Part shown: positions 1 through 64,000 of the stretch, piece after piece
Position numbering within the stretch: the first letter of the stretch is position 1
Layout of the letters: the number at the start of each line of letters is the position of its first letter
Source of the DNA: Anaerolineae bacterium
GTDB lineage: Bacteria; Chloroflexota; Anaerolineae; Aggregatilineales; J027
Direction of reading: 5' to 3'
DNA length: 64,000 nt
Assembly: GCA_019913005.1 (NCBI GenBank)
Contig: JAIOHL010000356.1
Coordinates: 1 to 64,000 of the forward strand
Made by a program: the position numbers and the translations under genes
The notes under the pieces: model-generated
The model's database searches: none
Seen by the model: only the letters and a program-made list of their open reading frames with translations
What the model was told of the DNA's origin: nothing

Positions 1-1
1 C

Positions 2-115
2 CATACTGGAAGTCTATTTCTCGTTGACCCAGAGGGTCGTTGGGTAGAGAAATTTCTATACGGTACATCTGCCAGCACCATTGTTCACGATTTACAGCTG
101 ATCCTTAACTTATAA
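2..115 (+). CDS. Sco1/SenC-family copper chaperone (C-terminal end only)
   Basis: An open frame enters from the left window edge and ends in TAA at 113-115, giving 37 residues that begin HTGSLFLVDPEGRW. This matches the C-terminal strand of Sco/SenC proteins, thioredoxin-fold chaperones that deliver copper to cytochrome c oxidase; in that family the His opening this stretch is a copper ligand. The CxxxC motif and the N-terminus lie outside the window. The copper-type neighbours downstream (Met-rich sensor kinase, Met/His-rich exported protein) fit a copper-handling block. Recognition rests on a short fragment, so the family call is likely but not certain. Confidence 0.65.
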   Translation, partial: HTGSLFLVDPEGRWVEKFLYGTSASTIVHDLQLILNL

Positions 116-129
116 ACCCAACAAAATCT

Positions 130-158
130 CCTGAACAGGGATTATTTGAGCGTATAAT
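130..158 (+). promoter_or_regulatory. Probable promoter of the two-component operon
   Basis: A perfect TATAAT lies at 153-158, with a weak -35 (CTGAAC-like, 3 of 6) about 17 nt upstream. Transcription would start near 165, downstream of an in-frame TTG at 163. This favours the ATG at 193 as the real start of the response regulator. Confidence 0.5.
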
Positions 159-192
159 AGAATTGAAACGCCCATCCCAAGGATTGAGAGAG

Positions 193-879
193 ATGGCAAA
201 AACGATCTTAATCATCGAAGACGAAGCCAAGATTGTGCGCACAATACGCCTCTACCTCGAGCAAGGGGGCTATGCGGTTGTCTGGGCCGAAGATGGCACG
301 CAGGGACTGGCGTCGTTTCATCATGAGAAACCCACGCTCGTGCTCCTCGATTTGAACCTGCCCGGTCAACTGGATGGCCTCGATGTATGCCGCACCCTAC
401 GGCGCGAGTCGAATGTCCCCGTGATTATGCTCACTGCTCGTACCGAAGAAACCGATCGTCTCATTGGCCTTGAACTAGGGGCTGACGACTACATTACCAA
501 ACCCTTCTCACCCCGCGAAGTGGTCGCACGGGTACGGGCCGTGTTACGGCGGGTTGAACTACCCGAAGTGTCGCATCAAATCGTTGAAGCCGCCGACATC
601 CGGGCCGATTTGCAGCGTCACACCGTGACTGTAGCGGGTGTACCCGTGACGTTGACGGTCAACGAGTTTGATTTACTGGTGGTTTTTATGCGTTCACCGG
701 GCCAAGTCTATAGCCGCGCTCAACTGCTTGAACTCACCCAAGGAACGACCTACGAAGGCTATGAACGCACCATTGATCAGCATGTGAAGAATTTAAGGCA
801 AAAGATCGAACCCGCGCCACCTGAACCGCGCTACATTCTTACGGTGCGTGGGGTTGGCTACAAGTTCACTGGGGAATAG
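193..879 (+). CDS. OmpR/PhoB-family response regulator
   Basis: A 228-residue DNA-binding response regulator. The N-terminal receiver (about residues 1-120) has the acidic pair E9/D10, the phosphoacceptor D53 in VLLDLNLPG, and the conserved Lys in YITKPF. The C-terminal winged helix (about 130-228) ends in the typical RGVGYKF motif. I chose ATG 193 because the in-frame TTG at 163 sits upstream of the expected transcription start. The histidine kinase gene follows after 5 nt, so the two are one operon. The kinase's Met-rich sensor loop and the copper-type neighbours suggest control of a copper or related metal response; the target genes are inferred, probably including the exported Met-rich protein downstream. 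Confidence 0.9.
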   Translation: MAKTILIIEDEAKIVRTIRLYLEQGGYAVVWAEDGTQGLASFHHEKPTLVLLDLNLPGQLDGLDVCRTLRRESNVPVIMLTARTEETDRLIGLELGADDYITKPFSPREVVARVRAVLRRVELPEVSHQIVEAADIRADLQRHTVTVAGVPVTLTVNEFDLLVVFMRSPGQVYSRAQLLELTQGTTYEGYERTIDQHVKNLRQKIEPAPPEPRYILTVRGVGYKFTGE

Positions 880-884
880 ACCGA

Positions 885-2348
885 ATGCACAGCCTGTGGA
901 CGAAACTGATGGGTGCTTTTGTGGTGGTGATTGTTGCCAGCACGGGCATGGTCGCGTTTTTGGTAAACCGGACGACGGCCAACCAATTTGAACTGTACAC
1001 CACCCAAACGGGACAACAGTGGGCAACCCAGCTGGCCCCGGTAGCCGCCAATTATTATGCCCGTGCTGGCAGTTGGAATGGCGTAGATACCGCGTTACGT
1101 AACCCTTGGAGCTATAGTATGACTTCTGGCTCGACGGGAAACGGGACGACGTGGGACATGGGTGAATCAGGCATGATGGGTAACACGGGCGGTTGGTCTA
1201 ATAGCGACATGAGTGAATCGGACATGATGGGCGAGATGAACACAATGACCTTCAGTGACCGCATCATTCTTGCTCAAGCCAACGGAACGGTGGTAGTGGA
1301 TACCGCCAACACGTTAATAGGCAGGCAGCTACCAAGTGACGATCTTGCCAAAGGCGCACCAATCATGCTTGGAGAGCAGCGTGTTGGGACACTCATCGTT
1401 ACGCCACTTGACGCGCCAGCCACGCCAGCAGGCGATTTTATAGGTGCGGTCAATCGCTCAACGCTCTGGGCTGGCATCGCAGCCAGTGGCCTTGCGGTCA
1501 TTTTGGGGTCGGCTCTGTTTGTGCAGATTATTCGCCCGCTGCGCCGCTTGTCACTTGCGACACAGGGTATTGCGGCGGGTGATTTGGGCCAGCGTGTCCG
1601 AGTCAATGGTCAGGATGAAATCAGCCAACTAGCCATGACCTTTAATCAGATGGCGGAAACCCTGCAACACTATACGACTGAACGCCAAAATATGATCAGC
1701 GATATTGCCCATGAGTTACGGACCCCCCTCGCTATCATCCAAGGCAACCTTGAGGCTATGCTGGATGGGGTGATACCAACGACTTCGGATGAACTCGCTT
1801 CGCTTCACCAAGAGGCTTTACGGCTCAACCGCCTTATTACTGATTTGCGTACACTGTCACTAGTCGAAGCTGGGCAACTGCATTTGCATAAACGCTCGAT
1901 TGAGCCGGGGGCTTTAGTCGAACAGGTTGCGGCTCGGTTGCATCTCAACGCTCAAACGAAAAACATTGCCCTAGAAACCGACATTGCGGATGCCCTGCCA
2001 GAAGTTCAGGCCGATCCTGAACGACTGGCCCAGGTCATGACCAACCTTGTCGATAATGCCCTACGTTATAGTCCAAATGGCACACGAGTCGTCGTGGGAG
2101 CATCCTCAGCTGCCGGATGTGTCAAACTATCGGTCAGCGACGATGGGCCAGGTATTCCACCGGAGGATGTTCCGCATTTATTCGAACGTTTCTGGCGGGC
2201 GGAGAAATCGCGTAATCGCGTGTCAGGTGGGTCAGGCTTGGGGCTGGCGATAGTGAAACAATTAGTCGAAGCCCATCACGGTCAAGTGCAAGTCGAAAGC
2301 CATGTCGGGCGAGGCACACGATTCGAAGTGCAAATTCCAATCGTTTAG
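885..2348 (+). CDS. Membrane sensor histidine kinase with Met-rich periplasmic loop
   Basis: A 487-residue kinase. TM1 is at about residues 8-28. An extracytoplasmic loop follows to about residue 190 and holds a Met/Gly/Ser-rich stretch (GMMGN, SDMSESDMMGEMNTM). TM2 is at about 192-212, then a HAMP linker, a HisKA domain with H276 in the AHELRTPL H-box, and an HATPase domain with N-box (NLVDNALRYSPNG) and G-boxes (DDGPGIPPE, GSGLGLAI). It should phosphorylate the regulator encoded just upstream. Clustered Met residues in an extracytoplasmic loop are typical of Cu(I)/Ag(I) binding, so copper sensing is plausible but inferred. Similar GMMGN segments recur in the exported protein encoded downstream. 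Confidence 0.9.
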   Translation: MHSLWTKLMGAFVVVIVASTGMVAFLVNRTTANQFELYTTQTGQQWATQLAPVAANYYARAGSWNGVDTALRNPWSYSMTSGSTGNGTTWDMGESGMMGNTGGWSNSDMSESDMMGEMNTMTFSDRIILAQANGTVVVDTANTLIGRQLPSDDLAKGAPIMLGEQRVGTLIVTPLDAPATPAGDFIGAVNRSTLWAGIAASGLAVILGSALFVQIIRPLRRLSLATQGIAAGDLGQRVRVNGQDEISQLAMTFNQMAETLQHYTTERQNMISDIAHELRTPLAIIQGNLEAMLDGVIPTTSDELASLHQEALRLNRLITDLRTLSLVEAGQLHLHKRSIEPGALVEQVAARLHLNAQTKNIALETDIADALPEVQADPERLAQVMTNLVDNALRYSPNGTRVVVGASSAAGCVKLSVSDDGPGIPPEDVPHLFERFWRAEKSRNRVSGGSGLGLAIVKQLVEAHHGQVQVESHVGRGTRFEVQIPIV

Positions 2349-2487
2349 GCTATTTCTACTGCTAGGGAACGTATATTGCCTCATTTTGTGAAACTTCACA
2401 CAAATCTCACACGAGCAACATCAACCCTACATCAAATGGTTGCATCCTATAGATAAAGGATTGTGTAATCTGATAGGAGAAAATCCC

Positions 2488-3096
2488 ATGACATCTAAAC
2501 AAATACTCGCTGTTGTCGCACTCATTGTTGTTCTCGGTGCTGCCGTTGCGTTCGGCGGTTATAACAGTGTAGGCGCACAAGGCAACGGAAATACTACCCC
2601 GACCCCATATTCGCCCGGTATGCAAGGATATGGGTGGAATGGGCAGGGCATGATGGGTGGTAATTGGCAGAACCAGCCGATGTGGACAGCAGTCGCAACC
2701 GTACTCGGCATTGATGTGAACACCCTCTTCACTGAATTGCAATCCGGCAAAACCCTCCCGCAAATGGCTGAAGAACGTGGCATTGATGTCCAAACGGTGT
2801 ATGATGCAGCTCTGACGGCCATGACCGACCACATGAACGCGATGGTCGCGTCAGGTTACATGACCGAGACACAAGCCCAGACTCAACTGACTTGGATGCG
2901 TGATAACATCGCGCAGATGCTCACCTTCAATGGTACGGGTTTCGGCCCTTGTCCTATGGGGGGCATGATGGGCAACTATGGACAGGGGATGATGGGCTAT
3001 GGAATGCACGGCGGAATGCACCATAATTACATGGGGCAAGGGATGATGAACGGTTATGGCTGGAACGGTCAAGGGATGCACAGCTGGAGCAACTAA
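2488..3096 (+). CDS. Exported Met/His-rich protein, probable metal binding
   Basis: 202 residues with an N-terminal signal or anchor segment (hydrophobic residues 6-22, then an AQG region). A central part of about 70 residues carries short helical repeats (VLGIDVNTLFTELQSGK, GIDVQTVYDAALTAM). The C-terminal third is extremely rich in Met, Gly, His and Tyr (GMMGY, MHGGMHHNYM, QGMMNGYG). ATG 2488 is chosen because AGGAG lies 8 nt upstream; an in-frame ATG at 2440 lacks a ribosome site. The tail resembles soft-metal (Cu/Ag) binding tails and echoes the sensor kinase loop. Tandem TCACA-type half-sites lie just upstream (about 2395-2412) and could bind the response regulator. The metal and role are inferred. 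Confidence 0.75.
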   Translation: MTSKQILAVVALIVVLGAAVAFGGYNSVGAQGNGNTTPTPYSPGMQGYGWNGQGMMGGNWQNQPMWTAVATVLGIDVNTLFTELQSGKTLPQMAEERGIDVQTVYDAALTAMTDHMNAMVASGYMTETQAQTQLTWMRDNIAQMLTFNGTGFGPCPMGGMMGNYGQGMMGYGMHGGMHHNYMGQGMMNGYGWNGQGMHSWSN

Positions 3097-3130
3097 ACCC
3101 TAGAGGAAATACTCAACGCATACATGGAGT

Positions 3131-3160
3131 GTGCCGGGGCGTCTCCGGCACTTTCTATTT
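3131..3160 (+). terminator. Rho-independent terminator of the Met-rich gene
   Basis: GTGCCGG and CCGGCAC form a perfect 7-bp stem with a 7-nt loop, followed by the T-rich TTTCTATTT. It lies 34 nt after the stop codon of the Met-rich protein gene. Confidence 0.8.
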
Positions 3161-3266
3161 CCCAACAATCGTCTACTGAGTTTGATTCCTGCTTGGTTTG
3201 CAGCCACTATTATATGATTAGCTTATAGGTCAATTAAAGAATATTTCGAGGTTGACCACTAAAAAC

Positions 3267-3329
3267 GTTCGTTATTTTGTACTCAAAATTGCCACAAAAA
3301 CGCTTGACTACATTTGCATAGCCTAGGCG
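3267..3329. repeat. Imperfect direct repeat, copy A (res-like)
   Basis: This segment matches the one at 7994-8052. The first 12 bases (GTTCGTTATTTT) are identical, then 33 aligned bases end in an identical TTGACTAC, and both close with CTAGGCG after a 4-nt offset. An ATTTTG-TACT-CAAAAT dyad lies inside. The second copy is just upstream of a resolvase gene, so these may be resolvase binding or crossover sites, or shared promoter regions. Confidence 0.5.
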
Positions 3330-3357
3330 TGAAAGCCCAAATAGTGCTCACCCTTGA

Positions 3358-3386
3358 TTGAGTCGCCTTGTGCGGCGTGGTATGAT
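3358..3386 (+). promoter_or_regulatory. Promoter of the small membrane-protein genes
   Basis: TTGAGT (3358-3363) and TATGAT (3381-3386) are separated by 17 nt. The expected start of transcription (about 3393) is almost at the ATG at 3395, so the mRNA would be essentially leaderless. Confidence 0.5.
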
Positions 3387-3394
3387 ACCGCTAT

Positions 3395-3667
3395 ATGGCA
3401 CAAACGAATGCACCCCAAGGGCATGAACAACTGGTCAATGCCGTGCAAGAGGTGGCACAAGCTATTCGTGCTGCAAGTCAGCCGAAACGCCGTCGGGATC
3501 ATATTGGCAAAAGCCTGTTGTCATTGGGGAATCTAGCCGTGAGTGCTTTAGTCTTTGGAGAAGCCTTTGGCGGTTTTGACTTTGATACCCAAACCGCTTT
3601 GATTGGGGTGTTAACCTTTGTAACCTTGTATATCGTCGGCTTATCGCTGATGGAAAGGAGAAGCTAG
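3395..3667 (+). CDS. Small two-TM membrane protein, unknown function
   Basis: 90 residues. A polar, Gln/Ala-rich amphipathic N-terminus (about 1-38) contains a basic KRRR cluster. Two hydrophobic segments follow (about 44-57 and 65-83), and the protein ends MERRS. No catalytic motif is visible and I do not recognise the family. It lies in the mobile region between repeat copy A and the mercury operon, and is followed after 2 nt by a second tiny membrane gene. The start is the only Met near the N-terminus and would be nearly leaderless from the promoter at 3358-3386. Confidence 0.6.
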   Translation: MAQTNAPQGHEQLVNAVQEVAQAIRAASQPKRRRDHIGKSLLSLGNLAVSALVFGEAFGGFDFDTQTALIGVLTFVTLYIVGLSLMERRS

Positions 3668-3669
3668 CT

Positions 3670-3783
3670 ATGCTCAGACCACTTAATCCACTAGAATTGT
3701 TGTTAGTTGGGGTTGTCGTTGCTGCGCTACTGGTCGGTGGAATTGTTAGTCAATTGGACAGGCACCACCGTAGCTCACTCTAA
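3670..3783 (+). CDS. 37-residue single-TM protein
   Basis: A short frame starts at ATG 3670 with GGAG about 10 nt upstream, inside the end of the preceding gene, and stops at TAA 3781-3783. The peptide is a single hydrophobic helix (LELLLVGVVVAALLVGGIV) with a polar, basic C-terminus containing two His. It is 2 nt downstream of the 90-residue membrane protein gene, so the pair looks co-transcribed. Size and shape resemble small membrane toxins or small subunits of membrane complexes, but nothing in the sequence decides between them. Confidence 0.5.
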   Translation: MLRPLNPLELLLVGVVVAALLVGGIVSQLDRHHRSSL

Positions 3784-3828
3784 TCACAGGGACACCGAGT
3801 TTTTCCAGTGTCTCCTAGTGCCTCGCCT

Positions 3829-4521
3829 CTACAATCCGGACAATGGATTTTGAACCACTTGATAGTAGATGAGATAAGCCCCGGCCAAGATTAACACCAC
3901 CGCACCCATCGGTTTGACGTAGGATATGGCTTGCCGGATATGCCTTACTACTGTGTTCTGGAAGAGCGCCGTTGCAAGCGCTAAGGTGGTAATCACCGTT
4001 CCCATGCCCAAACCATAGGCGATAAAAAGTGCCCCCTGTTGGCTCCAATGGTCTTCTGCCAACGCCCCGGCGAGCACGGATAGAAAGATCGGGAGCGTGC
4101 AATTGAGCGACACCCCTGCATAAGCCACGCCATACAGGAACATCCCATAAGCACTCCGTTTACGTAGGTCTTTTTGGGGCAACGGCAGGGCGATTGGAAT
4201 CGTACGCCCCAAGAGTGTCCATACACCTAGCCCAATCAGCCCAATCCCTACCCCTAGGCCCAACGCCGGAGTGAGTCCTATCAGCGCCCGCCCACTGATA
4301 GAGAACACCATCCCCACAAGGACGAAGCTAGTGAGGAAACCGAGGGTCACTAAAAACCCGCACCACAAAGCCCGTAACAAACGCTCATTGAGTTCGACCT
4401 GTCGGTCAGGGTTTTCCATATTCAGGTAGTAGCTGATGAAGGTCGGCAGCATGGCAAAGCCACATGGGTTGACACTGGCAAGTAGTCCGGCAGAAAAGGC
4501 AAAGGCTAGAGCTGCACTCAT
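3829..4521 (-). CDS. ccdA: CcdA/DsbD-like membrane thiol electron transporter
   Basis: 230 residues with six hydrophobic segments. The redox Cys pair typical of CcdA is present: C20 in SVNPCGFAMLP at the end of TM1 and C143 in SLNCTLPIFLS. CcdA proteins pass reducing equivalents from cytoplasmic thioredoxin across the membrane to extracytoplasmic thioredoxin-like partners. The start overlaps the stop of the thioredoxin-like gene by 4 nt (ATGA), so the two are translationally coupled and probably partners. It is the last gene of the merR-merA operon. A role in mercury handling or in protecting extracytoplasmic thiols is inferred from position; direct metal transport is a second possibility, since no MerT-type carrier is present. 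Confidence 0.85.
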   Translation of the reverse strand: MSAALAFAFSAGLLASVNPCGFAMLPTFISYYLNMENPDRQVELNERLLRALWCGFLVTLGFLTSFVLVGMVFSISGRALIGLTPALGLGVGIGLIGLGVWTLLGRTIPIALPLPQKDLRKRSAYGMFLYGVAYAGVSLNCTLPIFLSVLAGALAEDHWSQQGALFIAYGLGMGTVITTLALATALFQNTVVRHIRQAISYVKPMGAVVLILAGAYLIYYQVVQNPLSGL

Positions 4522-5069
4522 AATAGTTGCTCCACAAGGTCACGCAGCGTTTCATAGGAGGTCGGCTGGATGTCTCGATAGACCTCATAACCCTCAGCGT
4601 TGACAATAATCGTCGTATCCAACGCCCTTACACTGTAGCGGAAGGCAAACTGGCCTGCGTTGTCGAAGGCCCAAATCAGGTGATTGTCGCCAACTGCTTC
4701 GATAAAGGGTTGCAGATTTTCGGCTGACCCTTCAGGATCAAGGTCAATCACGACTACTTGCAGGCCGTGTTTTCCATATTCATCCATGAGTCGCGCCAGT
4801 GCCTGCGCTTCAGGAACGCACGTTCCACACCAGTACGACATCCCAAACAAAATGGTGACCGTGCCACGATCTTGCCCTAGGTTGATTGGACCGTTGTCTA
4901 AGGTGATAAGCGTTACGGCGGGAATAGTTTGGTCGTATTTAGGGCGCAGACTTTCCCTGCTTTGGATGGACGTGACAGCATCACCTCTGAGCAAGTTCAG
5001 CGCGATTACTAGGCTACCGAATACCATCAGCCCCAACAAGAAGATCGTAGTCAGGTTTTTGCGTTTCAT
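4518..5069 (-). CDS. Membrane-anchored TlpA-like thioredoxin
   Basis: 183 residues: one N-terminal membrane anchor (about 8-27), then a thioredoxin fold with the active site WCGTC (C81, C84) and the typical VVVIDLD strand. The anchor places the catalytic domain outside the cytoplasm, where it would be reduced by the coupled CcdA protein encoded next. It lies 21 nt after merA in the same transcription unit. TlpA/ResA-like proteins reduce disulfides or heme- and copper-site thiols; in this operon it may keep surface thiols reduced or pass Hg(II) between thiols. The substrate is not evident from the sequence. Confidence 0.85.
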   Translation of the reverse strand: MKRKNLTTIFLLGLMVFGSLVIALNLLRGDAVTSIQSRESLRPKYDQTIPAVTLITLDNGPINLGQDRGTVTILFGMSYWCGTCVPEAQALARLMDEYGKHGLQVVVIDLDPEGSAENLQPFIEAVGDNHLIWAFDNAGQFAFRYSVRALDTTIIVNAEGYEVYRDIQPTSYETLRDLVEQLL

Positions 5070-5090
5070 GGCCTTGGCTCCTTTGTTCCG

Positions 5091-6755
5091 CTACGATGCA
5101 CAGCAGGACAATCGTGTGATGTCTTTATGGAAGGCCAACGCCGCCAACTTCAAGCCTTCCACTTGGGTGAGATAGGGGAAAAATGTACTCGTCATATCCT
5201 CAATGGTGAGACCAAATTTAATCGCTAGGGTGGCGGTTTGAATGACCTCGCCGGCTTCAGCGGCGACGATGTGTGCCCCAAGTAAGCGTCCTGATCCAGT
5301 ATCAGCAACCAACTTTATGAATCCCCGTGTATCACGCGCCGCCAATGCACGGGGGACATGCTCAAGCGAGACCGTGCTTACCTGCACTTCATGGTTTTGT
5401 TTTTGGGCAGCTTGTTCTGTCAGGCCAACCGTCGCAATTTGGGGATCAGTGAAAATCACTTGTGGCACAACCGAAAGATCAAGGGCTTGGTGTTCGCCGC
5501 CAAGCGCGTTACGGGCTGCGATATTGCCACTCGCGGCTGCCACGTACACTAGTTCAGGATTCGTCGTCACGTCACCAACCGCAAAGATATTAGGATTGGT
5601 AGTTTGCTGGAATTCATTCACAAGGATAAACCCATTTGCGTCCGTTTGCACCCCCACCTGTTCTAGTCCCAAGGCGGCGGTATTTGGTTCACGCCCCAGC
5701 GCCATGAGAAGATGATCAGCCCGAAACTCACGGGGTTGCCCCATTACTCGCGCATGGACAACTCGTGTTGCCCCCTCCCGATTGAGGTATTCGACCTGCA
5801 CGCCCGTTATGACCCCAATGCCTTCGTCAAGTAAATAGTTCTGAATGGCACGGCCTATCTCCGGTTCATGCTCAGGTACAAGCCGGGTACTACGCTGCAA
5901 TATCAGCACATTTACACCCAGACGGGCCATCATCTGCCCCAGTTCTAGGGCTATCGCTCGACCCCCAAGCACAATGAGGGATTCCGGTAACTTGTCGAGA
6001 CTCATCAACGTGGTACTGGTGAGCGGTTGTGCTTCGTCGCTGCCGGGGATGGCTACCATCCGAGGATGAGCGCCAGTCGCAATCACATAGCGGGCAGCAG
6101 TGTAGTGGCGGTTTCCAACACGCACCGAGCCATCGGCTTCGAAGGTTGCAACCCCTTCAATAAAGGTTATGTTTGGATACGCCGCCAATACCTCTACATA
6201 TTTTTGCTGGCGCAAGCTGCTCACGAGGGCATCTTTTTCGCTCCGCACCACTGACCAATCCAGTCGATTTTGCCCGGTAAAAAGACCCTTAAAGGCATGA
6301 TGAGCCGCGTTGTGCCATGACTCAGCGGCGCGGATCAGTGTTTTGCTTGGGACACAACCTATGTTGACACACGTCCCCCCAATCGTTCCAGCATTGATGA
6401 TTCCGACCCGTTTGTTGAGGTCGCTGGCGGTGATGGCAGCCGCAAAACCGCCGGAACCGCCTCCAATGACCAGCACATCGAAATCGTGAGATGCACGCGC
6501 ATTTTCCGGTACATCTGCATTCTCAAGAGAAACACGTTTCCGCACCACCGCACCGTAACCCACCGCTTCAACGGCGCTTACAAGCGCTTCGGGGGTAACA
6601 TCCGCTGCCGCCGTAACGGTTGCTCTACCGGATCGCCACCCCGGAACATCGACGTATTGCACACCAAACACGTCCTTGAGCGCACGAGTGACATGTTGAT
6701 CACAACTGGCACAGTGCATCCCACTGATGGCAAGTTCAATGCGTTGCTGGCTCAT
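5091..6755 (-). CDS. merA: Mercuric reductase MerA with N-terminal HMA domain
   Basis: 554 residues. MerA reduces Hg(II) to volatile Hg(0) with NADPH in the cytoplasm. An N-terminal heavy-metal-associated domain (about 5-70) has GMHCASC (C15, C18). It is followed by the flavoprotein disulfide reductase fold: FAD site VLVIGGGSGG, redox pair C129 and C134 in GGTCVNIGCVPSK, NAD(P) site and dimerisation domain. The C-terminus ends LSCCAS, the vicinal Cys pair (C551, C552) that hands Hg(II) to the active site and separates MerA from dihydrolipoamide dehydrogenase. Its start overlaps the end of merR by 20 nt. Length is normal for the one-HMA form. No MerT, MerP or MerB is seen nearby. Confidence 0.96.
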   Translation of the reverse strand: MSQQRIELAISGMHCASCDQHVTRALKDVFGVQYVDVPGWRSGRATVTAAADVTPEALVSAVEAVGYGAVVRKRVSLENADVPENARASHDFDVLVIGGGSGGFAAAITASDLNKRVGIINAGTIGGTCVNIGCVPSKTLIRAAESWHNAAHHAFKGLFTGQNRLDWSVVRSEKDALVSSLRQQKYVEVLAAYPNITFIEGVATFEADGSVRVGNRHYTAARYVIATGAHPRMVAIPGSDEAQPLTSTTLMSLDKLPESLIVLGGRAIALELGQMMARLGVNVLILQRSTRLVPEHEPEIGRAIQNYLLDEGIGVITGVQVEYLNREGATRVVHARVMGQPREFRADHLLMALGREPNTAALGLEQVGVQTDANGFILVNEFQQTTNPNIFAVGDVTTNPELVYVAAASGNIAARNALGGEHQALDLSVVPQVIFTDPQIATVGLTEQAAQKQNHEVQVSTVSLEHVPRALAARDTRGFIKLVADTGSGRLLGAHIVAAEAGEVIQTATLAIKFGLTIEDMTSTFFPYLTQVEGLKLAALAFHKDITRLSCCAS

Positions 6756-7176
6756 CTAAAGTTCCTTTCTCATCAAGCCCAATCCGGATAACGTTGCATA
6801 CACATGATTTCATTTGGGTGTCTTCAGGCAACACTTTCCCGGCTGCATAGAGAGCGACCAACTCGTCACGTAGTTGTTCCAACTCGTGAATACATGTTTC
6901 AATCTTAATGATGCGCTCTTGCACTACCTGAAGTACATACTGACAGGGTGGCTGATTGTGGTCTCGAACGGCGAGAATTTCGGTGACTTCATCCAATCTA
7001 AAGTCGAGTTGCCGCGCCCGCCGAATAAATTGTAATCGCTCAACATCGTCGTTGGCGTAGAGGCGGTAGCCATTTTCAGATCGTTTTGGCTGTGGCATTA
7101 GACCAATTTGTTCGTAGTACCGAATCGTCTCTCGAAGGATTCCGGTTATCGCGCTCACTTCACCTATTTTGTACAT
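6736..7176 (-). CDS. merR: MerR-family metal-responsive regulator
   Basis: 146 residues. The N-terminal winged helix (YKIGEVSAITG, ETIRYYEQIGL) and a long dimerisation helix (about 80-112) are typical of the family. Cysteines are C78 (PPC, the position equivalent to the first ligand of MerR), C95, C125 and C127 (KSCVCNVI). Classical MerR uses a Cys near 117 and another near 126; here the 117-like position is not Cys and a CxC pair replaces it, so the metal site is atypical. It is the first gene of the merA operon and lies just below a 19-bp-spacer promoter with a dyad, so it is probably an autoregulated activator. An AGGTGAG ribosome site precedes the ATG. Confidence 0.92.
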   Translation of the reverse strand: MYKIGEVSAITGILRETIRYYEQIGLMPQPKRSENGYRLYANDDVERLQFIRRARQLDFRLDEVTEILAVRDHNQPPCQYVLQVVQERIIKIETCIHELEQLRDELVALYAAGKVLPEDTQMKSCVCNVIRIGLDEKGTLDEPATH

Positions 7177-7195
7177 TTAGCTCACCTCATGAATA

Positions 7196-7226
7196 ACTAT
7201 AAACCCTGTAGTCACTACAAGGTCAA
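7196..7226 (-). promoter_or_regulatory. MerR-type promoter/operator of the mer operon
   Basis: On the minus strand, -35 TTGACC (7221-7226) and -10 TATAGT (7196-7201) are separated by 19 bp instead of 17. The spacer holds a perfect dyad, TGTAGT-C-ACTACA (7207-7219). An overlong spacer over a dyad is the hallmark of MerR-family promoters, where the regulator untwists the DNA once it binds metal. The merR start codon is 20 nt downstream of the -10. Confidence 0.9.
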
Positions 7227-7363
7227 GTCCGCCGAAAATATTGAGCAATTAAGGTTTTGATAGTTGTGCAAAAACGAACGTTATTCCGACATCTTTTCTT
7301 CAGCAAAAAACACTGTTATTATGACAACAATCGTTATATTCTACTGCCTTTTCAGTTAACCTT

Positions 7364-7978
7364 ATGTCGTCACCCCAAACCATCGCCTATTTACGAGTGT
7401 CCACCGCTGACCAAGATTTGAAGAAAAACCGCTATGACATTTTGCAACTTGCCAATGAAAAGGGATTAGGCAAAGTGCAATGGGTGGAGGAGACTGTCTC
7501 TGGGCGAGTATCGTGGAAGAAACGCCAGATTGCCCATATTCTTGACCAACTTCAAGCGAAGGACAATCTCATTGTCAGTGAGCTTTCCCGACTGGGACGG
7601 TCAATGCTGGAGTGCATGGAAATTTTGTCAATCGCTTCACAAAAAAGTGTCAACATCTATGCGGTCAAAGGTAACTGGCAATTGGATAATTCCATTCAAT
7701 CCAAAATTGTCGCTATGGCTTTCTCGATGGCAGCCGAGATTGAACGTGACCTCATCAGTCAACGGACTAAGGAGGCACTCGCGGCTAGAAAAAAAGCGGG
7801 TGTTACGCTGGGACGACCAAAGGGCGTCGGCAAGAGTAAATTGGATGTCTATCGCCCGGAAATTGAGGCGTTACTTGCCAATGGCTCTACTCAAACCTTC
7901 ATTGCCAAGCGGTACGGTACGACGGAAGCCAACCTCAGCCGTTGGTTGAAACGACACGGCTTAACACGGGCAGTCTGA
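7364..7978 (+). CDS. Small serine recombinase (resolvase/invertase type)
   Basis: 204 residues. The catalytic N-terminal domain has YLRVST with the nucleophile Ser, the SELSRLGRS arginine motif, and IERDLISQRTKEAL at the start of the E helix. A short HTH domain follows (IAKRYGTTEANLSRWL). All key residues are present, so it looks active. It closely resembles a widespread, promiscuous resolvase group seen in many phyla, which fits horizontal spread. The upstream region (about 7270-7340) carries short repeats such as CGTTAT and GTTATT that may be its binding sites. No transposase is nearby. Confidence 0.92.
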   Translation: MSSPQTIAYLRVSTADQDLKKNRYDILQLANEKGLGKVQWVEETVSGRVSWKKRQIAHILDQLQAKDNLIVSELSRLGRSMLECMEILSIASQKSVNIYAVKGNWQLDNSIQSKIVAMAFSMAAEIERDLISQRTKEALAARKKAGVTLGRPKGVGKSKLDVYRPEIEALLANGSTQTFIAKRYGTTEANLSRWLKRHGLTRAV

Positions 7979-7993
7979 TCTTTCAACAGGCTG

Positions 7994-8052
7994 GTTCGTT
8001 ATTTTATGCTAAAAATAACAACAGAAACGATTGACTACCGTTGCACTAGGCG
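7994..8052. repeat. Imperfect direct repeat, copy B (res-like), with 22-bp palindrome
   Basis: Partner of the repeat at 3267-3329. It contains a perfect dyad, GTTATTTT-ATGCTA-AAAATAAC (7998-8019), and ends TTGACTAC..CTAGGCG. It lies 50 nt upstream of the second recombinase gene, the usual place for a resolvase site. Confidence 0.5.
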
Positions 8053-8102
8053 GCTGAAAATAACAGTCAAAGTACCTTTTTGCTGCAATCACCCAAAACC
8101 CT

Positions 8103-8612
8103 ATGAAAACCATCGGCTATATTCGCGTCAGCACTGACGAACAAGACCTCAGCAAACAAAAGCACCTGCTGTTGGAATATGCCCAACAACACAAATTCGT
8201 GATTGATGAATTCATCGAAGTGGAGGTCTCCTCACGCAAAGACCAGCGCGAGCGTAGAATCAGTGACAAGGGCATCAAGATCATTTTTGTACGGCAGCCT
8301 GAACTGTCCACGAGTGGGATGCACGGCAAACTCCTGTTGGCGATCTACAGCTATATCGCTGAAACCGAGCGAGAATTCATATCCCTGCGAACCAAGCAGG
8401 GGCTTGCTGCCGCCAGAGCTAACGGGCAACTACTTGGCAGGCCAAAGGGGAGTAGAAACAAAAAGGGCCTTATACTCGAACCGTTCAAAGACCAAATTCG
8501 GGCTTATTTACAACTAGGGTTGCCCATCAGTGCCATCCAAAAACTTATCAATCCACAGCTTGAGCGGCCTTTGACGTACAATGCCTACAAGCGTTTTGTT
8601 AAAATAACATGA
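8103..8612 (+). pseudogene. Serine recombinase with internal deletion of the SRLGR segment
   Basis: 169 residues in one open frame. The N-terminus (GYIRVSTDEQ, catalytic Ser) and the C-terminal half (KGIKIIFVRQPELSTSG, YIAETEREFISLRTKQG, LLGRPKGSRNKKG, HTH-like tail) are well preserved and match Tn3-type resolvases. RERRI near 8258 runs directly into SDKGIKI. Relatives have about 35 residues there, including the SELSRLGRS motif with catalytic arginines, and the total length is shorter by about that amount. The deletion is in frame, so a protein could be made, but strand exchange should be lost. It may still bind its site and act as a repressor. Confidence 0.8.
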
Positions 8613-8638
8613 GGTTTTGGGATTTAGTCTGGCGAGTT

Positions 8639-9154
8639 TCACTTTTCTTGAACGTCTTTACAAGATATATAGGTTGCATACCCTGTAGTTTCTTTGTTTA
8701 TATAAACATCCGTATAACTAGCACTGAGAATCCCTTGCCCAGTTTGCTTATCTATAAAAAGACTAAAATATTCAGTTCGCAAAGCATCGGAATCATATGG
8801 GATGTACAAATAGGCAATCAGAACCTCATTGGTATTTAATAGAAGATTCCAATTCGTTATGTCCCCTTTTATAGCAGATAGTTTTCCTTCAAAAATTGCT
8901 TGATCGTTCTGAATATTTAAGTTGAATTGGCTGTTTTCGTGCGGATATATCCTCGCAAATATTCCAATATTCTGCGGGTTGTTCTCTCCATAGACGATTC
9001 CTGTGGCTTCACGCCCACAAATCAGATGTGTGTTTACATTCGAGAGCGGATTGTATTGGGGCAGGGGTAAGGATAGTTTTTGAGGTCTTGCCAAGTATGA
9101 AAATAAACAAAGCAAAGCTACCAGTACAATTATCAAAATTTTATTTTTCATCAA
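8639..9154 (-). CDS. Secreted or membrane-anchored hypothetical protein
   Basis: 171 residues. An N-terminal hydrophobic segment (KILIIVLVALLCLFSYLA) acts as signal peptide or anchor. The rest is polar and beta-rich, with two Cys (ICGREATG and YISCKD) that could form a disulfide. I do not recognise the family. The gene is AT-richer than the surrounding chromosome and lies among mobile-region genes. It is downstream of the SH3-domain gene on the same strand, separated by an inverted repeat. Confidence 0.6.
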   Translation of the reverse strand: MMKNKILIIVLVALLCLFSYLARPQKLSLPLPQYNPLSNVNTHLICGREATGIVYGENNPQNIGIFARIYPHENSQFNLNIQNDQAIFEGKLSAIKGDITNWNLLLNTNEVLIAYLYIPYDSDALRTEYFSLFIDKQTGQGILSASYTDVYINKETTGYATYISCKDVQEK

Positions 9155-9188
9155 TTCAGTGAATCATAGGAACTACTTTTAAAATGCG

Positions 9189-9224
9189 GTGAGCTAATTA
9201 TACCAATAAGGTAAAGTAGCTCAC
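9189..9224. repeat. Inverted repeat between two minus-strand genes
   Basis: GTGAGCTA (9189-9196) and TAGCTCAC (9217-9224) are perfect 8-bp arms around a 20-nt AT-rich loop. On the minus strand the loop holds TATAAT. It could be a weak terminator after the SH3 gene or an operator/promoter for the next gene; there is no long T run. Confidence 0.4.
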
Positions 9225-9244
9225 CACTGATTCAACTTCAGAGT

Positions 9245-10750
9245 TTAAGGAGCGTCCTCCGACCAGACATAGAAATTGTGACCATTCAACTGATGTGGTA
9301 CACAAATTCTTAGTCGAGGAGCCGAGTCGCTTTGATGTGAGACTCGTGCTTGGCGATCACTGTTGAAAAATTCATTGATTGGTCGTGTCAAGTAGACAGC
9401 ATACAGCCTAAAGCTGTTAATGTTATACGAAGCCCAAGCTCCATAGTCAAGATCGAACTCGATAATAGTATCAAGGTCATCGGCAGAACATTGCCTGTTT
9501 TCCGCCGAATCTTGATAAACCCTGTCAGGCCACCAACGGTTGTTTGGTCTATCTTTACTACCTGTTACAAATTGGATGCACGCGCTAGAGGGTTGACATC
9601 CTGATGATGTTGGTTGTTGGGGCTGTTGGGGAACAGGAGTTGCAGAAATGGGTTCAATCCAATGGCTGCTCCCACTTCCATCTGCAACCCAACCAGTCAC
9701 TCCACTATAGTTAACTTGCCACCAACGATAGCCATTCCCGCATTGTGGCCCTCCGGTAATATCAAGCTGTCTACCCGCTGGAATCGTTCTTAAAATTCGC
9801 GCTGCTGTATTAGGCTGTTGTCGTAGTCGCAGTCCTGCACCTGTCGAAGTGACCTGTACCTGCTGCCCACTTGAAACCCTTTGGGTAGGGGCATTGGAGC
9901 AAGACGTGTCGTTAGGTGGTCGGGGAGTTTGGGTAGGAGGTGTACTTCCCACAGGAGGTGTTGTGGGTTGTGAGGTAGGCTGTACGGGGTTGACAGTCGG
10001 TTGCGGTGGCGGAGGTGGTGGATTTGAGTTGCTCGTATTGAAACTGGACGAGCGACTATTACCTTGTGCATCACGGAAGGTGTAGGTGTAGCTTCCCGTG
10101 CCCTGATGCACAATTCCAAAAGTGAAATTGCCACTGCTATCGGTTGTACCCATGTAAGCACTCCAAGAGGAGCTAACCTGCTGTCCGCTACTACACACTA
10201 ACTCTGAATAGCTGCTGGTTACAGTGATTGCGCTGTTGGGCGCAAACCCAGTGAGGAAGAGAAAGACATCCCAACGGCAGGTGCCGCTAGGATTAATATT
10301 CGGCCCACTCACTGAAGGGTTGACTGGATTAGTGGGTGGGGGTGGAGGCGGTGGTGGATTGCTAACGCCCGTAATCGTTATGCAGCTACTTGCTCCTGCC
10401 GACCAGTCGCCATTGCTCCCACCCGCGATTTCAAAACAGATCGTGTGTGCGCCAGCGGTAAGCTGCCATGTTTCGCTTTGTTCGGGCGCTCCGGCATCTT
10501 CACCAAAACCACCCCCGTCAATGTTGAAACGTGAGGCGCGGATACCACCCCCACAATTGCCACGCCCATACAGGCTGAGAATTGTGCCGACTGCCTGTGA
10601 GGATGAATTGGGCGAAACGCTAAACGCTTCTACCACGCAATCGGAGGCGGATGCCTTTTGGACTGACTCAAGACGGAGTGTTCCTGCTCCGACGAAGATG
10701 ACCACCAACATCACCACGACGCGATACCAACGGAATGATAACTTGACCAT
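9245..10750 (-). CDS. Secreted multidomain protein with bacterial SH3 domain
   Basis: 501 residues from ATG 10750. That start gives a classical signal peptide (basic MVKLSFRWYR, hydrophobic core, ASASD cleavage region); an upstream frame extension to 10837 has no ribosome site. Two beta-sandwich-like domains (about 40-130 and 150-240) are joined by Pro/Thr-rich linkers. A bacterial SH3 domain follows (GLRLRQQPNTAARILRTIP, WWQVNYSGVTGWV). A C-terminal domain ends in VCVPHQL-type beta strands with Trp and Asp. Bacterial SH3 domains often bind cell-wall peptides, so a wall-associated role is plausible. It is divergent from the HTH gene upstream. Confidence 0.75.
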   Translation of the reverse strand: MVKLSFRWYRVVVMLVVIFVGAGTLRLESVQKASASDCVVEAFSVSPNSSSQAVGTILSLYGRGNCGGGIRASRFNIDGGGFGEDAGAPEQSETWQLTAGAHTICFEIAGGSNGDWSAGASSCITITGVSNPPPPPPPPTNPVNPSVSGPNINPSGTCRWDVFLFLTGFAPNSAITVTSSYSELVCSSGQQVSSSWSAYMGTTDSSGNFTFGIVHQGTGSYTYTFRDAQGNSRSSSFNTSNSNPPPPPPQPTVNPVQPTSQPTTPPVGSTPPTQTPRPPNDTSCSNAPTQRVSSGQQVQVTSTGAGLRLRQQPNTAARILRTIPAGRQLDITGGPQCGNGYRWWQVNYSGVTGWVADGSGSSHWIEPISATPVPQQPQQPTSSGCQPSSACIQFVTGSKDRPNNRWWPDRVYQDSAENRQCSADDLDTIIEFDLDYGAWASYNINSFRLYAVYLTRPINEFFNSDRQARVSHQSDSAPRLRICVPHQLNGHNFYVWSEDAP

Positions 10751-10864
10751 TCTGTCACGCTGCCCTTTCTGTAATAGTGATTGGAGTGTAAATGCTGATA
10801 CAACCAGTTTTTTCTGGTCTCGTACCATTGGATACAATATAGCCTGTAATCTGGTATGGACTTC

Positions 10865-10890
10865 ATTTTTCCCTAAAAATTGGGAAATTT
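10865..10890. promoter_or_regulatory. Inverted repeat, possible operator
   Basis: TTTCCC (10868-10873) and GGGAAA (10882-10887), extended by A/T arms, lie 25 nt before the HTH gene and between it and the divergent SH3 gene. Autoregulation by the HTH protein is a reasonable guess. Confidence 0.4.
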
Positions 10891-10914
10891 CTCAAAAGGG
10901 GGCAAATACGTGGT

Positions 10915-11241
10915 ATGTTGAGTAATCTTGAGGAGTTTTTAGCAAACTGCAATAAAACATTCGGTGAGATTTTTCAGGAACTTTTGGAACGTGCGGAGGA
11001 TAGAGAAGGAAAAAGCATTAGCCTTGAAAAGTTGGGTCAACGCACCCAATACTCAAAATCTATGGTGGAGCGTTGGCTAAAAAGCGAGGCTATTCCTTCG
11101 GATATTGCGGTTTTAGAAAAACTTAGAATTGCCTTGAATTGTACAGAACAAGAATACGCTTTGATGGTCAGAGCCTTCGCTTGTGATGCCATTATTAAAG
11201 AGCTACGCAAAAAGGGGTTCTTGCCAGACGATGAACAGTGA
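10915..11241 (+). CDS. XRE-like helix-turn-helix protein
   Basis: 108 residues. The central part (about 33-75) reads as an HTH of the Cro/CI type: ISLEKLGQRTQYSKSMVERWL, with a conserved-looking hydrophobic core and a W in the recognition region, then SDIAVLEKLRIALNC. No effector domain is visible. Its last codons overlap the start of the membrane propeller gene by 11 nt, so the two are coupled, an arrangement also found for regulator/sensor pairs. An inverted repeat upstream may be its operator. Confidence 0.7.
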   Translation: MLSNLEEFLANCNKTFGEIFQELLERAEDREGKSISLEKLGQRTQYSKSMVERWLKSEAIPSDIAVLEKLRIALNCTEQEYALMVRAFACDAIIKELRKKGFLPDDEQ

Positions 11242-12964
11242 GAGACAGAACATGGGTACACCATTGGAACTTTTGGTTAAGCTGTGGGAAGCCAGTGATC
11301 AATTCATAGAAAACCCCTCTGAAGCCAATAGACGCGAGTTCTACAGGGCTTTGGAACTGGTGAAACGCCACCAACGCAAGCGCCGCAATTCCTATCTTTT
11401 ACTGGCAGCAGCGGGCATAGCAGCAGTCATGGCTTTTGCCATTCTGGTTCAAGCGTTGAATACCAACCAAGAACCCGAATCGGCTCAGGGGGTCATCACT
11501 GAACCGCTCGTTTCACCAACCGTAGTGGAACTCACCCCAACGGGTATGCCTACTTCAGTTGCCGTTCAAACACCCGATCCGCTGACACCCATTTGTGGGG
11601 GCAGTGTTCGTACCCCAGTCGGGGATAGTCAACAAGGTGTCTTTCGGCGAGACTTGGGCTTAACGCTCTATAACACTGAAAATACCAACGGCAACATTCT
11701 CAACAACTACATACGGGCTGTGACACTTGATGAGCGCGGGGTTTGGTTTGGCTATTTTCCAAGAAGTGAAGAGCCTAGAGTGAATGGTATTGGACAATTT
11801 GACCGCCAAAATTGGGAGCTTTGTGGCGCACAAGGGAAGGCCATTGGGGACAATGCCAATGATATTGCCATCAGTGGCAATGGGGATGTTTGGGTGGTCA
11901 CAGATGGTTATGGCGCTGCTCGATTTGATGGTCAAGTGTGGCACACTTATTCGACTTTGGATGGACTGTCGGACGATAGGAACTATGAGGTCGTGATTGA
12001 CCAAAACAATGTCGTCTGGATTGCCACTTGGGAAGGGGTTGCGCGATTTGATGGCATTGCATGGGGTGTGCCTTATACCAATAGTATCCCCGATACTCTA
12101 GTGAACAATCATATTCATACGATGGCTTTTCATCCAACAGGGGAGACTTGGTTTGGTTATATTGAGACTGGACTCAGTAGGAAACAGGGCGAACAGTGGA
12201 CACACTATACGGCTGAGACCACTCCCGATGCGCTTCAAAGCAACAATGTACGCGACATTTTGATTGATGGTCAAGGAAACACTTGGGTCGCAACATCAGG
12301 CGGGGGTGTAAGCCTATTCAACGTTGAAACCCAAGCGTGGACTATTTATAACGCCTCCAATAGCAAGCTCCCCAACGATAATGTCAAGGCTTTGGCGCTA
12401 GATAAATATGATCGAGTTTGGGCAGCCACCGAAAGTGGGGTCATGTTTTTTGATGGCACAGACTGGCAGAGCTACGCCGCGATTGACACCTTGGATATAG
12501 CTTTCGGGCCAGCCTGTGATACCTGCCCTTATAACGATGAACATGTTTGGTTAGCCACCACCGAAGGACTCACCCATAGCCGTATCCCGCAACCATCCCC
12601 TGTCATTGAAATCATTAGTGTGGACTATCCCGAAGAAGTGAGTCCCAATCAACGATTTGTTCCCGAAATTACGGTGAAAGTTCTCGATAGTTATGAACTG
12701 AAGGCTGGAGATGGTTTGTTCTACGCAGAATCCACCGAGGATAACCTGTATGGTGCTTATCCTGTCATGCCTGTGAATGATGCCGTTAGTGCAGGTCAGA
12801 CCTACACATTTACCGACTCCAACAATCCCTTTGTCGCACCCGAAGCAGCCGGAACGTACACCAGCATATGGCGTGTGTGGGCATCTGGACGCTATGTGGG
12901 TGAGCCAGTTGTCATTGAATTTACCGTTTCCGAGGAAGTAGCTACACCTCAATCTACACGATAA
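11231..12964 (+). CDS. Membrane-anchored beta-propeller (Reg_prop-like) protein
   Basis: 577 residues from ATG 11231, which overlaps the preceding gene. A short cytoplasmic helix region (about 1-50) is followed by one TM segment (about 55-75) and a Thr/Pro-rich linker. Five or so repeats of about 45-60 residues follow (for example VWFGYFPRSEEP, VWVVTDGYGAARFDG, VWIATWEGVARFDG, TWVATSGGGVSLF, VWAATESGVMFFDG), the pattern of two-component regulator propeller repeats. The C-terminal domain (about 460-565) resembles the NBR1-type Ig-like domain, ending WRVWASGRYVGEP and VIEFTVSE. With the coupled HTH protein it may sense an external ligand. There is no kinase domain. Confidence 0.75.
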   Translation: MNSERQNMGTPLELLVKLWEASDQFIENPSEANRREFYRALELVKRHQRKRRNSYLLLAAAGIAAVMAFAILVQALNTNQEPESAQGVITEPLVSPTVVELTPTGMPTSVAVQTPDPLTPICGGSVRTPVGDSQQGVFRRDLGLTLYNTENTNGNILNNYIRAVTLDERGVWFGYFPRSEEPRVNGIGQFDRQNWELCGAQGKAIGDNANDIAISGNGDVWVVTDGYGAARFDGQVWHTYSTLDGLSDDRNYEVVIDQNNVVWIATWEGVARFDGIAWGVPYTNSIPDTLVNNHIHTMAFHPTGETWFGYIETGLSRKQGEQWTHYTAETTPDALQSNNVRDILIDGQGNTWVATSGGGVSLFNVETQAWTIYNASNSKLPNDNVKALALDKYDRVWAATESGVMFFDGTDWQSYAAIDTLDIAFGPACDTCPYNDEHVWLATTEGLTHSRIPQPSPVIEIISVDYPEEVSPNQRFVPEITVKVLDSYELKAGDGLFYAESTEDNLYGAYPVMPVNDAVSAGQTYTFTDSNNPFVAPEAAGTYTSIWRVWASGRYVGEPVVIEFTVSEEVATPQSTR

Positions 12965-13052
12965 ATAGACGAAAGGAAGAATATATCGAAAACGCCTAAC
13001 TGAAGCAGTTTTGCCGATTCGCTGAAAAGTAATAAAGAAAGGATGCTATAAA

Positions 13053-13403
13053 ATGGTTCCAGATAAATGCCCAATCTGCAATGGAAAAGGCTATTTGGGC
13101 AAAGACACCGTTGGTGTTACGGAGTTGATTGCTGGTGATATGGGCGCAAAGTGCGTGCTTTGCAGTGGGACAGGGCACTTCTTGAAGGGTACTACTCTGG
13201 AAGAGTGGATTAGAGGTGCAGAAGGCTACAATATTTCTGAAGAGCATGGGCACTACCATGTGAGTCTATATCATAAAAAGGGTGGTCATGTCTCTGCGGA
13301 TATACATAGCGATGGTACCTCTACAGACGTTCATGGTACGCTAACTGCCTATGAAGCTGACGGACGACGCCCTAAAGGCAAGCTGATAATTAAAGATATA
13401 TAA
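13053..13403 (+). CDS. Small protein with DnaJ-like zinc motifs
   Basis: 116 residues. Two CxxCxGxG motifs (CPICNGKGYL at 6-15 and CVLCSGTGHF at about 34-43) match half of a DnaJ-type zinc finger and should bind one Zn. The C-terminal half is His-, Gly- and Asp-rich (HGHYHVSLYHKKGGHV) without a recognised fold. A GAAAGGA ribosome site lies about 8 nt before the ATG. It sits between the propeller gene and a remnant resembling that gene's 3' end, so it may have been inserted there. Confidence 0.6.
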   Translation: MVPDKCPICNGKGYLGKDTVGVTELIAGDMGAKCVLCSGTGHFLKGTTLEEWIRGAEGYNISEEHGHYHVSLYHKKGGHVSADIHSDGTSTDVHGTLTAYEADGRRPKGKLIIKDI

Positions 13404-13413
13404 ATTACCTTAT

Positions 13414-13452
13414 GAGATTGGAGTAGATTTCTATAAAAATTATTCCAATCTC
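13414..13452. repeat. Inverted repeat, possible terminator
   Basis: GAGATTGGA (13414-13422) and TCCAATCTC (13444-13452) form a perfect 9-bp stem with a 21-nt AT-rich loop, 11 nt after the zinc-motif gene. The following GAACTTTT is a poor U tract. Confidence 0.45.
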
Positions 13453-13465
13453 GAACTTTTACGTT

Positions 13466-13825
13466 ATGCCAAATATCTTGTTTATTCCCTTTCCAAAAAA
13501 GAAGTTTGAAGCCTATTTATCATCGATGCAGGTCGGTTGGGTCGATCAATTAAGCAAAAGCCAAAAGGATCAGCTTTTCAAATTGGCAGTGGTTGACTTT
13601 TACGCGGGGAAATTGTCAGCAGATGATTTGGATGGGATTGCATCATGTTTGTGGGACTCATTGACTCATGAAGAGAAACGGGGCGATTGGGTAGGCAATA
13701 TTATGCTAAGTGCAAGCGATTTAGGATATTTGACGAGAGCTATAAAGGGCGATGGGACTCACTATGAGGCTCTAAAAGCAACCTTGATAAAAATTAGAAA
13801 TTTTTACGAGTCTTTTTGTCTTTAA
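13466..13825 (+). CDS. Hypothetical protein
   Basis: 119 residues, mostly helical and moderately charged, with no signal peptide or TM segment. It starts MPNILFIPFPKKKFEAYL and contains WVDQLSKSQKDQLFKLAVVDFYAGKLS and a C-terminal helix. I do not recognise the family. There is no clear ribosome site upstream. The gene lies in the AT-richer accessory region. Confidence 0.5.
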   Translation: MPNILFIPFPKKKFEAYLSSMQVGWVDQLSKSQKDQLFKLAVVDFYAGKLSADDLDGIASCLWDSLTHEEKRGDWVGNIMLSASDLGYLTRAIKGDGTHYEALKATLIKIRNFYESFCL

Positions 13826-13848
13826 TCTGTACCCATCAACAAGAAAAT

Positions 13849-13911
13849 ATCGCACAAATTGTTATTGAATTCACGGTTAGTGAGTCAGAAGCAACACAAA
13901 GTTCTAATTAG
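13849..13911 (+). pseudogene. Remnant of a propeller-protein 3' end
   Basis: A frame ending in TAG 13909-13911 encodes QIVIEFTVSESEATQSSN, close to the C-terminus of the propeller protein encoded upstream (PVVIEFTVSEEVATPQSTR). Only about 60 nt are recognisable and no start is present. It is best read as the tail of a second, lost copy of that gene. Confidence 0.6.
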
Positions 13912-13936
13912 AGAGCGCAACGGAGGAGAATGCACC

Positions 13937-14155
13937 ATGAACGGCAAGGCGCAGATGTCCAACGGTTCTGAAATTTTGGGGCGACCCACCCTGAGTCCAG
14001 ATTTGTTAAAGCGGCTTGCCAAAATTTACGAAATTGCGATTTTGCGGTACAATCAATCTAAATCAATTGAGATGGCAAACGACGCTACTGCTGACAACAG
14101 TAACGCCGTTCTAACCCACAAGACCGGGAAAAGCGGTGATGGGGCTGATGGCTAA
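13937..14155 (+). CDS. Small protein upstream of the large serine recombinase
   Basis: 72 residues from ATG 13937, with a strong GGAGGAG 8 nt upstream. A central helical stretch (SPDLLKRLAKIYEIAILRYN) is flanked by polar, disordered ends. No known motif is visible. It lies directly before the recombinase gene and has its own terminator. Small genes in this position can encode factors that steer integration or excision, but nothing here proves that. Confidence 0.55.
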   Translation: MNGKAQMSNGSEILGRPTLSPDLLKRLAKIYEIAILRYNQSKSIEMANDATADNSNAVLTHKTGKSGDGADG

Positions 14156-14168
14156 TTTTACCACTATC

Positions 14169-14220
14169 AGGCAATCCTTTCGATGCTTTTCTTGGCATAA
14201 AGGGTTGCCTGTTTTCGTTC
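14169..14220 (+). terminator. Terminator before the recombinase gene
   Basis: AGGCAATCCTTT (14169-14180) pairs with AAAGGGTTGCCT (14199-14210) with one G-U pair, followed by GTTTTCGTTCT. Confidence 0.7.
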
Positions 14221-14243
14221 TCTAGGAAAAGGAGCTATGAAAA

Positions 14244-16046
14244 GTGGTCAAAAAAGCAGCAATCTACGCCAGAGTCAGCAGAGAAGTACAAACCCATAAT
14301 TACAGTCTCCCCACCCAATTACAATCCTGCCGTGACTATGCAGCCAAGCATGGTTATGAAGTTGTCGCTGAGTTCGCCGATGCCCATACAGGGGAAGAGT
14401 TCGATAGGCCAGAGTTCAATAAATTGAAAAAATTGGCTGGCCTGATAGACGTGGTTGTTGTTCACGACACAGACCGCCTTTCACGAGATGCGGTAGATAT
14501 GGCAATTTTTAATCGAGATTTTCTCGCTAAGGGTACACAAGTCGAATTTGTGAACTTTTCTGTTGACACCGCTACCCCAATGGGCCAAGCATTTCTATTC
14601 CTGCAAGGTATTTATGCTCAGGAAGAAAACGCAAAACGCTCTGAACGGAGTGAGCGTGGCAAGCGGGCGCGAGTGAAGTCTGGAAAGGTGATTATTACTA
14701 CGATAGCCCCCTATGGATATAACTACGATAAAGAAAGTGGCGTGTTTGTTATTGATCAAGAACAAGCGGCTGTTGTGCGGCAAATTTTCGAGTGGTATGT
14801 TTTTGGCGATGAAGCAGGAAAAAGGCTGGGCATAGATGCCATTGCTAATCGGCTTAGTGCTTTGCGAATTCCCACTAAACACGACATTGACGGACTTAAA
14901 AAGGCCAAGAGGCAATACGGTGTTTGGGGCAAATCTTCAGTCAAGAAAATTTTAGACGGAGAACACTACGCTGGCACATGGTACTACGGGCGGTACAAAA
15001 CCGGAGCTACAAAAACACAGCGAGTGCGAACAGATCCCAGTGAGTGGGTAAGTACAGATGTGCCCGCTATTGTCACCCGTGAACTATGGGAAGCAGCCCA
15101 ACAGAAAGCTAAAGAGAATAGGCATTATTCGAAGCGCAACACAAAACGCGACTACCTTCTACGGGGACGCCTTGTTTGTGCAACTTGTGGCTATATTTTT
15201 AATTGTCACTATGATGACAGAAGGAATGCCAGCTACTATCAATGCGGCGGTCAGTTTTCCTATACTTCAGCCGATAGGAAAAGCAGAACTTGCAATCATA
15301 GTCTTAGACGAGATGAAACCGAAGAGATGGTATGGGAGGGAATTGTTAAAATGCTTCTCGAGCCAGATCATATTCTTGGAGCAATACAAGAACGCCAAGC
15401 CCAATCACATGAGCAAGTCCAAGCCCTTACCGAGTATTTGCGTCAATGTGAGAACAAATTGAGTACACTTGAGAAGCAACAAAGCAAGCTGCTTGACCTC
15501 TATCTTGACGATAAGTTACCCAAAGATGTGCTTGATGACAAACTGGCTTATCTTCAACAAGAACGCGAACTTTACTCGGATAAGAAAGCTGATTTAGAGA
15601 AGCGCCTAACCGATATGGCATTTACCGACGATCAAACCGAGCAGGTCAAAGCATTTTGCGAAATGGCAACAGTGGGGATCGAACTTTTCACCTTTGAAGA
15701 GAAACTCATGGTGATTGAAACGTTGGACATCAAGGGTATTGTCCATCTTGGAGAAACAAAGGCGGATGATGTTATCGCTCTGACAGGCTATATCCCACGT
15801 ATTGAGATAAAAAAGGGGGGTGAATTTGTGACTACACCATCAATGCAGTCGGCACCATCAACCCTGTCCAGCAAATCGCGGCAATGGCCCACGCCGCCGG
15901 AGCCTACTATGTGGTGGATGCCGTCCAAAGCGCCCCTCATATTCCGATTGATGTACAGGCGATTGGCTGTGACTTTTTGTTGTGCAGCGCCTACAAATTT
16001 TTTGGGCCACATATCGGAATTCTATGGGGCAAATTTGATCTATTAG
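14244..16046 (+). CDS. Large serine recombinase (integrase of the element)
   Basis: 600 residues, GTG start with AAAAGGAG 9 nt upstream. The resolvase domain has YARVS with the nucleophile Ser12 and DTDRLSRD. The recombinase domain follows (KRARVKSGKVIITTIAPYGY, SSVKKILDGEHYAGT). A zinc ribbon (about 311-350) has CATC and later Cys residues (CGGQ, CNHS). A coiled coil lies at about 385-460. The family-like sequence ends near YIPRIEIKKGG, residue 530. The last 67 or so codons are read out of frame through the 3' half of an aminotransferase gene, so the tail is host DNA joined by integration. It should integrate and excise the element between short att sites. Confidence 0.92.
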   Translation: MVKKAAIYARVSREVQTHNYSLPTQLQSCRDYAAKHGYEVVAEFADAHTGEEFDRPEFNKLKKLAGLIDVVVVHDTDRLSRDAVDMAIFNRDFLAKGTQVEFVNFSVDTATPMGQAFLFLQGIYAQEENAKRSERSERGKRARVKSGKVIITTIAPYGYNYDKESGVFVIDQEQAAVVRQIFEWYVFGDEAGKRLGIDAIANRLSALRIPTKHDIDGLKKAKRQYGVWGKSSVKKILDGEHYAGTWYYGRYKTGATKTQRVRTDPSEWVSTDVPAIVTRELWEAAQQKAKENRHYSKRNTKRDYLLRGRLVCATCGYIFNCHYDDRRNASYYQCGGQFSYTSADRKSRTCNHSLRRDETEEMVWEGIVKMLLEPDHILGAIQERQAQSHEQVQALTEYLRQCENKLSTLEKQQSKLLDLYLDDKLPKDVLDDKLAYLQQERELYSDKKADLEKRLTDMAFTDDQTEQVKAFCEMATVGIELFTFEEKLMVIETLDIKGIVHLGETKADDVIALTGYIPRIEIKKGGEFVTTPSMQSAPSTLSSKSRQWPTPPEPTMWWMPSKAPLIFRLMYRRLAVTFCCAAPTNFLGHISEFYGANLIY

Positions 16047-16585
16047 AACGCCTGCCTGCCTACAAAGTCCGTCCATCGAAAAATGTGACGCCCTATCGTT
16101 GGGAAACCGGCACACCCAGTTTTGAAACCATCGCGGGGACAAAGGCAGCGCTGGAATATTTGGCGGAAATCGGCAGGTTATATGGCGGTTCTGAGGTCCA
16201 AAATTTCCGAAATCTTACCGGACAGCGCTTGGATTTTAAAACAGCCATGACCACCCTTGCCGCCTATGAGCGTGAATTGGTGACCCATTTAATTGAGATG
16301 TTGAAATCGCTACAGGGAATTGAAATTGCGGGGATTACCGACCCTGTCCATTATCATGAACGAGTCCCTACTGCTGTCTTTACGATGCAGGGACATTCCC
16401 CACTTGAAATTGCCACCCATCTTGCTCGACACGATATTTATGTGTGGGATGGCAATTATTACGCACTGGCGATCATGGAACGCTTGGGTAAACAGGAAAG
16501 TGGGGGCATGGTGCGCGTTGGGCTTGCACATTACAACACCCATGCGGAAATTGATCGGCTGGAATCAGCTTTAAAAAAGCTGTAG
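15831..16585 (+). pseudogene. Cysteine-desulfurase-like aminotransferase (class V), 3' half
   Basis: From about 15831 the frame reads YTINAVGTINPV, then AHAAGAYYVVDAVQSAPH, the PLP-lysine motif CSAYKFFGPHIG, and RWETGTPSFETIAG, to a normal C-terminus at TAG 16585. This is the C-terminal 60% of the SufS-like class V aminotransferase group with lengths near 400. The N-terminal 160-180 residues are missing, and their place is taken by the recombinase gene in another frame. The gene was split by element integration; the 5' half is not in this window. An internal ATG at 15884 has no ribosome site and could not give a working enzyme. Confidence 0.88.
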
Positions 16586-16594
16586 GAACAAAAA

Positions 16595-16625
16595 AGGGCA
16601 GGTATAAATGCCTGCCCTCTTGGTT
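16595..16625. terminator. Bidirectional terminator
   Basis: AGGGCAGG and CCTGCCCT form a perfect 8-bp stem with an 8-nt loop, with A6 on the left and a T-rich flank on the right. It can serve both the aminotransferase remnant and the converging BON-domain gene. Confidence 0.8.
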
Positions 16626-16643
16626 AATCCAAAGTTTGTAAAA

Positions 16644-16910
16644 CTAAACGGCAGCGGTGGCAGCCACGTTGCGATAAGCCGAAGTGGTTTCAGTCTCCCG
16701 CACCATCAAACGGCTGTAAACATTGAGAAACTCGGATACAGATTCGACGCTAATGATGGCTTCCAAAATCACATTCTCATTGGCAACCAAGCCCGACAAC
16801 ATAACATTACGCCCACGTACCTGCACTCGAATGGGTTGAGTGCAAGTATCAGGATTGTCTCGCAAAGCGGCCATCACCAGCAATTTGATTTCTTTCTCAA
16901 ACATTGTCAT
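16644..16910 (-). CDS. BON-domain protein
   Basis: 88 residues from ATG 16910 (MTMFEKEIKLLVMAALRDN). The central segment, IRVQVRGRNVMLSGLVANEN then ILEAIISVESVSEFLNVYSRL, matches the alpha/beta BON fold, which binds phospholipid or other surfaces. There is no signal peptide with this start. The frame is open further upstream to 17075, but that stretch is AT-rich, low in typical codons and includes promoter-like sequence (TTGACT), so I treat it as non-coding; AAGGGA lies 11 nt before the chosen ATG. Confidence 0.65.
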   Translation of the reverse strand: MTMFEKEIKLLVMAALRDNPDTCTQPIRVQVRGRNVMLSGLVANENVILEAIISVESVSEFLNVYSRLMVRETETTSAYRNVAATAAV

Positions 16911-17095
16911 TTTGGCAGTGTTCCCTTCGCCATGATATACGGCGACCCAATTTTCTTTAAAAATTCCCAGTAAGAAGCAGTTAATTTTTTTGCGCACTGT
17001 TGTTAAAATTGTTTCAAGTTTCACAAGCAAAGTCAAGCACCTTTTGTTAGAAATAAATGAACGTTGCGTTAACACAAGAATTAAGGTAGGGTTTT

Positions 17096-17587
17096 ATGCT
17101 ATTGCCTAAACTTATTCATGACCTCCACCACACTGACTCCTCAATCCGCATTAAAGCCTTACAAATATTGGCAATGCTAGAGGAAACCCGTGCATTAAAA
17201 ATAGTGGCTGAACTCTATAAAACCGATCCTGACGAGCAGGTTCGGCAAACTGCACAATGGGCTGGCAAAACTATCTGGTCAGCCTTTCATCGCGGCTATA
17301 CCACCGAAGCAGCACTGCAACAGCATTTTAAGTGGCGCCCCTCGCGCGTGCATGAGGAACGCTTGGTTGAGAATCTAGCAGGGCAAGCAGGCACAGATAA
17401 AGATTTGCAGAACCAGTTGGAAATGCTTCGAAGTGAATGGCAACAGTTGGACACCCTGTCCGAGCATTTTCGGTACGAAACAGCGTCGGTCAAGCGCCTA
17501 GCAAGCGGCACTGACCCACTTGAACTGTTAGAGGTAGGCTTATCGGACGACTTTCGGCTGTTGGTGCAGTTAAAAACAGAAGCGTAA
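17096..17587 (+). CDS. HEAT-repeat protein
   Basis: 163 residues, soluble. The N-terminal 60 residues form one or two HEAT repeats (LIHDLHHTDSSIRIKALQILAML, AELYKTDPDEQVRQTAQWA). The remainder is helical, with a possible coiled coil (NQLEMLRSEWQQLDTLSEHF). HEAT repeats bind partner proteins. The next gene starts 5 nt downstream and also begins with HEAT-like repeats, so the two probably work together. No catalytic motif is present. Confidence 0.75.
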   Translation: MLLPKLIHDLHHTDSSIRIKALQILAMLEETRALKIVAELYKTDPDEQVRQTAQWAGKTIWSAFHRGYTTEAALQQHFKWRPSRVHEERLVENLAGQAGTDKDLQNQLEMLRSEWQQLDTLSEHFRYETASVKRLASGTDPLELLEVGLSDDFRLLVQLKTEA

Positions 17588-17592
17588 CCACG

Positions 17593-18648
17593 ATGAGCCA
17601 TTCCAGAATATCTATTTGGGTAAGCCGCCTGACCGATGCCAATCCTGCTACACGCCGCGAGGCTATTCATTCGATTGAAGCCTTTGGCGACCCGGCTGCC
17701 CTACCCGCGCTGGCGGACGTTTTTGTCAAAGACCCCGAACTACGCGGTGAGGCCCAGAAAACTGCCCAGAGGATTTATTACAACCAGCATCGCCTCCAAA
17801 TCGCCTATCAATATGTCAAAGTAGGGGCGAATGAAGAAGCACGGCCTATCTTAGAAGATATTTTAAAGGTTGACCCAGACAATATAGACGCATGGTGGCT
17901 ATCAGTCTTCATTGCCGCAACTCCACAGCGTAAACGGGCTGCGTTGGGACGAGTGTTACAAATCAAACCTGACCATGCTCCGGCGCAGAAGATGGCCCAA
18001 GCGCTCGATGTTCAACTCAAACAGACTGGCCCCCTACCCGAACGCCATGCTCCAATCATCCCACCCAAGAAAAAACGTCGCATCCGCTGGCCCTATGTCC
18101 TACTGTCGGCAATAGGCACGGTAGCGATGATGTTTACCTCGCTGCTCCTGCTCGATAACTTTACAGGTGGTGACATGTTTGACGATTTTGAACGTCGCGT
18201 GCTCGGCGAGCCTAAGCCATTGGGCTATATCAATATTTTGCGAGGTGGCCCCGCCTCCGAAGATACCCCCGAACAAGATCGCCTGCCCATCACCAAACGC
18301 CGCAATATCGAGTATGGCAGCACCAATATCGGCGTATTGAACCACAACGAAGCCCATGAGTTCCGATTTTATGCCCGACGGCGGGATGAAATCGTGGCAA
18401 TCGTGAGCTTTACTACCAATGGCAACCCCGACGTTTTTGCCGTTGAGCTTTGGAACAGCGGCGGCATGGTGGCCCGTGAGTTAATGGGGATGGGTTTTAC
18501 AGTCGGCCCATTGACAGGTCGTGCTCTGCAATATACGGCACTGGTCGAAGGCGGATTTTCGCTGGTTATTTATAGCCAGCCCGGTGGCCCCAGTGGTAAC
18601 TACACCCTAATGGTCACAACCATTGACCAACTCATGGAAAGTCAATAA
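17593..18648 (+). CDS. HEAT/TPR membrane protein with extracytoplasmic beta domain
   Basis: 351 residues. N-terminal HEAT-like helices (VSRLTDANPATRREAIHSIEAFGDPAALPAL) lead into a TPR-like part (EEARPILEDILKVDPDNIDAWWL, ALGRVLQIKPDHAPAQ). A basic stretch PPKKKRRIRW precedes a single TM (about 172-195). The outer domain (about 225-350) is beta-rich, ending GGFSLVIYSQPGGPSGNYTLMV, like a pre-peptidase C-terminal type sandwich. The topology suggests cytoplasmic scaffold repeats linked to an external domain. It is coupled to the preceding HEAT gene. Function unknown. Confidence 0.75.
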   Translation: MSHSRISIWVSRLTDANPATRREAIHSIEAFGDPAALPALADVFVKDPELRGEAQKTAQRIYYNQHRLQIAYQYVKVGANEEARPILEDILKVDPDNIDAWWLSVFIAATPQRKRAALGRVLQIKPDHAPAQKMAQALDVQLKQTGPLPERHAPIIPPKKKRRIRWPYVLLSAIGTVAMMFTSLLLLDNFTGGDMFDDFERRVLGEPKPLGYINILRGGPASEDTPEQDRLPITKRRNIEYGSTNIGVLNHNEAHEFRFYARRRDEIVAIVSFTTNGNPDVFAVELWNSGGMVARELMGMGFTVGPLTGRALQYTALVEGGFSLVIYSQPGGPSGNYTLMVTTIDQLMESQ

Positions 18649-18656
18649 TAGCGCGA

Positions 18657-21212
18657 TCACTCAATCATAATTTCCGTTTCAATCACCACCCCATCGCCGG
18701 ATGGTTCGCCCTTGAGTGAGGCGGGCAGGCGTAGGCCGTCCGGCATATAAATCCCCACGCGCAAGATCGCCGGGCCGGGTCGCACATCTGGGGCAATCGT
18801 CCACTCGCGTAAATCCTGCAAAACAAAACCGGGAGTCAGGAGACGTGTTGGGAACAAACCACCCATTAGTCCCCCATCCCGCTGTGACAAGATTTCACCT
18901 GTAGCGGGATCGAGCAAATGCACGTACACGCTGTAATCCCTATGCGGTGGTGCATTTTCTGTTCCCTGCCAATACAATTTCAGCGTAAAGGATTCGCCGC
19001 GTGTCAGCGTGGTCGAGGGCAGATCGAAGCCCAGCAACTGCATCGCGCCGTCAAATATAGCATCCGCCAATGGATTTTCGGGGGTGACGGGTTGATGAAC
19101 CGCCCCAGTATCAATCTTAAAGACTTCATAGCGATTATTGCCATCATCGATCACAAAGGTGACAGGTGTAAATACCTTACGCCACGCCACACCATTTGGC
19201 CCATCGGTGGCAGGTTGACCCGTCGGTGGCAATGGATAGGCCCATGCCATGTGCTTCCATGCCCACACTTGATTGGGGATAAGGTCAAAATCGCGCCATA
19301 GGCCGTCATCAAACACTGCTACATATAAATCGTAGTCGGCTAAATCTGCAATATCCGTGGGAATATCCCGATAGTTGATATCCCATTGGGGGAAATAAAA
19401 ATGCAGGCGATTTTCACCGGGAGCCATAACACGCAGACGCTCAACCTCATGTACCTCCGCATAATTTTCCAAAAACTGGACGACCTGCATCAGGGCGGGG
19501 TTGGCATAGGTGTATTTTTCACGGTCAGTATCCACCCCTGTATCATTAAAGGTGTTCAAAGCGGTGTGATAGGTTGCGGCGATTGGGGCCGGGATAACAA
19601 GGAAAATGACAATCACGATAAGTGCCGTCTGGCGCAAACGGTTTTGAGTCATCAGAGGCATCACCCAGCCCGCCAGCAAATAAGCAATGGGGGCAAGAAT
19701 CAGCGGGAGTACCGTCAGTGTCAAGCGATAGTGATAACTATATGACCAGAAATAGACCAAGAAGAACGGCAAGCCTAGTCCCCACGTCAGCAGCCACCCC
19801 TGTCGCACCATCAGCGGCTGTTCCCGCCAAAAATCGCGGATACTCCACATCCAGACCGCAATCCCCGCAAACAACAACATGGTTTCCGTCAAATTCAAGC
19901 GGCGCATCGGCTCACGAAAGCCATTGATCCAATCCCACGCCGTCGCCTGTGTCCATCCACCGTCAGGAATGCTTAAGGCCGTTGGCAGCACCGCCAAACT
20001 TAACAGCGTGATGGAGAGCATCGGTGGCAAAATCGTTTCAGGGTCACGCCCTTTCCGCAAATTTTCAACAATTATGATGACCGCCAGCAGCACCGCCAAT
20101 CCATACAGCCAAACCAGTTGCATCCCTGAACGTTGGGCCAATTCGCGCCAATAGTGGGCAGGTAAAATCGTCCAATCGTGCCCATACAGCATATTACGGA
20201 TATACCACATGCCCCCGATGGGAGCCGAAAAAATTCCGGTGATGACGGCAATGCGAAGTTTGTTGGCGAACCAGCGCCGTCGATCTTGCAGATAGGCTGA
20301 TGACGCCGCTAATGCCATGACCAGCCCTACTCCCAACACAAACGCGCCGGAGGTTGGTTTTGTCCACATCGCCCCAGCCAGCATCAAGCCAGCAATCGCA
20401 GCATAACGATCCGCCGAGGAACGCATTTCGGCCCGCCATGCCAATGTAAAAAATACCACCGCCAGTGTGAAATAAATTGCCATCGGGTGTTCAAGGTCGC
20501 CGGAACTTGACCACGCCAGCGAGGAAGGTAGCAAAATCCATAGCGCCGCTGTCAACAATCCTACCGAACGCCGTCCGTATATGCGCCAACCGACCAAATA
20601 GGCCGCGAACCCACTGCTGATAAAAAATAGGGGGACAGCGGCGCGTGCAGCATGGTCATTGTGGCTGCCCCATGCCAGATCAGCAAAGGTAAACGTCAGC
20701 GGCACTTGTTGGGGATAATAATCTATCCAATCGGGGATGCGGCCTTCCTGCATGAATATTTTGGCGTTATAGCCGAATGTCCAGAGGGTGTCATAGCGCA
20801 AAAAGGGCCAGAACGCCGTATCCCACGCCATCGCCAAAACCGCAACGCCCATCATAACGAGCAGGGTCGTCATCACAGGGCGGGGCAGCAGACCATCGGT
20901 TTGTATATCGGCTTCATTTTCAAGCGGGGGCAGTTCATCCCGCCGTCGCCATGCCAGCGCCACACCTACCCCGGCAATCACCACCGTTCCAAAAATCGCT
21001 GCTCCAAAGGTCAATTCGCCAAAGGTGCCGAGCAAAAACAGCCACGTTGTGCCGAATAGAGGGCCAAGCGCCAAGCCAAGCCCGACGACGATTGTCCAAT
21101 CGCGCCAATCTCGACGGGGGAGCAGCCCATAGGCCCAAGGGATACCGACCCCAGCAAAAAACCAAATGAGCCATGTGAGCACAGATAAAAAGGGTTCTAG
21201 CCAATCAACCAT
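18657..21212 (-). CDS. GT39-like polytopic membrane protein with C-terminal beta domain
   Basis: 851 residues from ATG 21212; a GTG 9 nt upstream is also possible. About 14 hydrophobic segments run to about residue 540, with an extracytoplasmic loop after the sixth (WPFLRYDTLWTFGYNAKIFMQEGRIPDWID) that fits the acidic catalytic loop of GT-C transferases. The C-terminal 280 residues are extracytoplasmic, including a beta-sandwich (GESFTLKLYWQGTEN, YSVYVHLLDPATGE) common in Chloroflexota glycosyltransferase-like proteins. It overlaps the upstream gene by 8 nt and is third in a three-gene operon. It probably transfers sugar from a polyprenyl-phosphate donor; substrate unknown. Confidence 0.8.
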   Translation of the reverse strand: MVDWLEPFLSVLTWLIWFFAGVGIPWAYGLLPRRDWRDWTIVVGLGLALGPLFGTTWLFLLGTFGELTFGAAIFGTVVIAGVGVALAWRRRDELPPLENEADIQTDGLLPRPVMTTLLVMMGVAVLAMAWDTAFWPFLRYDTLWTFGYNAKIFMQEGRIPDWIDYYPQQVPLTFTFADLAWGSHNDHAARAAVPLFFISSGFAAYLVGWRIYGRRSVGLLTAALWILLPSSLAWSSSGDLEHPMAIYFTLAVVFFTLAWRAEMRSSADRYAAIAGLMLAGAMWTKPTSGAFVLGVGLVMALAASSAYLQDRRRWFANKLRIAVITGIFSAPIGGMWYIRNMLYGHDWTILPAHYWRELAQRSGMQLVWLYGLAVLLAVIIIVENLRKGRDPETILPPMLSITLLSLAVLPTALSIPDGGWTQATAWDWINGFREPMRRLNLTETMLLFAGIAVWMWSIRDFWREQPLMVRQGWLLTWGLGLPFFLVYFWSYSYHYRLTLTVLPLILAPIAYLLAGWVMPLMTQNRLRQTALIVIVIFLVIPAPIAATYHTALNTFNDTGVDTDREKYTYANPALMQVVQFLENYAEVHEVERLRVMAPGENRLHFYFPQWDINYRDIPTDIADLADYDLYVAVFDDGLWRDFDLIPNQVWAWKHMAWAYPLPPTGQPATDGPNGVAWRKVFTPVTFVIDDGNNRYEVFKIDTGAVHQPVTPENPLADAIFDGAMQLLGFDLPSTTLTRGESFTLKLYWQGTENAPPHRDYSVYVHLLDPATGEILSQRDGGLMGGLFPTRLLTPGFVLQDLREWTIAPDVRPGPAILRVGIYMPDGLRLPASLKGEPSGDGVVIETEIMIE

Positions 21213-22551
21213 GTGAATCACTCATCCAAGAATTTCGGTTTGTCAGCAAGGTAAAAATCGCCTGGAGGCCAATACCCGCCAGAATACAGCAAATCAGCGA
21301 CCACAAGAGATAATAGCGCTGCCACGCCAATGGTACACTGATGCCTAAAGCTGCCGCCGTGCCAAGTGTCCATACTAGAGCCAAAAATGTGGTAGGGTAT
21401 CGCCAATAATAAATCAGTGTGCCAAGTCCAATCGCTGCCATCCCCGTCCAAATTATTCCGACAGGACGACTCATCTGCCAGCCATCTAGATATGCCTGCT
21501 CATACTTGGCAATTTCATTATCCAGCACATGCTCAAAAGCCGGACTTTCATAATATTGCAGATCAGTCAGAAAGGGTTGCTGAATCAACGCGACCCCCTG
21601 CGCCCAATTCGAATCATAGGCCTCGGCACTGGCTTTCGTCTGCCCCTGCAACACTTGGAGACGTAGTTCACCCGCCAAGTGCATCCGGTCAAGCGGCGCA
21701 TCCCAGATGGCAGGTGTCAATAGGATATACACTCCTGCCGTCCCAAATACCACCCCCAACAATCGGGCATATTGGCGAATTTGAGATTGATACAGGGTCT
21801 GAATCTCACTAATCGTATGAAAAAAACGCTGGCCTAGCTGCGAAATTATCAATGCGCCCATCACCGCCCCCACCGCAATTACGCCTGTCGGTTTGGATGC
21901 TAGGCATAAACCCGCAATGATTGATAATCCTATCCATCGCAGTAGAGTAGGTTTTTGCATCACCAACAGCGCTAGCCACACCGCCATTAAGGAAAATGTC
22001 CCCAATGCCGCCTCTTGCATCACGCGCCGTCCATTGAGCAGCCAAACCGGATGGGTAGCGACCAAAAACCCGGTGACAAGGCTGGCAAGATAGGGTCGTC
22101 GTAGATCGAATCGCCCCATACGATAGGCGATGTTCGCTGCTAATGGGATACTCAGCATCGTCAACAGTGTCGTGACCAAACGTGCCCGATGCAGCTTAAA
22201 TTCCTCTGGACGCCGCCCGTTTTCAATATTCCATGTGTAATCCAAGCCATAGTACCACGGTGCAGGCCACTCCCATTTTTCCACCCCCGCCGACCACAAA
22301 GCATACCCGGTTAAATAGGCAGTGGTCGTGCCTGTCAACAACCGGATGTGTTCTTCGGAATCAATTGCAACAGGCGGTCTCACACGCAGCGCATTGGGGT
22401 CGCTTTCGACAAAATAGGTTATAAAATCGCGGCTCTTAAAAAGATGATCGGCCTCATCCCCATGAAACGGCACGTGAGTATAGCCTACTAGCACGTAACC
22501 CATCAGCACCCCGAAAAAGCCGATGAAAAGGGCTTTTTTACGCCATGTCAT
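21205..22551 (-). CDS. GT39-like membrane glycosyltransferase
   Basis: 448 residues with about 10 TM segments. The first outer loop has VPFHGDEADHLFKSRDF, the acidic DE motif expected at the active site of GT-C/GT39 enzymes. It lies between two related genes: 3 nt after the first and overlapping the third by 8 nt. The family transfers mannose or other sugars from a lipid-phosphate donor to protein or glycolipid outside the membrane. Acceptor and sugar cannot be read from the sequence. Confidence 0.82.
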   Translation of the reverse strand: MTWRKKALFIGFFGVLMGYVLVGYTHVPFHGDEADHLFKSRDFITYFVESDPNALRVRPPVAIDSEEHIRLLTGTTTAYLTGYALWSAGVEKWEWPAPWYYGLDYTWNIENGRRPEEFKLHRARLVTTLLTMLSIPLAANIAYRMGRFDLRRPYLASLVTGFLVATHPVWLLNGRRVMQEAALGTFSLMAVWLALLVMQKPTLLRWIGLSIIAGLCLASKPTGVIAVGAVMGALIISQLGQRFFHTISEIQTLYQSQIRQYARLLGVVFGTAGVYILLTPAIWDAPLDRMHLAGELRLQVLQGQTKASAEAYDSNWAQGVALIQQPFLTDLQYYESPAFEHVLDNEIAKYEQAYLDGWQMSRPVGIIWTGMAAIGLGTLIYYWRYPTTFLALVWTLGTAAALGISVPLAWQRYYLLWSLICCILAGIGLQAIFTLLTNRNSWMSDSHG

Positions 22552-22554
22552 GCT

Positions 22555-23898
22555 TCAATCACCATGATTTAAGATGATTTGCAGCAGCATCGCCCCACCT
22601 AAACCCATCACCAGTGAAAGGGGCGTCTGAATGGGCAAATAATAGCGCTGCCAATCGAGTGGAATGGTCAATAATGAAACCGCAATAATGCCAATCGCCC
22701 ATATGAAAAGAACAAATGCCATCTCCTTCTGACCATGCCGCCAGCCAAACCCGATGGCAACCAGACCCGCGATAGCCAAGCATATCCGTATTCCGACGAT
22801 GATAGGTGATTTTATCCCCGCAAGGTGGCTGCTTTCATAGTCATCAATTTCATCGGCTACCCCCGCATAATCGCCCCAATAATCGGCTTCATAATATTGA
22901 GGTTCGACGCCAAATGTCCCTTCCCATAAGCCTTCTAATCGCTCCCCCAAATTGTTGTAGCCACCGAATAAGATTACCTGTTCATCCAAAAGTTTCTGAC
23001 GCTCATCGAGTACCACACCCGGCATATCCATGAGATGTCTTGACCACCATAGCGGCGTCAGGGCGAGAAAAACGATTAGGGCAGTTATCGCGGCAAGCCC
23101 AAATTTGAAAATAAGTTGATACACCCGCTTCGATTTATTATCGGATTTCACCCATTTCACGACCAGCAACCCCAAGAATAGCACTGCAATCGTAAAGACT
23201 GTGCTGTGTTTAGCGATTAACGCGATGCCCGCCGCCCCTCCCAGCAGCAAATAGCTTTTGAACGCATCTTGCCGATTCACCAGTCGTAATACCATCCACC
23301 CGACCAATGCCAAAGTGAACAACATCGCTCCTTCAAACATGGCCCGCCGCCCATTCATTAGAATGACCGGATTTAGCGCGTAAAGTATCGCCGATAGCCT
23401 TCCCGCCGAAGCCGCAATCAAGGGATGCGTAAATACTTGGCTTGCCACCAAGCGAGTCATCCTCAATACAAGGGCCATACTGAAAATCAAAAACAGCGCC
23501 GAGGATAACCGGGTCACATTGAGCAGGCGGCCAGACGGCAGATGTCCATTATCTCGATTCCATTCCGGATCTAGCCCCCAGACCCATTGGTCATTTAAAT
23601 CGGCCCGATGGAAACCCGCAGCAGACCACGCGATACCCATTGTCCAGCGTGTCCATGTCCCGTTGAGAATTCGCAGATGTTGTTCTGTGGTACGGCGCGG
23701 CGGTGGAGTATAGGCCACAGCCGATATATCCCCACGTAAAACAACCGTATCATAGTCCGCACTCATCCAGATAATGGTAGATTCATCGCCATGAAACGGC
23801 ACTTTTTTGACTCCCATCAGCACATAACAGGCCAACAGCGCCAACAGTAAGACATCTACCAGCAATATCCATTTAGGACGAATTGTCTTGTCTTTCAT
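22555..23898 (-). CDS. GT39-like membrane glycosyltransferase
   Basis: 447 residues, about 10 TM segments. The first outer loop, VPFHGDESTIIWMSADYD, is similar to that of the next gene, so the two are paralogues from a local duplication. It is first in the three-gene run and ends 3 nt before the next start. A terminator for the hicAB genes sits just upstream, leaving little room for a promoter; a TATAAT on the minus strand falls inside that hairpin loop. Confidence 0.82.
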   Translation of the reverse strand: MKDKTIRPKWILLVDVLLLALLACYVLMGVKKVPFHGDESTIIWMSADYDTVVLRGDISAVAYTPPPRRTTEQHLRILNGTWTRWTMGIAWSAAGFHRADLNDQWVWGLDPEWNRDNGHLPSGRLLNVTRLSSALFLIFSMALVLRMTRLVASQVFTHPLIAASAGRLSAILYALNPVILMNGRRAMFEGAMLFTLALVGWMVLRLVNRQDAFKSYLLLGGAAGIALIAKHSTVFTIAVLFLGLLVVKWVKSDNKSKRVYQLIFKFGLAAITALIVFLALTPLWWSRHLMDMPGVVLDERQKLLDEQVILFGGYNNLGERLEGLWEGTFGVEPQYYEADYWGDYAGVADEIDDYESSHLAGIKSPIIVGIRICLAIAGLVAIGFGWRHGQKEMAFVLFIWAIGIIAVSLLTIPLDWQRYYLPIQTPLSLVMGLGGAMLLQIILNHGD

Positions 23899-23913
23899 AA
23901 TCTATACCGCTCA

Positions 23914-23945
23914 CAAAAAAAGCCCGGTCATTATAACCCCGGGCC
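23914..23945 (-). terminator. Strong terminator after hicB
   Basis: On the minus strand GCCCGG and CCGGGC arms with an 11-nt loop are followed by seven T. It ends the aldehyde dehydrogenase-DUF2071-hicAB unit before the glycosyltransferase operon. Confidence 0.85.
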
Positions 23946-24015
23946 TACTATTTATTTGTTACGACCTCAAATTGCTCGGATGACGGTTAGCCTATTGGAA
24001 GGGTACGCTTATAAA

Positions 24016-24231
24016 TCATGAAATAGCCGCCTCAACATAAAGTAGTACCGTATTTGGCTCTGGAATAGGCAAGCCGTCTTCCAATAACCCTTCAATATGA
24101 AATTGGATAGCCTGTTTGATAGCTTCTTCGGTTTCTTCAAGCGATTCACCTGTTGCAATACAGCCGGGTAAATCAGGCACATAGGCCGCATAGTTATTCG
24201 CAGCTTTTTCAATGACAATCCCATATTTCAT
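24016..24231 (-). CDS. hicB: HicB-family antitoxin
   Basis: 71 residues with the HicB partial RNase-H-like fold: YGIVIEKAANNYAAYVPDLPGCIATGES, then EETEEAIKQAIQFHIEGLLEDG. It lies 2 nt after hicA, the usual toxin-first order. HicB binds and neutralises HicA. The short form lacks a separate C-terminal DNA-binding domain, so operon autorepression, if any, would need another factor. Confidence 0.9.
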   Translation of the reverse strand: MKYGIVIEKAANNYAAYVPDLPGCIATGESLEETEEAIKQAIQFHIEGLLEDGLPIPEPNTVLLYVEAAIS

Positions 24232-24233
24232 AG

Positions 24234-24431
24234 TTAATTCTCCTTATCCTTGAGGCCAGCCTGTTTTAAGATACTATTCAAGGTTCCGGGTGGTAAATCA
24301 TCTGATGGTTTACCTGCTATGGTTACAAGCCCTATTTTGATGAGGTGTTTATATTGACGATGGCTGCCTTTTGTCCGTGCTAGATACCATCCGTCCGCTT
24401 CTATCAGTTTAATTACATCCCGTACTTTCAT
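24234..24431 (-). CDS. hicA: HicA-family mRNA interferase toxin
   Basis: 65 residues with the double-stranded-RNA-binding-like HicA fold. It starts MKVRDVIKLIEADGWYLART and has the catalytic His24 in KGSHRQYKH, then a pattern close to VTIAGKPSDDLPPGTLNSILKQAG. The toxin cleaves mRNA when freed from HicB. It is the third gene of an operon, 3 nt after the DUF2071 gene, so it may be co-expressed with metabolic genes in addition to any promoter of its own. Confidence 0.9.
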   Translation of the reverse strand: MKVRDVIKLIEADGWYLARTKGSHRQYKHLIKIGLVTIAGKPSDDLPPGTLNSILKQAGLKDKEN

Positions 24432-24434
24432 GAT

Positions 24435-25169
24435 TTAGGTTGCCTTGATAGGCCATGCCAAAACCTCAATTTTATGGGCATAATGCACGAGGTCGGGTGT
24501 GTTGGTCAAGGGAATCGGCGCAACGGTGTTTAGGGTGATGTCGGCTTTGGCACGTTGTACAGGCCAACGCACATGATGAATATCGCCGCGCACAATCTGG
24601 CCCTTCCGACCCACTGTATAGAGGCAGTAACGTTCGACTAGCCAATGATCCAGTGTCCCCGGTTCGGCATGGAATACATCTGAGTCAGGGGCATAGGTCG
24701 CTTGGAATTCACCCGCCGGAGCGTTTTGGTGAGTGCGCCGACTGCTATACGTGACCTTATCGCCGTCTACCTCCACCTGCATATCAGCATTGAAATAAGG
24801 CAGATGATACCAATTACGTCCCAGCCATACCCCAATCGGATTTGCCGCGTTGAGACTAAAAAACACCACCCCCGGTTTATCGCCATTGACTGTTACATAA
24901 GTCCGCACATTGAGTTCGGCAAACGCCGATAGATAAGGGGCAGTGGGTGTGACTCGTAGGCGAATCCCACGCATATAAAAGGGTACAACACTGATCCACG
25001 CCCGCCCGTCAAAGGTATCAAGCATCAGGCTTTTGGGGATAAGTGGCTGCAATTGCGCCGGATCAAGCGCCCAATGGGCAAACAAGAGCCGATGCCATTC
25101 TTGTTTCATGACCCATGCCCCCATCGGTAATGGATAGGGACGGTGAGCAATATCTTCAATGAGGCGCAT
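24435..25169 (-). CDS. DUF2071 (YqjF-like) family protein
   Basis: 244 residues. Features of DUF2071: WHRLLFAHWALDPAQLQPLIP at the start, then DGRAWISVVPFYMRGIRLR, FAELNVRTYV and GVVFFSLNAANP. The family has an acetoacetate-decarboxylase-like fold; a reaction has not been settled for most members. It begins 4 nt after the aldehyde dehydrogenase gene, which suggests a shared pathway. Confidence 0.85.
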   Translation of the reverse strand: MRLIEDIAHRPYPLPMGAWVMKQEWHRLLFAHWALDPAQLQPLIPKSLMLDTFDGRAWISVVPFYMRGIRLRVTPTAPYLSAFAELNVRTYVTVNGDKPGVVFFSLNAANPIGVWLGRNWYHLPYFNADMQVEVDGDKVTYSSRRTHQNAPAGEFQATYAPDSDVFHAEPGTLDHWLVERYCLYTVGRKGQIVRGDIHHVRWPVQRAKADITLNTVAPIPLTNTPDLVHYAHKIEVLAWPIKAT

Positions 25170-25173
25170 GAGA

Positions 25174-26592
25174 TTATCCCATGTTAATAACTAATTGGCG
25201 CATTTCGGTCATTTCTTGCATGGTATAACGTACCCCTTCACGCCCCAAGCCGGAATCTTTGATCCCGCCATAGGGCATGTGATCTACTCGGAAGGTCGAG
25301 ACATCATTAATCTGTATACCGCCAACTTCCAATCGTTCCCACGCATCCATCATGCGGCGGATGTCGTTGGTAAACACCCCCGCCTGCAGCCCAAAATTGG
25401 AGGCGTTGGCTTGCTGAATGGCATCATCCCATGTTTCATACGGAGAGAGCGTGACAACTGGCGCAAAAACTTCTTCAACACAGACTTTCATCGTCGGAGT
25501 CACTTCAGCCAAAACGGTGGCGGGAATCATTGCCCCATCTCGCTTGCCACCCAACAGTACCGTCGCGCCTTGTGCCACCGCTTCATGCACCCATGCTTCA
25601 ACCCGTTCAGCCGCACGGATGTTAATCAACGGCCCAATATCAGTGGTGGGGTCTCGCGGATCGCCGACTTTGAGGGCTTGCACCGCCGGGACAAAACGAT
25701 CACAAAAATCCTCATAAATCGGGCGATGCAGTAAAATGCGCTGAACAGAGATACAGTTCTGGCCTGCATTGGCAAAACTCCCGATCACAGTTTTCTGTAC
25801 CGCAACATTCAAATCGGCATCTTCATGCACAATTGCTGGGGCATTTCCACCCAATTCAAGAGCGACCCGTTTGCGTCCGGCTTTCGATTTCAGCATCCAA
25901 CCCACTGGCGCACTCCCCGTAAAACTCAACATAGCAATACGGGGGTCGGTGACCAGTTTTTCAGCACGTGGGCCGGGGCAGGGCAGCATACTAAAGGCTT
26001 CTGGCGGGAACCCTGCCTCGATCACCAATTCTGCCATGAAAAGCGAGGACAAAGGGGCAATTTCCGGCGGCTTAATGATGACCGCGTTCCCCGTCGCAAT
26101 GGCTGGGGCCAGTTTGTGACAGCCGAGATTGATGGGATAATTAAAGGGCGTAATCCCCAACACAATACCCACTGGATAGCGTCGGATAAATCCTCGATGC
26201 CCCAATCCCGGCTCTGTCCAATCAAGATCAAGCACCTCACCATAATTCCGTCCGGCCTCTTCACTGGCGACCAAGACAGTTTGGCAAGCACGGCTCATTT
26301 CACCTACTGCCGTCTTGCGATTTTTGCCACTTTCCAAAATCATCAAATCCACCATGCGGTCAAAATTTTCGCGGAACAGACGATGGAGATTCCGCAAAAT
26401 TTCCACACGACGATAGGTGGGCAGTTTGCGTGTGATTTCAAATCCCCGTTGAGCAGCCACAACCGCATCATCTAAATCTTTTTCTGTCGCCATATAAATC
26501 GTGGCAGACACCGAGTCATCATAGGGAAACATCACATCTAAGGTTTCATTGCTGGTACGCCATTCGCCACCCACTAAAAATTTCTCTGCCAT
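25174..26592 (-). CDS. Aldehyde dehydrogenase family enzyme
   Basis: 472 residues, normal for the NAD(P)-dependent family. Visible motifs: cofactor region GITPFNYPINLGCHKLAPA, FTGSAPVGW, ELGGNAPAIV with the general-base Glu, the catalytic Cys near residue 280 in NAGQNCISVQ, and EEVFAPVV. The overall pattern is closest to lactaldehyde/phosphonoacetaldehyde-type members, but the substrate is uncertain. It is the first gene of an operon with DUF2071 and HicAB. Confidence 0.92.
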   Translation of the reverse strand: MAEKFLVGGEWRTSNETLDVMFPYDDSVSATIYMATEKDLDDAVVAAQRGFEITRKLPTYRRVEILRNLHRLFRENFDRMVDLMILESGKNRKTAVGEMSRACQTVLVASEEAGRNYGEVLDLDWTEPGLGHRGFIRRYPVGIVLGITPFNYPINLGCHKLAPAIATGNAVIIKPPEIAPLSSLFMAELVIEAGFPPEAFSMLPCPGPRAEKLVTDPRIAMLSFTGSAPVGWMLKSKAGRKRVALELGGNAPAIVHEDADLNVAVQKTVIGSFANAGQNCISVQRILLHRPIYEDFCDRFVPAVQALKVGDPRDPTTDIGPLINIRAAERVEAWVHEAVAQGATVLLGGKRDGAMIPATVLAEVTPTMKVCVEEVFAPVVTLSPYETWDDAIQQANASNFGLQAGVFTNDIRRMMDAWERLEVGGIQINDVSTFRVDHMPYGGIKDSGLGREGVRYTMQEMTEMRQLVINMG

Positions 26593-26739
26593 TGCTGCTG
26601 CTCCATTTTTTTCAAAAATTTATGTGCCTATTCTACCCTGCCATGAAATTACCGTGAAAATTTGCCTCCATTAGCCAAACAGATATTAATGCGGGGTACA
26701 ATGAAGCTACAGCAAGGATAGAGATAGGGTAGCATCGGC

Positions 26740-27126
26740 ATGGCACGTATACTTTTGGTGGACGATGAGCCAGATATGGTGGAGGTATGGAAGCTGTTTC
26801 TGCGCCGCGCCGGACACGAATTTATGCAAGCAAATGACGGTCTCGAAGCAATAGACATGGTACAACAATTTCTACCTGACCTCATCATCCTTGATCTGAT
26901 GATGCCCAATGCTTCGGGGGATACGGTGTTAGGATTGGTAAGAAGCACCCCGTCATTGGCCCGTACTCGTGTTTTGGTAGTCAGTGCCCACCACGAAGCA
27001 GCTCGTATTTCGCAAAAATATAAGGCCGATGGTTTTTTGTCGAAACCGGTTCATTTGGAGCAATTTAATCGAGAAGTCGAACGCTTAGTCGCAGAGGCTC
27101 AATCCGAAGTCTCACAGGATTCCTAG
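26740..27126 (+). CDS. Single-domain response regulator
   Basis: 128 residues, a stand-alone receiver domain. It starts MARILLVDDEPDMVEVWKLF, with the phosphoacceptor Asp in DLIILDLMMPNASG and the conserved Lys in FLSKPVHLEQ. There is no output domain, so it must act by protein contact. No kinase gene is adjacent. The N-terminal Asp pair and helix pattern are intact, so it should be phosphorylatable. Confidence 0.9.
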   Translation: MARILLVDDEPDMVEVWKLFLRRAGHEFMQANDGLEAIDMVQQFLPDLIILDLMMPNASGDTVLGLVRSTPSLARTRVLVVSAHHEAARISQKYKADGFLSKPVHLEQFNREVERLVAEAQSEVSQDS

Positions 27127-27206
27127 TCCACTTGGCGAAATGCTAGACAAACGAGAGGGTCAAGTTTAAACTCTATTTTATTTCGCCTGCCAAAAGGAGA
27201 GTTTTT

Positions 27207-27683
27207 GTGACAGCACCACGTGGCCTCTATTTTGAAGAACTGGAAGTCGGTCATACGATGATCTCACGCGGGCGCACGATTACCGAAGCCGATGTGGTCA
27301 ATTTTGCCGGGGTTTCGGGCGATTATAATCCTTACCATACCGACGCCGATTATGCGAGTAAAACGCCCTTTGGTCAGCGCATTGCACACGGCATGTTGGG
27401 CCTATCTGCTGCCACTGGGCAAGCCTATGCCCTCGGTTTCATGGACCGCACCGTCATCGCTTTTATGGGCCTCGACTGGAAATTTCGCGCACCCATCTTG
27501 TTGGGCGATACGATTACTGTACAGATCGAAGTCACCGAGAAAAAAGATGCTAAACGCATGGGTGGCGGCTTGGTGACACTCGACATTAAGGTAGTCAATC
27601 AACGCGGTGAAATTACCCAAAAGGGTACATGGACGGTATTGGTGGCGATGAAAGAACTTGCTGAGACCACCGAAACGAACTGA
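27207..27683 (+). CDS. MaoC-like hotdog dehydratase
   Basis: 158 residues, GTG start with AAAGGAGAG upstream. It has the hydratase 2 signature GDYNPYHTDADYA followed by FGQRIAHGML; the Asp and His of this motif are catalytic in R-specific enoyl-CoA hydratases. The family hydrates 2-enoyl-CoA or related thioesters. It is followed after 6 nt by an MBL-fold hydrolase gene, so the pair forms an operon. Substrate unknown. Confidence 0.9.
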   Translation: MTAPRGLYFEELEVGHTMISRGRTITEADVVNFAGVSGDYNPYHTDADYASKTPFGQRIAHGMLGLSAATGQAYALGFMDRTVIAFMGLDWKFRAPILLGDTITVQIEVTEKKDAKRMGGGLVTLDIKVVNQRGEITQKGTWTVLVAMKELAETTETN

Positions 27684-27689
27684 TTCTGC

Positions 27690-28685
27690 ATGTTCATTAC
27701 ACCCACCATCCATCAGTTTCCAATTCCCACCCCTTTTATGGTGGGGCCTGTTAATGTCTACCTCTTAGAAGGAGACCCCCTAACATTGATTGATGTTGGG
27801 CCAAATTCACCCGAAGCCTATGACGCACTGGTGGGAGCATTGGCCCAAGCTGGTTACACCCTCCGCGATATTCAACAAATCATCATTACCCATCATCACA
27901 CCGATCATTTGGGGCAAATTAGCAGGATCGCGGAAGAATCGGGAGCGAAAGTTCTGGCGCATTCCCTAACCCGCGCATTTTTGGATAACCCAACGACGAC
28001 GCATGAACGTTATAAGCTATTTTCCCAAGTGATTTTTCATGAGGCCGCTGTACCGGATGAGGTCGTTCGCCATATCAATCGCAGTTACGAATTTTTGCAG
28101 CGGTATGGTAATCAACCTACCCCCGTTTTCCGTCTACTTGATGAAGGGGATAGAGTAGAAGCAGGCGGCGTCGAATGGCAAGTCTATCATACTCCCGGTC
28201 ATGCTGGTGATTTGATTTGTCTCTATCACGCCGCCAGTCAAACGCTCATCGCCTCTGACCATATCATCCTGAAAATTAGTTCAAATCCTTTGATTGAACC
28301 CGCCGCTGTCGAGGGTCAATCCCGTCCGCGCCGCCTATTGGAATATATTGCCCAACTCCAACGTATAGCCGCTCTCGATATTCGAATAGCCTATTCAGGG
28401 CACGGCGCCCCCGTTGAAGATGTGCGAGGCTTGGTCGAAAAACGGGTCGCTTTTCATCACAAACGGGCTGCCCAAATCCTCGACTTTTTTGAAGGCCATG
28501 CTTATCATCTGTGGGATTTGACCGAGAAAATGTTTGCCCATGTTCCTTCTGACGAAAAATACTTGGCCCTGTCCGAAGTCTTGGGGCATATTGACCTCTT
28601 AGAACGCGACGGCAAACTCACCCGCGACTACCGCGATGGGATTGTCTACTGGCAACCCCGCACCGAAGCGCATCAACACCGTTAG
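27690..28685 (+). CDS. MBL-fold metallo-hydrolase
   Basis: 331 residues. The metal site is THHHTDHLGQ (HxHxDH), with further ligands in HTPGHAGD and ASDHIILK. A C-terminal helical and winged-helix-like part (about 250-331) is of the kind seen in LACTB2-type members (VEKRVAFHHKRAAQILDFF). The fold covers thioesterases, nucleases and glyoxalase II-like enzymes. Its place after a MaoC hydratase favours a small-molecule (perhaps CoA thioester) hydrolase. Confidence 0.9.
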   Translation: MFITPTIHQFPIPTPFMVGPVNVYLLEGDPLTLIDVGPNSPEAYDALVGALAQAGYTLRDIQQIIITHHHTDHLGQISRIAEESGAKVLAHSLTRAFLDNPTTTHERYKLFSQVIFHEAAVPDEVVRHINRSYEFLQRYGNQPTPVFRLLDEGDRVEAGGVEWQVYHTPGHAGDLICLYHAASQTLIASDHIILKISSNPLIEPAAVEGQSRPRRLLEYIAQLQRIAALDIRIAYSGHGAPVEDVRGLVEKRVAFHHKRAAQILDFFEGHAYHLWDLTEKMFAHVPSDEKYLALSEVLGHIDLLERDGKLTRDYRDGIVYWQPRTEAHQHR

Positions 28686-28826
28686 GTTTTTCTCAACGCT
28701 AATGGGTGTTATAATACTCTTTAGATTTGGCTAAATTACGGTATAAAATTGCCGCTCATTTCTTTTGAGACTTTTGAGAAGTGAGCTGTCAATAATATTA
28801 TTGCGTTTGGGAGACATCATTATAGT

Positions 28827-31800
28827 ATGAGCGATAACCCCAACGAATTACCCATTAATTCCCAGAGTGATCTGCCCGAAATCAACACGGGGACTTCGGG
28901 AAATGGTGACACAGAGCCTCTACCCGGTTCAGGTGATACAGCGGGTTGGCGGCTGATTGCCCAAGAGACTTCCCGGCAACGTTGGTACAAACCAACGAAT
29001 GCCCTCTCAACCGAGGAACTCGCCACGCGCAACCAAACCGCCGTGACAACACCGGAGCTACTCCCCGGTACTGTTCCTCTGCGGGAAGGCGGCTGGTATT
29101 CACCGAGCAACACTGTTGATTTGCCGACCATCGTGGCGAGCGCATCGGTTGCATTAAATCTCGACATCCTCCCCTCGGCATCTGCTGTCACTGAATCCTC
29201 TACCGAACCCTTAGAAGCCACTGAACCGCCCGCTGCCCCGATTGCAGAAGGCACGGTTTTTGAGCCATTAGAAGCACCAGAGGGGTTGCAATCAGCAGAG
29301 GGTTTTAAAGAAGCGCCCGAAGTGCCCCTCTCAATCGCATTGGAAGCAGAATCAAGCGGTCTGCGCGATATAGAGCGTGCGCCGGAAGAACCCAGTCAGG
29401 GGTTGACATTTGAGGAAGCAGCAGCCCTGCAACAGCAAGGCACGAGCGAGATTTTAGCGGTTGAACGTGGCTTAGGCGGCGTCAGCGATACCCCTGTAGC
29501 CGACACCAATCCGCTGGATGCGATTGCGGCGAATCCTCAAAGCACTCCTTTAACCACTGCAAATGCAACCCATGTTTTGGGAGATACAGGCGACATGCAA
29601 AAGAAACCCACGCCCCAATCGTCTGGTTTTCAGGCCCAAGAACCCCCTCAGATCACGGGAACTGGCCCCAGTCAGCCGATTACCCCACAGCCATCGGCCC
29701 GTGAAGTTGCCGCCGCCCGTTTCCGTGAAGTGGAGCAGTCGGTACAAATCCTGCGCGACCAGTTTAAGCAGGGCCAGATCACTCGTGCTCAACTGGAAAC
29801 CGAACTGCGCCGCTTGATGGTTTTAGACGATCAAGGACGTTGGTGGACGCTTGGCGTAGATAGCAACCGCTGGTATCGTTTTGATGGGCGCGAATGGATT
29901 CCCGATGCCCCACCCCAAACGGGGTCGCAGCCAGTGGTCACCGCTGGGCAAGGGGTACGTGGCAATTACGTCCCCACTGAAACCAATGTCCAAGCGCCTG
30001 TCGCTGCCGCTGGAGTTGGGGTGTTTGGATTGGTACAGCCCTCCCAAGAACCGACCAAAATCGCGCTGGATGAATATGGGATGCCGCTGCCTCAGCGTGT
30101 ACCAGAAGACGACCCCAACGCTACAATGGTCAATATCCAAGCCTTTACGCCGCGTGCCGACGAACCGACATGGGGGGACTTTCAACAGCCCAAACCTAGC
30201 CCCGATGCAGCGGCTCCGGCGGGGGGGATTAGTGACAAAACCATCCCGTCGGCGGGTGCGCCAAGTTCGCCTGTCAGTGCGCCAACGATTGTTTCGCCTG
30301 TGCAAGCCGCCCAAGCCGCGATGGGGGCCACCATTGAATCACCCCGCCCGGTGGATGCCTCCGCCAATGTCCCAACTGCCGCCCCACCCAAGCAAGTTGG
30401 CATTCAGCCCGATTACAGCGCGGCCTATGATCACCCCTTTGAACGCAGCAACATTATTCGTTATGGGGTATGGGTTGGGGTCGCCGGCATTGTGGCCGGG
30501 CTTGGCATCACCCTCTGTATGCTGCTTGGCATGGTTGGTTACTATATGTCGGTGGTCGGCAAATATCAGGACAAGATTGACAATCTCGGTCAACAGGCCT
30601 CCAATTTCCAGACCACCCGTATTTATGATGCACAAGGTAATGTGCTGGCCGAATATAACGACCCACGTGAAGGCGCAAGGACTTCCGTCCCATTAGAAGA
30701 AATTTCCCCTTGGGTCATTCATGCGACTGTCGCTACCGAAGATGAGACCTATTACGAAAATCCCGGTTTCAGTGTCTTTTCGATTTTGCGTGCCGTATAC
30801 ACTAACGTAACTGGCGAAGGCCCACGTTCTGGCGCAAGCACCATTACCCAACAATTGGTGCGTCAGTTGATTTTGGAAGAAGATTTTGCGGCACAGGTGT
30901 CGAGCGAACGTAAGATTACCGAAATCATCCTTGCCGCCGAACTCAGCCGCAAATATGACAAGAACGAAATCTTGGAACTGTATCTCAATGAGATTTATTA
31001 TGGCAACCTCGCTTATGGCATCGAGGCTGCCGCTCAAGCCTACTTTGACAAGCCAGCCTCGGATTTAAATATCGCCGAAGCCGCCTTGTTAGCGGGTCTG
31101 CCCCAAACCCCCGCCTTATACAGCCCCATCAGTAACCGCGAGGGTTCGATTGGGCGTATGAGTGAAGTGCTGCGTCTTATGACCGAAGCCAATGGCAATG
31201 GCTGTATCCAACTGGAAAACACTTTCAACGGCTATTCCGACGGAACACCCTTCCCTTACGATCTCGCACAACCGCTGTGTGTGACGCCAGAATTTTTGAA
31301 TGCCGACCCCAACTTTGCCATTGACCGCGCTTTGGTCGAAACCAAGATTTTTGAGCAACCCGCCCGCGACCTGCGTTATGCCCATTTTGTCAATTGGGTG
31401 TGGGATCAACTGACCGAAACCTATGGTGCGGATACCATTTATGCGACAGGCTTTAATGTCTACACCACGCTTGACCCGACCATTCAGAATGCTGCCCAAC
31501 AAGCGGTAATTGACCAACTCGCGCAAGCACGGGCACGCTTTGATATTGAAAATGGTTCGGTAGTGGTCATTGATCCACAGACAGGCGCGGTCTGGGCAAT
31601 GGTCGGCAGTTCTGACTTCAATAATGATGAGATTGACGGTCAGGTCAATGTATCTCTCACGCCGCAGCAACCGGGGTCATCTATCAAACCAGTGGTGTAT
31701 GTCACCGCGTTTGAGGGCATTGACCCAGCAAGCCAATGTTATAATGCCGCTGCCCCTTACTTCAGCCCCGGCACGGTGTTATGGGATACCCCGACGGTGT

Positions 31801-33173
31801 GGGGCAATCCGCCATCTGTCTATGAACCCTTGAATTATGACCGTACCTTCCGAGGGCCTGTGACCATTCGACGGGCACTTTCCAACTCGTTGAATGTGCC
31901 TGCGGTAAAAGCCCTTGACTGTGTAGGTACGGAACGCTTCCAAAAAATAGCGAATGATATGGGTATTGAGTTCCCACTGCAATCCCCTACCGCCGTTGGT
32001 CTGCCCTCGGCATTGGGGGCGGCTGAAGTGCGCTTGTTTGACATGGTGGCTGCCTATGCCGCCTTTGCCAATGGAGGGATTCGACGCGAGCCGTTTGGTA
32101 TCAGCCGTGTCGAAACCGTGACGGGGGACATCATTTTCCAAGTGGATATGAATGCGCTGCAAGGTATTCCGGTGATCCGACCCGAACACGCCTATCTAAT
32201 TAGTTCCATTTTGTCAGACAATCAGGCGCGGTCAGAAGAATTTGGTACAGGTTATCCAATGGAGGTAGCGGGTTATACAGTCGCGGTTAAAACCGGGACA
32301 ACCGATGAAAACCGTGACGCTTGGACGATTGGATGGACGCCCCAAGTCGTCGTCGGGGTATGGATGGGCAATACGGATAATCGTCCGACAGGCGGCGAAA
32401 CAGGGTATGGGGTAGCCGCCCCGGTCTGGAATGCAACCATATCGGCGGCACTACAAGGCAAACCGAATGTTGGTTTCGCACAACCCGGCGGCATTGTTCA
32501 GCAGCAGATTTGTAATGACACAGGTACGACAGTTCCCACCAATGGCTGCGGCCCCGGTGGAGATTACTTTGAAGTATTTTGGAATTCACAACCGCCCCCA
32601 CAAGGCACGGATAGTTTGTTGCAGGTGGTCAATGTTGATCCGTTCACCAATCGCATCGCCAACCAGTATTGCCAAGAGTATGCCCAACCGCAAACCTACC
32701 TCATGACCACTGATGCCACCGCGATTAGCTGGATCAACAATCGCCCCGAAGGTCAGGCATGGGCACAGTCACGCGGGTTAACCCTGCCCTTGCAGACTCC
32801 GCCGGTTGAGGAATGTACCGCTGACCAGCCGCGACCCATTGTCGTGTTGAACAGCCCTGCGCCGGGAGCAAGCGTGTCCGGCCCAGTACAGTTGCTTGGT
32901 CAAGTGAGCTTGCCAAACTTCCAAAGATATGAGTTCCAGATTGCCCCAGTGGGAACTGAAAATTTCACCACCCTTGCAGGGCAAACCTACACCATTCAAG
33001 AACCCGATGCCAATTCGTTTTTGGGTGGCTGGAACAGCATTGATACCCCAGATGGACAATATGTGCTGCGTCTGGTCGCTTATGCCACCAACAACGCCTT
33101 TTTGGATGTCCGGGTGCCAATCACAGTTTTTAATAATCAAGCACCCGCAGCGGTTTCTACGCCGACTCAGTAA
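28827..33173 (+). CDS. Class A penicillin-binding protein with long N-terminal tail
   Basis: 1448 residues, about twice a normal PBP1A. Residues 1-540 are Pro/Ala/Glu-rich and mostly disordered, with short Trp motifs: RWYKPTN near 50, GWYSPSN near 90, and RWWTLGVDSNRWYRFDGREW near 340. One TM lies at about 545-572. The GT51 domain has ATEDETYYENPG and GASTITQQLVRQL. The transpeptidase has SSIKP (Ser near 951), SNSLN near 1019 and KTGTT near 1154. C-terminal Ig-like strands follow. It polymerises and cross-links peptidoglycan. The huge cytoplasmic tail may dock cell-wall machinery partners. A terminator follows. Confidence 0.93.
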   Translation: MSDNPNELPINSQSDLPEINTGTSGNGDTEPLPGSGDTAGWRLIAQETSRQRWYKPTNALSTEELATRNQTAVTTPELLPGTVPLREGGWYSPSNTVDLPTIVASASVALNLDILPSASAVTESSTEPLEATEPPAAPIAEGTVFEPLEAPEGLQSAEGFKEAPEVPLSIALEAESSGLRDIERAPEEPSQGLTFEEAAALQQQGTSEILAVERGLGGVSDTPVADTNPLDAIAANPQSTPLTTANATHVLGDTGDMQKKPTPQSSGFQAQEPPQITGTGPSQPITPQPSAREVAAARFREVEQSVQILRDQFKQGQITRAQLETELRRLMVLDDQGRWWTLGVDSNRWYRFDGREWIPDAPPQTGSQPVVTAGQGVRGNYVPTETNVQAPVAAAGVGVFGLVQPSQEPTKIALDEYGMPLPQRVPEDDPNATMVNIQAFTPRADEPTWGDFQQPKPSPDAAAPAGGISDKTIPSAGAPSSPVSAPTIVSPVQAAQAAMGATIESPRPVDASANVPTAAPPKQVGIQPDYSAAYDHPFERSNIIRYGVWVGVAGIVAGLGITLCMLLGMVGYYMSVVGKYQDKIDNLGQQASNFQTTRIYDAQGNVLAEYNDPREGARTSVPLEEISPWVIHATVATEDETYYENPGFSVFSILRAVYTNVTGEGPRSGASTITQQLVRQLILEEDFAAQVSSERKITEIILAAELSRKYDKNEILELYLNEIYYGNLAYGIEAAAQAYFDKPASDLNIAEAALLAGLPQTPALYSPISNREGSIGRMSEVLRLMTEANGNGCIQLENTFNGYSDGTPFPYDLAQPLCVTPEFLNADPNFAIDRALVETKIFEQPARDLRYAHFVNWVWDQLTETYGADTIYATGFNVYTTLDPTIQNAAQQAVIDQLAQARARFDIENGSVVVIDPQTGAVWAMVGSSDFNNDEIDGQVNVSLTPQQPGSSIKPVVYVTAFEGIDPASQCYNAAAPYFSPGTVLWDTPTVWGNPPSVYEPLNYDRTFRGPVTIRRALSNSLNVPAVKALDCVGTERFQKIANDMGIEFPLQSPTAVGLPSALGAAEVRLFDMVAAYAAFANGGIRREPFGISRVETVTGDIIFQVDMNALQGIPVIRPEHAYLISSILSDNQARSEEFGTGYPMEVAGYTVAVKTGTTDENRDAWTIGWTPQVVVGVWMGNTDNRPTGGETGYGVAAPVWNATISAALQGKPNVGFAQPGGIVQQQICNDTGTTVPTNGCGPGGDYFEVFWNSQPPPQGTDSLLQVVNVDPFTNRIANQYCQEYAQPQTYLMTTDATAISWINNRPEGQAWAQSRGLTLPLQTPPVEECTADQPRPIVVLNSPAPGASVSGPVQLLGQVSLPNFQRYEFQIAPVGTENFTTLAGQTYTIQEPDANSFLGGWNSIDTPDGQYVLRLVAYATNNAFLDVRVPITVFNNQAPAAVSTPTQ

Positions 33174-33205
33174 AAAATCGGCAAATTCGTAAAACTAGCC
33201 ATCAA

Positions 33206-33248
33206 CCGCCGGAGGGTTATTGAGTACACTCTCTGGCGGCTATTTTTT
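33206..33248 (+). terminator. Terminator after the PBP gene
   Basis: CCGCC..GAGGGT (from 33206) pairs with ACTCTCTGGCGG (to 33239) with one mismatch, followed by a T-rich tail (TATTTTTTAT). Confidence 0.8.
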
Positions 33249-33267
33249 ATAAATAGGAATCATTTTT

Positions 33268-34011
33268 ATGATCGGCACGATTCTCAACGTCATTACCGTC
33301 GCCATTGGTAGCGCTCTCGGCCTCATGATTGGTGACCGCCTCCCCAAAAATACCCAAACTTCGGTGATTACCGGACTCGGTTTAGTTACGCTATTCGTCG
33401 GCATTGATAACGCCCTGCTGACAGGCAATCCCATCATTCCTTTGATTAGCGTAGTCTTGGGGGTCATCATCGGGGAAGCCATCAATATCCAAAAAGGATT
33501 GGATAATTTTGCGAGTTGGCTTCAGGCATGGGTCGCCAAACGCAGCAAGCCGGGTCAAGAGGGTGATTTTGATTCTGCCCGTGAGCGTTTTATCAATGGC
33601 TTTGTAACCGCCAGCCTTGTTTTTTGCATCGGCCCCTTGACGTTTGTCGGCTCGATTCAAGATGGCATCTCCGGCAATTACCAGCTACTCGCTATCAAAG
33701 CCGTTTTGGATGGGTTTGCGGCGCTGGCGTTTGCAGCCTCATTGGGAATCGGGGTCAGTTTTTCGATTGTCACCATCATTGTGATTCAGGGTGGCCTTGC
33801 ACTGGTCGGTTATCTTGCCGGATCGTTTATGACCGAGGCCATGATTAATGAGATGAGTTCAGCGGGTGGCCTACTGCTGATCGGCCTCAGCTTGATTTTG
33901 CTGGATATTAAACACCCGCGTATGGCTAATTATCTGCCCGCCCTTCTCATAGCCCCGCTCATTGTCGCTGTCGGACGCTGGCTCGGCATTGATGTCTACC
34001 CGAATTTTTAA
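33268..34011 (+). CDS. DUF554 family membrane protein
   Basis: 247 residues with about seven hydrophobic segments. The start, MIGTILNVITVAIGSALGLM, and GLGLVTLFVGIDNAL, VLGVIIGEAINI and GPLTFVGSIQDG are typical of DUF554 (YdfK-like), proposed small-molecule transporters or channels. Transport substrate unknown. It stands alone between PBP1A and a HicB-like gene. Confidence 0.88.
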   Translation: MIGTILNVITVAIGSALGLMIGDRLPKNTQTSVITGLGLVTLFVGIDNALLTGNPIIPLISVVLGVIIGEAINIQKGLDNFASWLQAWVAKRSKPGQEGDFDSARERFINGFVTASLVFCIGPLTFVGSIQDGISGNYQLLAIKAVLDGFAALAFAASLGIGVSFSIVTIIVIQGGLALVGYLAGSFMTEAMINEMSSAGGLLLIGLSLILLDIKHPRMANYLPALLIAPLIVAVGRWLGIDVYPNF

Positions 34012-34059
34012 AATTTTCCTGCTACAATTACGGGTATTGGATTAATTGGAGGACTTTCA

Positions 34060-34278
34060 ATGCGAAAAGTCATCATACACCGGGCCGAAGAGGATGAGAC
34101 AGGTTATTGGGCCGAATGTCCCAGTTTGGGAGTAGTTAGTCAAGGCGAAACCATTGAAGAAACCCTTGCCAATATTCGAGAGGCAATTGATCTTTGGCTA
34201 GAGGTTGCCAAAGAATATGGCGACCCCATTCCTCCTCAAGACACCGATGAATTGTTGCCCTCCATACTCGTAATGTAA
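34060..34278 (+). CDS. Orphan HicB-like protein
   Basis: 72 residues. The HicB-like pattern is clear: VIIHRAEEDETGYWAECPSLG, VVSQGETIEETLANIREAIDLWLE. A strong GGAGG precedes the ATG. No HicA-like gene is adjacent on either side, so it is an orphan. Orphan HicB-like proteins may be leftover antitoxins, cross-neutralise other HicA toxins (one pair is 10 kb away), or have unrelated roles. Confidence 0.85.
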   Translation: MRKVIIHRAEEDETGYWAECPSLGVVSQGETIEETLANIREAIDLWLEVAKEYGDPIPPQDTDELLPSILVM

Positions 34279-34327
34279 TTCCAACCAAAATTTTATTCGT
34301 GATAATCAGGGTTATCACTAGGTAATC

Positions 34328-35332
34328 ATGACGGACACCTTAAAACACCTCCAAAAAGCCACCTGTATTGCCACCACCAATATCGCATTTGTAAAATATT
34401 GGGGGCGGATTAATGATGCCCTCCGCCTACCCATGAACGGCTCGATTTCGATGAATTTGGATTCGGCCTTCACAACGACCACCGTCGAATTTGATGAATC
34501 ATTGACCGCCGACCTATTTTCACTGGCAAACCAACCCGCCGACGCTAAACAATCTGCACGAGTGTTTAGCCATGTGGATCGCATTCGGGCTATGGCAGGT
34601 ATTCAAACACGGGCACGGGTGGCGTCGGAAAATAATTTCCCCACCGGGGCGGGCATTGCCTCATCCGCCTCTGCATTTGCCGCCCTCAGCGTTGCCACCG
34701 CCAAAGCCGCCGGATTATCGCTACCCGAACGTGAATTAACCCTCTTGGCGCGGCAAGGGTCGGGGTCGGCCTGTCGTTCCGTACCCGCCGGGTTTGTAGA
34801 ATGGCATTACGGCGAGACGAATGAAGCATCCTTTGCCGAACAAATTGCCCCGCCAGAGCATTGGGACATCCGTGATTTAATCGCCATTACCCAAACCACC
34901 CATAAAGAAGTTGGGTCAGCCGATGGCAATAAATTGGTCAGTACCAGCCCCTTTAATGAGACCCGTGTCAAATTAGCGGGGGCAAGCCTCAATATCATCC
35001 GTCGCGCGATTTTGGAAAAGAATTGGACAACTTTTGGTGAAGAGACCGAACGAGAAGCTATCCGGTTGCATGTGATTGCCATGACCTCTCAACCACCGAT
35101 TTATTATTGGAGTCCGGTGACGCTGGCAATCATCCAAGCGGTGACTGAGTGGCGACGAGATGGACTCGAAGCCTATTTTACGATTGACGCCGGAGCGAAT
35201 GTGCATGTCCTAGCCAAAGCCGAGGATGCCGACGAGGTGGAAAATCGCTTGTGGCAGCAGGAGGGGGTAAAAATTGTGTTGCATAACAAACCCGGCATGG
35301 GGGCGCAGGTTGTAGAGAGCCATCTATTTTAA
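34328..35332 (+). CDS. Diphosphomevalonate or phosphomevalonate decarboxylase
   Basis: 334 residues of the GHMP superfamily. Motifs: NIAFVKYWGRINDALRLP, NGSISMNLDS, the phosphate-binding loop PTGAGIASSASAFAAL, and GSGSACRSVPAGFVEW with the catalytic-region Asp further on. The family makes isopentenyl precursors from mevalonate. The usual YWGK is YWGR here. In some Chloroflexota a protein of this kind acts on mevalonate 5-phosphate (with isopentenyl phosphate kinase) instead of the diphosphate, so substrate is open and I give no gene symbol. No other mevalonate gene is in the window. Confidence 0.9.
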   Translation: MTDTLKHLQKATCIATTNIAFVKYWGRINDALRLPMNGSISMNLDSAFTTTTVEFDESLTADLFSLANQPADAKQSARVFSHVDRIRAMAGIQTRARVASENNFPTGAGIASSASAFAALSVATAKAAGLSLPERELTLLARQGSGSACRSVPAGFVEWHYGETNEASFAEQIAPPEHWDIRDLIAITQTTHKEVGSADGNKLVSTSPFNETRVKLAGASLNIIRRAILEKNWTTFGEETEREAIRLHVIAMTSQPPIYYWSPVTLAIIQAVTEWRRDGLEAYFTIDAGANVHVLAKAEDADEVENRLWQQEGVKIVLHNKPGMGAQVVESHLF

Positions 35333-35595
35333 GTTGACAGCACAAGAGGGTGTTTCTTGTAAGTTCGTCTATAGAACCTGCGAATCCCAAATACTGCAAA
35401 TCCAACACTTAGGGAAAAGGGACATACTGCCAATAAGGCGGCTATTTTATCACCCATATAGATTGGAATGCCTTGACAAGTCCCATCGGGTTGTACAACA
35501 CATACATCGTCCCAACTTACAATTAGCGTTCTCCCTTCAATAAAGATGTAGAGAGCTAATAAGCCAAAGCAGATTGCTAAAGCGAAAAATATCAT
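35329..35595 (-). CDS. Small two-TM membrane protein
   Basis: 88 residues. TM1 (IFFALAICFGLLALYIFIEG) and TM2 (KIAALLAVCPFSLSVGFAVF) flank a short loop with two Cys (DDVCVVQPDGTCQG) that could form a disulfide outside the membrane. The tail is basic (RRFYRRTYKK). It converges on the decarboxylase gene with a 4-nt overlap. No family recognised. Confidence 0.55.
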   Translation of the reverse strand: MIFFALAICFGLLALYIFIEGRTLIVSWDDVCVVQPDGTCQGIPIYMGDKIAALLAVCPFSLSVGFAVFGIRRFYRRTYKKHPLVLST

Positions 35596-35681
35596 GTAAC
35601 CGGTTATGATTTTTCTCAGTATACCAATCGTCCAATGTTCTGTCTTTTAACACGATTATACGCTGGATGGCGATTGTCTAC

Positions 35682-35710
35682 TTGACCCGCCGCCTATCTC
35701 TAGTTAAAAT
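35682..35710 (+). promoter_or_regulatory. Promoter of tRNA-Leu
   Basis: TTGACC (35682-35687), 17-nt spacer, TAAAAT (35705-35710). Start of transcription would be about 8 nt before the tRNA. Confidence 0.8.
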
Positions 35711-35724
35711 GCGTAAGCACACAA

Positions 35725-35805
35725 GGGGCAGTGGCGAAATGGCAAACGCAGCAGTCTTAAAAACTGCGGAGGAAACTCTTGTGGGTTCGACTCCCACCTG
35801 CCCTA
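35725..35805 (+). tRNA. tRNA-Leu(UAA)
   Basis: Acceptor GGGGCAG pairs with CTGCCCT (G1-U72 wobble), discriminator A. The anticodon stem GCAGT/ACTGC encloses loop CTTAAAA with anticodon TAA. A long variable arm and T arm GTGGG-TTCGACT-CCCAC follow. CCA is not encoded. It reads UUA codons. Confidence 0.93.
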
Positions 35806-35847
35806 CATCGTAGATTAAATGGAAAATTTTATAAATGTTACAATCCG

Positions 35848-35881
35848 CCTGATTCAAAAGTGATTTGAGTCGGGTTTTTTT
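35848..35881 (+). terminator. Terminator after tRNA-Leu
   Basis: CCTGATTCAA pairs with TTGAGTCGGG (two G-U pairs), followed by seven T. Confidence 0.8.
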
Positions 35882-35998
35882 GTTTAAAATGGACTTCACA
35901 TTTGCTAGGGTTTGGTTACATTAGATACTTTGTACAGGGATTCACGAAACTAGCGCGTCTTTGTCTGCGTAGACTACTAATAGATATAGGAGTAAAGG

Positions 35999-38203
35999 AT
36001 GGCTGGTAAGAGCTATGATCTCTGGCTGAGAGCAACCCGCGACAATCTGAAAGACCTTTACAGTTTCATGGCAGCAGTCAGCGCGGCCCTCAATCTCGAC
36101 GAAAAGACTCACTTCGATATTGAACTCGCCAGCGAAGAAGCAATTACCAACATCATGTCCCATGCCTATCAAGGTGATGAAGAGGGTCGAATTTTTATGC
36201 GGCTCACCCAGATGAATGGCGAGATTCGTCTCGTGATTCAAGATTGGGGCAAGCCTTTCGACCCAGAAGCCATTCCCGATTACGACCCCCACGCCCCCAT
36301 TGAAGGGCGCATTAAAGGTGGGATGGGAATGCACTTCATGCGTACCTTGATGGACAACGTAGACTATAAATTTGATGGAGCGAACGGAACTACATTGACG
36401 ATGACAAAGATTTTGGACTTAGACGCGCTTCGGGGTGCTCCCCAACCCGAAATCGAACGCGAATTACTGGTTTTTGAGGAGGTCGGTTGGGCGTTGACCA
36501 ATGCCCGCGATGTAGACGACCTGCTCAATTTGATTGTGGACAAACTGCGTCAAGTGGTAGATGCGGATCGTGGCACGTTGTATTTGATGGATGAGCAGAC
36601 AGGTGAGCTAGTCTCCAAAGTACTGCATGATGATACAGGCCGCCTCACCGAAATCCGCCTGAAAATGGGGCAGGGTATCGCGGGGCATGTGGCCCAAACA
36701 GGCGAAACCGTCAACGTTTTTTCGACCAAAGACAACCCCTATTTTGCCAAATCCTTTGACCAAGCATCCGGCTATGTCACCCGCAATATGATTTGCACCC
36801 CCATGCGTGATGGCCGACGCCGCGTCATCGGGGTGATTCAGCTACTCAATAAATTAAATGGCGTATTCACTCCCCGCGATGAAACCATCCTCAAGGTGCT
36901 GGCCTCCGAAGCTGCCATTGCCATCGAAAATGCCCGACTGCTGGCATCGGAACAATCCAAACGTGAATTGGCCGATACCTTGCGCGAAATCACCGCGATT
37001 ATCAACAGCACGCTCGAACTGCAAGAAGTGTTGGATTTGATGTTACAGGAATTGGAGCGGGTACTACCCTTTGACGGCGGGGCCATTTTGTTGACCGATG
37101 GCGAGGATATGGTCATTCGGGCCATTCGGGGCTATGCCGATCAAGAGAACAGCGACACTTTAGAATCCCGTCTTTTTAAAACATCAGAAAATGTCTTATT
37201 TCAAGAAATGATATCGACATGGGAGCCGATTATTATCCCGGATGTGGAGCAAGACCCGCGTTGGATAAAAATTAGCACCACCGCTGGGATGCACAGTTGG
37301 ATGGGTGTACCGCTCATTGTGGAAGATCGTGTCATCGGGGAATTGGGGATTACCAGTCGCCAGATCAATTTTTATGCCGATGAACACGCTGAGGTAGCAC
37401 AGGCTTTTGCCAACCAAGCCGCCGCCTCGATTGAACGCGCCCGCCTCTATCAACAAACGATTTTGCAGGCCCGTCTGCAACAAGAGGTTGAGACCGCCAA
37501 GAAAATCCAAACCAGCTTTTTGCCAGAATTCGCGCCAAGCTACCCCGGTTGGGATATTGCCGCCAGTTGGCAACCTGCCCAAGAGGTCGCGGGCGATTTT
37601 TATGACTTTTTTAACCTACCAGATGGTCGAATTGGTTTCGTAGTAGCGGATGTGTGCGGCAAGGGCATTCCAGCAGCCTTGTTTATGGCCCTTTCGCGCA
37701 CCATCTTCCGTGTCTTGGCGATGTCATCGGAGGACACTCCCGACCAACTACTACATGAGGTCAATAATCAGATTCGCGCTGATAATCGGGCTAATTTGTT
37801 CGTCACGCTGTTTTATGGGGTATTGGACCCGCTCAATGGTGAACTGCATTACTGCAATGGGGGTCATAATCCCCCCGTCTTTGTCGGAAACGACGGAAGT
37901 TATAAAATGATAGAAGCTGGCGGGACGGCGCTCGGCATTTTTGCTAACGTCCCATATCGAGCCGAAAAATTAACTTTACAACCGGGCGATGTCTTAGTCA
38001 CCTATACAGACGGCGTGACGGAGGCCATCAACCGCGATGAATTTGAATATGGCGAAGAAAACCTGATGGAGTGTATCTATCGCAATCGCCACTATACAGC
38101 GCAGGAAATCTCGCTGGCAATCGCTACCGATGTTTATACTTTTTCGCACGGCCTGCCCCCAGCTGACGATGCGACCATCGTGGTGATTAAGCGCAGCGAA
38201 TAA
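35999..38203 (+). CDS. Fused anti-sigma-type ATPase, two GAF domains and PP2C phosphatase
   Basis: 734 residues. Residues 1-140 form an RsbW/SpoIIAB-like HATPase domain (ELASEEAITNIMSHAY N-box, GGMGMHFMRTLMDNVDY). GAF1 is at about 155-310 and GAF2 at about 330-485. A short coiled linker (RLQQEVETAKKIQTSFLP) leads to a SpoIIE/RsbU-type PP2C domain (about 515-734) with metal-binding VADVCGKGIPAALFMA and YTDGVTEA. It joins a kinase-like switch and its opposing phosphatase in one soluble chain, gated by two sensor domains. Partner anti-anti-sigma and sigma factors are not in the window. AGGAG and AAAGG lie upstream of the ATG. Confidence 0.9.
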   Translation: MAGKSYDLWLRATRDNLKDLYSFMAAVSAALNLDEKTHFDIELASEEAITNIMSHAYQGDEEGRIFMRLTQMNGEIRLVIQDWGKPFDPEAIPDYDPHAPIEGRIKGGMGMHFMRTLMDNVDYKFDGANGTTLTMTKILDLDALRGAPQPEIERELLVFEEVGWALTNARDVDDLLNLIVDKLRQVVDADRGTLYLMDEQTGELVSKVLHDDTGRLTEIRLKMGQGIAGHVAQTGETVNVFSTKDNPYFAKSFDQASGYVTRNMICTPMRDGRRRVIGVIQLLNKLNGVFTPRDETILKVLASEAAIAIENARLLASEQSKRELADTLREITAIINSTLELQEVLDLMLQELERVLPFDGGAILLTDGEDMVIRAIRGYADQENSDTLESRLFKTSENVLFQEMISTWEPIIIPDVEQDPRWIKISTTAGMHSWMGVPLIVEDRVIGELGITSRQINFYADEHAEVAQAFANQAAASIERARLYQQTILQARLQQEVETAKKIQTSFLPEFAPSYPGWDIAASWQPAQEVAGDFYDFFNLPDGRIGFVVADVCGKGIPAALFMALSRTIFRVLAMSSEDTPDQLLHEVNNQIRADNRANLFVTLFYGVLDPLNGELHYCNGGHNPPVFVGNDGSYKMIEAGGTALGIFANVPYRAEKLTLQPGDVLVTYTDGVTEAINRDEFEYGEENLMECIYRNRHYTAQEISLAIATDVYTFSHGLPPADDATIVVIKRSE

Positions 38204-38245
38204 TCAAAAATCTATTTACCCAAACAAAGGCAGGTAAAAATCCCC

Positions 38246-40000
38246 ATGTCTGCTGTTACATCTTCTGTCCCAAGCGACCTTGATATTGCACAAGCCGCCA
38301 CGCTCCAACCCATCCTCAAAATTGCCGATTTACTTGGCCTAAATGAGGATGACCTCGATCTATATGGTAAATACAAAGCCAAAGTCCATCTCGATGTCCT
38401 AAAACGCTTCAAAGATCGCCCGCAAGGCAAATACGTTGAAGTCACCGCCATTACCCCTACCCCGTTGGGCGAAGGCAAAACAACCACCTCGGTTGGCCTG
38501 ACCCAAGCCCTCGGCCAGTTGGGGCGCAACGCCATTGTCTGTCTGCGTCAACCCAGTCAGGGGCCAACCTTTGGAATAAAGGGGGGGGCTGCCGGGGGTG
38601 GTTATAGCCAAGTCATCCCGATGGAAGATTTTAATTTACACCTGACGGGGGATATTCACGCCATCAGCGCCGCCCATAATCTTGTGGCCGCCGCCATTGA
38701 CTCCCGCATCTTCCACGAGAGCACCCGTACTGATGAGCAGCTTGCCAAACAGGGCCTGACCCGTCTGGATATTGACCCCTACAACATCACATGGAATCGT
38801 GTGGTGGATGTCAATGACCGCGTGCTCCGCAATGTCATTGTCGGTTTGGGGCCACACGCCGATGGTCTCCCACGTCAAACGGGCTATGACATCACCGTCG
38901 CCAGCGAAATAATGGCGATTTTGGCCCTCTCCACCAGCCTGCAAGATTTACGGCAGCGGGTCGGGCGGGTTGTGATTGGCACCAATCGCGCAGGCAAACC
39001 TATCACGCTTGAAGATATGAAGGTGGCAGGCGCGGTCACTGTCTTGATGAAAGACACCATCATGCCAAACTTGCTGCAAACCCTTGAGGGGCAGGCGGCC
39101 TTTATCCATGCTGGCCCCTTCGCCAATATCGCACACGGCAACAGCAGCGTGATTGCCGACCAAATCGCCCTCCGTTTGGGTGAATATGTCGTGACAGAAA
39201 GCGGTTTCGGTTCAGACATGGGCATGGAAAAATTCTTCGACATCAAATGTCGGGTCAGCGGCCTGATTCCTCATTGTGTGGTACTGGTCAGCACCATCCG
39301 CGCCATGAAGATGCACGGCGGCGGGCCAAAAGTGACTCCCGGCAAGAAATTGGACAAAGCCTATCTGGAAGAAAATCTGCAACTGCTCGAAGCGGGTGCG
39401 GTCAATATGGTGGCGCATATCGAAATTGCTCGTAAATTCGGTGTGCCCGTCGTAGTTGCCGTTAATCGCTTTACGCAAGACACCCCTGCCGAGGTTGCAC
39501 TGGTGAAGAAAATTGCCGAGGCCGCTGGTGCCCATGCCGCGATTGCGACCAATCATTGGGCCGAAGGCGGTAAAGGGGCGTTGGAACTCGCCGAAGCCGT
39601 TGAAGATGCCGCCAATCAACCCAGTGACTTCCGTTTCCTCTATCCGCTGGACATCCCGATTAAAGACAAAATCCGCACGCTGGCCCGTGAGGTTTATGGG
39701 GCGGATGATGTCTCGTTTGACCCGAAGGCCGAGGAGCAAATCGAAGCGTATGAAGCGAATGGCTTTGGCGGTCTGCCCATTTGTATGGCGAAAACCCACC
39801 TCAGCCTCAGCCACAATCCTGATTGGAAAGGCCGTCCGACAGGTTATACCTTCCCCATTCGTGAAGTGCGGGCCAGCGTTGGCGCAGGCTTCATATACCC
39901 CATCGCGGGTGAGATGCGCACCATGCCCGGCCTGAGCCTAAAACCCGCCTATATGAGCGTGGACATTGACGAAAATGGTCGAGTCATGGGTTTGTTCTAA
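38246..40000 (+). CDS. fhs: Formate--tetrahydrofolate ligase
   Basis: 584 residues, normal for the monofunctional bacterial enzyme, which makes 10-formyl-THF from formate, THF and ATP. Visible: the ATP-binding loop [46 protein letters not shown], and [19 protein letters not shown]. It starts 42 nt after the regulator gene above and is followed after 3 nt by a DUF6624-like gene. It feeds one-carbon units to purine and methyl metabolism, or the methyl branch of the Wood-Ljungdahl pathway if that is present elsewhere. Confidence 0.97.
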
Positions 40001-40003
40001 ACG

Positions 40004-40555
40004 ATGAATGACGAACTCCGGCTTCTATTTGAGACCGATCAGGCCGAACGGACAGATCACCCTCCGTATGGGACGCCGGAGTATTGGGCGCTGCGTGAAC
40101 GAGATCGTCTGCGGCGGGTGCGTGTGATGGAAATCATCGCGTCCGACGGCTGTACAACCGCTGAAGATTTTTATCACGCGGCGCTTATCTTTCAACACGG
40201 GGATGCACTTGAAGAAATCGCACAGGCCCATCAACTAGCGAAACAAAGTGCTGATTTAGGCCATACCTCGGCCCGTTGGTTGGCGGCGGCTTCACTTGAC
40301 CGTTGGTTAATGTATCAAGGCCAGCCGCAGAAATTCGGCACCCAGTTTGTCCCAGATGGCAAACGCCATCGCCTGTGTGATGTTGACCCCTCAACTACCA
40401 ATGCCGAACGCGCTAGATGGGATGTGCCAACGCTCGCTGAACAATTGGAACGGGCGGAAGAACTCAACCGGAACGGCGAACCCATGCCGCCGATGGATGA
40501 CGCACCCCAATGGCTTAAAGATGCTGTTCGACGCTGGGAAAGCACAGAATCCTAA
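40004..40555 (+). CDS. DUF6624-like protein
   Basis: 183 residues, soluble, mostly helical. The pattern DQAERTD at the N-terminus, a run with HAALIFQHGD, then ALDR-like AASLDRWLMYQGQPQKFGTQF and a final DVDPSTTNAERARWDVPTL resembles DUF6624. Function of that family is unknown. It begins 3 nt after fhs, so it is probably co-transcribed. Confidence 0.65.
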   Translation: MNDELRLLFETDQAERTDHPPYGTPEYWALRERDRLRRVRVMEIIASDGCTTAEDFYHAALIFQHGDALEEIAQAHQLAKQSADLGHTSARWLAAASLDRWLMYQGQPQKFGTQFVPDGKRHRLCDVDPSTTNAERARWDVPTLAEQLERAEELNRNGEPMPPMDDAPQWLKDAVRRWESTES

Positions 40556-40608
40556 CTCTATGTTATGATTGGGGTGCAGCGTCAAAATCTTCTTTAAGGG
40601 TGAATGTC

Positions 40609-41883
40609 ATGCCAGATGTAAACCAATTAGTCGAAAAGGCTATCACTGCTTATAAAGCCAAGCAAAAATCACAGGCCCGTGAATTATTGATGCAAGCCGT
40701 TGATATGGACGATAAACATGAACAGGCATGGTTGTGGCTGAGTGCAGTCGTGGACTCAGTGGAAGATCAGCAGGTCTGTTTAGAAAATGTGCTGACCATC
40801 AACCCCAAAAATGATCGCGCCCGTAAAGGTCTGGAAGAACTTTATAAAAAACAAGGCAAGTCCATGCCACCCCAGTTTGCCAACCCCGGTGGAGCACAAC
40901 AATCCTCATCTCCACTGGGAAGCGGTTGGGATGCGGTGGATGACAGTTGGGGAGCGGTCAATGCTTCCAGTAGCGGTACATCTAATCGTAGTAACCCCTT
41001 TGATGGAACAGGCTTTGATGCCAACCCGTGGGGATCAGATGCAAATGACGCCCTCTATGGGGCAGCAGTCAGTCCGGACGCCCCCGCCACTAGTGTCGAA
41101 TGGAACAAGGGTGGCGATAAATCGGCCTATGGCTCTGGACGGCAGGTCGCGCAACCGAGTTCGGATGAATATGACCAGTGGCTCGCCAGCCTCAATTTAG
41201 GACAAGGGCCTTCTAGCACACCTAATGCCACTCCAACACCGCCTCCGCCACCCGCCCCAAGCCCTTGGAATTCTACAGCCACACCAACACCCCCAACCAG
41301 CGCATTTTCATTTGATGAAGACGATCTTTCGAGCAATCTAGATGCCGCTGTCCGTTCGGAGGGGCCAAAGAAGAAGGACAGTGATCCATTTGGCGGGACC
41401 TCAGCTTTTGCGGACGATTCGGATGCACATTCGCCCTTTGATTTTGGCACCCCTCCCCAAAAAACCTCTGGTCGCGCCGCAGAACCTATTGAGCCATTTC
41501 AAGTGACCACCCGCCTCTCTGACTTCTCAGAAGACACAGACCGACGTACCTCCTTTTTTGATGACGAGCCGCCCTCCATCTTTGGCGATGAAGATGACCC
41601 CTTTGGAGCAGGCACGGGCTTCGGCTTTGATGACGATGACCCGTTTGCAGGTATCAATGAAAATATACCCGCCGCCTCTAGCAAGCCTGCCAAGAAGAAA
41701 GAGAAGAAACCCAATTCCCGCAAACCGACCATCTCCGCCGAAGAAGCCATGTATTATGCGGCGATTCCGGCGGACATCACGGCCAAAGCTAAAAGCGGCG
41801 GTCAGGGAATGTTGATGTTGAGCACCTTAATGTTGCTGATTCTCAATATTGCAGCGGTGATTGGTCTGGTAATGAGCCTATAA
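40609..41883 (+). CDS. TPR protein with disordered acidic linker and C-terminal TM anchor
   Basis: 424 residues from ATG 40609 (AAGGG 8 nt upstream). TPR-like helices cover residues 5-85 (AITAYKAKQKSQARELLMQAV, ENVLTINPKNDRARKGLEELYK). About 270 residues of low-complexity Asp/Ser/Pro/Phe-rich sequence follow, with repeated short acidic-aromatic motifs (DPFGGTSAF, DDPFGAGTGF, DDDPFAGI), then a KKKEKKP basic patch and a single C-terminal TM (LMLSTLMLLILNIAAVIGLVM). It looks like a tail-anchored cytoplasmic scaffold. The short DPF-like motifs may bind a partner repeatedly. Confidence 0.75.
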   Translation: MPDVNQLVEKAITAYKAKQKSQARELLMQAVDMDDKHEQAWLWLSAVVDSVEDQQVCLENVLTINPKNDRARKGLEELYKKQGKSMPPQFANPGGAQQSSSPLGSGWDAVDDSWGAVNASSSGTSNRSNPFDGTGFDANPWGSDANDALYGAAVSPDAPATSVEWNKGGDKSAYGSGRQVAQPSSDEYDQWLASLNLGQGPSSTPNATPTPPPPPAPSPWNSTATPTPPTSAFSFDEDDLSSNLDAAVRSEGPKKKDSDPFGGTSAFADDSDAHSPFDFGTPPQKTSGRAAEPIEPFQVTTRLSDFSEDTDRRTSFFDDEPPSIFGDEDDPFGAGTGFGFDDDDPFAGINENIPAASSKPAKKKEKKPNSRKPTISAEEAMYYAAIPADITAKAKSGGQGMLMLSTLMLLILNIAAVIGLVMSL

Positions 41884-41901
41884 AAATCCACAATGGAAAG
41901 A

Positions 41902-41936
41902 AAAAGGGCGACCCACTACTGGTATCGCCTTTTTTG
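41902..41936. terminator. Bidirectional terminator between converging genes
   Basis: AAAAAGGGCGA and ATCGCCTTTTTT arms lie between the TPR gene and the end of leuS, with A and T runs on the two sides. Confidence 0.75.
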
Positions 41937-41945
41937 TTCGTAGGA

Positions 41946-44756
41946 TTAGACCACGACACTAATCATCTTGCGATCAGCGATATAGATGACCTTGCGCGGC
42001 TGCTTACCTTCCAAATATTTCTGGACGGCAGGCGAGGCCAATGTGTATTGCGTCGCCTCTTCCTGTGTAACCCCGGCAGGCACAACGATACGGTCACGCA
42101 CCTTGCCGTTCACTTGTATCACCAATTCAATCTCATCCTCGGCGGCAATTGCGGCGTCATACACGGGCCATTGCTGATTATGGATGCTGTAGGGTTGGCC
42201 CATGCGTGTCCATAACTCCTCCGTGATAAATGGCGTCACCGGAGCCATCAATTTCAGCATGGTTTCGACGGCTTCTTGCCATGCTTCTACACTCACATCG
42301 CCCGCCCGTTGGATGGCATTCTTAAATTCCATCAGCCCTGCCACCGCCGTATTAAAGCTGAATGCGCCCATATCATCAGTAACACGTTTGATGGCCTGAT
42401 GTGCCTTACGTCGCAGATCACGATCCGCTTTGGCAGTATCTTCACCAGCCACAACCGCCAGTGGGCCAGCGTGGACAATATTCCATACATCCTCCAGCCA
42501 GCGCACGACACCCTTGATACCCTGACTATCCCATGGGCCGCCTTTTTCCCAGCGGAAGGCAAACATCATATAGGCGCGGGTAGTATCCGCCCCATACTGC
42601 TCCACAATCTGATCGGGGTTGACCACATTGCCTTTGCTCTTGGACATCTTTTCTACGTCCAAACGATATTTAATCTGGTCAATGCCGCCGCCTACCCCAA
42701 AGCCAGCGATTTCAAAAATGGTGTCCGGGCTAGTTTCGACAATCACATCCCGGCCTTCGGATGTTTCAATGGTCAGGGTATTCTCACTGCGTTTGGTTAC
42801 TTCACCCACAACGATTGTCGCACTGGCCGAGGGTGCATCCTCAAATGAGCCAATGACAGCCACGTCATTAGCCATGAACTTGTGCCCGGCATAATCGCCC
42901 GACGCCACAATGATATGCCCATCGCGGGGTTCACCCAAAATGATGCCCTGATTGCGCAGGACAATCATCGGTTCATTGAAAATACGCTCAATTTCGACCT
43001 CGGTTGCCCCGTTTTGGCGCATTACAGCGATGGTATCATCAAAAATGCCACAATCACGCATGGCTTTGGTGAAATAGCGTGTGTACAACAGGTGCATCGT
43101 GGCGTGTTCAATCCCACCCGTGTACGTATCTACTGGCAGCCAATAAGCTGCTTCTTGTGGATCAAAGGCCTCATCATTATCCCATGGGCTTAGATAGCGA
43201 TATTGATACCATGATGAACACATAAAGGTATCCATCGTATCCGTCTCGCGTTTGGCCGGGCCGCCACACTTGGGACAGGTCGTATTTAAGAAACCGGGGT
43301 GCGAACGCAGTGGACTTTCACCCGTGGGCATAAATTCCACATCATCCGGCAGCAGTACGGGCAGATCACTTTCAGGGACAGGCACTGCCCCACAGTTATC
43401 GCAGTACACAATTGGAATGGGGGCACCCCAATAGCGCTGACGGCTGATTAGCCAATCGCGTAGGCGGTAGTTAATCCCCAGTTTGCCGATCTGATTATCT
43501 TCCAGCCATGCCGTCACCGCTTTGATACCGGGGTTTTTGCTGCCCTTCTCTTCATTCACAGGGGTGCCATTGAATGGGCCGCTGTTGACCATCACGCCTG
43601 ACCCTGACCACGCTTCGGGCATGGTATCGCCATTCAGCGGGTCAACGCCTTCGGGCTGAATCACCGGGATAATCGGCAGGTTGAATTTGCGGGCAAAAGC
43701 GAAGTCGCGTTCATCGTGGGCTGGCACTGCCATAATCGCCCCTGTGCCATAGGTCAGCAGCACATAATCGGCAATCCAAATTGGAATCCGTTCCCGATTG
43801 ACCGGATTAATGGCATAGCCACCTGTCCACACCCCCGTTTTTTCTTTCCCTTCGGCGGTTCGGTCAATTTCCGACTTGCGTCCAGCCGCCTCAATATAAG
43901 CCGCCACTTCATTTTGTTGGGCTGGCGTCGTCACCTTTTGTACCAATGGATGTTCGGGAGCCAACACCATAAAGGTCGCCCCCCACAGCGTATCGGGTCG
44001 GGTGGTAAAAATCTCGATGGGGTCTTCATCTTCGGTCAGGAAGGTGACATAGGCCCCTTCACTGCGTCCGATCCAATTTTCCTGCATAAACCGGACACGC
44101 TCCGGCCAATCAATCTTGCTGTAATCCAGCAGTTCTTCGGCATATTTGGTAATGCGGAAAAACCATTGGTCTAGGTCTTTCTTGATGACGGGTGTCCCGC
44201 AGCGTTCACAGACGCGATCTTCGCCAACAACCTGCTCACGTGCCAACGTTGTATTACAGTTCGGGCAGAAATCCACCGATGACATTTTCTTATAGGCTAG
44301 GCCATTTTCATAAAACTTGAGGAAAAACCATTCCGTCCATTTGTAGTATTCGGGGTCGCAGCTAATGGCCTCACGTGACCAATCAAACATCGCCCCCATC
44401 TTTTTCATTTGACCTTCCATCCGCTTGATGTTGGCATACGTCCATGTTTTGGGATGGATACGGCGTTGAATGGCGGCGTTTTCGGCGGGCAAGCCAAACG
44501 CATCAAAGCCCATCGGGAACATTACATTGTAGCCCTGCATTCGCATAAAACGGGCACGTGCATCGGAGGGGGCCATTGGATACCAATGACCAATATGCAG
44601 GTCGCCGCTGGTATAGGGCAGCATCGTCAGCGCATAATATTTAGGGCGGCTGTGGTCAATTTGGCTGCGATACAGTTCATCTTGCTCCCATTTTCCGCGC
44701 CATTTGGCCTCTACTTCTGACGGGACATAGGTCATCGTTTTTTGCTGGTCAGTCAT
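41946..44756 (-). CDS. leuS: Leucyl-tRNA synthetase
   Basis: 936 residues, slightly long for bacterial LeuRS. The class I signatures are the HIGH-type YTSGDLHIGHWYPM near residue 50 and VEKMSKSKGNVVNP near 690. A zinc motif (FCPNCNTTLA, CERCGTPVI), the CP1 editing domain and a leucine-specific insertion before KMSKS are present. It charges tRNA-Leu. I use the second in-frame ATG (44756) because GGGAG would be 6-7 nt upstream; ATG 44762 is too close. The gene lies downstream of a leucine-specific T-box leader that contains a tRNA-Ala gene, followed by an extra terminator just before leuS. Confidence 0.96.
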   Translation of the reverse strand: MTDQQKTMTYVPSEVEAKWRGKWEQDELYRSQIDHSRPKYYALTMLPYTSGDLHIGHWYPMAPSDARARFMRMQGYNVMFPMGFDAFGLPAENAAIQRRIHPKTWTYANIKRMEGQMKKMGAMFDWSREAISCDPEYYKWTEWFFLKFYENGLAYKKMSSVDFCPNCNTTLAREQVVGEDRVCERCGTPVIKKDLDQWFFRITKYAEELLDYSKIDWPERVRFMQENWIGRSEGAYVTFLTEDEDPIEIFTTRPDTLWGATFMVLAPEHPLVQKVTTPAQQNEVAAYIEAAGRKSEIDRTAEGKEKTGVWTGGYAINPVNRERIPIWIADYVLLTYGTGAIMAVPAHDERDFAFARKFNLPIIPVIQPEGVDPLNGDTMPEAWSGSGVMVNSGPFNGTPVNEEKGSKNPGIKAVTAWLEDNQIGKLGINYRLRDWLISRQRYWGAPIPIVYCDNCGAVPVPESDLPVLLPDDVEFMPTGESPLRSHPGFLNTTCPKCGGPAKRETDTMDTFMCSSWYQYRYLSPWDNDEAFDPQEAAYWLPVDTYTGGIEHATMHLLYTRYFTKAMRDCGIFDDTIAVMRQNGATEVEIERIFNEPMIVLRNQGIILGEPRDGHIIVASGDYAGHKFMANDVAVIGSFEDAPSASATIVVGEVTKRSENTLTIETSEGRDVIVETSPDTIFEIAGFGVGGGIDQIKYRLDVEKMSKSKGNVVNPDQIVEQYGADTTRAYMMFAFRWEKGGPWDSQGIKGVVRWLEDVWNIVHAGPLAVVAGEDTAKADRDLRRKAHQAIKRVTDDMGAFSFNTAVAGLMEFKNAIQRAGDVSVEAWQEAVETMLKLMAPVTPFITEELWTRMGQPYSIHNQQWPVYDAAIAAEDEIELVIQVNGKVRDRIVVPAGVTQEEATQYTLASPAVQKYLEGKQPRKVIYIADRKMISVVV

Positions 44757-44784
44757 CGTCATCTCCCTTTACTTATAAAAATGC

Positions 44785-44818
44785 AACAAAAAACCGCACG
44801 GTTTGGGCCGCACGGTTC
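44785..44818 (-). terminator. Terminator directly upstream of leuS
   Basis: On the minus strand AACCGTGCGG and CCGTGCGGTT form a 10-bp stem (two G-U pairs) with loop CCCAAA, followed by TTTTTT. It ends 28 nt before the leuS start, so leuS expression must read through it or use a start inside this gap (TATAAG-like at about 44774). Confidence 0.75.
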
Positions 44819-44858
44819 TTGAAAGTTCCCGGTTAAGTGTCTGAAGGGGGCTGGTCGC

Positions 44859-45005
44859 TTAACGTTTATCTAAGCGGCGTGAACGCTCCCGCACTGGAAT
44901 CGGTTGAGGAACAGGCGGCGTCGGTTGTAGTATTCTACCAAGCGTATTAAGAAGCTCCCGCAGGCGGTCAGCGAAACGAGTATTATTTTCAGCTTTCTTG
45001 CTCAC
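44859..45005 (-). CDS. 48-residue ORF between the T-box and leuS
   Basis: GTG start at 45005 with AAGGAG 6 nt upstream. The peptide has a Leu-rich amphipathic helix (RFADRLRELLNTLGRIL), a Pro-rich stretch (PTPPVPQPIP) and a very basic tail (RERSRRLDKR). A longer frame to 45068 would start within the -10 of the local promoter. It could be a real small protein or a leader peptide for leuS; five Leu codons in thirteen are suggestive but not a classic run. Confidence 0.5.
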   Translation of the reverse strand: MSKKAENNTRFADRLRELLNTLGRILQPTPPVPQPIPVRERSRRLDKR

Positions 45006-45066
45006 GGCACGCTCCTTTGACAGGTAAGATTCAAAGCCGCTAGTTTTTACCGATGATGTTAGAAAC

Positions 45067-45097
45067 ATTATAAAGGCATTTCTTGCAAAATGGTCAA
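45067..45097 (-). promoter_or_regulatory. Internal promoter downstream of the T-box
   Basis: Minus-strand TTGACC (45092-45097) and TATAAT (45067-45072) with a 19-nt spacer. It lies after the T-box terminator and would drive the 48-codon ORF and possibly leuS without T-box control. Confidence 0.5.
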
Positions 45098-45144
45098 TTA
45101 TTTATAATATTTTGATGTGATGTGTGTCACATTTCTTTCGTTAG

Positions 45145-45229
45145 TAAAAACAAAAATCCCTTTCATCTACCCCATCAAGCCATTTTTAGCTGACAGGAAC
45201 GAAAGGGATTTCGCGGTACCATCCTGATT
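45145..45229 (-). terminator. T-box antiterminator and competing terminator
   Basis: Minus strand. Antiterminator: CAGGA/UCCUG, 7-nt bulge UGGUACC, then GCGAAA/UUUCGU with loop UCCC. This is the canonical T-box arrangement, and UGGU pairs with the ACCA end of an uncharged tRNA. The competing terminator pairs AAATCCCTTTC (45201-45211) with GAAAGGGATTT (45154-45164), followed by a T-rich tail. The two folds share bases and exclude each other. Confidence 0.9.
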
Positions 45230-45251
45230 GATGACAATTCTCTAACAAATT

Positions 45252-45327
45252 TGGTGGACCTGAGGGGATTCGAACCCCTGACCTCTTCAATGCCATTGAA
45301 GCGCTCTCCCAGCTGAGCTACAGGCCC
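45252..45327 (-). tRNA. tRNA-Ala(GGC), CCA encoded
   Basis: Acceptor GGGCCTG/CAGGTCC with the G3-U70 identity pair, TA at 8-9, D stem GCTC/GAGC, anticodon stem CTTCA/TGAAG with loop ATGGCAT (anticodon GGC), T arm AGGGG-TTCGAAT-CCCCT, discriminator A and encoded CCA. Every canonical position is intact. The gene sits between stem II and the antiterminator of a leucine T-box on the same strand. GATGA just before it and TCATC just after it (plus-strand 45331-45335 and 45230-45234) could close it as a stem. Confidence 0.96.
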
Positions 45328-45535
45328 ATATCATCCACTTAATTGCCGCGTAACGTGCGCTTTTACGGCACAGCCTACTTTATCATTTCACCTGTGCGGC
45401 TCCGGGGCGAGTTTAGCCTTTTATGGTGTGTGTCGAATCCACCATTGTCGGGTTTCCACCATCCCCAACTCGCTGCAACACTGGCCTACTATTCCCCTTC
45501 AAAGCCATTGGCATATCAATTTGTAAGGTACAAGG

Positions 45536-45565
45536 ATTTTAAACGTCGTGCCCAGCCATTGTCAA
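45536..45565 (-). promoter_or_regulatory. Promoter of the T-box/tRNA-Ala/leuS leader
   Basis: Minus-strand TTGACA (45560-45565), 18-nt spacer, TAAAAT (45536-45541). Start of transcription near 45529 gives a 200-nt leader ahead of tRNA-Ala, just covering T-box stems I and II. Confidence 0.8.
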
Positions 45566-45573
45566 GGTTTAGT

Positions 45574-46800
45574 TTAGGGTTGTGGCGTAGTTGAGGTTGC
45601 GAACAATTCAGTCACCAGCGCCAAAATATCACTCACGATGGGTACGAGAATATCTTCGCCATTTGGCCCAACCTGCGGAATGGCCTCCCCATAAGTAATC
45701 GAGCCATTTTTGATATTCTCACGCGGGATTTGCTCGGCTACCAATGCTAGTTCCAATAGCTCTTGGAACGTCATATCGGTCTGGGCATTGGCGCTGACCG
45801 ATTCCCAAATAGTCTGTGCCTCAGAAAACAACCCCGTCGCCCCACCCAATGACATCAACTTCTCACGCACCGCAAAAATCACCTCTTGCTGACGGGCGGC
45901 CCGGTCAATATCACCCTTTTCGGTGGCACGGGTACGCGCATATTCCAACAACCGCTCGGCAGGGAGATTTTGACAACCCGCATCGAAATGCACTGGGCGA
46001 ATACCGTAGCTCCCATCAGGATATTTGGGGTCATCAATCGGCGCAGGTGGGCAAACTTCCACCTCCCCAATCGCGTTGACAAAGGTGATAAAGGCATCAA
46101 AGTTAATCATGATATAGTAATCAATGTTGATGCCGATGAGTCCTTGAATTACCTGTTTGACATATTCCGGCCCCCCACCGGGATACTGGATGCTCTCACC
46201 GACAATATTGGCCGTGTTGATTTTGCCCTCGCTCCCAATGCTCGGAAACGTCACATAAAGGTCACGGGGGATGGACAAAATCGCCCCCGTCTTGGCAAGC
46301 GGATTCAGGCTCAACAGCATAATGGTGTCCGTCGGAAACGGCCCGGTTTCGCCCTGCCGCTGGTCAATGCCAAGCAGCAAAATATTGACACGGCGCGGGT
46401 CTGCTAATTGATAATCAATGGGATTGAGACCAGCCTCTGTCGTTGCAACTTCCGTACTCACCGGGTCGGGGGTTGCCGTCGAATCGGTTGGGATGGGTGT
46501 GCCATCTACCGCAGGGGTTGTTGCATCAGATGTAACTTGTACGGTAGGCTGAATGATGATGGGCGGCGGTGTCACATCTGTGCCAGTACCGGGGGCTTCG
46601 GGTTCTTTTAATCCCAACAGCAACTGAGCCACGCGGACGACATCTACACCCTCTTCCAATGGAGCAATTTCGTTGAGTTCTTCCGTTCGGGTACGGGCCT
46701 GCGAATAGGTGACTACGCCAGCCGCGACAGTGCCGACCATCGCCACAATCACCCACACCATAATCACCCATAGTGGTATACGCATCAAAATTCGCTCCAA
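45574..46800 (-). CDS. LCP (LytR-CpsA-Psr) family protein
   Basis: 408 residues: one N-terminal TM (about 8-30), a Thr/Pro-rich extracytoplasmic linker (about 60-125), then the LCP domain with VNILLLGIDQR, FPTDTIMLLSLNP, AILSIPRDLYVTFP, KINTANIVG and EYARTRATEKGDIDRAARQQ. The Arg and Asp residues that bind polyprenyl pyrophosphate in this family are present. LCP enzymes attach glycopolymers to the cell wall or to protein. With PBP1A and the GT39 genes it points to active wall-glycan assembly. It ends just before the T-box promoter. Confidence 0.92.
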   Translation of the reverse strand: MERILMRIPLWVIMVWVIVAMVGTVAAGVVTYSQARTRTEELNEIAPLEEGVDVVRVAQLLLGLKEPEAPGTGTDVTPPPIIIQPTVQVTSDATTPAVDGTPIPTDSTATPDPVSTEVATTEAGLNPIDYQLADPRRVNILLLGIDQRQGETGPFPTDTIMLLSLNPLAKTGAILSIPRDLYVTFPSIGSEGKINTANIVGESIQYPGGGPEYVKQVIQGLIGINIDYYIMINFDAFITFVNAIGEVEVCPPAPIDDPKYPDGSYGIRPVHFDAGCQNLPAERLLEYARTRATEKGDIDRAARQQEVIFAVREKLMSLGGATGLFSEAQTIWESVSANAQTDMTFQELLELALVAEQIPRENIKNGSITYGEAIPQVGPNGEDILVPIVSDILALVTELFATSTTPQP

Positions 46801-46889
46801 GTCGTCTCATCATTTGCGAGGCGGCCCGATTATATATCCGCCTATGGGACTTGAATAGACGTGTTGCCGCTGTTTGCCTGACGCCCTCA

Positions 46890-47900
46890 CTATGGGTTCG
46901 TATTTATGTGGAAGGAACCTAACCATTCTTCAGGCGAGGCGCTACCTCCCCATACCTCTTTGTAGAATAAGGGTTGAATGTCTACCCTCAAACCAAATCC
47001 GAAATCTACTCGGTTGATAATGGCAATTTCAATCGTTTCAAGCTCGTCTATATCCTCATAGGTTTGCAGCGTATTCCACAAAATAGGGCTGAGGATTTCA
47101 TTGCATCTTTCCGGTTCACATTTGTCTTTCGTCCATACCAATATCGTAAGTGTGTCGTTAGTACGAGTAACTTCGACCCGAAAGACTTCGTCTGGTAGAT
47201 CTTTGTTGACCGTCTCATATAAATCCGATAACGGGTTCAATGAGTTGGCGAAGAGAGCCACCAGCGCACCGAAAATGGCAAGACATACTGGAATCACTTC
47301 ATGAGGCTTGGAGCGTTGAGGAGCAAGATAAGGGGTATAAGTATTGGGCATATAGACTTCATGGATTACGTATGAACCCGCAATGAGATCGTGTGGCCCC
47401 TGTCGTGTTACCCGATTAAAAAGATAACCATATAGGAGCGCTAAAGTGCCTCCGATAAAAATCCATCCGACCAAAATCGTTCCCAGTCCCGATGTAAAAA
47501 ATATACTAAGATTCCAACCATTGAGGGCCAGAATTGAGCACAAAATCACCGAGCGCAGTAGAGATTTTTTGAAAGTAAGGGTTTTTCCGTGTGCATCAGT
47601 TACGGTCAGTTTCAAAAAGCCTTTACCTACGGTCTGTCCATTGTTATAGCGAGTGGGAATTGCAAAATAACCCACTGCGATGAGAAAGCTAAAAACACGA
47701 CCACTCGGCCCGATACTGAAAAGAAACGAGCGGAAAAACAGGGATAAAAAGAAGAAGATAACCGCAAGACATATTAGATCAATGATGTCAGCAGCAATTC
47801 GATACCAGAATTCGGCAATTGGCAAAGGATAAGGCTGTTGGGTAGATAGAAACGCATCGGATGTGGATTGAGGGTTTACAGTAGCGGCATCATTTGACAT
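46890..47900 (-). CDS. RDD-family membrane protein
   Basis: 336 residues. An RDD domain covers about 25-190, with FWYRIAADIIDLICLAVIFF at the start, FAIPTRYNNGQTVGKGFLKLTVTD, and several TM segments. A further TM is near 215-232. The C-terminal 100 residues are soluble and acidic (DELETIEIAIINRVDFGFGLRV). RDD proteins are small membrane proteins of mostly unknown or ion-transport function. The C-terminal domain is unusual and unrecognised. Confidence 0.8.
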   Translation of the reverse strand: MSNDAATVNPQSTSDAFLSTQQPYPLPIAEFWYRIAADIIDLICLAVIFFFLSLFFRSFLFSIGPSGRVFSFLIAVGYFAIPTRYNNGQTVGKGFLKLTVTDAHGKTLTFKKSLLRSVILCSILALNGWNLSIFFTSGLGTILVGWIFIGGTLALLYGYLFNRVTRQGPHDLIAGSYVIHEVYMPNTYTPYLAPQRSKPHEVIPVCLAIFGALVALFANSLNPLSDLYETVNKDLPDEVFRVEVTRTNDTLTILVWTKDKCEPERCNEILSPILWNTLQTYEDIDELETIEIAIINRVDFGFGLRVDIQPLFYKEVWGGSASPEEWLGSFHINTNP

Positions 47901-47945
47901 AGGCTCTTACTCCATACTCATTCTTCCTTATGATACCCCCAAAAC

Positions 47946-47974
47946 CAACAAAAAAGCCCCGCGAATGGGGCTTT
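47946..47974 (-). terminator. Terminator after the M24 peptidase gene
   Basis: AAAGCCCC/GGGGCTTT stem with loop ATTCGC (minus strand), followed by TTTTTTG. Confidence 0.85.
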
Positions 47975-48003
47975 AATGCCAAATGTCACGGCGAAAAGGT
48001 GGC

Positions 48004-49242
48004 TTAGTTCTGGTTTTGAATTGGGATAACCAAGTCATAGGTGCAGTCGGTTAAATTATGCGCTGTGCCGGATTCGTCAATATAGACCGAATCCTCGATG
48101 CGGATACCCCATCCTTTATCAGGGTAATATAGGCCGGGTTCAATCGTGATGACATCCCCCTTCTCGAACACACGGTCATCGGGCGAATAATTGCTAATCC
48201 CCGGTGCTTCATGCACATCCAAACCGATGCCATGCCCCAAACTGTGGGTATACCCTTCGCTACCACCCGGCTTAGTCTTCGGCGTGGGGTGTCCGCGTTC
48301 CTCAAAAATATCACACACCAATTCCTGCAACTCGCGGGTGCGCTGTCCTACTGTCAGGCTCTCCAACGATTGGGTAAAGGCATACATCACCAAGCGATGG
48401 GCCTCTTCGACTTCCGGCGTAGCATATCCCAGCGACCATGTGCGCGTCATGTCATGATAATAGCCGCCGCCGATGGGCCGGGGGAACAAATCGAATACTA
48501 GTGTCTTGCCCAATTCCAGCGGTTGATCTTCTTCACCGCGACTGTGAGGCAAAGCCGAATCGCGCCCCTGTGCAAAAATCATCCCACCTGAATCCTCAAG
48601 TCCATATTCCATCAGCTTCAACCGCACAAAATGTTTGACATCGCCGATGGTGAGGGGTTTGCCGTCCGCCTTATACACCACATTATTGTTGGCCTTATGC
48701 CCTGCCAACCACTCGCGGGTTTCAGTCATGACTTTGCTGGAACGCTCACCGGAGTCGCGCAGTTTGGCAATTTCATCCGCATCCTTGCCACGACGGGCCA
48801 ACGCGAAGATACTGGTGTCCTCATCCTCCACAATTTCAATCAAATCGGCATAGTCCCGTTCAAAGCGTTTGAGCATTTTCCATGTCCCCATGACATCCCC
48901 CACGCCATAAAATGCCACGCGGCCCTTGATGTCCAGTTGGGTTAAAATATTGCGCCAATATTCACGACCAATGGCTTGTTGATCGCTTTTGTATTTTTGC
49001 ATAAGCTCTGCCAAGCCAAAGTCCGTCATGTTATAGACTTTCAGTCCACTTTTGGCGGCTTCATCCAGTTCCATACCATTTGCAATCAATACCGCCTCCG
49101 AGCCGCGCTTTTTAATCACCGTCGCATGAGCATGGATGCCATTGGCAAGATAATCACGATAAGGATTGGGTTCTTCAGTACCGGGGATAATCAGGGCGTC
49201 AATGTTGCGCTCAGTCATCAGGCGGTCTAAATCGGATTTCAT
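48004..49242 (-). CDS. M24-family Xaa-Pro peptidase
   Basis: 412 residues. An N-terminal creatinase-like domain (about 1-150) precedes the pita-bread metallopeptidase domain. Its expected metal ligands lie in VFDLFPRPIGGGYYHDMTRT (two Asp), LGHGIGLDVHE (His), ITIEPGLYYP (Glu) and IRIEDSVYI (Glu). It would remove N-terminal residues ahead of proline or act as a dipeptidase in the cytoplasm; no signal peptide is present. A strong terminator follows, and no operon partner is evident. Confidence 0.9.
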   Translation of the reverse strand: MKSDLDRLMTERNIDALIIPGTEEPNPYRDYLANGIHAHATVIKKRGSEAVLIANGMELDEAAKSGLKVYNMTDFGLAELMQKYKSDQQAIGREYWRNILTQLDIKGRVAFYGVGDVMGTWKMLKRFERDYADLIEIVEDEDTSIFALARRGKDADEIAKLRDSGERSSKVMTETREWLAGHKANNNVVYKADGKPLTIGDVKHFVRLKLMEYGLEDSGGMIFAQGRDSALPHSRGEEDQPLELGKTLVFDLFPRPIGGGYYHDMTRTWSLGYATPEVEEAHRLVMYAFTQSLESLTVGQRTRELQELVCDIFEERGHPTPKTKPGGSEGYTHSLGHGIGLDVHEAPGISNYSPDDRVFEKGDVITIEPGLYYPDKGWGIRIEDSVYIDESGTAHNLTDCTYDLVIPIQNQN

Positions 49243-49402
49243 TGGGGGACTCCTCCATTTAAAAAAATTTCAGTGCTGGTTATCCAATTTACTATAAGGG
49301 TAAATAGGGGGTTCAGAAGGATTACGCCAAATTTCATCTTTTGACCAGCCCCCTGTTTTAATTTAGATTCAGCACGGCGGCTTTAGCCCCGTGTCAAGTA
49401 TA

Positions 49403-49807
49403 TTAACTCTCATCTGGTTGGGTAGCGCGTTCGCGGAGGCGCAAAAAGACTTCGATCACCACAACCGCCAACGCCAAAAATACCGCGATAGGGAGAGATA
49501 ATACACGTGGGATTTGCAACCATGCACAGGTCGCCACATACAAGCCGACCCATAAACTTTGGCGCACCACCACCCAATCCGGCACAACCAGTGGGCCACC
49601 GCCAAACCGATTATTTAAAAAACGCACAAAGGGCATGACAGTGCCACTAACCGCGATATAGAGCAGTACAAAAAACATCCAGCGCGGGCCGGGGTTGGGC
49701 AAAACGGTTCTGACCAACACAAATAATCCACCCCAACCGACGAGAATCATCAGTCCAGCGGCTAGGTTAAGTCCATAGTGGGTGGGCAGTCCGGGGCGTT
49801 CGTCCAT
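49403..49807 (-). CDS. Small polytopic membrane protein
   Basis: 134 residues with four hydrophobic segments (LAAGLMILVGWGGLFVLV, WMFFVLLYIAVSGTVM, VVRQSLWVGLYVATCAW, VLSLPIAVFLALAVVVIEVFL) and short charged ends. No catalytic motif. It is probably monocistronic. Family not recognised. Confidence 0.65.
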   Translation of the reverse strand: MDERPGLPTHYGLNLAAGLMILVGWGGLFVLVRTVLPNPGPRWMFFVLLYIAVSGTVMPFVRFLNNRFGGGPLVVPDWVVVRQSLWVGLYVATCAWLQIPRVLSLPIAVFLALAVVVIEVFLRLRERATQPDES

Positions 49808-49956
49808 AGAAATTGATTATAACTTTGTTCCTGACTACGTGAAACGACCAAAATTTTGAAAAAGGAATTGGGTCATAGGCAATTTTGATGTAAGATAATG
49901 GCGTTTGATTTTGAAACCATCCCGGCTGCGGGTTTAAAACACAGGGAAGTTAAACA

Positions 49957-50361
49957 ATGGCAACCAACGCGACAACATGGTTTTATAAAGAACCAGAAAA
50001 AGGCCGCCCCTATTTTATTTCAGAACGTGTGACACATACCTTTTGGGCCAACCGCCTAAGCGATGTTTATTTCACCTGCACCCATGCCGAATCCCCGTAT
50101 AAAGTTGAAGGCGTTTGGCAAGGCATCAAAGTGGAATTGGAATGGGAAGTTGGCAAACACTTCCTCCTTCGCAGTGACAAGGTTGATGAAGGCTTAATTG
50201 CTGTGTGCGCTGAGGTGCTTGGCTTTAAGCCCACCGTTACCTATACCGATGGCGACGGCAACAGCATTACCGAATGGTTTACAAAGGCTACCGAGGGCAA
50301 AGAACGCCTGAAAGTCCTACAAGGCAACCCCGCCTACAAAAACGTTCGACGTAAATCATAA
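49957..50361 (+). CDS. Hypothetical soluble protein
   Basis: 134 residues with mixed alpha/beta character and several aromatic residues: TWFYKEPEKGRPYF, VTHTFWANRLSDVYF, VELEWEVGKHFLL, CAEVLGFKPTVTYTDGDGNSI. No signal peptide, TM segment or known motif. It is followed at 37 nt by another unknown gene on the same strand, perhaps one operon. Confidence 0.6.
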   Translation: MATNATTWFYKEPEKGRPYFISERVTHTFWANRLSDVYFTCTHAESPYKVEGVWQGIKVELEWEVGKHFLLRSDKVDEGLIAVCAEVLGFKPTVTYTDGDGNSITEWFTKATEGKERLKVLQGNPAYKNVRRKS

Positions 50362-50398
50362 TGATGGGTCGTTTGGCCCATCTTGAATGGAGGCCACG

Positions 50399-50962
50399 AT
50401 GAAGTACGACATCGAAAAAAATCTCCGCACCCTCCGGGCAATGGTCGAGGCATTGACCCCCTACCTCTATGAAGAGGAACTCTTTGGTCATTTGGGGGAT
50501 AACATGCCCAAAATGACGGTTGGGGGACTATTGCTTCGGCTGCACCAATTGGAAGGGTTGCAAGCGGTACTCAACAAAAACCAAAAAACTCAGTTGGTCG
50601 AAACCCGCCAAAAATTTGAGCAGATGCGCTACGAATGGCGTACTCACTATGAAAAAAAGGTGCTGCAAGAATTGAGATCGCGGGCCGAAACCTCCCTGCG
50701 CTATCTCCAAGATGCCACCGACGCGATGGGTGATTGGGGTAACCAAATCGAAAAGCGCACCATTATGGCTGAACTCATGAACGAGGCCAGCGCCCAAAAC
50801 ATTGCCATGCCTGCCGAGCTAAAAGGCTTAGTTAACGAAGCAGACGGTTTTTTGCGCCGCTATTTCAAAGCAGGTGGGTTCTTTTGGGACGAACGCCTCA
50901 CCAATGCTTATCCCCAAGAGGCCTACTGGTGGCTCTACGGCAAACCCAATCAAACCGATTAG
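50399..50962 (+). CDS. Hypothetical helical protein
   Basis: 187 residues from ATG 50399 (TGGAGG 5 nt upstream; an ATG at 50387 overlaps that site). Mostly helical and charged with likely coiled coils (TQLVETRQKFEQMRYEWRTHYEKKV) and an aromatic C-terminus (AYWWLYGKPNQTD). No known motif. A strong terminator follows directly. Confidence 0.65.
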   Translation: MKYDIEKNLRTLRAMVEALTPYLYEEELFGHLGDNMPKMTVGGLLLRLHQLEGLQAVLNKNQKTQLVETRQKFEQMRYEWRTHYEKKVLQELRSRAETSLRYLQDATDAMGDWGNQIEKRTIMAELMNEASAQNIAMPAELKGLVNEADGFLRRYFKAGGFFWDERLTNAYPQEAYWWLYGKPNQTD

Positions 50963-50968
50963 TAATTC

Positions 50969-51003
50969 AAAAGGGACGACTTCATTAAAATCGTCCCTTT
51001 TTA
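50969..51003 (+). terminator. Terminator
   Basis: AAAAGGGACGA and TCGTCCCTTTTT arms with a T run, 6 nt after the stop codon. The reverse strand also has an A/T flank, so it may serve the converging gene. Confidence 0.9.
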
Positions 51004-51020
51004 TTCGACCTATCGTTCTA

Positions 51021-52430
51021 TCATTGGCAAGCCGCAAACGTCTCCGACACCACCACATACCCGCGAATATTCTGGGATACAATCGCCCCACCAATATCCG
51101 TCTCCACATTGATGAAAATGACATACATACCGGGAGTCAGTCCCGTCGTATCGGCATAGACGGTCACGACATCATCCGACGTAGCAAGCGCTGGTGAAAC
51201 GGTCACCTCTGGTCCACTTAGCGAGAGAGCGGGTTCAATCTTGGCATCAAACCCTGTACCCGGATAACCTGTATTGCGGACTTGAAATTGACCCACCTCG
51301 ATAATCGCCGGGCACGAATAGCCAATCTCTACCGCCATGTCATCAAGGGCAACTAACGTCATTTCGGCGATTTCCCGTACCGGACGGCGTGGCATAGCAG
51401 CGACACTATAAAGCGCCAATGTCGGTTGCCCATCTGAGCGCAAAATTGAAAACCAGCGCATGTGGTTGCACTGCGACAACACACCCGGCCCTAACATTGA
51501 CCAATTGAGATTCCATAAGAACATTGGCCCGGCCCACGCCCAATTTTTATCGGCAAAATCAAACGCCCGTGCAATATAATCCGCTTGCGTTTGACCCGAC
51601 ACTTTCATCCAACTGAATCCAGCAAATGAGAGGTCGCTCGCCAAACAATTGAGTCCTTCTTCTGCCGGGTCGCGCAGCCAACCAAATTCAGTGAGCCACA
51701 TCGGTTTGCTGCCCAAATCATATTCGAGCATCAACTCCCGCATCAGTTCAGTACGCCTAAAATTGAGGGTACGTGCATTGGGGGCATCTTCAGGCGGTGC
51801 ATTATAACCGTAGGGGTGATAACCAAAGGCATCGAAATAATTACCTGCCCCGTTTTCAAACATCTCACGGGCAAAATCAACATCGGTAATGGCATCGCGG
51901 CTGGGGGTTGTGATAGTAGGGGCTAGGCCACCTGAGACTACAATCAAATGCGGGGCAACGGCTTTAATCTCGGTATAAACGATACGCAGTAGTTGGGTAT
52001 ATTCCCACGCATTCGGGCCACGCGGCCATTCCATCTGCAAGTTTGGTTCATTATGGACTTCAACCGCCTCTACCCCTAAATCCACCAATTTCAAAGCCCG
52101 TGCGCGGACGCCCGATTTCAGGCCATCCCAATTGCCGTCACCGGGCCAAATTAGGTCATAGCGATACAGCACTTTTTGGTTGCGATAGTAACCCGCTTCG
52201 GTATCCGTATACACCTTGACCCAATCCATGCCCAAGCGCTCTACCCAGCCGAGATCAACGCTGGTATGGGGAGCGACATGGATACCATAACCTAGATGTG
52301 GTCTTGGAATCATCGCGGCGATAGACTGAACATAAGGCGGTTCAGTGGCGAAGACACGGCGCGGCATTCCCCCCATTACAGAAAGAAGGGTAAGCAGCAC
52401 GGTCAGAACAAGGGTGATTTTTTGTTTCAT
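51021..52430 (-). CDS. Secreted clan-A glycoside hydrolase-like protein
   Basis: 469 residues with a signal peptide (KITLVLTVLLTLLSVMGG, then VFATEPP). The TIM-barrel-like part (about 45-330) has HNEPN with the putative acid/base Glu128, a GYHPYGY strand, and WLTEFGW with the putative nucleophile Glu248, the spacing of clan GH-A (GH5/GH39-type). The C-terminal 120 residues are a beta domain (GTGFDAKIEPALSLSGPEVTV). It probably cleaves a polysaccharide outside the cell; substrate unknown. It is divergent from the GT39 cluster. Confidence 0.8.
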   Translation of the reverse strand: MKQKITLVLTVLLTLLSVMGGMPRRVFATEPPYVQSIAAMIPRPHLGYGIHVAPHTSVDLGWVERLGMDWVKVYTDTEAGYYRNQKVLYRYDLIWPGDGNWDGLKSGVRARALKLVDLGVEAVEVHNEPNLQMEWPRGPNAWEYTQLLRIVYTEIKAVAPHLIVVSGGLAPTITTPSRDAITDVDFAREMFENGAGNYFDAFGYHPYGYNAPPEDAPNARTLNFRRTELMRELMLEYDLGSKPMWLTEFGWLRDPAEEGLNCLASDLSFAGFSWMKVSGQTQADYIARAFDFADKNWAWAGPMFLWNLNWSMLGPGVLSQCNHMRWFSILRSDGQPTLALYSVAAMPRRPVREIAEMTLVALDDMAVEIGYSCPAIIEVGQFQVRNTGYPGTGFDAKIEPALSLSGPEVTVSPALATSDDVVTVYADTTGLTPGMYVIFINVETDIGGAIVSQNIRGYVVVSETFAACQ

Positions 52431-52566
52431 TCCACTCGCCTAATAACTTTTCCACTTTTGACCATTTCCTAGTCTAAAGAATTTACCCGACTTTTGCCAC
52501 CTACCACTTGCCAAAATCGTTGTTACAATTCATGGCCGTTATCCATACCTGAGAACCTATTTCTGC

Positions 52567-54108
52567 ATGACGCATTCAAGTGTTTCAAAACGTCGTTTAT
52601 GGCTGATGGTCGGCCTGTTATGGCTGTTATGGTTCAGCCGCGCCCATCAAATCATGGCCCTTGCGGTTTTTGTGGATGAGAGTCTCCATATTTTACGCGC
52701 CCAGATGGTCTTTGACTTCAACGACGCCACCGCTTCCATTCTCCCCGGCAAACTGCTGCTTTATTATTATTTGGGTCTGTTCAATCCACAGGATGTTGGT
52801 GGGGCATGGCTTTCGCGGGAGGCAATTGCCTTACTCGCCCCGCTAGGTGCGTCCCTGACCTTTGCCCTCACCCGTCAACTCTTTCATCGCTGGTCAATCA
52901 GTCTACTGGCAGTAATTTTATATGCCCTATCCCCCTTTATGCTGTTTTTTGAGCGTATGGCCCTCTCCGACACCTTCACCATGATTTTCGGGCTATCGCT
53001 GGCGATTGTTTCGCTAAAATTAGCCCGTCACCCCACTCGCAAAAACAGCATTCTTGTGGGTTTATTGTTCGGCTTGGCACTCTTGGCAAAATTGATTGCC
53101 CTCCCTTGGATCATTCTGCCCTTTCTTGCGTTACACCTCTGGGGGCAACTCAATTTGCGTCAACTCTGGAATAAGGCCGTCATCATTGCGATTGCCGCCA
53201 CAGTCCCCCTGCTTCCCTCAGCATTTTATGTGGTCTATCAAGAAGCTGCCCAAATCGAAAATAAGCAGGAAGTCGTTACGACCACCCTGTTTGTCCCCGA
53301 ATCGCAAAGCCGAGTCGAGCAGATTTCGCATAATCTGGACATTTATACCGAGGCAGTCTGGACAATGCTGACACCCCCACTATTGTTCCTGATTTTATGC
53401 CTCACCTTTTGGCAAATTCGCCGATGGCCCAAAGCTATTTTTTATCTACTGAGTATCACGTTTTCAGTGTGGGGATTTATCGTTGTGACGAGCGCCCAAC
53501 CCAGTACCCGCTATTTGGTGTTAGGCATTCCACCCTTATTGATAATTGGCGCGGTTGGCTTGGACGATTTATGGCAAACGTTCAGATCATCGCCGCAAAT
53601 AATCTATCGCGTTGCCACCCCTGTCGCCATTGTAATCACGCTGATTAGCGGAATGCTAGGAATCCGTTTTTTGTTGAATGGGTGGAGTGACCCCACCAAG
53701 CTAACTCTAGCAGATCGGGACATCTGGGAATATTTTGAAAATACCGCGACGGGGTATGGCCTGCGTGGGGCCGCTGATGATTTGCCAAATTTACCTCCCC
53801 TGCAATTAGAAGATACGACGATTCGCGTGGCGGGCTTTGTGGGCGCATGTCACACCCTGCGGCTATACTTGCCTGCGGATTCCGACATCAAACTGACCTG
53901 TCCCTATTTCAAATGGAGCATCGAACAAGCTCCCGCCACCCTTACCGAATGGGAACAGCGCATCAAAGTCGATGGGGCATGGTATATTTTAGCCGATGAT
54001 CGCCAACCAATGGATTTATTCAGCCTGCCGTTTACGTGGGAAGAATTGGCTGTCTATAAACGGCCCTATGATGGCGTGACCGTGCGTTTATATCGCGTCA
54101 GCCCTTAA
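52567..54108 (+). CDS. GT39-like membrane glycosyltransferase
   Basis: 513 residues. TM1 is followed by the acidic loop AVFVDESLHILRAQMVFDF and then KLLLYYYLGLFNPQDVG; about ten TM segments reach residue 370. The C-terminal 140 residues are soluble and extracytoplasmic, with a conserved-looking block (WEYFENTATGYGLRGAADDL, GFVGACHTLRLYLPADSDI, TCPYFKW) shared with the three other GT39-like genes in this cluster. It is the first gene of the plus-strand run and is followed after 10 nt by a GNAT gene. Confidence 0.85.
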   Translation: MTHSSVSKRRLWLMVGLLWLLWFSRAHQIMALAVFVDESLHILRAQMVFDFNDATASILPGKLLLYYYLGLFNPQDVGGAWLSREAIALLAPLGASLTFALTRQLFHRWSISLLAVILYALSPFMLFFERMALSDTFTMIFGLSLAIVSLKLARHPTRKNSILVGLLFGLALLAKLIALPWIILPFLALHLWGQLNLRQLWNKAVIIAIAATVPLLPSAFYVVYQEAAQIENKQEVVTTTLFVPESQSRVEQISHNLDIYTEAVWTMLTPPLLFLILCLTFWQIRRWPKAIFYLLSITFSVWGFIVVTSAQPSTRYLVLGIPPLLIIGAVGLDDLWQTFRSSPQIIYRVATPVAIVITLISGMLGIRFLLNGWSDPTKLTLADRDIWEYFENTATGYGLRGAADDLPNLPPLQLEDTTIRVAGFVGACHTLRLYLPADSDIKLTCPYFKWSIEQAPATLTEWEQRIKVDGAWYILADDRQPMDLFSLPFTWEELAVYKRPYDGVTVRLYRVSP

Positions 54109-54118
54109 GGAGTCCAAA

Positions 54119-54808
54119 GTGAATATCGAATTCCGTCTGGCCGTGCCCGCCGACGCGCCCCATATTTTCGCAATTAAACAAGCGGTCTGGCCTTCAGAAT
54201 CGCCCAAAGGTCAGGCCTATATTGCCGAGGTCATCGCCCTGCCCGACCACGCCACCCACCTTGCTTTTGTGGACGACACACCAGCAGGTTTTGTGGATGG
54301 ATTTATGACTTATACCCCAGAAGGTTTGCCGCGCTGGGAAGTGGATTTATTAGCCGTGCATTCCGATTTTAGAGGCAAAAGCATCGCGGCACAGTTGGTC
54401 GCCCTTAGCACCGAAACCGGACAGGCAAGCGGCGCGAATTTTGCTCGTGGCTTAGTCGAGATTGAAAACATCGCCAGCCAGCGCACCTTTGCCCGCTGCG
54501 GATATACGCTGGAAAATGAACATCATGCCTTAATGGTCGGCTCGGAACTATTGATAGACATTCTCATACTCCCCCCCGAAAATACCCTGTTGACCCCCGT
54601 CCAGACCATCAATTATCGCGGTATCTGGGTCGAGGGAGAGTATCAAAAAAATAGCTTCTTGGCGGGACAAGTTCTCTGCACGCGGCACGCATGGGATTTA
54701 ACCGGGGCGGTTATCCCCACCAACGATACAACGGCCCTAAAAATCGCTCAAGAACTTGAGTTCACCCTCGTCGGGCATTATCAATGGTGGAAACGGAGTC
54801 TGGTGTGA
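54119..54808 (+). CDS. GNAT-family N-acetyltransferase
   Basis: 229 residues, GTG start with AAGGAG 6-7 nt upstream. The N-terminal GNAT fold (about 1-150) has FRLAVPADAPHIFAIKQAVWP, then the acetyl-CoA site LLAVHSDFRGKSIAAQLVAL. The C-terminal 70 residues form a second, GNAT-like half (GQVLCTRHAWDLTGAVIPTND). It sits between two GT39-like genes and overlaps the next, so it may modify a glycan precursor or protein acceptor in the same pathway. Substrate unknown. Confidence 0.85.
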   Translation: MNIEFRLAVPADAPHIFAIKQAVWPSESPKGQAYIAEVIALPDHATHLAFVDDTPAGFVDGFMTYTPEGLPRWEVDLLAVHSDFRGKSIAAQLVALSTETGQASGANFARGLVEIENIASQRTFARCGYTLENEHHALMVGSELLIDILILPPENTLLTPVQTINYRGIWVEGEYQKNSFLAGQVLCTRHAWDLTGAVIPTNDTTALKIAQELEFTLVGHYQWWKRSLV

Positions 54809-56478
54809 AACGCTCACAAGAAATTCTCCCAACCGCCCTGTTGATTTTATTGGCCTTTTTCATTCGCGCCCATTCCGTCGAGACCCTCCCACCCTTTAAC
54901 GATGAAAGCCTGCACATCCGCCGCGCTGAACTGATCTATAAATTTACAGATCGTAATCTCAACATGACGCTCGGCAAGTTGCTCAGTTATTATTGGATTG
55001 GCCTGTTTCACCCTGCCCGCTTGGATGCCATTTTTGTAGGCCGAACCGCCAGCGCCCTCTTTGCCCTGTTGGGTCTTGCTGCCGCCTACAGTACAGCCCG
55101 TCTTTTATTTGGGCGGATTGGCGGCTGGGTAACGCTTGTGCTGGCCTCGTTTTCGCCCTTCATGGTCTTTTTTGACCGCCTCGCCCTTTCCGATGCCCTG
55201 ACCGCCGCATTGGGCATGTTGGTCATTTGGGCTTCGCTGTTAATGATGCGCCGTGCCAACTGTGGCAAACGCTGTCCGCTGGCGATTTGGGCCGGAATCT
55301 TAAGCGGGCTGGTCATTATTTCCAAACTGCTTGGTCTCCCGATGGCAGGGGTGCCGCTGGTTGCCGTCCTGACCCTTAACTGCCAGCCTTTCATCCGATT
55401 AAATTTGGCAAGCCTCCAGCAAACGCTGCGTATCCATCAGGGCAAACTCACCACTGTCTATATCGCCTTTGGTTTGGTAATGCTGCCGTTTATCTGGCAT
55501 ATCGCAGATCGCACCATCACAGGCAAATACGTCAATGTCGTCAACAACAACCTGATTAACGGCGCTGCCGAAGAAAAATCTCCCCCCCAAGTCTTGATTG
55601 ATAATCTCTATAGCCTGTGGACAGCCAACCAAGTGCTGCACGGTTCTATTTTGTGGATTTTGACGTTAGTTGGGGCAGCATATGTGCTGTGGAAACGCCC
55701 CCGTGAAGGCAGCTATCTCATTCTCTCAACCCTGCTGGCGTGGAGCATGTCGCTGGTGTTCGCGGCGGATTTATCCACTCGCTATCTCACCCTCGGTGTG
55801 TTGCCCTCGCTGGTGATCTTAGGCGGTGCGGTTAGCTTGACCATCCAAGAGGCTGCCAAGATAAATATTGAAAAGCCTACCCTGCCCGTCACCATGCCCG
55901 AACGCGCTGCCATCGCGGTGCTGTTGGTGTGGCTGGTCTGGATTCCCCTGCCCTTTATCAACCACACATGGAACGACCCAACTAAACTCCACCTTCCCGA
56001 AGCTGACCAATGGGAATATTTTGGCAATTTCGGTTCGGGCTATGCGCTGGTGGAGGCTGCCCGCGACATGGAAAATCTACCCCGTTCGGAGCCAAGTGGA
56101 CGTGTACAGGTGATAGGTTTAGTGGGATCATGTCATCAAATCAGGTTGTATCTGGACGAATATGGCCCGGTAAAGCTAGAATGTCCGTTCTTTGGGTGGC
56201 AAGGCGAATTTATGCAAGATGTCGCCAACTTGATAGATGAGCGAGTAGTCGAAGAAAGCACCGTGTATTTGTTGGTGGAGCCGGAACTACGCTTTATCGA
56301 TCTTTCCAAGCTGCACGTCCGCTGGGAACTAATCCGCCGCTATCCACGTCCTTTTAACGGGATGACGGTTGAATTGTGGCGAGTCTATCCCAACTTGCCA
56401 CAATCTAGGGAGCGGGACACCCCATTACAGAGTGAATGGCACAGAAATGATTACCTACGTTTCAGGAGATATTTTTGA
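54805..56478 (+). CDS. GT39-like membrane glycosyltransferase
   Basis: 557 residues from GTG 54805, which overlaps the GNAT stop codon and has ACGGAG 6 nt upstream; ATG 54784 is an alternative. The active-site loop LPPFNDESLHIRRAELIYKF and KLLSYYWIGLFHP match its neighbours. About ten TM segments are followed by the shared soluble C-terminal block (WEYFGNFGSGYALVEAARDM, GLVGSCHQIRLYLDEYGPVKL, CPFFGW). The last 25 codons run past the usual end of the family and overlap the start of the macrodomain gene by 32 nt. Confidence 0.85.
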   Translation: MKRSQEILPTALLILLAFFIRAHSVETLPPFNDESLHIRRAELIYKFTDRNLNMTLGKLLSYYWIGLFHPARLDAIFVGRTASALFALLGLAAAYSTARLLFGRIGGWVTLVLASFSPFMVFFDRLALSDALTAALGMLVIWASLLMMRRANCGKRCPLAIWAGILSGLVIISKLLGLPMAGVPLVAVLTLNCQPFIRLNLASLQQTLRIHQGKLTTVYIAFGLVMLPFIWHIADRTITGKYVNVVNNNLINGAAEEKSPPQVLIDNLYSLWTANQVLHGSILWILTLVGAAYVLWKRPREGSYLILSTLLAWSMSLVFAADLSTRYLTLGVLPSLVILGGAVSLTIQEAAKINIEKPTLPVTMPERAAIAVLLVWLVWIPLPFINHTWNDPTKLHLPEADQWEYFGNFGSGYALVEAARDMENLPRSEPSGRVQVIGLVGSCHQIRLYLDEYGPVKLECPFFGWQGEFMQDVANLIDERVVEESTVYLLVEPELRFIDLSKLHVRWELIRRYPRPFNGMTVELWRVYPNLPQSRERDTPLQSEWHRNDYLRFRRYF

Positions 56479-57376
56479 GAGTCTTGCCCAAGTCCTCGTC
56501 AATCCAGTCAATACGGTTGGGGTAATGGGCAAAGGCCTCGCTTACGATTTTAAAAAAATCTATCCGGCTATGTTTAAACAATACCAGCAACTATGTGAGC
56601 AGCATCAGTTCACAGTCGGTCAATTATGGCTATATAAGACCCCGCATAAGTGGATATTGAATTTCCCAACCAAAAAACATTGGCGAGAAAATTCGAAACC
56701 AGAATATATTGAGGTCGGTCTCAAGAAGTTTGTCGAAACATATGCTGATAAAGGCATACTCTCGATTTCATTTCCCCTACTCGGCTGTGGATATGGGGAA
56801 CTCGATTGGAAATCACAAGTACGCCCTTTAATGGCGAGATACTTGGGGTCTCTCCCTATAAGCATCTATATCCACCGTTATGCCAAAAACGGTCTTGCGC
56901 CAATACACCACAAGCCAAATGGGGAGCATAGACACCCAGAAACTTTGAGATTCGACGAATTTTGGAACGATCTTACATCTATTGCCAACTCAAAAACCAT
57001 ATTCGAGACACTAGATACAAAAACGCGATTTGAAGTTCAATTAGACGAAAAAAAGGATGGCATTCACTTTATTATTCAAGGAGGCAAATCTGTTTTTGTT
57101 GCTAAAGAGGACAATGGCTGGCTAGATTTTTGGCTATATATTCAGCAAACAAAATATTGCCTAGTCGAAAATTTCCCGATGGGATTAGAGGGTTACGCCA
57201 TTTATGTGATAAGTTTCCTATCTGAACTCAGTTATATTCGCCCTGTTCGTTTATCCCGACATGATTATGATGAACAGAGTCAAATCGGACTGCAAATCGT
57301 ATCTAGTCTAGCAGACCGAGAAAAACTAATATCAGAGGGCAGCAATTTTGACCCGTATGACAACATTCCATTCTAA
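56447..57376 (+). CDS. DarG-like macrodomain protein
   Basis: 309 residues from ATG 56447. The macrodomain (about 1-150) closely follows the DarG antitoxin pattern: ITYVSGDIFESLAQVLVNPV, NTVGVMGKGLAYDFKKIYP, WILNFPTKKHWREN, SISFPLLGCGYGELDW. DarG removes ADP-ribose from DNA bases modified by DarT. The C-terminal 160 residues (about 150-309) include a WNDLTSIANS-type helix and a beta-rich part, and are not recognised. No DarT-like gene is adjacent; both neighbours are GT39-like genes. It may be an orphan defence against DarT or act on other ADP-ribosylated targets. It is AT-richer than its neighbours, suggesting later insertion. Confidence 0.85.
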   Translation: MITYVSGDIFESLAQVLVNPVNTVGVMGKGLAYDFKKIYPAMFKQYQQLCEQHQFTVGQLWLYKTPHKWILNFPTKKHWRENSKPEYIEVGLKKFVETYADKGILSISFPLLGCGYGELDWKSQVRPLMARYLGSLPISIYIHRYAKNGLAPIHHKPNGEHRHPETLRFDEFWNDLTSIANSKTIFETLDTKTRFEVQLDEKKDGIHFIIQGGKSVFVAKEDNGWLDFWLYIQQTKYCLVENFPMGLEGYAIYVISFLSELSYIRPVRLSRHDYDEQSQIGLQIVSSLADREKLISEGSNFDPYDNIPF

Positions 57377-57380
57377 TCCC

Positions 57381-59063
57381 ATGATGACAGTACCTAAAAA
57401 CAATTCACAATCGGCTTCTAGCAACAGTGGTATCCAAATATTCACCCGCCTCCTGCCGATGATCGGCTTATTGTGGGGGTTCTTTTTGCTGCGTGCCCAT
57501 ATGATTGATGTCCACATGGCCTATTTTATTGATGAACTCAATCACGTCAGCCGCGCCCAAGTGGTTTGGTCGTTTTCGGACATCCAAATCAGCACCACCC
57601 CCAGCAAATTTCTGCTCTACTATTACATTGGCCTGTTCGACCTGCCGAACTACCTACCGGGATGGTTAGCCCGTACCCCCGTCGCCTTGTTTGCGATGGT
57701 TGGTGCAGCCTCGACCTATACCTTCACTCGCATGTGGTTCTCGCGTGCCGCCGCCTTGACTGCTGTGGTTGTCTTGGCCGTATTCCCATTCATGATCTTC
57801 CACGAGCGTATGGCCCTTACTGACCCACTGACCGCCTCAATTGTGATGCTGGCGCTGTGGTACAGTCTGGTGTTGGCGCGACATCCTTCCAAACGCGGGG
57901 GTCTCATTTTGGGTCTGATGCTCAGTTTTATGATTGCCGCCAAAATTTTGTCCGTCCCACTATTGGCAATGCCCGTCGCGGTGATGGCCCTCTTTGGAAA
58001 AAAGCCTCTGCGCCTTAACCAGAATCTGCGCCAGCAAGCCATCGAGTTATGGAAGCTATATGGCCCAACCCTGCTAAACGCGGCACTGGTGGTCGGCGTG
58101 ATCTGGGGCATCATCATGGGCTTTTATTTTATACATGGCTTGTTATACCCCGAAGAATCCCGTCCACTGGTGGATGATTATCTCTATGGCCTACCCGACA
58201 GTGATACGGTGCTAGATGGCAACATGACCCATGTTGAAGAAGCCTTCCGCTACTTATGGGGGCCTCTGCTTACTGCCATAAGTTTTGTCGGCATTCTAGT
58301 GCTGGTGTGGAAACGCTGGCGTGAGGCGGCCCTCTTGCTGGGATGTATCCTCGCCGTGTGGCTACCCCTGATATTTGTGGCCCAGCGTCCCAATTCGCGT
58401 TATCTATCCGTCGTCGGCCATCTGTGGGTCATATTGGCAGTGGGTGGGATGTTCATTCTCAAAGATGAACTAAGCCGACTCTTGAAACCGACCCCGCTGA
58501 AGTTTGTCCAATGGACTCCCGTTGCTTTGTTGGGAGTGTGGGTCGTGACCTTTAGCGCACCCTTTAGCTATCAGAATATCTATGAGCCGACAGATCTCAA
58601 ATTACCCGAACGCGAAACACACGGCTATTTCCGCAATTTCACCGGATTTGCCCTACGTGATGCCCTCGAACTGGTCGAAACTCTACCCCCTATCTCGGAA
58701 GGCACTGACCAGCGCGTGGTGGTGGGTATCATTCGTTCGTGTCCTTTCCTTCATTACCATATGTCAGAGGACGCCCCCATCAAGATAATCTGTCCGCCCG
58801 AACGCGAAGTGCGGCATGAAGTATTAAATGCTGCGCTAGAACAATACGGCGCGGTGTATATGTTTAATGAACAACTGCCACCCCCGCGAACTGATCTCGT
58901 TTTGCATCGTGAAAGGATAGCAGGACGCGCCCAGTGGTTGGCAACCTATCACCGTCCGCACGGTGGTATTATTGTGGATGTATATATCGTCTATCCCGGT
59001 CAAATTCCGGTCAGTGGCGTCCGTACCACCCCCGATGACGGAGAGATGCCTTTGGTTAAGTAA
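57381..59063 (+). CDS. GT39-like membrane glycosyltransferase
   Basis: 560 residues from ATG 57381; an in-frame ATG at 57348 overlaps the macrodomain gene, and neither has a clear ribosome site. Loop AYFIDELNHVSRAQVVWSF, then TTPSKFLLYYYIGLFDLPNY and GWLARTPVALFAMVGAA. The C-terminal block GYFRNFTGFALRDALELVE and GIIRSCPFLHYHMSEDAPI corresponds to the neighbours. It is very similar to the next gene along its whole length, so the pair is a tandem duplication. The loop has DE plus N-H in place of ESLH. Confidence 0.85.
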   Translation: MMTVPKNNSQSASSNSGIQIFTRLLPMIGLLWGFFLLRAHMIDVHMAYFIDELNHVSRAQVVWSFSDIQISTTPSKFLLYYYIGLFDLPNYLPGWLARTPVALFAMVGAASTYTFTRMWFSRAAALTAVVVLAVFPFMIFHERMALTDPLTASIVMLALWYSLVLARHPSKRGGLILGLMLSFMIAAKILSVPLLAMPVAVMALFGKKPLRLNQNLRQQAIELWKLYGPTLLNAALVVGVIWGIIMGFYFIHGLLYPEESRPLVDDYLYGLPDSDTVLDGNMTHVEEAFRYLWGPLLTAISFVGILVLVWKRWREAALLLGCILAVWLPLIFVAQRPNSRYLSVVGHLWVILAVGGMFILKDELSRLLKPTPLKFVQWTPVALLGVWVVTFSAPFSYQNIYEPTDLKLPERETHGYFRNFTGFALRDALELVETLPPISEGTDQRVVVGIIRSCPFLHYHMSEDAPIKIICPPEREVRHEVLNAALEQYGAVYMFNEQLPPPRTDLVLHRERIAGRAQWLATYHRPHGGIIVDVYIVYPGQIPVSGVRTTPDDGEMPLVK

Positions 59064-59164
59064 ACCATATCCAAAAGCGGTGAATCACTATAAATTCGTG
59101 GAAGGTCTATTCACCATTCAAAAGGGGCAGGTTGTCTTGCAAAAAGCTGGGAGACAGCCAGATT

Positions 59165-61000
59165 ATGAACACGTCAGGGAAGCAATCGGTTAATCAAAAT
59201 ATACTCTCGCCGGTGTCCAACATTGTACTTGCGCCGCCGTTGGGCCATACCGGAGAGGTGACATCTCATCCTACTTCGACTCTTCATCAACCTCATGCCG
59301 TTACTGCCGACTATGCTGGGTTGCGAGTCTTTGTTGGGTTACTGCCTGTCGTCGCATTGTTGCTGGGTTTCTTTTTTGTCCGAGCGCATGTGATAGATGG
59401 CCCAATGCCCTATTTTGTAGACGAAATCCGCCACATCGAACGTGGGCGCATCGTCTGGTCATTTTCGGATACCCAGACCAGCACCACACCGGGCAAATTT
59501 CTACTGTATTATTGGATCGGCCTATTTGATCTGCCCGACCAGTTACCGGGGTGGATAGCACGCACACCCGTCGCCCTATTCACCATGTTGGGTGCAGCAG
59601 GCACATTCGCGCTGGCCCGTTTGATGTTTTCCCGCCAGACCGCCCTCCTTGCACTTGCGATCTTGGGCGTTTTCCCATTTATGACCTTTTATGAACGCCT
59701 TGCCCTTAGTGATTCCATGACGGCAGCATTGGTGGTATTGATGGCATGGTGGAGTTTAGTGGTTTTGCGTCAACCTACCACCAAAAATGGCTTGATTTTG
59801 GGTGTGCTGCTGACGTTTATGCTGACCGCCAAAATCTTGGCTGTCCCGCTGCTCATCATGCCCATCTTGGCGGTGCTCCTGCTGAGTAACCAACGTTTCG
59901 TTTCGCGCTTCAATTTGAGCCAACAAAGCCTCGATGCGTGGTGTGCCTATCATAAACCTTTTCTAATCGCCTTTGTGCTGACCGGAATCATTTGGGGGGT
60001 GCTGTTAGGTTTCTACAAATATCGCCAACTGACCGATCCCGCTGGCACAAGCCCAATTGTAGATCGCTATCTATACGAAGGCGTGCGTTCCAATCTGCAT
60101 ATGGCGCAGCAGTTGTCTGTCAGCGGACGCCTTATCAATAATTTGCGGCGCACCGGGGAAGCGGTTTTCTATCTTTGGGGGCCGATTTTGGCAGGATTGA
60201 CCCTGATCTCTTTGCCAATTTTGGGGAAAAAGCAATGGCGTGAAACTGCATTTTTGTTGGCCGGTGTGGTGTTGTTATGGGGCATGGTTATTTTTTCAGC
60301 AGGCCGCCTCACCACGCGCTATCTCATACCTGTGGGCCATCTGTGGGTCATCTTAATCGCCGCCGGGGTGTTGGCGCTGCAATCGTTTATGAATGAACGG
60401 CAAGGCCGCTGGCGCACCTTTTCATGGACACCCTTAGCTGTACTGCTGATTTGGGGCATTGCATTTGGTGGCCCATTCTATAACAAGTTGGTTGAAAATC
60501 CTGCCGAACTCGTCTTGCCCGAACGCGACACCTACGAATACTTCCAGAACCAGACGGGCTATGCGGTGCGCGATGTTCTGCAAGATGTCGCCCAAATGCC
60601 CATTATTTCCCGTGATACCGATGTTCCGATTGTGTTTGGTATGGTCAGAACATGTTCCTACCTCGGCAACCATATTTCGGCAGATGTATATAACCACCTG
60701 CGGATTGTATGCAGCCCCGAATATACCGAATGGCCCGGACGGGATTGGCCCGATAACGTCATGCGTTATACTTATCTCAATAACCTGTTAGCCGAACACG
60801 GCCCGGTTTATCTTATGATTGAGGAATTTCAAGAGGAAAGGGACAACCGCTTTCTCCAAATTGACCCGCGTATTTTGCAGGGACGTTTGGAATGGGTTGC
60901 CACCTACCACCGTCCCCATGATGGCGTACAGGTCAGCCTATATATCGTTCATCCACAAGGCCAACTCATGAGCAATCTGCGGCCCTCACCGGAAAATTAA
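59165..61000 (+). CDS. GT39-like membrane glycosyltransferase
   Basis: 611 residues from ATG 59165. Active-site loop PYFVDEIRHIERGRIVWSF, then TTPGKFLLYYWIGLFDLPDQ and GWIARTPVALFTML, a near copy of the preceding gene. About ten TM segments and a longer soluble C-terminus (YEYFQNQTGYAVRDVLQD, GMVRTCSYLGNHISADVY, CSPEYTEW). It is followed after 5 nt by a lipid-kinase gene, which suggests a shared glycolipid pathway. Confidence 0.85.
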   Translation: MNTSGKQSVNQNILSPVSNIVLAPPLGHTGEVTSHPTSTLHQPHAVTADYAGLRVFVGLLPVVALLLGFFFVRAHVIDGPMPYFVDEIRHIERGRIVWSFSDTQTSTTPGKFLLYYWIGLFDLPDQLPGWIARTPVALFTMLGAAGTFALARLMFSRQTALLALAILGVFPFMTFYERLALSDSMTAALVVLMAWWSLVVLRQPTTKNGLILGVLLTFMLTAKILAVPLLIMPILAVLLLSNQRFVSRFNLSQQSLDAWCAYHKPFLIAFVLTGIIWGVLLGFYKYRQLTDPAGTSPIVDRYLYEGVRSNLHMAQQLSVSGRLINNLRRTGEAVFYLWGPILAGLTLISLPILGKKQWRETAFLLAGVVLLWGMVIFSAGRLTTRYLIPVGHLWVILIAAGVLALQSFMNERQGRWRTFSWTPLAVLLIWGIAFGGPFYNKLVENPAELVLPERDTYEYFQNQTGYAVRDVLQDVAQMPIISRDTDVPIVFGMVRTCSYLGNHISADVYNHLRIVCSPEYTEWPGRDWPDNVMRYTYLNNLLAEHGPVYLMIEEFQEERDNRFLQIDPRILQGRLEWVATYHRPHDGVQVSLYIVHPQGQLMSNLRPSPEN

Positions 61001-61005
61001 ACTTT

Positions 61006-61923
61006 ATGGACAAACGTACCCTGATTGTAGTCAATCCTAATGCTGGCAGTGGTCGTGCTGGCAAGCTGTGGCATCAAATTGAGCCGATGTTGTGGAAAGA
61101 ACTGGGTGAATTAGTCGTCGCCATCACCCAACGCCCCGAAGATGTCGCTGAACACCTCGACAAAGCCCGCGCGGCTGGCATTTCACGGGTCATTGCAATA
61201 GGCGGGGACGGGACAAATCATGCCCTTGTCAACGCCATCCAAACCCTTGCCAAAGCCGACCCTTCCGCTCCACCCATGATCTTTGGGCAGCTACCGATTG
61301 GCACAGGCCGCGATTTTTCCCGTACCCTCAATATTCCGATTGACCCCGAAGCCGCCGTCAAATGGATCACGCAAGCCAATCCTAAGTCCCTCGATTTGGG
61401 CCACCTGACTTATGATGATGCCAACCGCTATTTTTTGAATATCGCCAGTGCAGGCATCGGGGGTGAGGTGGATCGTCGCGTCAATGCTCGCAGCAAACGC
61501 CGCCCTTGGACATTTAAATTAGCCACTGTTCAAGCCCTGCTCAGTTACAGTCCCAAAAAGATCAAGGTTATGCTGGATGGAGCAGCGTGGTATGAAGGCA
61601 AAGCATGGGCTGTGGTCGTCGCCAACGGACGTATGTTTGGGCACGGCATGAAAATCGCCCCCAACGCCGAAATTGACGATGGCCTATTTGATGTGGTCTT
61701 GATTGAAGATACGCCGCGTCTCTCTGCTATTCTTGCGCTCAATTCCGTATACAGCGGTAAGCATTTGCTGCGGGAGGATGTGCATTATAAGCAGGCTAAA
61801 GTGGTGACTGTCGAATGTCAGGCCAGTGCCATCGGCCTCGATATTGATGGCGAACACGCTACCGGAAATCATTTGAACTTTTCGGTTGAGCCGGGTGCAT
61901 TAAAGATGTTGGTCAGTGGATAA
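61006..61923 (+). CDS. Diacylglycerol kinase-like lipid kinase
   Basis: 305 residues. The catalytic domain has TLIVVNPNAGSGRAGKLW, the ATP-site IGGDGTNHALVNAI and LPIGTGRDFSRTL; the C-terminal part has VVVANGRMFGHGMKIAPNAEIDDGLFDVV. This is the DAGK/sphingosine-kinase/YegS fold, which phosphorylates diacylglycerol or a related lipid at the membrane face. Its close coupling to the GT39-like gene suggests lipid or undecaprenol-type carrier recycling, or glycolipid synthesis. The exact lipid is not readable. Confidence 0.93.
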   Translation: MDKRTLIVVNPNAGSGRAGKLWHQIEPMLWKELGELVVAITQRPEDVAEHLDKARAAGISRVIAIGGDGTNHALVNAIQTLAKADPSAPPMIFGQLPIGTGRDFSRTLNIPIDPEAAVKWITQANPKSLDLGHLTYDDANRYFLNIASAGIGGEVDRRVNARSKRRPWTFKLATVQALLSYSPKKIKVMLDGAAWYEGKAWAVVVANGRMFGHGMKIAPNAEIDDGLFDVVLIEDTPRLSAILALNSVYSGKHLLREDVHYKQAKVVTVECQASAIGLDIDGEHATGNHLNFSVEPGALKMLVSG

Positions 61924-61935
61924 GAGGATTTGGTT

Positions 61936-62580
61936 ATGCGGCAATTCGCTATCGCACTCATGCTGATATTGGTCTTGATGGCCTGTGATAAAGACGACCA
62001 AGCGACGAAAAAATCCCCCACCTCCACCCCAACCTTGAGTGTTATCACCAATTTTACTGGCCCCATTCTCAATTCTGGCGGTGGGTCAGGCGAAGCCTGT
62101 GGCGAAGCCGATCCCAATAATCCTGATGCCGCGTGTGGTGTGCCGGGAATATCCTCTATCGAAAATTCTGGCAGCAGCGCCCCCTTGCCTTTAACAGAAC
62201 AAACACTGTTTGGTCTGACGATGGGCATACCCGATGGATTCACCCCCATCGAACTCAGCAATCGGTTGCTCATTAGCGCCACCGACCCAGCCAACACCCC
62301 CGGCGAGTTTACTGTAATTTTTCGGCGTGTCACGGCGGATGAATTAACAGGCTATCTCGACCAGATTGCCGATTTGGATGCCACCAAGCAGTTGGATCGC
62401 CAGAATACGAATGGTTCAATGACAGGCTATACCATTCCCTATGGAGAACGGGGGGAGGTTGCGGTATTTGACTTAGGTGAAGGGCAGTCGTTGTTTATCA
62501 ATTGCTTTGCCGCGCCGGGCTATTGGAACACTTACAGCGCGACTTTTGAAGCGATGTTAGATTCGCTTCGTTTAGCTTAA
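61936..62580 (+). CDS. Lipoprotein
   Basis: 214 residues from ATG 61936 (GAGG 7 nt upstream). The signal peptide ends in the lipobox LVLMAC, followed by a charged, Thr/Pro linker. The mature domain (about 85-214) reads FGLTMGIPDGFTPIELSNRLL, FTVIFRRVTADEL, SLFINCFAAPGYWN, and ends ATFEAMLDSLRL. That pattern resembles the repeat domains of the secreted protein encoded next but one. It is probably on the outer face of the membrane; role unknown. It is in line with the lipid-kinase gene. Confidence 0.8.
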   Translation: MRQFAIALMLILVLMACDKDDQATKKSPTSTPTLSVITNFTGPILNSGGGSGEACGEADPNNPDAACGVPGISSIENSGSSAPLPLTEQTLFGLTMGIPDGFTPIELSNRLLISATDPANTPGEFTVIFRRVTADELTGYLDQIADLDATKQLDRQNTNGSMTGYTIPYGERGEVAVFDLGEGQSLFINCFAAPGYWNTYSATFEAMLDSLRLA

Positions 62581-62583
62581 AAA

Positions 62584-62619
62584 CAAAACAGAATACCCCA
62601 AAGGATACCCTGTTTTTTT
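62584..62619. terminator. Terminator between the lipoprotein gene and tRNA-Gln
   Basis: AAAACAG and CTGTTTT arms with an inner CC-AAA-GG hairpin, followed on the plus strand by TTTTTTT; the minus strand also has an A/T flank. Confidence 0.6.
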
Positions 62620-62620
62620 G

Positions 62621-62692
62621 CTGGGAGACCTGGACTCGAACCAGGACTGATGGATCCAAAGTCCACTGTTCTGCCGATTAAACTATCTCCCA
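62621..62692 (-). tRNA. tRNA-Gln(UUG)
   Basis: Acceptor TGGGAGA/TCTCCCA, discriminator G, anticodon stem GTGGA/TCCAT with loop CTTTGGA (anticodon TTG), T arm CCTGG-TTCGAGT-CCAGG. CCA is not encoded. It reads CAA codons. Confidence 0.93.
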
Positions 62693-62706
62693 CTGTGAAC
62701 GTCCCC

Positions 62707-62736
62707 ATTTTACCATAGGTTGTCAACCCCGCTCAA
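62707..62736 (-). promoter_or_regulatory. Promoter of tRNA-Gln
   Basis: Minus-strand TTGAGC (62731-62736), 18-nt spacer, TAAAAT (62707-62712), ending 15 nt before the tRNA. Confidence 0.65.
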
Positions 62737-62846
62737 TAGTTGGCAAACAAGAATTCATCTTCACCCGCAAGTCACTTGTTGCCTATGCAGAAAAACCGAC
62801 ACATAATCTTGGATAGCACTTACAAGATAACCAAAGGATTTGAGGA

Positions 62847-64000
62847 ATGGGCTTCAAGAATACTCTTCCACAATTGATACTCATATTGGCCCTTCTAACC
62901 AGCCTTATTGCTCCTATGACGGCATTTGCTAATCCCCCACGCCAAACATCCCTGACCCAATATGTCCAAAGCAGCGATGGGCGGGTATCGTTGCGCCTGC
63001 CGGATGGTTGGACATATACCGATGTGGTGGCAAGCGAAAATATTCTCACCTATGGGGATTCCGCCGACGCCGTAACAGGCCGCCTGAATGATGTACGCGG
63101 TCAAACCAGCTTTATCGTGGGCAATGGGGGCACAATTGTCCTGCTAAATGTCGCCGATTATGGCTATACGACAGCCTCAGTCGAGGTTCTAAAATCCGTG
63201 ATGGATTCGGGTCTCCTCGGCGTTCAAGATGTTGGAGGGACTGTCCTTGAACAGCCTCAAGAAGTCGAAATCAATCCCGGTCAAACGATTTTTTTGGCGG
63301 TTATCGAAGCGGGCAGTGAAAAGGGTTATGCTGCCACGATTGGATTTGGCGACATGATGGCGCTCATGACTGCTACGGGAACCCCTGCCACATGGGAATC
63401 CAACCGCGATCTGCTGTATTCGATTATTCAGTCGGTGCGTATGCCTGCCGACCCCAGCACTGCCCCGCCGGATGAGAATTTACCCCCTGAGGATGAAGTA
63501 ACCGTCGTCCGGGCCACCGATGGTAGCCTATCTGTTGGAATTCCGACGGGGTGGAGCTTCAAAGATCAGTTGACCGATAACCAAATTTTTGTATTTGGTG
63601 AAACTGAAGCCGAAGCCGAAAATCGTTCAGTGTTTTGGATTTCCAACGAAGAAATAGTGGTCGGCGGCAAGGGTGGGTTAATTTCCTCACGTCCCCTCTC
63701 TGAAATTGGCCTTGACCCTGCAACAGTCAATATCGGCAACACCTCCAACAACTTTATCCGGAATTTGGGTGTGACAGTAATCGAAGTTCGACAGCTATTT
63801 ACCGTCAATAATGCCCCCGGTGCCTATGCCGTTGTGGATTGGGGGCAGCAGCGCGGCTTTTTGGCATTTATTGTCTTTGGCGAGACGCTGGCAATCGCCT
63901 ACATCTCAGATTCGCCAGCGAATTTTGAAGCCTCTCGTGACACCCTATTTCCGATTCTCGAATCCGTGCGTATTCCGGCTGAAATCGCCGCTCCGCCCAC
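62847..64000 (+). CDS. Secreted repeat protein (3' end outside window)
   Basis: An open frame from ATG 62847 (GAGGA just upstream) runs to the window end with no stop, 384 residues seen. Signal peptide: LILILALLTSLIAPMTAFANP. Two domains of about 165 residues follow. Domain 1 (about 43-208) starts SSDGRVSLRLPDGWTY and ends IIQSVRMPAD. Domain 2 (about 225-381) starts ATDGSLSVGIPTGWSF and ends ILESVRIPAE. Both share the opening ..P.GW and closing SVR(M/I)P pattern, so they are tandem repeats related to the preceding lipoprotein's domain. Probably exported; function unknown. Confidence 0.8.
   Translation, partial: MGFKNTLPQLILILALLTSLIAPMTAFANPPRQTSLTQYVQSSDGRVSLRLPDGWTYTDVVASENILTYGDSADAVTGRLNDVRGQTSFIVGNGGTIVLLNVADYGYTTASVEVLKSVMDSGLLGVQDVGGTVLEQPQEVEINPGQTIFLAVIEAGSEKGYAATIGFGDMMALMTATGTPATWESNRDLLYSIIQSVRMPADPSTAPPDENLPPEDEVTVVRATDGSLSVGIPTGWSFKDQLTDNQIFVFGETEAEAENRSVFWISNEEIVVGGKGGLISSRPLSEIGLDPATVNIGNTSNNFIRNLGVTVIEVRQLFTVNNAPGAYAVVDWGQQRGFLAFIVFGETLAIAYISDSPANFEASRDTLFPILESVRIPAEIAAPP

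Follow-up and report, generated by a model that had tools for sequence, protein, structure and literature searches.

In the accepted mechanism of T-box riboswitches, a single tRNA bridges two halves of one RNA. T-boxes of the transcriptional leuS type (RF00230) consist of a stem I with S-turn and Leu specifier, stem II and stem IIA/B, a stem III with RRRxG and AA motifs, an antiterminator with the bulge UGGUACC and a competing terminator, and have leuS downstream. The two purine motifs that flank stem III form part of the aminoacylation sensor (PMC7583486). The same review mentions, for every domain of the T-box, insertions whose structure and function are unknown, and the words 'tRNA gene' are not used in it (PMC7583486). 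Nor did we find a tRNA gene inside a T-box described in the literature searched, which included PMC2494555, PMC7778990, PMC7583486 and PMC12452182, though large T-box surveys may mention one. The locus analysed here lies on the minus strand of a 64,000-nucleotide stretch from an Anaerolineae bacterium (contig JAIOHL010000356.1, positions 1 to 64,000; hereafter the window). It shares all of the above parts with the leuS T-boxes, but differs from known RF00230 members in that a complete tRNA gene for another amino acid fills the loop of stem III. With an ordinary tRNA-Ala(GGC) gene (RF00005) it has the complete cloverleaf, G3-U70 and A73 in common; unlike such a gene, no promoter of its own was found, its 5' leader is the stem I domain of the T-box and its first terminator is that of the T-box. 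We consider it probable that the two make up a compound transcription unit, in which a transcription-terminating T-box specific for leucine carries an essential tRNA-Ala(GGC) gene in its stem III loop (Table 1).

Table 1. Features of the tRNA-bearing T-box locus and its downstream genes (positions as numbered in the window)
Feature	Position	Strand	Basis
Promoter-like TTGACA-18-TAAAAT	45536..45565	-	promoter scan, 11/12 consensus bases
Whole T-box leader, tRNA as insert	45192..45511	-	RF00230
T-box stem I, S-turn AGUA and specifier loop	45398..45506	-	RF00230 alignment; present in relatives
Specifier CUC (Leu; cognate tRNA-Leu GAG)	45409..45411	-	RF00230 alignment
Stem II and stem IIA/B region	45351..45397	-	RF00230 alignment
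5' purine motif AAGUG (RRRxG), ahead of stem III	45336..45340	-	sequence
Stem III 5' arm GAUGAUA	45329..45335	-	RF00230 alignment, fold, anchored pairing test
tRNA-Ala(GGC) in stem III apical loop	45252..45327	-	ARAGORN; RF00005
Stem III 3' arm UGUCAUC, then AA at 45228-45229	45230..45236	-	RF00230 alignment, fold, anchored pairing test
Antiterminator hairpin, bulge UGGUACC at 45215-45221	45194..45226	-	fold; RF00230
Competing terminator hairpin and U run, first terminator past the tRNA	45150..45214	-	fold
Small ORF, 48 aa, between T-box and leuS	44859..45005	-	ORF; conserved in order
leuS, leucyl-tRNA synthetase	41946..44762	-	ORF; TIGR00396, 964 bits

The covariance search with RF00230 matched all 219 model positions (81.7 bits, E 4.2e-18) and thereby recovered the stem I that the initial annotation had recognised by inspection. 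The other parts it had named, in the order in which it had named them, were borne out as well: promoter, Leu specifier and stem II region by promoter scan and RF00230, the complete tRNA-Ala(GGC) by a tRNA finder, covariance model and sequence, both alternative hairpins by folding, and leuS by its protein family. The T-box score falls below the curated RF00230 gathering cut-off of 93, leaving the locus absent from a default Rfam scan. In the RF00230 alignment, an 85-nt insert made up mostly of the tRNA-Ala(GGC) sits in the hairpin ahead of the antiterminator, and we read the shortfall as the presumed cost of this insert and not as absence of the fold. The tRNA itself, with complete cloverleaf, GGC anticodon, G3-U70, A73 and encoded CCA, is called in full length by ARAGORN and is matched by RF00005 at 45255-45327 (65.9 bits). 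Both hairpins of the switch fold: the antiterminator with its 7-nt bulge reaches -8.8 kcal/mol (z -1.48), and 17 of 200 shuffled sequences do as well; the terminator that competes with it reaches -31 kcal/mol (z -3.88), and none of 200 shuffled sequences does as well. The mutually exclusive pair looks canonical. The promoter-like match was the sole site in a scan of 44740-45640, which found no second one ahead of the tRNA; taken alone the match is weak because the shuffled region gives 1.3 such sites on average, and the promoter and terminator scans were crude, the T-box terminator itself having been missed. The specifier CTC agrees with leuS, with a small ORF intervening in the window. A cognate tRNA-Leu(gag) with A73 was found at loci of the same genus (L233/L234), and the same core motif at G000:C60:98870.

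One suggestion of the initial annotation, namely that the tRNA fold replaces stem III, had to be given up. The order AAGUG-GAUGAUA-(U-tRNA-15 nt)-UGUCAUC-AA, which follows from the sequence and the Rfam alignment, places the tRNA in the apical loop of stem III; this stem has 7 bp, and the purine motifs on both sides of it are preserved. The same nesting comes out of the minimum-energy fold of the window leader, though with the D arm misfolded; the stability of the whole leader does not exceed that of shuffled sequence (z 0.79), nor does that of the tRNA plus flanks (z -0.22). Among homologues, a helix of at least 5 bp that abuts both purine motifs is present in 88 of 118 loci, whereas 200 arm swaps gave 16% on average and 23.7% at most (five loci were left out of this anchored test, having no AA anchor or too short an upstream sequence). 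Anchored in this way, stem III shows several pair types per position and reaches at least 4 bp in 97/118 loci and 8-11 bp in 28/118, with 30/118 below 5 bp. Over 120 loci, arms of the same locus outpair arms of different loci (15.85 versus 12.09, z 17.9), in a comparison that ignores relatedness. Stem III hence covaries across the tRNA, so that both T-box halves are constrained to a single structure, and replacement of the stem by the tRNA is rejected for the window and for most loci, where it is kept by compensatory changes. A tRNA in the place of stem III is possible for some members of family f8, whose stem III is weak and seemingly worn down. When the search was not anchored, the best tRNA-flank helix in the window and two relatives of its genus was another one of 7 bp, GGCAATT/AATTGTC, which would compete with stem III. 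We also rejected as a conserved mechanism that the ACCA of the embedded tRNA occupies the UGGU bulge in cis; CCA is encoded in 78/123 loci only.

How widely the arrangement occurs was followed with a pattern scan that required the A73-bearing 3' end of a tRNA and, after it, a T-box antiterminator; the scan covered 84,980 species with one genome each and returned at least 119 stretches. Among the matches listed, ARAGORN placed tRNA-Ala(GGC) ahead of the antiterminator in 103 of the 119 and called no tRNA in 15 and a tRNA-Leu in one. The latter (L196) was discarded, being no T-box by eye, with an antiterminator-like string that belongs to a tRNA-Leu repeat, and no other credible tRNA was found at this place among the matches listed, given a pattern that requires A73. 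The 15 stretches without a call include one cut by the locus edge (L124), one with the 3' half of the tRNA only (L165), two T-boxes without tRNA (L134, L172) and a random match (L112). Downstream, leuS follows in 98 of the 103 loci among the matches listed, the remaining five stretches ending 63-1139 nt later; its distance from the antiterminator in these 98 is up to 200 nt in 66, 201-700 nt in 17 and more in 15, and in many Clostridia-type loci leuS begins about 40-70 nt past the antiterminator.

An exact version of the pattern, which recovers 122 of 123 known unique loci, found the composite in at least 47/400 genomes of the window's phylum and at least 53/249 of the phylum of Syntrophomonas wolfei, and read backwards it gave no match in the same 400 and 249 genomes. 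Broadened to any CCA-ending tRNA and any bulge base, the search of the latter 249 genomes gave 49 matches, 47 of them already known and two (G644, G696) in which the 3' strand is of the same Ala type; its backward reading matched once, in G716. Neither the A73 pattern, among the matches listed, nor the encoded-CCA pattern brought up other tRNAs in T-boxes, and chance adjacency is rejected on the 103 same-isoacceptor cases among the matches listed, the genome counts and the backward control. By their record labels, which come mostly from metagenome bins and may individually be wrong, the carriers among the matches listed belong to Chloroflexota, Thermomicrobia, Bacillota (Syntrophomonas, Desulfofundulus, Symbiobacterium, Thermaerobacter and others), Coprothermobacterota, Caldisericota, Armatimonadota and Actinomycetota, with one carrier each labelled Proteobacteria and Desulfovibrio. 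A tree of LeuS (117 rows, among which L172 is not LeuS-like at 23% identity) broadly tracks phyla, with 5 changes for Bacillota versus 30.5 when shuffled and 7 versus 25.2 for Chloroflexota; nearly all of its rows from outside the window's order carry the composite. Within that order, 58 regions upstream of leuS hold the composite in 29 cases, a tRNA without T-box antiterminator in three and no tRNA-Ala(GGC) in the other 26 stretches examined, some of which are ended by contig ends. Since T-box and tRNA can occur apart, their joint presence in many lineages is noteworthy. A comparison with relatives was what the initial annotation had named beforehand as able to refute it, and this found both order and pairing conserved in many lineages.

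After removal of 9 duplicates from 132 composites we retained 123 unique loci, drawn partly from among the matches listed, and G3-U70 together with A73 is present in every one of them. A CTC-specifier pattern lies upstream in 111/123, seven more were assigned by eye, four are cut by an edge and one (L212) is ambiguous. The specificity of this pattern is incomplete: of the 118 loci whose upstream sequence spans 150 nt or more, 110 have it when read forward and 28 as reverse complement, against a mean of 14 (maximum 28) after shuffling. For eight further loci from other lineages, the Rfam T-box spans the tRNA in all eight (E 5.8e-7 or better) at 119.7, 105.5, 94.7, 93.7, 82.4, 73.2, 70.4 and 46 bits, four of them above 93. 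At L121, L131 and L188 the tRNA shows under the tmRNA model below cut-off, and ARAGORN calls it tRNA-Ala(GGC). Stem I can be very short, its distal part missing by eye, at tRNA-bearing T-box loci labelled Coprothermobacterota (L131, 2087-2325) and Caldisericota (L158, 7219-7455).

As for copy number, the embedded gene is the sole GGC match found in 5/5 genomes of the window's genus, where other matches with one mismatch have other anticodons, and this argues that the tRNA must be processed and used in translation. Forty further carriers have one GGC match in 38 genomes, two in G076 and none in G080, whose own embedded tRNA does not fit the search pattern; that the single copy is the embedded one was confirmed by coordinates for G061 and G089, and all these counts allow one mismatch and come from genomes that may be incomplete. 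Other tRNA genes were seen close to T-boxes: at L190, L191 and L145 the T-box holding tRNA-Ala(GGC) is closely preceded by a second tRNA-Ala, whose anticodon reads CGC by eye, so that one leader region has two alanine tRNAs, and in the window's genus (L001 1418-1731, L009, L010, L011, L017) a tRNA-Thr(CGT) stands about 10 nt upstream of another T-box. The latter is the best-scoring T-box of the window's genome, and the ORFs downstream of it at L001 are by eye methyltransferase-like, then ValRS-like.

How might such a unit work? RNA polymerase starting from the promoter would make stem I, then the tRNA and then the antiterminator/terminator region. Uncharged tRNA-Leu(GAG) would bridge the CUC specifier and the UGGU bulge of the antiterminator for read-through, while charged tRNA-Leu would let the terminator form, and we infer that this decision falls co-transcriptionally on nascent, uncut RNA. 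Because transcription reaches the tRNA ahead of the terminator, all transcripts contain the tRNA regardless of leucine status, a consequence of the order of parts that the initial annotation had already raised as a possibility. With leucine present, the unit would behave as a plain tRNA gene that borrows the terminator of a T-box, and under leucine shortage the same transcript would run on downstream; RNase P and 3' enzymes would then excise tRNA-Ala from short and long transcripts alike, once the decision has been made. It is plausible, as the initial annotation proposed, that T-box control would act only before processing; cleavage by RNase P ahead of the decision could in principle occur. 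The arrangement may have been kept largely as its tRNA is usually the sole one for the anticodon and the stem III loop tolerates inserts, and the simplest cause of conservation would be that loss of the tRNA is not tolerated and its relocation is rare.

A more far-reaching version sees an ancient class of nested genes, in which an essential tRNA parts sensor from output, RNase P ends the switch, frees tRNA-Leu and sets the 5' end of leuS mRNA, and one promoter has tied the supply of tRNA-Ala to that of leucyl-tRNA synthetase since before the split of several phyla; we regard this as tentative and on balance unlikely. Rather unlikely, too, is a model that makes processing a second input to the switch. 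Here the RNase P cut at the 5' end of the tRNA would be in competition both with the decision of the T-box and with decay of the mRNA. It would part sensor from output, free tRNA-Leu and give the leuS mRNA a structured 5' end, and the switch would in this way be tuned by RNase P capacity. Cleavage ahead of the terminator stabilises the mRNA of the Bacillus subtilis thrS leader, a precedent in its favour, and all 123 unique loci, which come from many lineages, have a tRNA and with it a substrate of RNase P directly ahead of the antiterminator. Against this, stem III has a median of 6 bp in 118 carriers and 6 bp in 53 tRNA-less T-boxes picked by a rough script (p 0.77); not being longer in carriers, it gives no sign of being built to hold cut halves together, and no adaptation to cleavage is seen. 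A further argument against a processing input comes from family f3 of the same order, whose leuS-region T-boxes share the CTC specifier (by eye) and the stem III motifs with the window but have a short stem III loop and no tRNA, which means that the switch does not need the tRNA. In two f3 genomes (G039, G051) the GGC tRNA-Ala and leuS are on different contigs, and several members have by eye a cupin-like gene between T-box and leuS. Short reading frames with Leu codons (LLALR-like, by eye) were noticed ahead of leuS at L090, L091, L105, L106 and L110 of families f3 and f5; perhaps they are a second, peptide-based attenuator.

For the window's own lineage, the target of the switch deserves separate thought. 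The small ORF between T-box and leuS, of about 45-50 aa and with the pattern RLRELL..L.RLLNPP..PVPVR, is conserved in the window's order and matched no Pfam family over its cut-off in three versions searched. A promoter-like TTGACC..TATAAT stretch precedes it at about 45097-45062 (found by eye, as the spacer limit of 16-18 in the scan missed it), and a terminator-like hairpin (44789-44820, minus strand) follows it, just ahead of the leuS start. Together these elements suggest that control of leuS may be partial here, and one could go further and have the T-box govern the small ORF, with leuS using other signals. That the ORF also occurs in G022, G026 and G031, where no T-box or tRNA was seen ahead of leuS, would fit such a role; the ORF, however, seems to own a promoter and leuS is the common downstream gene in other lineages, which makes this option improbable to our minds.

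Very improbable is a riboswitch in two pieces, whose halves stay joined via stem III after excision of the tRNA and keep sensing tRNA-Leu in trans. Stem III does covary across the insert and attains the above 8-11 bp in a subset of loci, but past the terminator no transcriptional decision is left to make, and T-boxes that are not split have helices just as long. The idea that the T-box is a relic or chance neighbour and the tRNA gene alone matters, for which one may cite the tRNA ahead of leuS without T-box antiterminator in G014, G017 and G045 and the f3 T-box without tRNA, is hardly credible given that many lineages preserve the specifier, the bulge, the purine motifs and stem III and that 103/103 credible tRNAs at this place, among the matches listed, are the same isoacceptor.

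Returning to the compound unit we favour, the halves that one tRNA is to bridge here flank another tRNA that requires excision, which renders the order of decision and cleavage testable, and one short RNA must serve as both sensor and tRNA precursor. It also suggests that stem III tolerates a folded domain of 76 nt. For annotation, it follows that such leaders can escape covariance searches at curated cut-offs, the window being a case in point, and that a regulator can be hidden where a tRNA is annotated beside leuS. The locus offers an example from nature of a riboswitch that houses a tRNA gene nearly indispensable to the cell.
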